Assembly: GCA_003159355.1 (NCBI GenBank)
Contig: PLPA01000191.1
Location: forward strand, 1-36,621
DNA: 36,621 nt
Direction of reading: 5' to 3'
Source of the DNA: Acidobacteriaceae bacterium
Lineage (GTDB): Bacteria; Acidobacteriota; Terriglobia; Terriglobales; Acidobacteriaceae
The position numbers were made by a program, and so were the translations under genes. Shown here in pieces: positions 1-36,621 of this stretch. How positions within the stretch are numbered: the first letter of the stretch is position 1; the number at the start of each line of letters is the position of its first letter. Under the pieces are notes generated by a model that was not told where the DNA came from, made no database searches, and was given only the letters and a program-made list of their open reading frames with translations.

Positions 1-595
1 TCACCAGCGGCGGCAGTTCGGAAGCGTAGAGAAATTTCTCCCAGGCCGCGAGACACGGCTCAATCTCACCAGGCGGCGGCGGAATGAAAGAGGCCGTCGC
101 CAATGTGCTCCCGGGCTTGCCAATCCAATTCTGCGATCTGCGGAATTCGCCCGGAGTTGCCTGGTCTCCTCTCACGTCCGCCATGAGCTTGCTGTGCAGC
201 TCGCGGATGAGCCGGACGCATAGAGGGAGCTTGTGAAGCTGGGCGATTCCATGCTCCAGGGCAACGATATAGTTTCCGACTTCGCGCAAATCTTCCGGGC
301 TGCGATCAACGACAGCCCCGGCTTCCGCAGCCAGCAGTTCGCCCAAGGTGGCCTGCGTGCCTTCGATCCGGCTCGACAGAACGGCTTCACGGCGTATGAA
401 GGGGCGAATGAGAATATGAGGGTTGGGCAGCCGTCCGCCTTCTCCAGCAAGTCTCCCGATGAGGCGATCCGCATCAGAGAGCGAGCGGATCAGCCGAGGC
501 GTCCAATCGAACTCTGGAGGCAAGGTCGCAGGGATAAATGCGCTGTAGGTGCCTTGGGAGACCTTCTGCCCCGGTATCGCTTTGCGTTGGCTCAT
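1..595 (-). CDS. Fic family protein, N-terminal part (runs off the window edge)
   Basis: Hand translation of the minus strand gives MSQRKAIPGQKVSQGTYSAFIPATLPPEFDW...PNPHILIRPFIRREAVLSSRIEGTQATLGELLAAEAG..., typical of the Fic N-terminal domain (SSRIEGTQATL). Absent from the ORF track because there is no stop codon inside the window. Confidence 0.85.
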   Translation of the reverse strand, partial: MSQRKAIPGQKVSQGTYSAFIPATLPPEFDWTPRLIRSLSDADRLIGRLAGEGGRLPNPHILIRPFIRREAVLSSRIEGTQATLGELLAAEAGAVVDRSPEDLREVGNYIVALEHGIAQLHKLPLCVRLIRELHSKLMADVRGDQATPGEFRRSQNWIGKPGSTLATASFIPPPPGEIEPCLAAWEKFLYASELPPLV

Positions 596-607
596 TGGTT
601 TCACAGG

Positions 608-635
608 CGCTAATAGCGTCCTGCCTCTATTAGCG
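608..635. promoter_or_regulatory. Inverted repeat CGCTAATAG-N10-CTATTAGCG just upstream of the fic start
   Basis: Perfect 9-bp arms at 608-616 and 627-635, 12 bp upstream of the fic start codon. Confidence 0.5.
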
Positions 636-908
636 TTATACACGATAAACGAAAATAGAGCGCGTTCCTATTTGCGTGCGTGATAATAGAGATGCATCAG
701 CGCCGCAGGCAGGCTGGCAGGCATTTTCACCGTGCATCCCGCGATGACTTCGGCATTGATTCGGACTGGAATCTGAAGGGATACTGAGCGCAATTTCGGG
801 TGAATTCTGGGGCCACTTTTTGGCCATATCTCATAGTATTATTAAGTACTTCCGAGAATGAATAATTTTGTGCTTTCGGAAATATTTCGATCACGCAGAG
901 GCGTGGCG

Positions 909-966
909 GACTTAAAATCCGCAGGCCGCAAGGCCGTGGGGGTTCAAGTCCCCCTCTGGGCACCAA
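909..966 (+). repeat. tRNA-Leu(TAA) 3' fragment, putative att site (left copy)
   Basis: GACTTAAAATCCGCAGGCCGCAAGGCCGTGGGGGTTCAAGTCCCCCTCTGGGCACCAA has anticodon loop, variable arm, T-arm, acceptor 3' strand and CCA. The matching 5' acceptor strand (GCCCAGA) and most of the D-arm are absent upstream. Matches 33591-33648 at 56 of 58 bases. Confidence 0.85.
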
Positions 967-1119
967 ATAATTATTCAGCGTATATGGTTGATAAATTAAT
1001 AACTTATTACCGAATTGCAAACAGCATTTTAGATGCGGTTAAGGGATGCGGAGCGGTGCGACTTGACGCTGGTGATACATAAGGGGATATTTGGTTCCAG
1101 GTGATACCTGGGAGTAAAA

Positions 1120-1370
1120 ATGCCTCGGAAAGTGCAAGCAAAAGCAACCGGCGTTTGGGAGAAGATTCCCGGTAGTGGAGTGTGGTGGATCAGGTACAGG
1201 GTCGATGGGAGGCTCAAGCGAGAGAAAGTTGGCCGCAAGGGCGATGCGATCGATCTCTACCAAAAGCGTAAGGCGGATATTCGGGCGGGGGTAAAGCTGC
1301 CTGACAATATGAAGAGTGCCGGGGTCAAGTTCAAGTCCCTGGCCGATGCGATCCTGACATACAGCAAAGC
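1120..1370 (+). pseudogene. Phage-type tyrosine integrase, N-terminal remnant
   Basis: MPRKVQAKATGVWEKIPGSGVWWIRYRVDGRLKREKVGRKGDAIDLYQKRKADIRAG... resembles the arm-type DNA-binding N-terminus of tyrosine integrases. Similarity ends near 1370; the catalytic domain is missing. Confidence 0.65.
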
Positions 1371-1740
1371 GCAGCAACTCGAAGGACTCGATGACGGGCA
1401 AGTCCCACCAAAGCTGAGTGCGCTGGCCGAAGACCACGCCAATCTCCGCAACGTGCTCGACACGCTGCCGCCAGGGCACACGTCCGCGCACTTCGCACCG
1501 GCCGGAGTCAGGTACCAGGATTCCGGAGAGCGTCTTGACCGTGGTGCTCTTGCCTGCGCCGTTGGGTCCGATATATCCGACCAGTTCGCCCGCGTCGATC
1601 GAAAAGCTGACCCCGTCGAGAGCCCGCAGCTCACGGTACCGCCGATGAACCAGTCCGCGCACACCGCCCCATAATCCCGGCGCGCGCTCGGCGATGCGAT
1701 AACTCTTGACCAGGTCTTCGACGACAATCTGGGGCGGCAT
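1370..1740 (-). pseudogene. ABC-2 type exporter ATP-binding protein, 5' fragment
   Basis: MPPQIVVEDLVKSYRIAERAPGLWGGVRGL...VGYIGPNGAGKSTTVKTLSGILVPDSG...GVVFGQRTQLWWDLPVIESFELLR has Walker A and Q-loop region, then loses similarity before the ABC signature. Confidence 0.75.
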
Positions 1741-1926
1741 CGGTTGATTCCTCCTGCCAGGCAAAGCTAAGAAAGCTAACAGCAGTTATTTGAAAGCCAT
1801 TGAATAATAAGATGACTCCTGAGATTTGATGACAAGAGATAGGATATTCGCCGCTGGATCGGAACACCGTGTCGATCCGATGAATGTTACCGTAAATTCA
1901 TACCCGCTGATCGCGGCAACCGTACA

Positions 1927-2355
1927 ATGGCTGCTATGAACTGGATTGTATGGGCCTTGCTCTCCGCAGTCTTTGCCGCAGCCACGGCCCTGCTGGCCAA
2001 GGTGGGCGTGGCCCACGTGGACTCGAACCTGGCCATGGCGCTGCGCACCAGCGTGGTGGTGGTCTTTGCCTGGGGCATCGCTCTCGCTCTGGGCAAGCAC
2101 GGGGAACTCGGTTCGCTTGATCGCCGTACCTTGCTCTTTCTTACGCTCTCCGGGTTGGCCACCGGCTTGTCCTGGATCTGCTATTTCCGCGCCCTCCAGT
2201 TGGGACCGGCCTCGCGCGTGGCCCCGCTCGACAAGCTGAGTGTCCCCTTGGTCATGGTTTTTGCATGGTTGCTGCTGGGTGAGAAGCTCACCGCTCCGGC
2301 TCTGTTGGGCGGCCTGCTCATCACCGCCGGGGCCGTGGTCATCGCGCTAGGCTGA
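1927..2355 (+). CDS. EamA/DMT-family small membrane transporter
   Basis: 142 aa, hydrophobic, four predicted helices; pattern ...SWICYFRALQLGPASRVAPLDKLSVPLVMVFAWLLLGEKLT... is typical of EamA. Confidence 0.8.
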   Translation: MAAMNWIVWALLSAVFAAATALLAKVGVAHVDSNLAMALRTSVVVVFAWGIALALGKHGELGSLDRRTLLFLTLSGLATGLSWICYFRALQLGPASRVAPLDKLSVPLVMVFAWLLLGEKLTAPALLGGLLITAGAVVIALG

Positions 2356-3141
2356 ACGGTTGCGCTCGAACAGGATGCGCAGCCCATCGAGCGTGAGCAT
2401 ATCGTCGATTGCGGCGATATAGCGGGAATCCTCGGCGATCATGCGGGCAAGGCCGCCGGTGGCGATGACCCGCGGCTGCTCGCCCAGTTCGGCCCCCAAC
2501 TCGGACAGAATGCGCTCCAGAATGCCATCCACCAGGCCAATGTAGCCGAAATAGAGGCCGCTTTGCAGGTGCGCGAGGGTATTGGTGCCGATCACCTTGG
2601 CCGGCCGTTTGATATCCACGCGGGTAAGCCGCGCCGCGCGCGAGAAAAGCGCGTCGGCGCTGATGCCAAGCCCCGGCGCAATGGCCCCGCCGAGATACTC
2701 GCCGCGCGCCGAGATAACCTCAAACTTGGTCGCCGTCCCGAAGTTGACCACGATACATGGGCCACCATAGCGTTCAAATGCTGCTATCGAGTCAGCCAGC
2801 CGGTCCGCGCCCAACTCGGCGGGGTTATCCACCAGCAACGGCATTCCGGTTTCGATTCCCGGCTCAACAAACAGCGGTGTAATGTGAAAGCACTTTTCGC
2901 AGAGCTGACGCAATGTGGTTTCCACGGGCGGCACCACCGAGGCGATGATGATGTGCCTCACTTGACTGGGGGCCATGCCGTTCATCGCAAAGAGATTCAC
3001 GAAGAGAGCGCCGTACTCGTCCACTGTCTGGGCGTGGTGCGTGGTAAGGCGCCAATGCGCCGCTAACTCAGGCTGTTTTCCATCCAACCGGTAGAGGCCC
3101 AGTTTCGTATTTGTATTGCCAACATCGAGAGCAAGCAGCAT
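2347..3141 (-). CDS. coaX: Type III pantothenate kinase
   Basis: MLLALDVGNTNTKLGLY..., NPAELGADRLADSIAAF, VVNFGTATKFEVI, GGAIAPGLGISADALFSRAARL, ATGGLA motifs. Confidence 0.95.
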   Translation of the reverse strand: MLLALDVGNTNTKLGLYRLDGKQPELAAHWRLTTHHAQTVDEYGALFVNLFAMNGMAPSQVRHIIIASVVPPVETTLRQLCEKCFHITPLFVEPGIETGMPLLVDNPAELGADRLADSIAAFERYGGPCIVVNFGTATKFEVISARGEYLGGAIAPGLGISADALFSRAARLTRVDIKRPAKVIGTNTLAHLQSGLYFGYIGLVDGILERILSELGAELGEQPRVIATGGLARMIAEDSRYIAAIDDMLTLDGLRILFERNRSA

Positions 3142-3147
3142 TGTATT

Positions 3148-3954
3148 TCAGCTCATCTCCGCTGGGTCGAATGGATAAAGGAGAAACGTCGCGCAGACAG
3201 GGTAGTGATCGGAAGGATAGAGTCCATTGGCGGTGTGCGCGACGGTTTCAGCAGTAAGCGTTTGTCCTGCATTGCGATGCAGAATCCAATCGAGTCTTCT
3301 CGTGCCCTTGAATTTTCCAAAGCCATGGAATGTGCCTTCGGGACCAACCCTCTCATTCGCGGTGATCCAAGCATCGGCGAGCGTCTCTGTCAGCATTCTG
3401 TAGACTTCACCCCCCTCGGGCGCGTTGAAGTCGCCGGTGAGAAAGAGCGGCAGGTGTTGCGGCAGTTCCTGAATCTTCCGCAACAGCACTTGCGTCGATT
3501 GACGGCGTGCTTCGTCCGCGTTCCGTCCGTAGGGAAGATGAGTATTCATGATCAGAATCTCGTGGCCGGAGGTTGCCCGCAGCTTGCCCCAGGTGACCAT
3601 GCGCGGCCGGGGAATCCCCCAGTCGCTGGAGCCGGGGATCTCCGGTGTTTCAGAAAACCAGAGATCGCCGCATTCGATAAGCAAGAGCCTGCGCCGGTCA
3701 AAGAAAATCTTGTTGTGTTTGTCGCATTCGTCTCCGAAGCGGCCTCGGCCAAAGCAACCGAATGCGGGAATCCGGTCGAGGATGAAGGCCGTCTGCTCGG
3801 CGTGGATCTCTTGGGTGCCGAGCAGGGCCGGCGAGTGCATCAGAATCGTTTCGACCAGTAAATCCCTGCGCCGTTCCCAGGCATGAGCTTCGTCCTCGAC
3901 ATCCATTTGCAACACGTTGAACGTCATCACGCGCAGAGCTTCTATCTGTGTCAT
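3148..3954 (-). CDS. Endonuclease/exonuclease/phosphatase family protein
   Basis: VMTFNVLQMD, GTQEIH, NTHLPYGRNADEARRQST, LTGDFNAPEGGEVY, RLDWIL, SDHYPV motifs of the EEP fold. Confidence 0.92.
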   Translation of the reverse strand: MTQIEALRVMTFNVLQMDVEDEAHAWERRRDLLVETILMHSPALLGTQEIHAEQTAFILDRIPAFGCFGRGRFGDECDKHNKIFFDRRRLLLIECGDLWFSETPEIPGSSDWGIPRPRMVTWGKLRATSGHEILIMNTHLPYGRNADEARRQSTQVLLRKIQELPQHLPLFLTGDFNAPEGGEVYRMLTETLADAWITANERVGPEGTFHGFGKFKGTRRLDWILHRNAGQTLTAETVAHTANGLYPSDHYPVCATFLLYPFDPAEMS

Positions 3955-4068
3955 CTTCAGCCGCCCCTTAGCCGAACGATAATCGAACTGGCGGGCCGAA
4001 GTGTCAAACCAGGATAAAAATCAATCGGACCCAACGAGATATTCTTCGTCTACGCATGATCGGCGGAA

Positions 4069-4743
4069 TTATCCTGCCTTTGGCTTGGTTTCAGTCTGAA
4101 TTTTCTTTCTTCTCGGAGAGCGAACTGCCAGCTTGATTGCGCGCGTGATTCTTTCAGGAGCGACGTGCGGAAGCAGTTGCGCAACCTTTGTCTCGGCCAT
4201 CGCCGCTTCACGACCCGGCCTCATGCGGAACTCCGGATTCGATTTCTGAAGCAGAGTCTCCCTTTCGCGCTGCATCTGCGTGAAAACCCGGTCGAGTATA
4301 TCCAGCGCCTGTCTTCCCTCTTCGCCGGAGAAGCACTGCTGCAGCTCGTTGCGCATGGGACTCCAGTCGGATGAAAGCTTCTGCATGACAGTTTGCCCAT
4401 GCGCGGTGAGAGAGAGAAGACGCACACGCCCGTCGCTGGGGCAGGATTTGCGCCGCAGAATTCCACGCTTTTCCAGCAGTGTCACCATGGCCGTCACGGT
4501 ATTGGGCTCGGCGAAAATTTCGTTCGTCACGTCGGCCTGGCGGATGCCCGGATTCCTATGCACCGCACGCATCAGAGCATACTGCTCGGTGGTTAGCCGG
4601 TAGGGGCTGAAGATGACATCGCCACAGCGGCAGATGGAGAGAAAAGCTCTGCGCATCCTGCGGACGATATACATGGAGCTTCCCTGCAAAGGTTGCGCCG
4701 GGAGTGTTGCATCCGAAGCGATCTGTTCTTCAATCAGTGGCAT
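4069..4743 (-). CDS. MarR-family transcriptional regulator (probable ATG at 4743 within the 4893 ORF)
   Basis: MYIVRRMRRAF...YRLTTEQYALMRAVHRNPGIRQADVTNEIFAEPNTVTAMVTLLEKRGILRRKSCPSDGRVRLLSLTAHG is a MarR winged-helix pattern. Divergent to the TonB receptor. Confidence 0.88.
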   Translation of the reverse strand: MPLIEEQIASDATLPAQPLQGSSMYIVRRMRRAFLSICRCGDVIFSPYRLTTEQYALMRAVHRNPGIRQADVTNEIFAEPNTVTAMVTLLEKRGILRRKSCPSDGRVRLLSLTAHGQTVMQKLSSDWSPMRNELQQCFSGEEGRQALDILDRVFTQMQRERETLLQKSNPEFRMRPGREAAMAETKVAQLLPHVAPERITRAIKLAVRSPRRKKIQTETKPKAG

Positions 4744-4999
4744 TGCATTCCGTCCGTTCCTCGACGGCCTGTTTCCGGCTGAAGGGCGTTGTGGAAAAAT
4801 CGTGTGTGAAATACCTTGCAGGCTGACGAAGCTTCTCGATCTGCCATGGCGTTGGCCGAGCGGCAGCCAAGCCGTCGGCCAACCTTGCTGCAAGTGCTTG
4901 CCGATACGTCATTTGAAAGCCGATTGACGCGGCGCTCAAGTGCGTAAATATGGAGTATATCAGAGATACAGAGAAATCCAGCGAATGTTTTCTTAATCG

Positions 5000-5011
5000 T
5001 TCGTATACGAA
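5000..5011. promoter_or_regulatory. Perfect palindrome TTCGTATACGAA, putative operator O1
   Basis: 12-bp perfect palindrome in the MarR / TonB-receptor divergent intergenic region. Near copies at 19581-19592 and 19723-19734. Confidence 0.65.
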
Positions 5012-5235
5012 TATTTCACCTGATCGTGACCTTTCATCAACACTCGGTTGCGTACACTGCGCATATATCACCTGCAATTGTCCACGCCCGTCGAGGAGCA
5101 TGGGCTATTTGAGCTTGAGGAGAGGCTGTGTTCGACTAGCCGGTCTGAAGGCTTCAACATCCGCAAGCAAATCCGCGCGGTCAGGCGTTGCTGAAATCGC
5201 GCTATCCGACAGTAAAGACTTGAAGGGGACTAAAA

Positions 5236-8200
5236 ATGCGATCTTTTTTCCGCCAGATGCGAACTTACCTTTACGTAGGTGTGTTCTTGTTGACCGCTTC
5301 CTCCGGTGCGCAGCTCTTTGCACAGAGTGCAACCGTCAGCGGCCAGGTTATTGACACCACCGGGGCTGCCGTCAAGGACGCGACGGTCTCTCTTCTCAAC
5401 ACAGATACGCAGGTGGAATTGACTACGATCAGCGGCGCCACTGGCAGCTTTATACTGCCACCTGTAAAGCCTGGTCATTATAAGGTTGTGGTGACAGCCG
5501 CGGGCTTTGAACCCTGGGTGGACACTGAAATCACACTGGAAATTGGCGAGGACAAAGACGTGGCCGCGATACTTCACGTCGGGATGCTCAATCAGACCGT
5601 GACCGTGAGCGATGCGCCGGCCGAGCTGCAGACTGAAAATGCCGACCGCAGCACGCTTCTGGAGCCCAGCTTTGTCGCCAACCTGCCGCTTGATCCTCGC
5701 AACCCGCTGCAACTGATTGCCGCAACCGTTGGGGTTACGAATAACGACGCGGGGACCGCAGGCACGAACAACACTACGGAGAGCACCACAAACACCTTCC
5801 GCATCAACGGCGCCAAGTACGCGACCACCGATCTGCTGATCGATGGCGGCGCGAACATGGTGGCCTACAACAGTCAGGCCGCAGGCATCCCCGGCGTGGA
5901 TGCAACCTCGGAGTTCCGCGTGCTGACCACGGCCTATGCGCCCGAGTACGGCTATACCAGCGGCGGCATTGTCAATATGTCGATCAAATCCGGCACCAAC
6001 CAACTGCATGGCGGCGCCTGGGAGTACTTCCGCGACGACGCGATGGACGCCAACGGCTACAACGCCAATGCCGCGCATGAAGCGCGCCCGCCATTGACCA
6101 GAAACCAGTTCGGCTTCAATGCCGGCGGCCCCATCATCATCCCCAAGCTCTACCACGGACGCGACAAGACCTTCTTCTTCTTCTCATACGAAGGACTGCG
6201 CGATACCTATGAGCCGGCGGGCGGCTTTTCCGCGTTTGTGCCGACAGACGCGATGATTGGGCGCAACGGATTGCCTGGAGGCGACTTCTCGTACGCGACC
6301 AACAGCGCCAACTACCCGGTTCTATCCACTTTATCGAAATGGGGTGTCTACGACCCGACCAACGTCGTTTCCGGAAGCCGTCAGCTATTTACGTCCGGTG
6401 GTGTAACTCCGGCGCAATGCGCGGCTACGCCTGCGCTCACGGGGTGCAATGTGATTCCCGCAGGCAGAATCGACCCCGTCGGTCAAAAGCTGCTCTCGAT
6501 GTTTCCTTCTCCGACGCCGGGATATTTTGCCGCGTCCAGTGGAGCGGCCAACTACTTCTCCAACGCAACAGAAGGCGATACCGACAACAGCATCGACTTT
6601 CGCGTGGATCACCAGTTCAATGCGAAGCACAGCATCTTCGGCCACTTCGACCGCTTCAGCAACTACATCATCAATCCCAACGACTATGGCCCGGGCGGCC
6701 TGGGCAACTTTCAGGAGCCGACGTACTCAAATGATCGCATTCCCGGCTACCATGCCTTGGTCAGCCACACCTGGAGCATCAAGAACGATCTGATCTTTAC
6801 GCAGCATGGTTCCTGGGGACATAGCGAATCAAATCGCGGTTCGACAAACCCGCTCTCGCCGAGCAGCGTCTTCGGTTTCAATGCCACGGCCGCTCCCGGA
6901 AGTACCGATGTCTTTACCCCGCAGATATACAATGTCTCCGGCCAGATTGGCATCCTAGGCGGCTCGAGCACCACCTCAGCCATCGGCAACATGGAGCCGC
7001 TGGAGCAGAACAAGTCTTCGGTTTACCAGTATCAGTCCGAACTCAACTGGCTCAAGGGCAAGCACACCTTCAAGGTTGGCACGGACATCCGCCGCTACTT
7101 CGTTCAGCATTTCGATCCCCAGGGCCTGACGTTCTCGGCGAGCAAATCCCTCACCGGCGGCCCGACTTCCTCGGGGTCGAATGGCAGCGCCATCGCGGAG
7201 TTACTTCTCGGCTTTACGCCGGTTGTCAGCGGTTATGACCCCTTGGTGACCCTGCGGGACATGGTGTATTTCGGCTACGGCGAGGACACCTACAAGATGA
7301 CTCATAAACTAACGCTCACCTATGGCGTTCGCTATGGCATCATCGGCAGTTGGGTGACGGATGGAAATATGCTGAACTATCTGGACACCTCCTCGCCCTC
7401 CCCGGTTGCAGCGGCCTCCGGCCTGCCCAACCTGGTGGGCGGCATCGGCATTCCTGGGGTGAGCATTTCGTCGCGCACCGAACAGCAGCCGAACTTGCTT
7501 CACATTGAACCCCGCTTCGGTGCCTCCTACGCCCTGGACAACAACACAGTCATTCACGCAGGCTTCGGTATCTTCCGCTATCCCCAGGCCTCGGAAGCAT
7601 CGTATTCCGAGTTAGGCGGCTCCGCGCGCATCTCCACTTCCGTGAACACCGTGAATTCCGGAGCGAACACGTTAGTTGCCCCCGGATCGAGCACCAGTTC
7701 GCCCGGCTACTACTCATTGCATGACCCGTTCTACGGCAGCCCAAACGATGCCCCGCCCACTCCTTACGGAAACAACCCAACTCCTCTGGCTGGAAATAAT
7801 GTCGGCAGCGGCCCTCTCAGCATCAACCTCGGCCAGGCAGTCGAAGGTGATCTTCGCCAGCAAACCGGCCCCTACCAGGAGATTGTCTCTGTCGATGTGC
7901 AGCGCTCGTTCAAGGGGCACTTCGTTGCAACCGCAGGCTACATTAGCAGCGAGGGCGTTCGCATGAGAAGTGGAATCCAGACGAATCAGCTCTCCGATTC
8001 CGTGCTGGCTCAGTGCGCAACTGGGGCCAATGTCGGGGGCACGTTCGTGGCTGGCGACCCAACCGGAGCTACCTGCGCGCCGCTCACTACCAGCGTCCCC
8101 AATCCTTTCTACAAGGTCATCACCGATTCCAGCACGCTTCTCTCCAAAGCAACCGTGCAAAACGGATACCTGCAGCGCGCCTTTCCGCAGTTCACCAAAT

Positions 8201-8958
8201 TCCAGCCGATCGACGTAGGCTGGGGACACTCCTCCTACGATGCCCTGCAGTTGACGCTTCAGCACCGCGAGGCAAACGGTCTCTCTCTTCTGGTGGGCTA
8301 CACCTACAGCAAGGCCATCGATCAGACCGGCGATAGCAGCAGCACCTTCAGCATTCAAGACAACGCCTGCCATTCCTGCGAGCGCTCTGTCTCGGAGCAG
8401 AACGAAACCCACAACTTCACCGAGAACACGATGTACGAACTGCCCTTCGGCCACAACCACAAATTCCTCAACAGCGGCCTTCCTGCTGTGCTCTCTGGCG
8501 GCTGGCAGCTTGGCGATGCCTACAAGTACTCCAGCGGCATCCCCGTTCAACTCACGGAGTCGGCTTCGTCCACGCCCTCCACGCTCATTGGCGCTGGAGT
8601 GATTCGCCCCTCAATCGTCTCAGGCGTGAGCCTTGCGCCAACCTCTAGTACGCAAGCCTTCAACCCAGCGGCATTTGCGGTGACTCCGAATTACAAATTT
8701 GGCAATGCGCCCCGGTATGAGTCGCAGATTCACTACCCCGACTACCAGAACCTCGATGTTTTCCTCCAAAAGCAGACCAAGTTCTGGGGTGAACGGTTGG
8801 GCGTAACCATCCGCTTTGAGGCGCTCAACGCGCTCAACTCGGTTGTCTTTGGCGCTCCCGGCGCGAATGTGAGCAGTCCCTCATCGTTTGGCCTCAAGTC
8901 AACCACGCAGACCAACAGCCCGCGCGAAGCACAACTGAGCGCGCGGTTTACCTTCTAA
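5236..8958 (+). CDS. TonB-dependent receptor, Oar-like, with N-terminal carboxypeptidase-regulatory-like domain
   Basis: Signal peptide, ATVSGQVIDTTGAAVKDATVSLLNTDT..., plug/barrel features (NTFRINGAKYATTDLLIDGG..., GGIVNMSIKSGTNQLHGGAWEYFRDD), terminal aromatic ...SARFTF. Confidence 0.93.
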   Translation: MRSFFRQMRTYLYVGVFLLTASSGAQLFAQSATVSGQVIDTTGAAVKDATVSLLNTDTQVELTTISGATGSFILPPVKPGHYKVVVTAAGFEPWVDTEITLEIGEDKDVAAILHVGMLNQTVTVSDAPAELQTENADRSTLLEPSFVANLPLDPRNPLQLIAATVGVTNNDAGTAGTNNTTESTTNTFRINGAKYATTDLLIDGGANMVAYNSQAAGIPGVDATSEFRVLTTAYAPEYGYTSGGIVNMSIKSGTNQLHGGAWEYFRDDAMDANGYNANAAHEARPPLTRNQFGFNAGGPIIIPKLYHGRDKTFFFFSYEGLRDTYEPAGGFSAFVPTDAMIGRNGLPGGDFSYATNSANYPVLSTLSKWGVYDPTNVVSGSRQLFTSGGVTPAQCAATPALTGCNVIPAGRIDPVGQKLLSMFPSPTPGYFAASSGAANYFSNATEGDTDNSIDFRVDHQFNAKHSIFGHFDRFSNYIINPNDYGPGGLGNFQEPTYSNDRIPGYHALVSHTWSIKNDLIFTQHGSWGHSESNRGSTNPLSPSSVFGFNATAAPGSTDVFTPQIYNVSGQIGILGGSSTTSAIGNMEPLEQNKSSVYQYQSELNWLKGKHTFKVGTDIRRYFVQHFDPQGLTFSASKSLTGGPTSSGSNGSAIAELLLGFTPVVSGYDPLVTLRDMVYFGYGEDTYKMTHKLTLTYGVRYGIIGSWVTDGNMLNYLDTSSPSPVAAASGLPNLVGGIGIPGVSISSRTEQQPNLLHIEPRFGASYALDNNTVIHAGFGIFRYPQASEASYSELGGSARISTSVNTVNSGANTLVAPGSSTSSPGYYSLHDPFYGSPNDAPPTPYGNNPTPLAGNNVGSGPLSINLGQAVEGDLRQQTGPYQEIVSVDVQRSFKGHFVATAGYISSEGVRMRSGIQTNQLSDSVLAQCATGANVGGTFVAGDPTGATCAPLTTSVPNPFYKVITDSSTLLSKATVQNGYLQRAFPQFTKFQPIDVGWGHSSYDALQLTLQHREANGLSLLVGYTYSKAIDQTGDSSSTFSIQDNACHSCERSVSEQNETHNFTENTMYELPFGHNHKFLNSGLPAVLSGGWQLGDAYKYSSGIPVQLTESASSTPSTLIGAGVIRPSIVSGVSLAPTSSTQAFNPAAFAVTPNYKFGNAPRYESQIHYPDYQNLDVFLQKQTKFWGERLGVTIRFEALNALNSVVFGAPGANVSSPSSFGLKSTTQTNSPREAQLSARFTF

Positions 8959-8972
8959 CCTGTTTTTCGCAA

Positions 8973-9000
8973 CAGCCGGCGGCTTCAGGGCCGCCGGCTG
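8973..9000. terminator. Hairpin CAGCCGGCGGC-ttcagg-GCCGCCGGCTG followed by TCTCTTTTCT
   Basis: 11-bp perfect stem and 6-nt loop between the receptor and the first phnM. Confidence 0.65.
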
Positions 9001-9053
9001 TCTCTTTTCTCAATCTGTTTTCTGCGGTCCATATCGCGAACAAGGATTTATCG

Positions 9054-10211
9054 ATGAGCGACGATTTGATTTTGAAGAATGCCCGGGTAGTGACGCCCAC
9101 GGAAGTTGTTGCAGGATCGGTCCATCTTCGCGACGGCTTGATCGCCGACATTCAAACCGGTCCGATAAATTCGCCGAGCGCTATCGATCTCGAAGGAGAC
9201 TATCTTATTCCCGGTCTGGTCGACCTGCACACCGATAACGTGGAACGCCACATACGTCCGAGAAGAGATGCGGATTGGCCGATGCTGGCTGCGCTTATGG
9301 CGCATGACGCCGAGATGGCGGCCGTGGGCATCACAACTGTTTTCGACGCTCTCTATGTTGGGCAAAGGAACATCGATCCGCAAAGTTCCGGCACGCTTGA
9401 ATTGGCTATTGCCGCGCTTAATGCTGGACGGAAGAAGAAGGTATTTCGCGCAGAACATTTTCTGCATCTGCGCGCCGAAACTTCGCGGGAGGCGATGCCG
9501 GAGATATTCGCTTCGGTCTACCCAGAGGCGAGTGTGCGCTTGATCTCGGTGATGGATCACACACCAGGACAACGGCAATTTGCCAATCGCCAAGGAAACG
9601 GCGGCCAATATGGCGGCGGCGGCCGGAGAAGGGATCGCGGGTCAGCGGAAGAAATTGCAAGCGGACCTGATATGAGCGCAGAAGAGCGCCAGGAAAAGAT
9701 AGCCGCGTCCAACCGCGCCAATCTGCTTTCCATGCTTTCCGGTCATTCGATCGCGCTGGCCAGCCACGACGATACGACGATCGAGCATGTGGAGCAGGCG
9801 TACGCGGAGGGGATCAGCATCGCAGAATTTCCGACCTCGGTAATCGCAGCCCAGACAGCGCGCGATAAGGGGATGAAGATCGTGGCCGGCTCACCGAATC
9901 TGGTGATTGGCCGTTCTCTCTCCGGCAACGTCGCCGTTGAAGAACTGGGGCGGCTCGGCCTGCTGGATGTGTTGGCCTCTGATTATGTGCCCGCAAGCCT
10001 GCTGCACGGTGCATTCCTATTGTCAGAAAAGATTGGGATCCCACTGCCGGAAGCGATCGGAATGGTTACTCTGAATCCCGCGCAACTGACGGGCCTGAAC
10101 GACCGTGGCTGCATCGCGCATGGCAAGCGCGCCGATCTGGTGCGTGTGCGAATGGAAGAGGGGCTTCCGGTTCCGACAATTGTATGGCGCGAAGGAATGC
10201 GCGTCTGCTAG
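9054..10211 (+). CDS. phnM: PhnM-family amidohydrolase (paralog 1)
   Basis: IPGLVDLHTDNVERHIRPR, AEHFLHLRAE, LISVMDHTPGQRQFANRQ, IALASHDDTTIEHV, LLDVLASDYVPASLLHGAF. Confidence 0.92.
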   Translation: MSDDLILKNARVVTPTEVVAGSVHLRDGLIADIQTGPINSPSAIDLEGDYLIPGLVDLHTDNVERHIRPRRDADWPMLAALMAHDAEMAAVGITTVFDALYVGQRNIDPQSSGTLELAIAALNAGRKKKVFRAEHFLHLRAETSREAMPEIFASVYPEASVRLISVMDHTPGQRQFANRQGNGGQYGGGGRRRDRGSAEEIASGPDMSAEERQEKIAASNRANLLSMLSGHSIALASHDDTTIEHVEQAYAEGISIAEFPTSVIAAQTARDKGMKIVAGSPNLVIGRSLSGNVAVEELGRLGLLDVLASDYVPASLLHGAFLLSEKIGIPLPEAIGMVTLNPAQLTGLNDRGCIAHGKRADLVRVRMEEGLPVPTIVWREGMRVC

Positions 10212-10241
10212 GTGCATACTCGCCACGGATTGGATGACTTT

Positions 10242-11072
10242 ATGAATATCAGTGTAAGTATGTATGAGGACACCGCAGCGTTCTCGGACGTTGCCGGAGA
10301 GTTCCTGCGCTCGCAACCGGTTCACCACAACCTGATTCTCACGCGGCTGGATGGACGTCAGGCCGTTCCTGGTGCTGGCCGTTATTGGGTTGTAATGAAA
10401 GGCGGGCAGGCTGCCGGCGTGGCGATCCAAACCGATCCGGCTCGTTTCGCGATGATTGTGCCGATGGACCGTGTTTCAACAATCGCCTTGGTTGATGCCA
10501 TAGTAGACGGCGGAGTTGTTCTCCCTGGTGTCTTTGGCGATGTGGCAACCGCAGCCAGCTTTGCCGGACGATGGACCGAAAGATTCAAATCAGCGGCAAC
10601 GCCAACGCATGGCAGTCGCCTATATGAATTGCAGGAGCTGAATGCGATAGGAACCGTCAAAGGGAAACACCGCAAGGCCGATGAGTCAGATCGCAAGCTG
10701 GCGGAGGCTTGGTTGAAGGCGTTCCAGACTGAAACCCTCAATCCAACCGGAAACATCGATCGCCTAGTGGATGGCTGGCTCACGGAGGGACAGCTTTGGC
10801 TTTGGCAAGACGGCGAACCGGTTTCCATGGTTGTTGCTCAGAAGCCCATCGTAGAAGTTGCCCGCCTCTCGACTGTCTATACCCCTCCAAAGAAGAGGAG
10901 GCGCGGATACGCCGCAGCCTGCGTTCATACGATTTCAAAGAAACTAACGGAGGCAGGCCTTCATTGCATTCTCTACACTGACTTGGGAAATCCCACATCG
11001 AACTCGATCTATCGCCGCATGGGATACCGCGCCATTGCGGAGGGGATTCACTATCGCTTCAACCGGACTTGA
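10242..11072 (+). CDS. GNAT-family N-acetyltransferase
   Basis: C-terminal ...VARLSTVYTPPKKRRRGYAAACVHTISKKLTEAGLHCILYTDLGNPTSNSIYRRMGYRAI shows the GNAT acetyl-CoA loop and beta6/7. A GTG start at 10212 is also possible. Confidence 0.82.
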   Translation: MNISVSMYEDTAAFSDVAGEFLRSQPVHHNLILTRLDGRQAVPGAGRYWVVMKGGQAAGVAIQTDPARFAMIVPMDRVSTIALVDAIVDGGVVLPGVFGDVATAASFAGRWTERFKSAATPTHGSRLYELQELNAIGTVKGKHRKADESDRKLAEAWLKAFQTETLNPTGNIDRLVDGWLTEGQLWLWQDGEPVSMVVAQKPIVEVARLSTVYTPPKKRRRGYAAACVHTISKKLTEAGLHCILYTDLGNPTSNSIYRRMGYRAIAEGIHYRFNRT

Positions 11073-11084
11073 ACGAAGATATGT

Positions 11085-12278
11085 GTGCCGCCAAACATGA
11101 AGACAACTACGAATGCACAAAACACAAAGGATGGCGCAATGCCGAATGAGTTGATGTTGAAGAATGCAAGGATTGTAACACCGACTGAGATCGTGGAGGG
11201 ATCGGTTCTTCTTCGCGACGGTCTGATTGCCGATATTCAATCCGGTCCGGTCGTGTTGGCGAAGTCTATCGACCTCGAAGGAGACTATCTCATCCCCGGT
11301 CTGGTCGATCTGCACACGGACAATTTTGAGCGCCTTGTAAAGCCGAGGAACAATGTGGATTGGCCGGTGATGGCCTCCTTGGTGGCGCACGATGCGCACA
11401 TGGTCTCTGCCGGCATTACCACCATCTTCGATTCGCTCTACGTGGGGTTCCTGGGCTTCGGATCGCGTAGCTTCGACACGCTCAAGAATACAATCTCCGA
11501 ATTGGAGATATGCCAGAGAAGCGGAATGTTTCGTGGAGATCACCTGCTGCACTTGCGCGCCGAAGTATCGATGGAGGTAATGCTCGAGCAGTTTTCATCA
11601 GTCTTTCCAGAGGAGAAGGTGAGGCTGGTTTCCTTGATGGATCACACGCCGGGGCAGCGGCAATGGAGAGACCTCGACAAGTATGTAGCGATGGAGAAGA
11701 AGGATTTTCATCTCACGCAGGAGGAAGTCGACAACTTCCTGAAGACTGCTCAGGAGCGGCATGAAAAAGTCTCTCCAGCAAATCGCGTCAAGCTGCTTTC
11801 CATGGTCGAGGGTCATTCCATCGCCCTGGCAAGTCACGACGACACCACCGTCGAGCATGTGGAGCAGGCTCATGCGGAGGGCATTACGATCTCCGAGTTT
11901 CCCACCACGATTGAAGCGGCAGAGACGGCGCGCGCCAAGGGAATGCATGTAGTCGCGGGATCGCCGAATCTTGTGCTGGGGCGGTCGCACTCCGGCAATG
12001 TTTCGGTAGAGGAGCTTGCGCGGCGCGGTCTGCTGGATGCGCTGGCCTCGGACTACGTGCCATCGAGCCTGCTGCACGGCGCATTCCTGCTCACCCAGAA
12101 GATAGCAATGCCGCTGCACGAGGCTATCAAGATGGTCACCCTGGCTCCGGCGCGGATGGCTGGCTTGCAGGATCGCGGCAGCATCGAGACAGGTATGCGA
12201 GCCGATCTGGTGCGTGTGAAGCAGGCGCACGGCTTACCGCTTCCGTTGACGGTTTGGCGCGAAGGAGTGCGAGTGTGA
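11085..12278 (+). CDS. phnM: PhnM-family amidohydrolase (paralog 2)
   Basis: LIPGLVDLHTDNFERLVKPR, GDHLLHLRAE, LVSLMDHTPGQRQW, IALASHDDTTVEHV, NLVLGRSHSGNVSVEELA. May start downstream of 11085 (for example 11140). Confidence 0.92.
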   Translation: MPPNMKTTTNAQNTKDGAMPNELMLKNARIVTPTEIVEGSVLLRDGLIADIQSGPVVLAKSIDLEGDYLIPGLVDLHTDNFERLVKPRNNVDWPVMASLVAHDAHMVSAGITTIFDSLYVGFLGFGSRSFDTLKNTISELEICQRSGMFRGDHLLHLRAEVSMEVMLEQFSSVFPEEKVRLVSLMDHTPGQRQWRDLDKYVAMEKKDFHLTQEEVDNFLKTAQERHEKVSPANRVKLLSMVEGHSIALASHDDTTVEHVEQAHAEGITISEFPTTIEAAETARAKGMHVVAGSPNLVLGRSHSGNVSVEELARRGLLDALASDYVPSSLLHGAFLLTQKIAMPLHEAIKMVTLAPARMAGLQDRGSIETGMRADLVRVKQAHGLPLPLTVWREGVRV

Positions 12279-12841
12279 TCGCGGCGCAATTCCGTCAGAA
12301 ACATATTCATGTCACCGGCGCGGCGGGTAGCGGAGTCACGACTCTGGGCAGTGCGCTTAGCCAGGCACTGGGCAGTACGCAACTCGATATCGACGACTAT
12401 TACTGGTTTCCCACCGAGTCACCGTACACGATAAAGCGTCCGCGTGAGCAGCGATTGGCGCTGTTGAACGAAGATTTTGCACGGGCCTCCGACACGGGGT
12501 GGGTGCTCTCCGGTTCTATCCTGGAATGGGGCGATTCGCTAATTCCACTCTTTGACTTGGTAATCTTTATTTCAACGCAGACCGAGTTGCGCTTGAAACG
12601 TCTTCAAGCGCGCGAAGCAGCCCGCTTCGGAGCTGAGGCTATTGCACCAGGCGGGTCAAGACATGAAGTATATGAGGCGTTTATAAAGTGGGCTGCGGCT
12701 TATGAGGCGTTGCACCACGAGGGCCGCATCCGCTCTCGGCATGAGGCTTTGCTCGCGCAACTTCCCTGCCCAATCTTGCGTCTCGACGGCAGTCTGCCTG
12801 TTGAACTTCTTGTACAGCAGGCAATCAGTAAGCTGGGATAA
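12275..12841 (+). CDS. P-loop nucleoside/nucleotide kinase-like protein (possible functional stand-in for PhnN)
   Basis: HVTGAAGSGVTTLGSALSQALG Walker A, TQLDIDDYYW substrate motif. Probable GTG start overlaps the preceding phnM stop (GTGTGA). TTG start at 12254 given by the track. Confidence 0.75.
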   Translation: MIAAQFRQKHIHVTGAAGSGVTTLGSALSQALGSTQLDIDDYYWFPTESPYTIKRPREQRLALLNEDFARASDTGWVLSGSILEWGDSLIPLFDLVIFISTQTELRLKRLQAREAARFGAEAIAPGGSRHEVYEAFIKWAAAYEALHHEGRIRSRHEALLAQLPCPILRLDGSLPVELLVQQAISKLG

Positions 12842-12860
12842 CTTGTAACGTTATCCCAGC
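12832..12860. terminator. Hairpin GCTGGGATAAC-ttgtaac-GTTATCCCAGC between convergent genes
   Basis: 11-bp perfect stem and 7-nt loop; no U-tract, so the terminator role is uncertain. Confidence 0.5.
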
Positions 12861-12872
12861 GTTCCGCAACGG

Positions 12873-13571
12873 TTACAAGTACTTTTCGACAAACTCCTCG
12901 GCGCTCATCTTGCGCAGGTCGGGCATGGCGATTTCGAGCTTCTCGCGCGGCCAATCCCACCATGCCAGCTTGAGAAGCCCCTCCTGCACTTTCTCGGGAA
13001 AGCGAAAGCGAATGTGCTTTGCCGGCACGCCGCCTACGATGGCAAAGGGCGGCACATCTTTGGAGACGACCGCGCCTGCGCCGATGCCTGCGCCTGTGCC
13101 GATTCTCACGCCGGGAAGAATGACCGCGCCGTGGCCGATCCACACATCGTTTCCCAGGGTAACTCTATGCTCTTTTCGCCACTCGAAAAACTCGTGATCG
13201 TCTTCGACCGCAAAGCCATACGATTCGCTGCGGTAAGTGAAGTGATGCAGCGCGGCGCGCCACATGGGATGGTTTCCTGGATTGATGCGGTTGGCCGATG
13301 CGATGGAACAGAATTTGCCGATGTCGGCCCATACGATACTACAGTCGTTGACGACATAGGAATAGTCGCCGAAGGTGGATTCTCCCATTGAGGTTCGTGG
13401 ACCGATCGATGTGTAAGGCCCAAGTACGCACTTGCGCACGCGAGCGGTGGGATCGATGCGAGGCTCCAGTCCAAGGGACTGTCTTTTCGCCTGGGTCTGA
13501 TCCGCCGGTGGATCGGGCAGGGTCTCCATTGGTTCAAGGTGTGTGGTCGCCATCTCTTTCTCTCCATTCAT
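12873..13571 (-). CDS. Phosphonate-operon hexapeptide-repeat acyltransferase (DapH/LbH type)
   Basis: ARVRKCVLGPYTSIGPRTSMGESTFGDYSYVVNDCSIVWADIGKFCSIASANRINPGNHPMW...LGNDVWIGHGAVILPGVRIGTGAGIGAGAVVSKDVPPFAIVGGVPAKHIRFRF: left-handed beta-helix repeats, of the type found in phn operons. Confidence 0.88.
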   Translation of the reverse strand: MNGEKEMATTHLEPMETLPDPPADQTQAKRQSLGLEPRIDPTARVRKCVLGPYTSIGPRTSMGESTFGDYSYVVNDCSIVWADIGKFCSIASANRINPGNHPMWRAALHHFTYRSESYGFAVEDDHEFFEWRKEHRVTLGNDVWIGHGAVILPGVRIGTGAGIGAGAVVSKDVPPFAIVGGVPAKHIRFRFPEKVQEGLLKLAWWDWPREKLEIAMPDLRKMSAEEFVEKYL

Positions 13572-13592
13572 TGATTTGAATTGTTGCTGGAA

Positions 13593-15026
13593 TCAGTGGG
13601 CGGTTATGTCCTGCAACTCCCGATGAACCTGCGCGGCTACTTCGGGCAAGGACAACATGCATTGCGCAAGGATGCGCTCGTGGCTTCTTGCATCGAAGCC
13701 CTCGATACGCAACGACAGGACAGCTTCAGTCCCGGACTCACGAACCAGGACGACGCCGTCTTTCAGGGTGAAGCGAAGACCGTCGATTTTCAAGATGCCG
13801 GCTTCGGGAAATGCGGCGGTCAACGCATCCACAGCTCTACTGAAGGTCAGCGATTCAGTTGGTATGCGCAACTCCGGCATAGCGAAGATTTGTGGCAGGC
13901 CGCGCCGAAGCTGGGCCAGCGACAGACCCTTCTGTTGCAACAGATCGAGAATGAAGAGCGCGGCAAAGAGTCCATCGTCACCGCCGTTCAGCTCCTCAAA
14001 GAAGTAGTGGCCGCAGGCGTCGAGGCCCATCAACGCCTGCTCAACCACCATCCGGCCGCGCATGAAGGCATGGCCAGTCCGTTCGAGGAGTGGTATTCCT
14101 CGAAGCTGCTCGATGGCGCGACGCACGAGGTCGGAAGATTTGATATCGACGACAATCCTGCGGTTTGCAGAGCCAGTCTTGTCTTGTTCCTCAAGCACCG
14201 CATGGGTCAACAGGATCGCTATCTCATCCGGAGAGACAAAGATTCCTTCTTCATCGACAAAGGCAACGCGGTCTCCATCGCCGTCCCATGCAATGCCGAT
14301 CGAGTCTGGCTGCTCGGCAACCGCACCGCTCAAGCGCGTGAGATTGGATGCGCGCGAGCAATCCGGGGAGCGGTCGGGAAAGTTGCCGTCGATGACGCAC
14401 GATATGCAAGTCACATCGAAGCCCAGGCGGCGGAATATCTCCGGAGCGATCTCCGACCAGGCTCCGTTTCCCGCATCCAGTACTACTTGTCCAGGCCCGT
14501 TTGCATGGAGATGGTTCCACCGCTTCAGCAAGGTTCGCTCATAGTCCTGGAGAAGATTGATCTCTTCTCTGTGGCCGCTACCGGGGCGAAATGCGCGCTT
14601 TATGGTAAGCGCGCGTATCTTGGCGAGTTGCTCTGGAGTTGTAGGAGACGAGCCGAGCATCAGCTTAAGTCCATTGTGAGAGGCTGGATTATGCGAAGCA
14701 GTCACAATCAGCACCGCATCCGCGTTGACCCGGCTGGCTGTAAAATACGCCAGCGGAGTGGGGCCTTGTCCTGCATCCAGAACATCAACGCCAGTTGCGA
14801 GCAGCCCTTCTGCAAGAGCGTGCTTCAACGCAGGCGTGCTCAATCTGAAATCTCCCGCAACCACCACGCGAGAAGAAGGCGGAAGCATGGTGCCGATCGC
14901 GCCGCCAATATCGCGGAAGAGTTCAGTCGAAACGGCATCTGGAAAGACGCCGCGCAGGTCGCAGGGCTTCCACGGATCTGACTCAGGCAAGATCAACTCC
15001 TCTGCCATGGCATGATTCATTGTCAT
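13593..15026 (-). CDS. Alpha-D-phosphohexomutase family (phosphomannomutase/phosphoglucomutase-like)
   Basis: VLIVTASHNPASHNGLKLM phosphoserine loop, GIAWDGDGDRVAFVDEEG metal loop, GGDDGLFAALFILDLL. ATG at 15026 overlaps the upstream stop (ATGA). Confidence 0.92.
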   Translation of the reverse strand: MTMNHAMAEELILPESDPWKPCDLRGVFPDAVSTELFRDIGGAIGTMLPPSSRVVVAGDFRLSTPALKHALAEGLLATGVDVLDAGQGPTPLAYFTASRVNADAVLIVTASHNPASHNGLKLMLGSSPTTPEQLAKIRALTIKRAFRPGSGHREEINLLQDYERTLLKRWNHLHANGPGQVVLDAGNGAWSEIAPEIFRRLGFDVTCISCVIDGNFPDRSPDCSRASNLTRLSGAVAEQPDSIGIAWDGDGDRVAFVDEEGIFVSPDEIAILLTHAVLEEQDKTGSANRRIVVDIKSSDLVRRAIEQLRGIPLLERTGHAFMRGRMVVEQALMGLDACGHYFFEELNGGDDGLFAALFILDLLQQKGLSLAQLRRGLPQIFAMPELRIPTESLTFSRAVDALTAAFPEAGILKIDGLRFTLKDGVVLVRESGTEAVLSLRIEGFDARSHERILAQCMLSLPEVAAQVHRELQDITAH

Positions 15027-15760
15027 GAAGACCTCAAGTAGACCCGATCCAGAAGCTGAAACGGTGCTTCCGGATGCGACTCGTGAAAGATGCAAACAGA
15101 ATCGACCAACAATGCCTCGCCACAAACCGATGCAAAGCGTTGGCGGAGATATTGTTTAAGAGGCGGCAGCGCTTCCGGAGGCATAGAACCGGTGAGCGAC
15201 ATATGAAACTTCCAGGTATCGAGGACGTAAGGATAACCCCATCGCAAGACATATTCCCGCTCCCGCAGAGAGAGAGAGTCTCGCAATCGTTGCGCCAATT
15301 CGGCCTCCGTGGCTGGGAGTCGATAGCGATCAAACTCGCGTACGCAATCGGTTGCCAGATGGCAGAACTCTTCGCTCGATGCCGACAGAGTGAGGGCGAG
15401 AAACCGTCCCAAGGTTCCTATGCGAAGTGGGGGCGCGCAAAAGCAAACGTGTCTCTTGGCTAATTCGTGGAGAGCTGCCTGCAAATCTTCATACGTTGCG
15501 TTTTCCGCAAGCCGAAAGGGAGGCTTGAGAGTTGCATGAAACCCATAGCGGCGCGGGCTTTCGGTAGCGCGCAGCCATTCTTCATGTTGGATGTGATCGG
15601 GCAAATCTGGATCGAGATCGGCGCCTGTGGCGGCGTCACGGCCAAGCCATCGACTGCCTTGACCGTAGAGCGGCGCACTGGGGCTGGGGCAGAAGTAGAT
15701 TGCGTATCGCGATGTGTTTCCGTTCAGATCGTGCATATTAAAATCGGTCCTCTTTGCCAT
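15023..15760 (-). CDS. DUF1045 phosphonate-associated protein, 2H phosphoesterase-like
   Basis: RYAIYFCPSPSAPLYGQGSRWLGRDAATG, PRRYGFHATLKPPFRL and WKFHMSLTGSMP: the two H-x-T/S motifs of 2H phosphoesterases and the DUF1045 pattern. Confidence 0.9.
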   Translation of the reverse strand: MAKRTDFNMHDLNGNTSRYAIYFCPSPSAPLYGQGSRWLGRDAATGADLDPDLPDHIQHEEWLRATESPRRYGFHATLKPPFRLAENATYEDLQAALHELAKRHVCFCAPPLRIGTLGRFLALTLSASSEEFCHLATDCVREFDRYRLPATEAELAQRLRDSLSLREREYVLRWGYPYVLDTWKFHMSLTGSMPPEALPPLKQYLRQRFASVCGEALLVDSVCIFHESHPEAPFQLLDRVYLRSS

Positions 15761-15779
15761 CTTTCATAAGTCGATCTTT

Positions 15780-17753
15780 CTACAGCGTAGGTTGCAGCAG
15801 GTGTCCGTTACCATGTTGCTTTGATGCGGCGCCATGCGCCTGATGATGCGCCTCCAGCGGAATGCTCGCGGAGAAGACTTCTTCGGATTCAGTCTGATGT
15901 CCAAACTGTATCTGAAAAAGCCGCCAGTAAAGCCCGCGCAGGTCAAGCAACTCCTCGTGTGTGCCGATCTCCGCGACCTTGCCTTTGTGCATCACCAGAA
16001 TTCTGTCTGCGGTGAGAATTGTTGATAGACGATGAGCGATCACGATTGAGGTTCTGTTTTCGATCAAACGGTTCATGGCTCCGCGAATGCGCGCTTCGGT
16101 CTCGATATCAATATTCGAAGTGGCTTCATCCAACAGCAGATATTGTGGATTGTGGGCTAGCGCGCGGGCAAAGGCAATCATCTGCTTCTGTCCGGTGGAG
16201 AGATTATCGCCGCGCTCTTGCACCCACGTCTCCAGCCCCTCCGGCAAATCTTGCAGCAGCGCGTCCAGCCCTATCTGGTGGGCTGCGCGCATCGCATCCT
16301 CGTCAGTCAACGTCTCGGAGCCAAAGCGAATGTTGTCCAGAATCGTTCCTTCGCGGACGTACGTGTCCTGCAGGACGGCGCCGAACTGACGGCGCAGATC
16401 GGAAGGGTGCATCTCCCATATATCGATGCCGCCGATGCGGATGGTTCCACGCTGCGGCCGATAAAACCGCAACAGAAGATTGCTTATGGTTGTTTTGCCC
16501 GCGCCCGTGTGCCCAACGATCGCCAGCATTTCACCGGCGCGAATATGGAAGCTGACATCGTTCAACACCCAGCGGTCAGCTTTGTAAGCAAACCATACAT
16601 TCTCGAATGCGATATCGAGGCCGCCGGGCTTTGCCTCGGTACGCGGCTCCAAGTCCGCTGGAGCTTCCGTGTCAAGAAGAGCGAAGACCTTTTCGGCGGA
16701 GACGATGCTGGTCTGCAAGATGCTGTACCGCTCGCTGATCTCCTGGATGGGACGCAGGAATTTGGTTCCATATTGCAGGAAGGCAACGAGCGTTCCGATG
16801 GAGAGGCCGCCGGGATGGAGCAGATGGGCGCCGACGATGAGCAGTCCGGCCTGCGAGATGGTGCCGAGCAACTCGATGGACGGCATGAACCATGCGTTGG
16901 CCGTGACCCACTGCTTGGATGCCTCCATGTGTTCGCGGTTGATCGCGTCGAAGGTCTCCAGGCTCGTCTGCTGGCGATTGAACAGATGCACCACGTAGAT
17001 GCCGTTGACATGCTCGGCGATGAATGCGTTGATCCGGGCCAAGAGAATGCGGACCCTCTGCTGGCTGCGGGTGATGATGCGGCGGAATATCGTGGTCAAG
17101 ACTACGAAGACGGGAATGACGGCGGCCAGCACCAGCGACATATTCCAGTTGATGCGGACCATTGCGGCAAGAAAGAAGAGGGTCATTACCGCATTGGCCA
17201 GCAGGGCTACGATTCCGTTGGCGAATAGATCGTTTAAAGCCTCGATATCCGTGGTGAGGCGCGTCACCAATCGCCCGGCCGGAGTTACATCGTAGTAGCT
17301 GACGGGGAGTTGGTGCAGATGCTTGAGCAATTTGCGGCGAAGGTCGGCCATGGCCATCTGGCCGGTCCACTGCGCCAGGAAGTTCTGTGCGCTGTCGATC
17401 ACCAGCGTTAGCGCGAGCACGCCGAGATACACGACGGAAAGCAGAGCGATGCCCCGCGTGGAGTTTTCCGGCAATACGCCGGCAAGCGGTCCCCATTTTG
17501 TCGCGTGTTTGAGGAAATACACATCAATAGCGACGGAAAGAATCAGCGGGTTGAGGACCTGTAGCAAGGTGGAAACGAGAGAGCAGACAAGGGAAGCGAA
17601 GACGCAGATCCAATAGGGCGCCAGAAGCTTCAGCAGGCGCGAGAGCAGATACCAATCGCGGACATTGGCGGAGACTTCCTCGGCATTGGCGTTGCCACTG
17701 CCCATGCCTCTGCCGCCGCCTCCGCCATGCAGGCCAAATCCGTAGGCGCTCAC
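15780..17753 (-). CDS. ABC exporter half-transporter B (TMD+NBD, canonical catalytic Glu)
   Basis: VGHTGAGKTTISNLLLRFY, LSTGQKQMIAFARALAHNPQYLLLDEATSNIDIETE, IVIAHRLSTI. ATGA overlap with the upstream half-transporter. Confidence 0.93.
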   Translation of the reverse strand: MSAYGFGLHGGGGGRGMGSGNANAEEVSANVRDWYLLSRLLKLLAPYWICVFASLVCSLVSTLLQVLNPLILSVAIDVYFLKHATKWGPLAGVLPENSTRGIALLSVVYLGVLALTLVIDSAQNFLAQWTGQMAMADLRRKLLKHLHQLPVSYYDVTPAGRLVTRLTTDIEALNDLFANGIVALLANAVMTLFFLAAMVRINWNMSLVLAAVIPVFVVLTTIFRRIITRSQQRVRILLARINAFIAEHVNGIYVVHLFNRQQTSLETFDAINREHMEASKQWVTANAWFMPSIELLGTISQAGLLIVGAHLLHPGGLSIGTLVAFLQYGTKFLRPIQEISERYSILQTSIVSAEKVFALLDTEAPADLEPRTEAKPGGLDIAFENVWFAYKADRWVLNDVSFHIRAGEMLAIVGHTGAGKTTISNLLLRFYRPQRGTIRIGGIDIWEMHPSDLRRQFGAVLQDTYVREGTILDNIRFGSETLTDEDAMRAAHQIGLDALLQDLPEGLETWVQERGDNLSTGQKQMIAFARALAHNPQYLLLDEATSNIDIETEARIRGAMNRLIENRTSIVIAHRLSTILTADRILVMHKGKVAEIGTHEELLDLRGLYWRLFQIQFGHQTESEEVFSASIPLEAHHQAHGAASKQHGNGHLLQPTL

Positions 17754-19567
17754 ATGACCTCCAGTTCTTCTTCAAGCACCTGCAAAGACGCTAGACGCGC
17801 ATAGCGCCCTCTCTTTTGCAAGAGAGTAGAGTGCGTGCCCTCTTCGACGATGCGGCCATGCTTGAGCAGGACGATGCAGTCTGCTTGCATGGCGGTCGCC
17901 ACGCGATGAGTGACCAGAATCGTTGTGCGTTCCGCCATGATGCTCTTGAGATGTTCGAGAATGCGTTGTTCGGTCACCGAGTCCACGCTGGAGAGCGCAT
18001 CGTCCAGGATCAGGATGCGCGGATTCTTGAGGACCGCGCGGGCGATGGCGATGCGCTGCTTTTGGCCTCCGGAGAGCATGATGCCGCGCTCTCCGACGAC
18101 AGTATCGAAGCCCGACGGCAACGCCGCCAGATCGGGATCGAGTCCGGCGATCGTCGCCGCGTTTCCGATCTCTTCTTTGGTTGCGCCATCAACACCGAGC
18201 GCGATGTTTTCCGCAAGGGTCATGCTGAACAGAAAGGTCTCTTGCGGCACGACACCCACCAGCGTTCGCAGAGCCGTCAGCGGAAGTTCGCTGCAATCCA
18301 CGCCGTCAAACGCGATGCTGCCCTCACTCGGATCGAGCGAGCGCGTCAGCAGCTTGACCAGCGTGCTCTTGCCCGATCCAGTTTCGCCGAGAATGGCTAA
18401 AGTGGCCCCGGCGGGAATATCGAGATTGATCGAATCCAGCGCTTTATGTTCGCCAAAGACGACGCTTACCTGGCGCAGCGAAATGCTGGCGGGCGCATGG
18501 TGGACGTTCGTCTGATGAGCGCCATGCGATTCAAGCCACTGGCCGGGATCGATCGAGGGCGCTTCGTCAAAGAGCAGCTTCAACCGTCCCACAGAGGCCA
18601 TGCCGCGTTGCATGATATTGACGACGCGGCCCAGGTTGGAGATGGGGCGCGCGAGCATGGCCATATAGGTTGTGAACAGCACGAAATCGCCTACCTGCAA
18701 GGTTTTTGCAACAACCAGCGCCCCACCGTACCAGAGAACGATGAGCACGGAGATTCCAGTGATAAAGGTCAGCAAGGGGTCCAGCGTACTGCTATAGATT
18801 CCCAGGATGCAGTTGGAGCGCACGTAGGACTGATTCATTCCTTCAAAGCGGTGCTGTTCGGCCTCTTCGCACACAAAGGATCGAACGACACGCGCGCCTG
18901 CAATGGTCTGCTGCACGGCCGCGCTCATGGTGGAAAACTGAGCCTGAATCCGATCAAAGCGCCGCCGGATGATCTTTCCATAGCGCATCAGCAGCAGCAC
19001 GGCAAGGGGCGCGGGAAGCAGTGCGGCGGCGGTCAACCGCCAATTGACTGAGCCAAGAATAACAATCGCCACGGGCAAAGAAATCAGGGACTCAATGAGA
19101 GAGGTGAGTCCCGGACCCAGCATCATGCGTACGGCGTTCAGATCGTTGGTGGCCAAGGCCATCACGTCTCCGGTGCGCGTTCGCCCCCAAAAGGACGCGT
19201 CGAGCCGGAAGAGGTGCTGAAGGAGGTCCCTGCGCATCGCGTATTCGACATTGCGCGAGGTGCCCATCAGGTTGAGGCGCGCAATGGTCTGAAAGGCGGA
19301 GCGGGGGATGGCCACACCAACAATGGCCAAACCGATCCATACAATACCCTCCCGCGCGTTGCCCCTCGAACCTGTCAATGTGTTGATTCCAGCGCGGATC
19401 AGCAACGCAATGGCGGGGGCGACGCTCTCGCGGCCTATCATGCTGAGGCTGCCGAAGAGAAGCGCGCGCGGATAAGCCTTCAGATATGCCCAAACGAAGG
19501 CAAATCGCTGAATAAACGGGACGAAGGCTTCGTCCTGCAGAAATCGGTTGGCTGAGTTTTCCTGCAC
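17750..19567 (-). CDS. ABC exporter half-transporter A (TMD+NBD, Asp in place of the catalytic Glu)
   Basis: LGETGSGKSTLVKLLTRSL, LSGGQKQRIAIARAVLKNPRILILDDALSSVDSVTE, LVTHRVAT. GTG start. Confidence 0.92.
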   Translation of the reverse strand: MQENSANRFLQDEAFVPFIQRFAFVWAYLKAYPRALLFGSLSMIGRESVAPAIALLIRAGINTLTGSRGNAREGIVWIGLAIVGVAIPRSAFQTIARLNLMGTSRNVEYAMRRDLLQHLFRLDASFWGRTRTGDVMALATNDLNAVRMMLGPGLTSLIESLISLPVAIVILGSVNWRLTAAALLPAPLAVLLLMRYGKIIRRRFDRIQAQFSTMSAAVQQTIAGARVVRSFVCEEAEQHRFEGMNQSYVRSNCILGIYSSTLDPLLTFITGISVLIVLWYGGALVVAKTLQVGDFVLFTTYMAMLARPISNLGRVVNIMQRGMASVGRLKLLFDEAPSIDPGQWLESHGAHQTNVHHAPASISLRQVSVVFGEHKALDSINLDIPAGATLAILGETGSGKSTLVKLLTRSLDPSEGSIAFDGVDCSELPLTALRTLVGVVPQETFLFSMTLAENIALGVDGATKEEIGNAATIAGLDPDLAALPSGFDTVVGERGIMLSGGQKQRIAIARAVLKNPRILILDDALSSVDSVTEQRILEHLKSIMAERTTILVTHRVATAMQADCIVLLKHGRIVEEGTHSTLLQKRGRYARLASLQVLEEELEVM

Positions 19568-19573
19568 ATTCAG

Positions 19574-19579
19574 ATATTA
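19574..19579 (-). promoter_or_regulatory. Putative -10 (TAATAT) six nt upstream of the exporter GTG start
   Basis: Minus strand reads TTCGTATACGCAG TAATAT CTGAAT GTG. Confidence 0.35.
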
Positions 19580-19580
19580 C

Positions 19581-19592
19581 TGCGTATACGAA
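19581..19592. promoter_or_regulatory. Near-palindrome TGCGTATACGAA, putative operator O2
   Basis: Matches O1 at 11 of 12 bases; 13 bp upstream of the exporter start codon. Confidence 0.6.
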
Positions 19593-19721
19593 CTAACGTA
19601 TGTAAATATTTCATGTATCGCTGAACGCTTCTGAATGACTGTGGAGTGCGTCGCGTGAAGATAAATGTTTTTTTCATATTGCTGCAACATTCCTGCCGAC
19701 GCGGTGTGCCATTATCTATTC

Positions 19722-19735
19722 ATTCGTACACGAAT
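19722..19735. promoter_or_regulatory. Near-palindrome ATTCGTACACGAAT, putative operator O3
   Basis: Matches the O1 core at 11 of 12 bases; upstream of phnG. Confidence 0.6.
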
Positions 19736-19753
19736 CTATCGCGTCGAAGAGGA

Positions 19754-20314
19754 ATGACCGCAGACGGGATTTGCGTCAGAGGCATTCATCCGCGGGCGAA
19801 CCGGCTGGTTCGGGCGCCTGGGTTGGAAAAGGGGACGGATTCTGGAATGACAGCCAATCTTGTGAACCGAAATTCGCATGAAACGGGAGAACTCGGACTG
19901 GGTCCGGACTACACTCTGTGCGAATGCGAATTGGAGCCATTGAAGCAACTGGTTGCGCGGCTGGAGCGGGCCAGCCAGGTTGAAGTTCGAAAGAGTCCTT
20001 CGGTTTGCCTGACCATGATTCCCGCCGAGGACTCGCTGGAAAAGCAGAAGTTCTTTCTTGGCGAGGCTCTGACGACGGAGTGCGAGGTAGCCGTGGATGG
20101 TCTTCCGGGCTTTGGACTTTGTCTTGGGGACGAACCCGTCCGAGCGTATTGCATCGCCGTGGTGGATGCGCTGTTGCATGGAGATCGCCCTGCTCCCATC
20201 GAGGTCGAAGCGTTTCTTCGCGAGCAGGGTGAGGCGGTTGCCCGCCGCGATCAGGACGAGTTCGATCTGGTGCTCCAGACGCAAGTTGACTTCAAGCTGA
20301 TGGAGGAAGAATGA
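19754..20314 (+). CDS. phnG: PhnG-like C-P lyase subunit (start 19754 or 19847)
   Basis: LEPLKQLVARLERASQVEVRKSPSVCLTMIPAEDSLEKQKFFLGEALTTECEVAVDGLPGFGLCLGDEPVRAYCIAVVDALLHG; PhnG-like position and pattern, divergent. Confidence 0.85.
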   Translation: MTADGICVRGIHPRANRLVRAPGLEKGTDSGMTANLVNRNSHETGELGLGPDYTLCECELEPLKQLVARLERASQVEVRKSPSVCLTMIPAEDSLEKQKFFLGEALTTECEVAVDGLPGFGLCLGDEPVRAYCIAVVDALLHGDRPAPIEVEAFLREQGEAVARRDQDEFDLVLQTQVDFKLMEEE

Positions 20315-20934
20315 GCACTCTGGTAACAGTTCAGCCCTATAACCAAATCTTCGATGGACAGAAGCACTATCGCACCTTGCTGCAATGCACCGCTCGTCCT
20401 GGAACCATTGGCCAGCTCGACGATGCGTTGCTGAATCTTCCATCGCAATTGAACCGCGCTACCGCACTGCTTGCGCTGGCTCTCTTCAGCGGAGACATCT
20501 CATACTATCTGGACGAAAACCAAGCGCAGGCCGCTAATTTTATCCGCAGCGAGACGGCTGCCAAGCCGATCTCCGCCGAGCAAGCGGACTTCCTGATTCT
20601 TACCGACGGAAACCGGCTTGAGGGGCTTCAGCAGGCCAAGCCGGGAACTCTTTCGTTTCCGGATCAAGGCGCTACCGTTGTGTTGCAGGTTTCGGCAATC
20701 TCTCCTGCTCCGCTGGCGGATTCTCTGCGCCTGACGCTGACAGGGCCGGGAATCGAATCTGAAACCGTGGTGTTCGTACTGGGCGCCTGCGAAGAGTTCT
20801 TTGCAACTTTGCGGGAACGCAATGCGGAGTTTCCTTTGGGCGTTGATGTTTTTCTTACATGCGACAGCTTGTCGGCGGGTCCGTGCGTGATGGCTCTGCC
20901 GCGCACTACGCGCGTGCAATGGGAGCGGATATAA
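20311..20934 (+). CDS. phnH: PhnH-like C-P lyase subunit
   Basis: QKHYRTLLQCTARPGTIGQL...GDISYYLDEN...FPDQGATVVLQVSAISPAPLADSLRLTLTGPGIESE...NAEFPLGVDVFLTCDSLSAGPCVMALPRTTRV. ATGA overlap with phnG. Confidence 0.92.
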   Translation: MSTLVTVQPYNQIFDGQKHYRTLLQCTARPGTIGQLDDALLNLPSQLNRATALLALALFSGDISYYLDENQAQAANFIRSETAAKPISAEQADFLILTDGNRLEGLQQAKPGTLSFPDQGATVVLQVSAISPAPLADSLRLTLTGPGIESETVVFVLGACEEFFATLRERNAEFPLGVDVFLTCDSLSAGPCVMALPRTTRVQWERI

Positions 20935-20970
20935 AAGAAGTTTCAACTGGAATGCGGGGATGGTGACGGA

Positions 20971-22137
20971 ATGGGATATGTAGCAGTCAAGGGCGGACAG
21001 GACGCGATCGAAAATGCGATCAAGCTGGTCGACTACTTCCGTTGGAAGGGGCGGACCAAGCCGATCGAACTCGATCAGGCGCGTACCCAAATGCGGCTGG
21101 CAGTGGACAGAGCCATGGGCGAGGGATCGCTCTATGCGCCGGAGCACGCGGCGCTGGCGTTGTTGCAGGTGGAGGGCGATTCCTTCGAGGCGGCCTTTCA
21201 TCTGCGCGCTTATCGGGCCACACTCGAGCGCCGCTACGACGCCGAGATTCTGAATACACGAGAGATGTTTGTGCACCGCCGCATCTCTTCAACCTTCCGC
21301 GATATACCAGGCGGCCAGATACTCGGTCCCACCCGGGATTACTCCTTTCGGCTTCTTAATCCAGCTCTTCTCAATGCCAGCCTCGGTTCCATCGAGAAGT
21401 TTCTCTCCGATCTCCGCGACGAGATCGATCCCAACAAGCTGCATGAGATGACGACCTACAAGAAGGTGATCGATATCTTCCTGAAAGAAGGTCTAATGAG
21501 CAGTCAGGCGCGCCCCGGCGAGGACCGGCGTGTCTTCGATGTAACGCGCGAGGCGATCAAGTTTCCCGTGCCGCGCTCCGCCACGCTACAGATGCTGGCG
21601 CGCGCCGAGACGGGCGCGCTGATGTGCATGGCCTATAGCACCATGCGCGGCTTCGGCATGGCGCATGGAACCGTGGGCGAACTGCGCGTCGGTGAAGTGC
21701 CGGTGCGCGTTGTGGATAAGCGCGGACGGCTGCGTTGCGTGGGCAAGATCAAAGTCTCCGAGGCCGAAATGGTAGGCGGATCCGGTCACGGGCAGGGTGA
21801 GGGTGGCGGTCGCGCGGCAAAAAAGACGGGCGCACCAAGATACTCGATCGGTTATGGCCTCTGTTTTGGGCAAAACGAGACCAAGGCCATCTGCATGGGC
21901 ATGGTTGAAAGCGCGCTGCGCAATCCCAACTCGGATAATCCCGCGAACAATCAGGAGTTTGTTCTCTATCACACCGAAGTGATCGAGGGATATGGATTCA
22001 CCAACCATCTCAAGCTACCGCACTACGTAACTTTCCAGGCAGGCATGGAAGGCGCTCGCAGAGTAGCCCGGAAGAACAGCGATAAGGCAGAACAAGTGAC
22101 CGTAAGCGCGGGCGGCGTGGAGGAAAACAATGATTGA
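20971..22137 (+). CDS. phnI: PhnI-like C-P lyase subunit
   Basis: MGYVAVKGGQDAIENA, LAVDRAMGEGSLYAPEHAALALLQVEGDSFEAAFHLRAYRATL, RRISSTFRDIPGGQILGPTRDYSFRLL, YSIGYGLCFGQNETKA, NHLKLPHYVTFQ. Confidence 0.96.
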   Translation: MGYVAVKGGQDAIENAIKLVDYFRWKGRTKPIELDQARTQMRLAVDRAMGEGSLYAPEHAALALLQVEGDSFEAAFHLRAYRATLERRYDAEILNTREMFVHRRISSTFRDIPGGQILGPTRDYSFRLLNPALLNASLGSIEKFLSDLRDEIDPNKLHEMTTYKKVIDIFLKEGLMSSQARPGEDRRVFDVTREAIKFPVPRSATLQMLARAETGALMCMAYSTMRGFGMAHGTVGELRVGEVPVRVVDKRGRLRCVGKIKVSEAEMVGGSGHGQGEGGGRAAKKTGAPRYSIGYGLCFGQNETKAICMGMVESALRNPNSDNPANNQEFVLYHTEVIEGYGFTNHLKLPHYVTFQAGMEGARRVARKNSDKAEQVTVSAGGVEENND

Positions 22138-23014
22138 AAATCTCAAGTTTCAGCATAGCTTCAACTACGCATACATCGACGAGTTCACCAAGAAAGAGAT
22201 ACGGCGTAAGACACTCAAGGCGGTTTGCATTCCCGGCTATCAGGTTCCTTACTCTTCACCGGAGATGCCGATCTCGCGCGGCTGGGGAACCGGCGGCTTG
22301 CATCTGACGCTCTCTCTGGTAGGACCGGACGATGTGCTGAAGGTGATCGATCAAGGCAGCGACGCCAGCGTGAACGCCTGCAATCTGCGTCTCTTCATCA
22401 AGGAGATGTCCAATTGCGCAGTCACCTTCGATACCGCCGAGGCCACGCTAATTCAGACGCGCCATCGCGTGCCGGAAGAGATTCTTACCGAGAAGCAGAT
22501 TCTAGTTCTCCAGGTGCCGCAGCCGGAGGTTCTTCGCGGCGTTGAGAGGCATGAGGCCAAGACTCGCATAATGCACGGCGAAGCCGATTACGCGAAGATC
22601 TGGGTGACTCTGTATGAAGCCTATGTTAGAAGCGGTACTCTGCGCAACGGCGCCGGCCATCCCATCATGGTCAATGGGCGTTATGTTGCCACGCCGTCTC
22701 CGATTCCGAGCTGGGATGTGCCGAATCTGAATAAGGCTCGCTGCCTCTATCTCTTTGGCGCGGGGCGCGAAAAGCGCATCCATTGCATTCCTCCCTTCAC
22801 CCGCGTCGAACCGCTGGAATTTGAAGATATTCGCTTCAAGGTGGAAGAGTTTGTCGGCGTTCGCTGCTCGACGTCCGGTCAGGACAAGGCGTTCATGGAT
22901 CAGGTCTACGCAGACGACCTGAGCAGCAGTTACGTGATCAACGACAGTAACTTTCTCGACAAACTGCGCAAAGGGCCACGGCCGCCGCAGAAACTCTTTA
23001 CCAATCCCGAATAG
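22130..23014 (+). CDS. phnJ: PhnJ homolog, lacking most radical-SAM/thiyl cysteines
   Basis: FNYAYIDEFTKKEIRRKTLKAVCIPGYQVPYSSPEMPISRGWGTGGLHLTLSLVGPDDVLKVIDQGSDASVNACNLR, LIQTRHRVPEE, YLFGAGREKRIHCIPPFTRVEPLEFED, then RCSTSGQDKAFMDQVYADDLSSSYVINDSNFLDKL. Confidence 0.95.
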   Translation: MIENLKFQHSFNYAYIDEFTKKEIRRKTLKAVCIPGYQVPYSSPEMPISRGWGTGGLHLTLSLVGPDDVLKVIDQGSDASVNACNLRLFIKEMSNCAVTFDTAEATLIQTRHRVPEEILTEKQILVLQVPQPEVLRGVERHEAKTRIMHGEADYAKIWVTLYEAYVRSGTLRNGAGHPIMVNGRYVATPSPIPSWDVPNLNKARCLYLFGAGREKRIHCIPPFTRVEPLEFEDIRFKVEEFVGVRCSTSGQDKAFMDQVYADDLSSSYVINDSNFLDKLRKGPRPPQKLFTNPE

Positions 23015-23016
23015 GA

Positions 23017-23868
23017 ATGAAGGCCGCGATGAATAACAATTGGTTGTTGCGTGTTCGGAATCTGACCAAGATTTATGGTGAAGCTACGCCGGGAGTGCTG
23101 GAGCGTACCGGGCCAAAATTCGATACGAATATCTGCTCCAGGACCGGCGCCGTCGTTGCAGTGAACGGCATCAGCTTCGATCTTTATCCGGGCGAGGTGC
23201 TGGGCGTTGTTGGAGAGAGCGGGTCGGGCAAAAGCACGCTGGTGCAGATGCTTTACTTCGATCAGGAAGTAACTGCGGGCGAGGTAAACTTCAAGCCCAT
23301 CGAGGACGGCAACGTCAACCTCTTCGAGCTTTCCAACCAGAAGAAGCGCTACGTCCGCAATCACTTGATGGGCATGGTCTATCAAAATCCGCGGGATGGG
23401 TTGAACTTCCGCTTTACTTCCGGCGGAAATATCGCCGAGAAGCTGCTTATGGCCAATGTCTTCAACGTAGGCAAGATTCGTATTCGTGGCGCCGACCTGC
23501 TGACCAAGACCGAGGTGCCCATCCAGCGCATGGATGAATCTCCGGCGCGCTTCAGCGGCGGAATGCAGCAGAGGGTGCAGATCGCCAAGGCCATCGCCAA
23601 CAATCCTCCGCTGCTGCTGTTGGACGAGGTGACCAGCGGTCTCGATGTCTCCGTGCAGGCCAAAGTCCTGGACCTGATTCGCGGCCTGCAACAGGATCTT
23701 GGTGTATCGATGATCGTCGTCTCGCACGATCTCGGCGTGATCCGCATGTTGACCGACCGCACCATGGTTCTGAAGCACGGCCAGATCGTCGAACAGGGAC
23801 TGACCGATCAGATTCTGCAAGACCCGCAGCATGGATACACACAGCTTCTGGTCAGTTCGCTGCTCTAG
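23017..23868 (+). CDS. phnK: PhnK-like ABC ATPase
   Basis: LRVRNLTKIYGEATPG..., ISFDLYPGEVLGVVGESGSGKSTLVQML, FSGGMQQRVQIAKAIANNPPLLLLDEVTSGLDVSVQAKVLDLIRGL, SHDLGVIRMLTDRTMVLKHGQIVEQGLTDQILQDPQHGYTQLLVSSLL. Confidence 0.95.
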   Translation: MKAAMNNNWLLRVRNLTKIYGEATPGVLERTGPKFDTNICSRTGAVVAVNGISFDLYPGEVLGVVGESGSGKSTLVQMLYFDQEVTAGEVNFKPIEDGNVNLFELSNQKKRYVRNHLMGMVYQNPRDGLNFRFTSGGNIAEKLLMANVFNVGKIRIRGADLLTKTEVPIQRMDESPARFSGGMQQRVQIAKAIANNPPLLLLDEVTSGLDVSVQAKVLDLIRGLQQDLGVSMIVVSHDLGVIRMLTDRTMVLKHGQIVEQGLTDQILQDPQHGYTQLLVSSLL

Positions 23869-23873
23869 CGAGT

Positions 23874-24629
23874 GTGAGCGCGCAAGGTACGGACAGAGAA
23901 AAAGAGGACAAGATGGGATCGTTATTGGAAATCGTGGACTTGGAAAAACGGTTTGAGTTGCACATCCTCAATGAGAAAGAGATCGATGCTCTGCATGATG
24001 TCTCCTTCGATGTGAAAGAGGGAGAAATCCTCGCACTGACCGGCAAGTCAGGCTCGGGTAAGTCGACTCTGATGAAGTGCATCTATCGGACTTATCTTAC
24101 AACCAGTGGCCGGATGATTTATCGCGATGGACAGGGCGCGGTGATTGATCTGGCATCCGCAACCGAGCATGAGGTTCTGCGGATTCGCAGGACAGAGATG
24201 ACGTATTGCTCACAATTTCTTCAAGTCATTCCGCGCGTGCCGGCAATCGATGTGGTCGCCTCCGGCTTGGTAGCGCGTGGGCGGTCGATCGAAGAAGCGC
24301 GGCGCGCTACCAGCGTATGTTTTGAACGTCTGAGTCTGCCTGCGGAACTCTGGGATGCCTATCCGTCGGTCTTCAGCGGAGGAGAACAGCAGCGCGTGAA
24401 CATTGCCCGCGCCATGATCTCGCGCCCCCGCTTCCTGCTGGTAGATGAACCGACGGCCTCTCTGGACATCACCACGAAGGATGCGGTGATCGATATGCTG
24501 CTCGAACTCAAGCTGGCCGGCACGTCGATCATCCTGATTTCCCACGACGAGCATACATTGCGAAGGATGTCTGACCGTTCGCTGCATCTGGAGAACGGGC
24601 GTCTCAAAGAAGCAGTTGTCTACGCATAA
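23874..24629 (+). CDS. phnL: PhnL-like ABC ATPase (start probably about 23913)
   Basis: VSFDVKEGEILALTGKSGSGKSTLMKCIYRTYLTTSGRMIYRDGQGAVIDLASATEHEVLRIRRTEMTYCSQFLQVIPRVPAIDVVA, FSGGEQQRVNIARAMISRPRFLLVDEPTASLD. Confidence 0.95.
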   Translation: MSAQGTDREKEDKMGSLLEIVDLEKRFELHILNEKEIDALHDVSFDVKEGEILALTGKSGSGKSTLMKCIYRTYLTTSGRMIYRDGQGAVIDLASATEHEVLRIRRTEMTYCSQFLQVIPRVPAIDVVASGLVARGRSIEEARRATSVCFERLSLPAELWDAYPSVFSGGEQQRVNIARAMISRPRFLLVDEPTASLDITTKDAVIDMLLELKLAGTSIILISHDEHTLRRMSDRSLHLENGRLKEAVVYA

Positions 24630-24638
24630 AGGAGAATC

Positions 24639-25571
24639 ATGAAACGCCTGTGGATCTGCTTTGTTGTACTTATTTCGGGAGTCATATTCATTTCTCTGAA
24701 TGGCTGCAAGGCAAGCCATGCTAGTGACGGAAGACCGACGGTTTTGCGTTACGCGTTTATGCCTCAGGTTGAACAGTTAGAGGGTGGTAACCTGCGCACC
24801 GAGCTGATGCGCAATTATCTTCAGAATCAGCTTCATATGCCGGTTGAGATTGTGAAATTGGAAGGATACGCCTCAACCATTGAAGCCATGCGCGCCGAGA
24901 AAATAGATATGTTCTCCGGCAGTTCGCTGACCTATCTCATTGCGGCGCAAAAGGCTGGCGCGGAAGCGATTGCCGCGCGTGGCTTCCCGGACGGCACGCT
25001 GGGCGGATACCGGTCGGTGATCGCGGTGCCCAAAGACAGTCCGATTCACTCCATGCAGGATCTGAAGGCGCACGCCAAGGATACCGTCTTCGCATTTGCC
25101 GAGCCGGCTTCCACCTCTGGATATCTGTACCCTCGCGTTGGACTGCTTGATGCGGGCATCGATCCGGAAAAAGACTTCAAGAAGGTGGTCTTCGCGGGCA
25201 ATCATATCGCCACGATTATGACAGTCAAGTCAGGCAAGGTGGGCGCGGCAGGCTTCATGCTGGGTTACATGACTCGGCTCATCGAAAAACATAAGTTGGC
25301 ACCGGACGATGTGCGCGTGATCTGGACCTCTGATCTGATTCCAAACGGCCCCTACGCAGTTCGTAAAGGTTTGCCCGATCAACTGAAGAAGGATATTCAG
25401 GCTGCGTTGATTGCCATGCCGACCAAAGCCCCGGATGCCTGGGCCAATATCAACAGCTTGTTCCGCACGCCGGCCAGCGGGACTGTGCTTATTCCTGTCA
25501 ACGATGCGACGTATGACGGCTTGAGAAAGTATGCGTCGCAGGTCAAAGACTTTAACTTTGCTGAAAAGTAG
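24639..25571 (+). CDS. phnD: PhnD-like phosphonate ABC transporter substrate-binding lipoprotein
   Basis: Lipobox-like FISLNGCKAS; VLRYAFMPQ; FAFAEPASTSGYLYPRVGLLDAGIDPEKDFKKVVFAGNHIATIMTVKSGKVGAAGFM. Confidence 0.92.
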   Translation: MKRLWICFVVLISGVIFISLNGCKASHASDGRPTVLRYAFMPQVEQLEGGNLRTELMRNYLQNQLHMPVEIVKLEGYASTIEAMRAEKIDMFSGSSLTYLIAAQKAGAEAIAARGFPDGTLGGYRSVIAVPKDSPIHSMQDLKAHAKDTVFAFAEPASTSGYLYPRVGLLDAGIDPEKDFKKVVFAGNHIATIMTVKSGKVGAAGFMLGYMTRLIEKHKLAPDDVRVIWTSDLIPNGPYAVRKGLPDQLKKDIQAALIAMPTKAPDAWANINSLFRTPASGTVLIPVNDATYDGLRKYASQVKDFNFAEK

Positions 25572-25577
25572 GCTTCC

Positions 25578-26417
25578 ATGCTTCATGTATCGAACATTGT
25601 CGTACAACTTCCGAATGGCAAGCGCCTTGTGGATCAGGTGAATTTCACGGTTGGGCGCGGCGAGTTTGTCGGGATTCTCGGATCAAGCGGGGCGGGCAAA
25701 TCGATGACGCTGCGATGCATTGTTGGACTTACCCGGCCCAACGAAGGCGAGATCAGCATTACTGGATGCAACGGCAAAACCTATCGCACAACCAATGTCA
25801 AAGCGCAAGAGCTACGCAGGGCGCGGCGTCACATCGGCTTCATCTTTCAGGGATCGAATCTGGTCAAGCGGCTGACGGTATTGGAAAACGTGATGCTGGG
25901 CCGCCTGGGGCACATCAGTCCCGTTCGCAGTTGGCTGCTGGGCTTCAAGGATGCGGAGGCGCGCGAAGCGATGGTGGCGCTGGACCGCGTGAAAATGGCC
26001 CACTGCGCCGCACGAATGGCAGGTTCACTGAGCGGCGGCGAGATGCAGCGCGTAGCCATTGCGCGCGCCATCCATCAGCGCCCGCTGATCTACCTGGCCG
26101 ATGAGCCGATCTCCAGTGTCGATCCGAGGAACGCCGATGCGATCATGTCGATTCTGCAGCCTCTCTCGCACGAGACGCCGGTGATCGGCGCTTTCCACCA
26201 ACCGGCAGCCGTAGCCAAGTATTGCACGCGCGCCATCGGCATTCGCACGGGCAAGATCGTGTACGACGGTCCGGCACAAATCGCGCCTCGTCAGTTGGAG
26301 TACATCTATGGCGAGTCCGACGGTGATTCAGCGTCGCTAGTTTGGGAATCAGACGCGCAGCCGCCATTGTTCAACTCAGGTGTCGAGGCAGTTTTGCATG
26401 AAGGAGTGACCGTCTAG
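25578..26417 (+). CDS. phnC: PhnC-like phosphonate ABC transporter ATPase
   Basis: GEFVGILGSSGAGKSMTLRCIVGLTRPNEGEI, RRHIGFIFQGSNLVKRLTVLENVMLGRLG, LSGGEMQRVAIARAIHQRPLIYLADEPISSVDP. Confidence 0.95.
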   Translation: MLHVSNIVVQLPNGKRLVDQVNFTVGRGEFVGILGSSGAGKSMTLRCIVGLTRPNEGEISITGCNGKTYRTTNVKAQELRRARRHIGFIFQGSNLVKRLTVLENVMLGRLGHISPVRSWLLGFKDAEAREAMVALDRVKMAHCAARMAGSLSGGEMQRVAIARAIHQRPLIYLADEPISSVDPRNADAIMSILQPLSHETPVIGAFHQPAAVAKYCTRAIGIRTGKIVYDGPAQIAPRQLEYIYGESDGDSASLVWESDAQPPLFNSGVEAVLHEGVTV

Positions 26418-27286
26418 TGGGTTCATCGAGCAAAGAGTTCTTTCGGCAGGAGCCTCCGATCCTGGATTCCAAGTTCCTGGATTGGAAGTTTCTGGAGTGG
26501 AAGAAAAGTATCGCTGGCCAACGCGGTAAGCAGGCCGTGATTGCTCTGGTGCTTGTATTGCTGGTAGCCCTGACGGCGTGGCGCTGCAATGTCGATGTGC
26601 AATCGTTCATAACAGGCATCAATAAAGGCTTTCCATTGGTGGGCATGTTCTTCCCCCCCGAGTGGAGCGGGATGGCGGACATGCTGCAACCGCTCGGTGT
26701 AACAACTGTGATGGCGATGGCCGCCACAATTCTGGGGATGTGTCTGTCTCTTCCTTGCGCGCTGGCTGCGTCCTCGAACATCGCTCCACCTGTGGTGCGC
26801 CAGGTGATGCGAGCCTTCATCGCGCTGGAGCGCGGCTTGCCGGAGATTGTGCAGATGCTGCTGCTCATCGCCATCTTCGGCCTGGGCGCGGTTCCCGGCC
26901 TGGTTGCGCTCTCCTTCAGCAGCATTGGCATGTTAGCCAAGCTGCTGGCCGACGCCATTGAGGAGATTGAACCGCAGATGCTCGAAGCGGTGGCGGGAAC
27001 CGGCGCCACTCGCTCACAGGTGATCCGCTATGCGGTCATTCCCCAGATTCTTCCCGCTCTCTTTGCCAATGGGTTGTTTCGCTTTGAATTCAACGTGCGC
27101 GCGGGCGTGATCCTGGGGGCCATCGGGGCGGGTGGGATCGGATATGTGATGATGACCGCGATGAATTCCATGGACTATCAAAAGGCCTGTATGGCCACGC
27201 TGCTGACGCTGACTCTGGTCTTCTTCTCGGAGCGCATCTCCGATTTCTGCCGGACTCGCATTCTGGATGGAGGAACGCCGCGATGA
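26417..27286 (+). CDS. phnE: PhnE-like permease 1
   Basis: TTVMAMAATILGMCLSLPCALAASS, RAFIALERGLPEIVQMLLLIAIFGLGAVPGLVAL, LLADAIEEIEPQMLEAVAGTGATRSQVIRYAVIPQILP, FEFNVRAGVILGAIGAGGIGY. GTG start overlaps phnC stop. Confidence 0.94.
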   Translation: MGSSSKEFFRQEPPILDSKFLDWKFLEWKKSIAGQRGKQAVIALVLVLLVALTAWRCNVDVQSFITGINKGFPLVGMFFPPEWSGMADMLQPLGVTTVMAMAATILGMCLSLPCALAASSNIAPPVVRQVMRAFIALERGLPEIVQMLLLIAIFGLGAVPGLVALSFSSIGMLAKLLADAIEEIEPQMLEAVAGTGATRSQVIRYAVIPQILPALFANGLFRFEFNVRAGVILGAIGAGGIGYVMMTAMNSMDYQKACMATLLTLTLVFFSERISDFCRTRILDGGTPR

Positions 27287-28107
27287 ATATCGAAGTGCCG
27301 GCCGGAGCGCTGCCCTCGCGAAAATTCCGCATGACGATTCTTTATCTGGCGGCGACCGCAGCAGCGATCTGCCTTCTGTTTACCTATCTGGACATGAGCC
27401 CTTCCAGCTTCGTCGTCGATTTTCGCTTCATCGTAGACCTGGTGCAGCAGATGTTTCCGCCTAACATCGCCCTCTTCTGGACCAAGAAAACGATATTCCT
27501 TTCGTTGATCGATACTCTCTCGATGGCCTTTCTGGGCACCGTCTGCGGCGGCGGCATCGCGTTGTTCCTGGCCTTCTTTGCTGCAACGAATACGACGCCG
27601 CACCCATTGGTGAGGCTTGCCGTGCGCACCTTGCTGGCCATGGAGCGCTCGATTCCGCAACTGATTGTCATTCTTGTGTTGTTGATTACCGTCGGCATCG
27701 GACCATTTGCGGGAGTGCTGACTCTGGTCATAGGATCGGTGGGAATGTACAGCAAATTCTTCGCCGACTCCATCGAACAAGCCGACAAAAACACGATGGA
27801 ATCAGTCGAGAGCTTGGGCAGTACGCGACTGCAGACCATTCGCTATGCCGTGTTGCCGCAGGTGATGCCGTCCTTCGTCGCCAATCTCTTCTACGCCTTC
27901 GATTACAACCTTCGCGCCGCCATTCCACTGGGCGTCTTCGGCGGTGGGGGCATCGGCTTCGAGCTGGCCTTTGCCAACGGCCTGCTGCATTACAAGGACG
28001 TGTTGGCATACACCATTCTGATCGTGGTGATGATTACGGCCATGGAACGCATCTCCGACTGGGTGCGCCGCAGCATCATCACACAACCGCAGCTTATTAC
28101 AAAATGA
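27283..28107 (+). CDS. phnE: PhnE-like permease 2
   Basis: TLSMAFLGTVCGGGIALFLAFFAATNTTP, RTLLAMERSIPQLIVILVLLITVGIGPFAGVL, FFADSIEQADKNTMESVESLGSTRLQTIRYAVLPQVMPSFVANLFYAFDYNLRAAIPLGVFGGGGIGFEL. ATGA overlap. Confidence 0.94.
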   Translation: MNIEVPAGALPSRKFRMTILYLAATAAAICLLFTYLDMSPSSFVVDFRFIVDLVQQMFPPNIALFWTKKTIFLSLIDTLSMAFLGTVCGGGIALFLAFFAATNTTPHPLVRLAVRTLLAMERSIPQLIVILVLLITVGIGPFAGVLTLVIGSVGMYSKFFADSIEQADKNTMESVESLGSTRLQTIRYAVLPQVMPSFVANLFYAFDYNLRAAIPLGVFGGGGIGFELAFANGLLHYKDVLAYTILIVVMITAMERISDWVRRSIITQPQLITK

Positions 28108-28134
28108 CCGAACGAAGAACAGGGAGACTGAAGA

Positions 28135-29346
28135 GTGATGATCGAGACAATTTTGACCAATGCCCGCATTGTTTGCCCCGATTGTGAGGTGAACGGGACG
28201 CTTGTTATCGAGGATGAATGCATCGTCGATATTCTTCCCCACAACCTTCCCGACGGAATCGATCTGCACGGCGCGATCCTCATCCCCGGCATTATCGATA
28301 TCCACACCGACTACCTGGAGCGCGAGATCAGCCCGCGTCCGAGCGCCAAGATTCCGCTTGAGCTGGCCCTGCACGTCATGGATCTGCGCGCCCTCAGTTG
28401 CGGCCTTACCACCGTGTCTACCGCCGCGCGCATCTCGGAAGAACGAGTCGGCGAGATGGGGTCATGGCGCGGAGACGGTCTGGCGCTGGCCAAGCAATTC
28501 GACGAGTTGATTCCGCAGATGCGCGCGAGGCACCGCATTCACCTGCGCTGGAGCCCCAACTTTGAACCGGTCGATGACATTCTCGATCAGTTGCTCCAAC
28601 TGAAGAGCGTCGCCAATCTTGTCTTCAACGACGATATGCCCGGCCAGCGCCAGTTCCGCGACATTGAGGCAATGTTAAAGCAGCACTCCACTCGCCAGGG
28701 AATCTCGATCGAGGCGGCGCGGCAGCGTATGCAAGAGCGCATAGAGAAGGCCGGCAAAGTGAACAACCGCATGGCGGTCAAGGCGCGTGTGGCTGGCAGA
28801 ATTCCTCTCGGAAGTCATGACGACACCACGGTCGAGCACGTGATTGAAGCATTCGAGTCGGGAGCCACTCTGAGCGAAATGCCTTGCTCCATCGAGGCCG
28901 CGCGCAAAGCGAAAGAACTTGGGATGATGGTCTGCATGGGCGCGCCCAACTACTATCGCGGCGGCTCGCACTGCGGAAATCTTTCTTGCCACGATGCGAT
29001 GGCGGAAAACCTGGTGGACATCATTTGCAGCGACTATCATTTTCCGTCTATGCTGGCGTGCGCCATTCGCATGGTGGAAGAAGGCATGACGCTTCCCGCG
29101 GCCATCAATCTGTTTACTCTGAATCCAGCAACGCACCTGGGGTTTGGCGACACTACCGGCAGCATCGAATTGGGCAAGCAGGCGGACCTGGTCGCCTTTC
29201 ATCCGCACAAGGGGTACGGTGATGTCGCCCGCGTCTGGGTCGGCGGCCAGGAACGCTATTCAGCGCTCAAGAATCGTCCTTCGTCGCATCCAGGAATGAA
29301 AGAGTCGCTCCAGCCGGAAGAAGATGCCGTCCCCGCTGGCCAATAG
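28135..29346 (+). CDS. phnM: PhnM-family amidohydrolase (divergent paralog 3)
   Basis: ILIPGIIDIHTDYLEREISPRPSAKIPLELALHVMDLRALSCGLTTV, RIHLRWSPNFEP, LVFNDDMPGQRQFRD, LGSHDDTTVEHV, GAPNYYRGGSHCGNLS. Confidence 0.9.
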   Translation: MMIETILTNARIVCPDCEVNGTLVIEDECIVDILPHNLPDGIDLHGAILIPGIIDIHTDYLEREISPRPSAKIPLELALHVMDLRALSCGLTTVSTAARISEERVGEMGSWRGDGLALAKQFDELIPQMRARHRIHLRWSPNFEPVDDILDQLLQLKSVANLVFNDDMPGQRQFRDIEAMLKQHSTRQGISIEAARQRMQERIEKAGKVNNRMAVKARVAGRIPLGSHDDTTVEHVIEAFESGATLSEMPCSIEAARKAKELGMMVCMGAPNYYRGGSHCGNLSCHDAMAENLVDIICSDYHFPSMLACAIRMVEEGMTLPAAINLFTLNPATHLGFGDTTGSIELGKQADLVAFHPHKGYGDVARVWVGGQERYSALKNRPSSHPGMKESLQPEEDAVPAGQ

Positions 29347-29367
29347 CAGCCGGCGCTGTCTAGGCAT

Positions 29368-29802
29368 TAGAGGATTCGCCTTTCCATCGCGCGGGCACTG
29401 CTTGCCAAGCCCCGCATCCTTATCCTCGACAAGGCCACAAATTCGCTCGACTCCGAGTCCGAAGCCATGATTCAGGACGGGCTGAACAAGCTGATGCGCA
29501 GGCGCACCATCTTTGTCATTGCTCATCGTCTCACAACGATTCGCCGCGCCGACCAGATTCTGGTTATCGAGGAAGGACGCATCATCGAACGCGGCAATCA
29601 CCGGCATCTCTATGCGCTCGGTGGCCGCTACTATGACCTCTATACCCGCCAGCACGGCCTCGAAACCAATCTCTTTCTCGCGCCAGGCGAGGGAGATGAC
29701 GAGGCAGATCGCAATCCAGACGAGAGAGTTGAAGCTGACTCGCCGGCAGAGGACGAACTGGTGCCAGTGATGATGAGCGGAACCAGGTCCGGTGCCCCCT
29801 GA
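29368..29802 (+). pseudogene. Truncated ABC exporter NBD C-terminus
   Basis: RIRLSIARALLAKPRILILDKATNSLDSESEAMIQDGLNKLMRRRTIFVIAHRLTTIRRADQILVIEEGRIIERG. Starts after an in-frame TAG; no TMD or Walker A; Walker B Glu replaced by Lys. Confidence 0.82.
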
Positions 29803-29917
29803 AATGAAAGCTCTGGAGGAGGTCAAAATCCCGATGGCAGGGTGTGTTCCATGCGTGGGCCGCCCGGCGAAATCTGTACCCGCGGATGTGAGACAAACTG
29901 ATATGAGAGGAGCAGAG

Positions 29918-30796
29918 ATGGCGCGTGCGGCGGTAGTGGGAGTGGGGGCGATCGGCGGGGTGCTGGCGGCGTTGCTTGATTCGACGGCACGGCATGAGAT
30001 TACCTTGTGTACGCGGCGGCCGTTGAAGGAGTTGACGGTGAAGACGCCGGATGGCGTGGTGAGGGTGAAGACTCGGAATTTGACCGACCCTGCACAGGCA
30101 GAAGCTGTTGACTGGGTGCTGGTAGCGAGCAAGGCGTACGACGCGGAGAGCACCGCGCAGTGGCTGCCAGGACTTACGGCGGATGGCGCGCCGGTGGCGG
30201 TGGCGCAGAACGGAGTGGAGCACCGGGAACGGTTTGCGCCGTGGGTGAAGCAGGAACAGCTTGTGCCCGTGGTGGTGCATATTTCCGTGGACCGGCAGGC
30301 AGATGGAACCATCTGGCAGCGCGGGCCGGCGCGGCTGACGGTGGAAGAGGGGCGGCTGGGACGGGAGTTTGCGGAGTTGTTCAGGGGGAGCAATTCGGAG
30401 GTTGTTGTTACGGAAGACTTCAAGACGGCGCTGTGGCGGAAGTTATGTGGGAACTCAACGGGGACGCTTTCCGTTCTGGCGAAGAAGCCGTTTTCGGCGT
30501 TCAAGCTGCGGGATGAGGCGCTGGCGCGGGTGGTGTTGGAGATGGCGCTCGAATGCGTGGCTGTGGGACGGGCGGAAGGCGCGCAATTGGATGACAGCAC
30601 CGCGCAACGCATAGCGGATGGAATCATGAGAGGAACTGGAGATCGAGCCAATTCGATGCTAGCGGACCGTCTCGCGGGTCGGCCGATGGAGATCGACGCG
30701 CGGAACGGGGTGATTGTTCGCCTGGGAGAAAGGCACGGTATTGCAACGCCCCTCAACCGCATGGCGGTAGCTCTGCTGCGGGCTGAGGGGTGTTGA
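29918..30796 (+). CDS. 2-dehydropantoate 2-reductase family protein
   Basis: AAVVGVGAIGGVLAALL Rossmann motif, LVASKAYDAESTAQWL, VAVAQNGVEHRE, ALWRKLCGNSTGTLSVL, ANSMLADRLAGRPMEIDARNGVIVRLGERHGIATPLNRMA. Confidence 0.9.
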   Translation: MARAAVVGVGAIGGVLAALLDSTARHEITLCTRRPLKELTVKTPDGVVRVKTRNLTDPAQAEAVDWVLVASKAYDAESTAQWLPGLTADGAPVAVAQNGVEHRERFAPWVKQEQLVPVVVHISVDRQADGTIWQRGPARLTVEEGRLGREFAELFRGSNSEVVVTEDFKTALWRKLCGNSTGTLSVLAKKPFSAFKLRDEALARVVLEMALECVAVGRAEGAQLDDSTAQRIADGIMRGTGDRANSMLADRLAGRPMEIDARNGVIVRLGERHGIATPLNRMAVALLRAEGC

Positions 30797-31806
30797 AGAA
30801 AGAAGACGGGCGGGGATATAGAGGAATGGTTGAATCTCAGCACACAGATCAGATTGGCTCCCGGTACATTCGCTTTGCAGAGAACGAAGCCCGCGGCCGC
30901 TCGCCGCTCTATGAGGAACTGGCTCTAGGTGTTGCAGGAGATCCATCGGTGCTTGAGTTTCTTGCCCAATTGCCCTACGCGAAGCAGCAACCTAACCTGC
31001 TGTTTGCGGCTGTACGCCACCTCTGTGACACTCCAAGGGACTGGGAAGACTTCCGCCGGTCGTTGGCGTCGCGGCCGGATGAAATCCGTGAAGTTATGTT
31101 GAAACGCCGCACACAAACCAATGAGCCTGCCCGATGCGCAACCTTGCTTCCATTGCTTGCGCTGCTTCCCCAGCCTTTGGCTCTTCTCGAAGTGGGAGCT
31201 TCTGCTGGTCTTTGCCTGATCCCGGATCGCTATTCCTACTGCTACAACGGCGTGGATGTGGAGCCGTCTTCGAACACGGACGCAGTGCCACCCAGATTCT
31301 CATGCACAACGAACCTCCAAACGCCGATCCCCAGGGCCAATGTCAAAATTGCATGGCGAATGGGCCTCGATCTCGAACCTGTCCGTGTCGAGAACGATGA
31401 ACAGGTTGCATGGCTGGATACTCTCGTCTGGCCTGGAGAAGAGAACCGCCTTGTTCTTCTGCGCCGAGCTTTGGACGTTGCTCGATGCGATCCTCCCATT
31501 GTCATTGAGGGAGACCTTCGAACGGATGTGCCACGCCTTGCGGCTCAGGCGGAAAAAGGCGCCACATTGGTCATCTTTCACAGCGCGGTTCTGGCCTACG
31601 TTTTGTCCGAGAAGGATCGAGCTGAATTTGCGCAGACGGTCGCTCACATTGGAGCAATTTGGATTGCCAACGAATCTCCCCGCCTCATTCCAGGTATCAC
31701 GGAACAGGCGTGTAACCAATGTTTACCGGGTGAGTTCTTGATCACCATGGATCGAAAGCCCATTGCCTGTAGCGATCCACATGGCAGGTCTCTGCGATGG
31801 TTGTGA
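30790..31806 (+). CDS. DUF2332 family protein
   Basis: RYIRFAENEARGRSPLYEELALGVAGDPSVLEFLAQLPYAKQQPNLLFAAVRHL and LLEVGASAGLCLIPDRYSYCY. Probable start MVESQH inside the ORF. Confidence 0.85.
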   Translation: MLKKEDGRGYRGMVESQHTDQIGSRYIRFAENEARGRSPLYEELALGVAGDPSVLEFLAQLPYAKQQPNLLFAAVRHLCDTPRDWEDFRRSLASRPDEIREVMLKRRTQTNEPARCATLLPLLALLPQPLALLEVGASAGLCLIPDRYSYCYNGVDVEPSSNTDAVPPRFSCTTNLQTPIPRANVKIAWRMGLDLEPVRVENDEQVAWLDTLVWPGEENRLVLLRRALDVARCDPPIVIEGDLRTDVPRLAAQAEKGATLVIFHSAVLAYVLSEKDRAEFAQTVAHIGAIWIANESPRLIPGITEQACNQCLPGEFLITMDRKPIACSDPHGRSLRWL

Positions 31807-31858
31807 AACTCCGGCAAAGCTGTTTCCTGCGATCAGGGCATTGACCCGCTCCAGGACT

Positions 31859-33223
31859 ATGATGTCAGGCGGTGTCCGGCCTGATGAGGAAGATATCTTG
31901 ATTCCCGCATTGCAAGCGCCACGCGATGAAACCGAGGAAATTCCTGCCTTGGTGGAACCGCACATCAACACCGGGGTCTCTCATGCCTGGCGCGCGCTGC
32001 GTCATCGCAACTTCCGGCTTTTCTTTGGCGGACAAAGTATTTCGTTGATTGGCTCGTGGATGACGCTGGTGGCCACCCGTTGGCTGGTTTACCGCCTTAC
32101 GGGGTCGGCGCTGCTCTTGGGAACGGTCGGCTTCGTGGGGCAGATCCCATCCTTTTTGCTTGCGCCTTTTGCGGGTGTTTGGATGGATCGTCTCGACCGT
32201 CGAAAGGTGCTTCTGTGGACTCAGACTCTATCCATGATACAGTCGCTGTTGCTGGCGGCCATGACGCTGTCAGGACGGATCACAATCCCTTGGTTGCTGG
32301 TTCTTAGCGCGATGCAGGGCATCATCAATGCATTCGATATGCCTGGACGGCAGGCCTTCATGGTGGAGATGCTGGAAGACCGGCGCGACTTGAGCAACGC
32401 CATCGCCATCAATTCGTCGATGGTGAATGCGACGCGGCTGATCGGCCCGTCGCTGGCCGGAATCTTGATTGCCGCCACCAACGAGGGATGGTGCTTTCTG
32501 ATTGATGGCTGTAGTTTCATTGCCGTAATCGCGTCCCTGTATTCGATGCGTCTGCGTGTCTCCACTGTGATGCGGATTCCTACGTCAACGCTTGCTGAAC
32601 TGAAAGTGGGCTGGACGTATGTGTCGGAGTCCATGCCGATCCGAACGATTCTGCTGCTCTTTGCCCTGATCAGCCTGATGGGTATGCCGTTTGTGGTGTT
32701 GATGCCCATCTTCGCGGTCCAGGTGCTGCATGGCGGTCCGAATACGCTGGGCTTTCTGATGGGCGCCATGGGGATTGGCGCGCTGGCATCGGCCTTGTCG
32801 TTGGCGGCGCGCAAGAGCGTGGTGGGACTGGTCAGGATGATTCCCATTGCAGCCGGTGTCTTTGGCCTGGGGCTGATTGGCTTCGGGCTTTCGCACGCGC
32901 TCTGGCTCTCTATGATCATGGCGCTGGTGGCGGGCATCGGCATGATGCAGGGCATGGCTGCCAGTAACACTATCATCCAAACCATCGTGAGCGAAGACAA
33001 GCGCGGGCGCGTAATGAGCTACTATGCAATGGCGTTGGTAGGCATGGCGCCGTTCGGCAGTCTGCTCGCTGGAACCATGGCGCACTCCATCGGAGCGCCA
33101 CGGACGGTGATTGCAAGTGGAGTTGTAATCCTGCTAGGCGGGGCATGGTTCGCTCTGCAATTGCCGGCGGTGAAGCGCGCAATCTGCCCGATTTATCGCA
33201 AGATGGGCATTTTGCCTGTATAA
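31859..33223 (+). CDS. MFS transporter (EntS-like)
   Basis: AWRALRHRNFRLFFGGQSISLIGSWMTLVATRWLVYRLTGSALLLGTVGFVGQIPSFLLAPFAGVWMDRLDRRKVLLWTQ, INAFDMPGRQAFMVEML. Confidence 0.93.
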   Translation: MMSGGVRPDEEDILIPALQAPRDETEEIPALVEPHINTGVSHAWRALRHRNFRLFFGGQSISLIGSWMTLVATRWLVYRLTGSALLLGTVGFVGQIPSFLLAPFAGVWMDRLDRRKVLLWTQTLSMIQSLLLAAMTLSGRITIPWLLVLSAMQGIINAFDMPGRQAFMVEMLEDRRDLSNAIAINSSMVNATRLIGPSLAGILIAATNEGWCFLIDGCSFIAVIASLYSMRLRVSTVMRIPTSTLAELKVGWTYVSESMPIRTILLLFALISLMGMPFVVLMPIFAVQVLHGGPNTLGFLMGAMGIGALASALSLAARKSVVGLVRMIPIAAGVFGLGLIGFGLSHALWLSMIMALVAGIGMMQGMAASNTIIQTIVSEDKRGRVMSYYAMALVGMAPFGSLLAGTMAHSIGAPRTVIASGVVILLGGAWFALQLPAVKRAICPIYRKMGILPV

Positions 33224-33590
33224 CAAAGAACACGGAAGACCAAACTTTTGTGACTTGATAGGCTTTGAGAACACAAAGGGCATTCTGTCCTGAGGAGGGA
33301 GTTTGCAACCGGCACCGTTGAATGGAAGCATATTCAGACCCAGCAACGGGAAGAGGTCAGGTATAAGTTTCAGAAATGGCTCATTGGGCACACCGCCTGA
33401 TTTGCATTTCACATTATCCAAAGAAATCCGCAGGTTTTCTGGTGATACTTATGGTGATACTTTGTACCGGACAATTGTGCGCCGTTTTGCAATATCATGC
33501 GAGATAATGTTCGGACTAAATATTATTTTTGTCAATGCTATACAAACATCATGCGACATTCTGCAATGTCTTGCAAAATCGCGATGATCA

Positions 33591-33648
33591 GACTTAAAAT
33601 CCGCAGACCGCAAGGCTGTGGGGGTTCAAGTCCCCCTCTGGGCACCAA
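33591..33648 (+). repeat. tRNA-Leu(TAA) 3' fragment, putative att site (right copy)
   Basis: GACTTAAAATCCGCAGACCGCAAGGCTGTGGGGGTTCAAGTCCCCCTCTGGGCACCAA; 56 of 58 bases match 909-966. The 5' strand of the anticodon stem is not restored upstream (ATCAGA). Confidence 0.85.
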
Positions 33649-33670
33649 CAAGACAAAAGACTTATATGCA

Positions 33671-33700
33671 AAATTGCCTCCCGTGAACGGGAGGCAATTT
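33671..33700. terminator. Strong hairpin AAATTGCCTCCCG-tgaa-CGGGAGGCAATTT
   Basis: 13-bp perfect stem and 4-nt loop, just downstream of the right tRNA fragment; the 3' arm is T-rich. Confidence 0.75.
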
Positions 33701-33872
33701 TCGTCTGATGCCTGTTTTGGTGCATGTTGTGTCAGGCAGTGCTTGTTGGCTGTACCAGACGTTCTGACGCTGATGCTGTAACCTCTGGGGAAAGGTGGCT
33801 ATAACGGGCCGATTTACTGATCGTCATGAGCAGGAGGTATCAAGAGTCGAATTCCATGGTCCATGGCTCAAA

Positions 33873-36257
33873 TCAATGTCCGGCAATTTTGACAATCGCG
33901 CTGTCTGGTTCGCTCCAGCTAGCGGCGCCGTCATGCGTGAGCATCTGTTTTGCGTCGTTCCAATAGAGCCGGGTAATGGAGCCCGCGCCCTTCTCATAGG
34001 CATAGGTCGTACCGTCGTCGGAGAAGAGCGTGAAGCTGCCGTCGGCGCCGGGATAGACTCTCAACTGCGCAATAGCCTGCAGTTGATGCGTGCTTTCGAC
34101 CGGAACTCCCAGCGGAACGATCGAACCGGCACGGACAAACAGAGGAATGGTGTCGATGGGAGCTGCGACAGTGATCGTCTGGCCGCCCTTCACGCGCTCA
34201 TTGGTCCAGAAGTTATACCAATCGGTTCCGGCCGGCAGATAGACCTCGCGGCTGGTCGCGCCCTGGTCGGTGACCGGCGCAACCAGAAAGGCCGGTCCGA
34301 ACATGTACTCGTCGCGCAGGTCGGCAACTTTTGGATCATTCGGAAAGTCCAGTGGCAGGGCGCGCATGAACGGAGCGCCCGAGAGCCAGGTTTGGTAACC
34401 CATCGAGTAGATGTAAGGTATCAGTTGGTAGCGCAAGCGCAGGTACTTTTCCAGAATCGGCTCAGCCTGTTTGCCATACGACCACACCTCATTCGCCGGG
34501 CGGCCGCCGTGGGTACGGAAGATGGGCAGGAAGGTTGCGTACTGAAACCAGCGCGTGTAGAGCTCCGGGTAGTCGTCGTATCCGCCTACGTTGGCGCGGG
34601 CATCGGAGGGGTCGAGCAGTGGCGCATGCTCCGGCACATGGACTTTGGGCAGATCCTGCCAGCCGCCGGTGTCGTTGGACCAGTACGCGATCCCCGAGGC
34701 CGCGACGTCCAGCCCGGTGGGAATCTGGCGCTTCAGCGTATCCCAGGTGGGATAGATGTCGGAGGACCAGAAGATGGTTCCATTGCGCTGCGCTCCGGTG
34801 AAGGCATCGCGAGAGAGGATCAGCGCGCGCCGGCCGGGCTCGTCCTTGCGGAAGCCATTGTAGAGCGCCGCGGTGTGGAAGAGCGGATACACGTTGAAGA
34901 ATTCCGTGCCTGGACCAAGATGAAAATAGGCGCCGCTGGGAGGCAGATCGGGCTCCGTTTCATCAGCCCAAAGGGAGTCGAAACCCTTGCGGACGATGTT
35001 GTCGCGGATCGTGTTCCAGTACCACGTTGCGGCCTCGGGGTTGGTCGTGTCGATGTCGGAACCGGCGCGGTCGTAAGGCAACCCGTCGATGGGCGTGCCA
35101 TCGGCCAGGTGGATGAACCAGTTATTCTTCCGCAGCTCATCGTAGAACCGGTCATCGGGCACAAAGCGCGGCCAAACACTGATCATGGTTTCAAAGCCCA
35201 TCTCGTGGAGTTGCTTGTTCATAGCCGACGGGTCGGGCCAGAACCGGGGATCGAAGTCCATTTGGCCCATTTTCGTGTAGTAGAACCAATCCACCACCAG
35301 CACGTCGGCCGGCAGATGGCGGTCGCGATAACCCTTTGCAACCGACAGTAATTCCTGCTGGCTGGCATAGCGCTGTTTGCACTGGATGTAACCGTAAGCC
35401 GCTTTGGGCAGCATGTGCGTGGGGCCCGTGAGCAGCTTGTAGCCAGCGTAAATCTCGTCCGCGGTGGCGCCGGCGATCACGAAGAAGGAGACACGGCTGC
35501 CCGCCTCGGAGACCCAGCGGGTCTGCTCATTGAAGCCCGGCTCGATGGTGGTCTTGGAGGGGTTGTCCCACAACAGCCCATAGCCCTTGTTGGTGATCAG
35601 CAACGGCACGCAGAAACTGGGAGCGGCTGGAGCCGTGTAATCTGCCCAGCAACGGACCGGATGTCCGCGATGGTCCAGAAAGCCCTCTTGATTCTGTCCC
35701 AGCCCGTAGTAATGCTCGTCGCCGGGCGAGGCGAAGGTTGCGCCCACCGTGTAGAACTGCGGGTCGGTGGGGCGGCGATCATTGGCCAACCGGGCGGTGC
35801 CGTCCTTGTGATTGGGAACAGCCTGGGACCAGCCGGTCAGTTCAAGCAGCTTTGCACCCCCGGGTGTGCGAAAAGTGATGTTCGTGTTTGGAGTGGAGCC
35901 GTTGAAGTATTTGGCAATGTCGGCCATCGTCCGCAGTGGCGGCGGGCCGGAAGGCGGTTCGCGGTCCACCGTGACGACCATCCGCGACGACCCGTACACG
36001 TCAGCCTGCGTGGTCTGGCTTGCGCTCCAGCCGGCCGCGTCAGGCGCAGCCACAACGCCATCCCCCGGCGCGGCCAGCGCGGATTCCGGCTGCAGGCTGA
36101 GCGTGACGCGCACAATGTTGGGCGCGTAGGACTCCAGCACAATTGTCTCGCCGGTGCGGTTCAGTTCCAGGCGCTGGCTGGGGTTCTGCGCCCGCGAGCA
36201 AACAGCAGTGAGGGTGATTCCGGCAACGATTGCGAGAACGGCAAAAAACTTTTGCAT
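33873..36257 (-). CDS. Glycoside hydrolase family 31 (alpha-xylosidase/alpha-glucosidase-like), secreted
   Basis: Signal peptide MQKFFAVLAIVAGITLTAVCSRAQ; VLVVDWFYYTKMGQMDFDPRFWPDP; KGFDSLWADETEPDLPP; AASGIAYWSNDTGGW; FRTHGGRPANEVW; RYQLIPYIYSMGY. Confidence 0.93.
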   Translation of the reverse strand: MQKFFAVLAIVAGITLTAVCSRAQNPSQRLELNRTGETIVLESYAPNIVRVTLSLQPESALAAPGDGVVAAPDAAGWSASQTTQADVYGSSRMVVTVDREPPSGPPPLRTMADIAKYFNGSTPNTNITFRTPGGAKLLELTGWSQAVPNHKDGTARLANDRRPTDPQFYTVGATFASPGDEHYYGLGQNQEGFLDHRGHPVRCWADYTAPAAPSFCVPLLITNKGYGLLWDNPSKTTIEPGFNEQTRWVSEAGSRVSFFVIAGATADEIYAGYKLLTGPTHMLPKAAYGYIQCKQRYASQQELLSVAKGYRDRHLPADVLVVDWFYYTKMGQMDFDPRFWPDPSAMNKQLHEMGFETMISVWPRFVPDDRFYDELRKNNWFIHLADGTPIDGLPYDRAGSDIDTTNPEAATWYWNTIRDNIVRKGFDSLWADETEPDLPPSGAYFHLGPGTEFFNVYPLFHTAALYNGFRKDEPGRRALILSRDAFTGAQRNGTIFWSSDIYPTWDTLKRQIPTGLDVAASGIAYWSNDTGGWQDLPKVHVPEHAPLLDPSDARANVGGYDDYPELYTRWFQYATFLPIFRTHGGRPANEVWSYGKQAEPILEKYLRLRYQLIPYIYSMGYQTWLSGAPFMRALPLDFPNDPKVADLRDEYMFGPAFLVAPVTDQGATSREVYLPAGTDWYNFWTNERVKGGQTITVAAPIDTIPLFVRAGSIVPLGVPVESTHQLQAIAQLRVYPGADGSFTLFSDDGTTYAYEKGAGSITRLYWNDAKQMLTHDGAASWSEPDSAIVKIAGH

Positions 36258-36275
36258 AAACAGGAATCTCCCTTT

Positions 36276-36621
36276 TCAATATGTGGCGACCGAGACCCGG
36301 ATCACCTCGGGTTCCGAAGAGAAGTTGAGGCCCCAGTCCGTTTGATCGCCATTCAGGATGCGCTGGAACTTGAAAGCGCCGTTTTCATACGCGCCTTCTT
36401 CAACGCGAAGGAATTGCCGATGCTGCCACTTGCCATCGATGAGAGCCGAGGGTGTCTGTCCGGTTCCCACTACGATATTCCCGGATTTCCGCTGTTGCTC
36501 GGCGCCGGCGGGGCGGAAGTCGACGCTGCAATTGAACCCGGTGACAAGAAACTGATTGCCGCCAAGCTGCGCGACCAGAGCGCGGCCGAGAGGCTCGCGA
36601 TTTTGATTGGCATTTGCCATG
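36276..36621 (-). CDS. C-terminal part of a larger protein, possibly DUF5597 of a GH35-type enzyme (partial)
   Basis: ...QNREPLGRALVAQLGGNQFLVTGFNCSVDFRP...KWQHRQFLRVEEGAYENGAFKFQRILNGDQTDWGLNFSSEPEVIRVSVATY; runs off the window. Confidence 0.55.
   Translation of the reverse strand, partial: MANANQNREPLGRALVAQLGGNQFLVTGFNCSVDFRPAGAEQQRKSGNIVVGTGQTPSALIDGKWQHRQFLRVEEGAYENGAFKFQRILNGDQTDWGLNFSSEPEVIRVSVATY

Follow-up and report, generated by a model that had tools for sequence, protein, structure and literature searches.

Can a C-P lyase dispense with the cysteines to which its radical chemistry is assigned? The question is raised by a phnJ gene on contig PLPA01000191.1 of a soil bacterium of the Acidobacteriaceae (36,621 nt, hereafter the window). 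E. coli PhnJ is held to bind a 4Fe-4S cluster at C241, C244 and C266, to use Cys272 as the thiyl residue and to have Gly32 as its radical site (PMC9947105, PMC11978286), and those who study the structure of the enzyme describe its mechanism as a conundrum (PMC9947105). A first-pass annotation of the window, made from its letters alone, had reported that only the first of the four cysteines remains. Natural complexes that have kept all but these cluster and thiyl residues, among them that of the laboratory strain Thermus thermophilus HB8, provide a direct test of whether the cysteines are essential: either the accepted C-P lyase chemistry is not universal, or the single-Cys complexes run a different reaction.

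The phnJ gene and phn cluster of the window

The phnJ frame opens with the ATG at 22130 and reads without interruption through 294 codons, ending with the stop at 23014. Its product matches PF06007 over the full length of the domain (391 bits, residues 10-280; curated cut-off 25). Alignment with the 7z15/4xb6 sequences, and then with the E. coli gene, placed E. coli C241, C244, C266 and C272 opposite C246 (TGC, 22865-22867), S249 (TCC, 22874-22876), I270 (ATC, 22937-22939) and L276 (CTC, 22955-22957), respectively. Codon reading and alignment thus bear out the residues, codons and coordinates of the first-pass annotation, which had also stated correctly that the frame holds and that the equivalents of Gly32 and His108 are well kept. 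The radical-SAM PhnJ motif C-x2-C-x21-C-x5-C is absent, with the C241 equivalent as its sole survivor; by homology the protein belongs to the PhnJ family, and, as judged from this motif, it should not as yet be filed as a radical-SAM PhnJ. AlphaFold2 models of PhnJ built from 5-6 sequences reached a pLDDT of only 36.5 for the window protein and 38.2 for L006, too poor for use of the fold.

The genes phnGHIJKLM lie together with a phosphonate transporter in the order phnGHIJKL-DCEE-M (Table 1), and profile searches agree with the earlier reading of an intact phnGHIJKL operon. Subunits and order are the same as in E. coli, and PhnJ Gly32, Arg107, His108 and Gln124 and the zinc histidines of PhnI are kept. 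Unlike the E. coli system, the window has a PhnJ without C244, C266 and C272, a PhnK with a Cys-eroded insert that E. coli PhnK lacks, and a DUF1045 gene where E. coli has phnP. The DUF1045 protein resembles the 2'-5' RNA ligase superfamily. At 9054-12278, a GNAT gene is flanked by two extra genes for PhnM-type hydrolases, so that this one cluster has three PhnM.

Table 1 Features of the phn region in the window
Feature	Coordinates	Strand	Basis
Second PhnM-type hydrolase	9054..10211	+	NF011984 472 bits; TIGR02318 403 bits
GNAT acetyltransferase between two PhnM paralogues (possible PhnO role)	10212..11072	+	PF08445, PF00583
Third PhnM-type hydrolase	11085..12278	+	NF011984 508 bits; TIGR02318 452 bits
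Phosphonate-associated hexapeptide transferase	12873..13571	-	TIGR03308 294 bits
DUF1045/TIGR03223 2H-type phosphoesterase, putative PRcP hydrolase	15023..15760	-	PF06299 173 bits; TIGR03223 246 bits (cut-off 249)
phnG (ORF open from 19646; PhnG domain starts near codon 91)	19886..20314	+	PF06754 74 bits
phnH	20311..20934	+	PF05845 148 bits
phnI	20971..22137	+	PF05861 398 bits; H219, H328 and H333 equivalents (zinc-site His) kept; HTE replaces HxD
phnJ, single-Cys variant, 294 aa	22130..23014	+	PF06007 391 bits; 48% identity to E. coli PhnJ
PhnJ C-terminal metal-ribbon region	22865..22957	+	C246 kept; S249, I270 and L276 replace C244, C266 and C272
phnK	23017..23868	+	PF00005; insert kept, three of its four Cys lost (TPGV..ICSRT)
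phnL	23874..24629	+	PF00005
phnD, phosphonate substrate-binding protein	24639..25571	+	PF12974 192 bits
phnC-like transporter ATPase	25578..26417	+	PF00005; gene order
phnE permease 1	26417..27286	+	PF00528
phnE permease 2	27283..28107	+	tblastn to PhnE, 124 bits
phnM (operon copy)	28135..29346	+	TIGR02318 320 bits (below curated cut-off); NF011990 294 bits (above cut-off)

Distribution, selection and origin of the single-Cys form

A broad PhnJ alignment, which the first-pass annotation had proposed, revealed a recurrent single-Cys set with patterned replacements. The census drew on plasmid records and on four phyla (Acidobacteriota, Chloroflexota, Actinomycetota and Omnitrophota), with Proteobacteria and Deinococcota sampled through plasmids. 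It gave 78 distinct PhnJ sequences, of which 55 had all four cysteines and 23 were single-Cys, with no intermediates. All 23 carry Cys, Ser/Thr, Ile/Leu/Val/Ala and Ala/Gly/Val/Leu/Met at the C241, C244, C266 and C272 positions, respectively, and all keep Gly32, Arg107, His108 and Gln124; Gly32 and Cys241 are invariant across the whole set of 78. As C241 is never lost, the window PhnJ is better termed single-Cys than Cys-less. Two other genomes of the window's genus showed the same state (89-90% identity), and 20 further PhnJ from three other phyla share the pattern of these three Acidobacteriota proteins. The odd state described for one protein is therefore confirmed, whereas its singularity is not, the variant being recurrent in four phyla.

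PhnJ is rare in Acidobacteriota, where it was found in one of 396 evenly drawn genomes, namely the window's own. It occurred in 35 of 379 Chloroflexota genomes, 12 of them with the single-Cys form, and in 15 of the 398 Actinomycetota genomes examined, all four-Cys. Single-Cys PhnJ are also plasmid-borne in Thermus thermophilus (HB8 pVV8 and SNM7-6), Mesorhizobium (including sp. AR07), Sinorhizobium, Rhizobium, Microvirga, Nitratireductor and Haematobacter, and Microvirga sp. VF16 carries one single-Cys and one four-Cys PhnJ on two plasmids. Databases label the single-Cys proteins as 'C-P-lyase PhnJ', so that surveys of methane release from methylphosphonate based on phnJ as a marker, of which several have been published, would count these genes, whose methane chemistry is putative. 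Searches of the open literature turned up no description of a PhnJ lacking these cysteines and nothing relevant on phosphonate growth of Thermus; this is a real, conserved C-P lyase variant that is undescribed in that literature.

The variant phnJ is under purifying selection. Pairwise dN/dS among the three Acidobacteria was 0.04-0.06 for the whole gene and 0.07-0.16 for the C-terminal part, and other single-Cys pairs gave 0.08-0.19 overall. A search for a second phnJ in the window's genome (assembly 89.7% complete) found none besides the single copy, and the single-Cys form was the sole PhnJ in each of 12 Chloroflexota and three Acidobacteria genomes. Frameshift and a dN/dS near 1, which were named in advance as fatal to the early reading, do not apply, and the second phnJ that the first-pass annotation proposed to search for was not found. 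Sequencing error or frameshift was rejected since the same state occurs in independent genomes and closed plasmids of four phyla, and a decaying pseudogene was rejected on the basis of dN/dS well below 1 and the lack of internal stops; with no point found in its favour, an artefact is practically excluded.

The four-Cys form is probably the older state, because the tree divides at its base into the E. coli-type clade and the rest, and both of these contain it. The closest four-Cys relatives of the window proteins are non-E. coli-type lyases such as those of Actinomycetota (L095) and Omnitrophota (L005), both of which, unlike the window, keep the four PhnJ cysteines. In a PhnJ tree calculated without the C-terminal domain, the main single-Cys group came together (100/98) and the Acidobacteria were placed elsewhere with weak support. 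A tree constrained to one single-Cys clade was slightly better for PhnJ alone (AU p 0.655), and PhnI alone agreed (p 0.685), whereas PhnK leaned against one clade (p 0.109). For the concatenated H+I+J+K+L alignment, one clade was weakly rejected (p 0.031), with the Acidobacteria beside L095 (support 91). If two losses took place, the same substitution pattern arose twice.

Changes in PhnK and PhnI

An insert with two CxxC knuckles (four Cys) was present in PhnK of 22 of 35 four-Cys systems, in many phyla, and absent from the E. coli-type clade; no description of its metal or role was found in the papers searched. In all 20 single-Cys systems examined, this four-Cys insert was either deleted or Cys-eroded. 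It is gone entirely from the Thermus-Chloroflexota-Alphaproteobacteria group, including Thermus thermophilus HB8 pVV8, Mesorhizobium sp. AR07, Haematobacter and Chloroflexota, which share the four-position PhnJ pattern with the window. In the Acidobacteria, by contrast, the insert is kept and its cysteines are eroded, as in the window and in the Acidobacteria loci L107 (AAPGV..MDPKT) and L108 (VTPDVC..ICPKT). The insert of L095 lies at the same place as that of the window and retains its four cysteines. Two ribbon-like Cys sites, one in PhnJ and one in PhnK, are thus missing together, and this speaks for a change that involved the complex as a whole and against the drift of a single subunit.

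PhnI showed changes close to its zinc site. The ligands H219, H328 and H333 were kept in 20 of 20 single-Cys systems examined, and about 10 residues before H328 these systems have HTE (HTD in Thermus) instead of the HxD of four-Cys systems; after deduplication, Thr was found in 18 of 18 and the change of Asp to Glu in 16 of 18. A new Cys two residues before H328 occurred in 15 of the 20, all from Chloroflexota and alphaproteobacteria, and was absent in Thermus and Acidobacteria. The Chloroflexota PhnJ also differs from that of the window in its longer conserved tail. A compensating Cys common to all single-Cys systems was sought in PhnG, H, I, K, L and M, and none was found.

It is possible, if rather doubtful, that iron-sulfur C-P lyases were converted to a cluster-free enzyme on two occasions, in Acidobacteriota and in the Thermus-Chloroflexota-Alphaproteobacteria clade. 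Such conversions would have involved matching substitutions at identical positions, parallel loss of the PhnK ribbon and remodelling of the PhnI zinc site, and the resulting complex would cleave a phosphonate or phosphate ester by a different chemistry.

Possible chemistry of single-Cys complexes

In the E. coli structure, PRcP lies at the PhnI zinc site and is held by PhnJ Arg107, His108 and Gln124 (PMC9947105). This pocket is retained in the window, as PhnJ R107, H108, Q124 and residues 47-50 and PhnI H328 and H333 all have equivalents (roles according to PMC9947105). Single-Cys complexes keep the PRcP/zinc site and are without the cluster/thiyl site. With no frameshift or second phnJ to rescue it and the cysteines lost, the published mechanism cannot run in the window PhnJ as written. 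The claim of the first-pass annotation that canonical radical-SAM cleavage is impossible holds to this extent; loss of C-P cleavage itself does not follow.

We tentatively favour a functional, selectively maintained and cluster-free C-P lyase variant, whose PhnI-PhnJ zinc site would still yield a ribosyl cyclic phosphate, the product, chemistry and substrate being putative. PhnG, PhnH, PhnI and PhnL would couple the substrate to ribose from ATP, and PhnM would then strip pyrophosphate. The zinc/histidine pocket of PhnI-PhnJ would convert ribose 1-phosphonate (or a related P-ligand) to 5-phosphoribosyl 1,2-cyclic phosphate with neither a 4Fe-4S cluster nor a Cys272 thiyl radical, and the product would be consumed by DUF1045 or another phosphodiesterase. 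We favour a chemistry in which the ribose 2'-OH attacks phosphorus directly, aided by zinc and His108; this route would suit substrates whose leaving group needs no radical and is better than a bare alkyl. Some points count against the cluster-free model. A bare alkyl is a very poor leaving group, and methylphosphonate-like substrates would seem still to need a radical; moreover, Gly32, the published radical site, is invariant, yet the model requires no radical there.

The neighbouring genes were considered for the fate of the product. In the single-Cys loci examined with their flanks, phnGHIJKL was present in all and phnM in all except L107, which lies at a contig end. DUF1045 genes were located near the single-Cys clusters of the window, L107, L108, L059 and L077, the last two with PhnN as well, and also beside the four-Cys systems L086 and L088. 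Other putative cyclic-phosphate hydrolases were a PHP-domain protein at L057 and YmdB-type phosphoesterases at both Thermus loci; a putative PRcP hydrolase was not found beside every single-Cys cluster, a further point against the model. PRcP is a substrate of PhnPP, which is a PHP enzyme, and of PhnP. In phn operons, 2H phosphodiesterases replace PhnP and may process PRcP (PMC10574752), and the window DUF1045 protein may be such an enzyme. These nearby hydrolase genes suggest, as circumstantial evidence, that PRcP is still made.

A less likely alternative, though one with some claim to attention, is that radical cleavage is kept and initiated elsewhere, with a separate enzyme or cofactor activating Gly32 and the Cys241 equivalent serving as the thiyl residue. 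The invariance of Gly32 and Cys241 in 78 of 78 sequences, 23 single-Cys ones included, fits this idea, as do the PhnD/PhnE phosphonate transporters kept in many clusters. However, the neighbouring genes that were examined included no activase and no radical-SAM gene, the conservation of Gly32 could be structural, and in the E. coli structure a distance of about 30 A separates Gly32 from the Cys site (PMC9947105).

The C-terminal cysteines might instead form a structural metal ribbon that is dispensable in all C-P lyases, in which case the C272 and cluster assignments would be wrong and the single-Cys clade would be the metal-free form. In C-minus (metal-free) ribosomal zinc-ribbon proteins, a ribbon that is structural loses its Cys ligands and the protein is kept; the case of PhnJ is alike in this loss, but the residues lost are reportedly catalytic. 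A dispensable ribbon agrees with the cysteines missing in parallel from the ribbon-like insert of PhnK and with the aliphatic or small replacements, zinc coordination by these cysteines has been described (PMC11978286), and the E. coli structures leave the distance between cluster and Gly32 unexplained (PMC9947105). On the other hand, the invariance of Cys241 would be unneeded in a dispensable ribbon. SAM-dependent methane formation in vitro, with C272 essential in E. coli PhnJ, was also reportedly obtained by the Raushel group, and we regard this explanation as quite unlikely.

Improbable, too, is a complex that no longer cleaves C-P bonds and makes only ribosyl phosphonates or has some other role, even though every residue assigned to cleavage is gone except C241 and Gly32. 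The first-pass annotation had offered ribosyl transfer alone as one option, against which the retained PRcP pocket, PhnM and nearby putative PRcP phosphodiesterases argue. In addition, at least 15 genomes have no PhnJ other than the single-Cys form, and a dead-end product would supply no phosphorus.

Continued binding of a 4Fe-4S cluster through Cys246, Ser/Thr249 and ligands from other subunits is very improbable: Cys241 is invariant, position 244 is always Ser/Thr and the new PhnI Cys might contribute, but only aliphatic residues occupy the C266 position and only aliphatic or small ones the C272 position, Thermus and Acidobacteria do not have the PhnI Cys, and none of the subunits has acquired a Cys that all single-Cys systems share.

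Several other arrangements were observed in the census. The single-Cys clusters of Rhizobium sp. AB2/73 (L078) and Microvirga sp. VF16 (L077) lie beside ABC transporters of the sugar type, accompanied by a PfkB-like kinase, or of the oligopeptide type, and no PhnD or PhnE match was found in these stretches, suggesting unusual substrates. On plasmids of Agrobacterium vitis, a Dysgonomonadaceae and Klebsiella pneumoniae (L092, L093 and L094), phnGHIJKL adjoins an ABC transporter of the iron type, no phnM, phnN or phnP was seen in the vicinity, and PhnJ has four Cys but Gln in place of His108. This arrangement resembles a further variant of the complex, converse to the single-Cys one. A PhnJ match in the record of Pseudomonas phage Y12 (OQ572413.1, 6952-7767) may represent genuine phage cargo or contamination from the host. 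In Actinoplanes sp. TBRC 11911 (L007), PhnJ, with its four Cys, and PhnK are fused in a single frame of 601 codons. One Chloroflexota genome (G354, contig C2, 183351-196995) carries two differing four-Cys phn clusters about 12 kb apart (L045 and L046).
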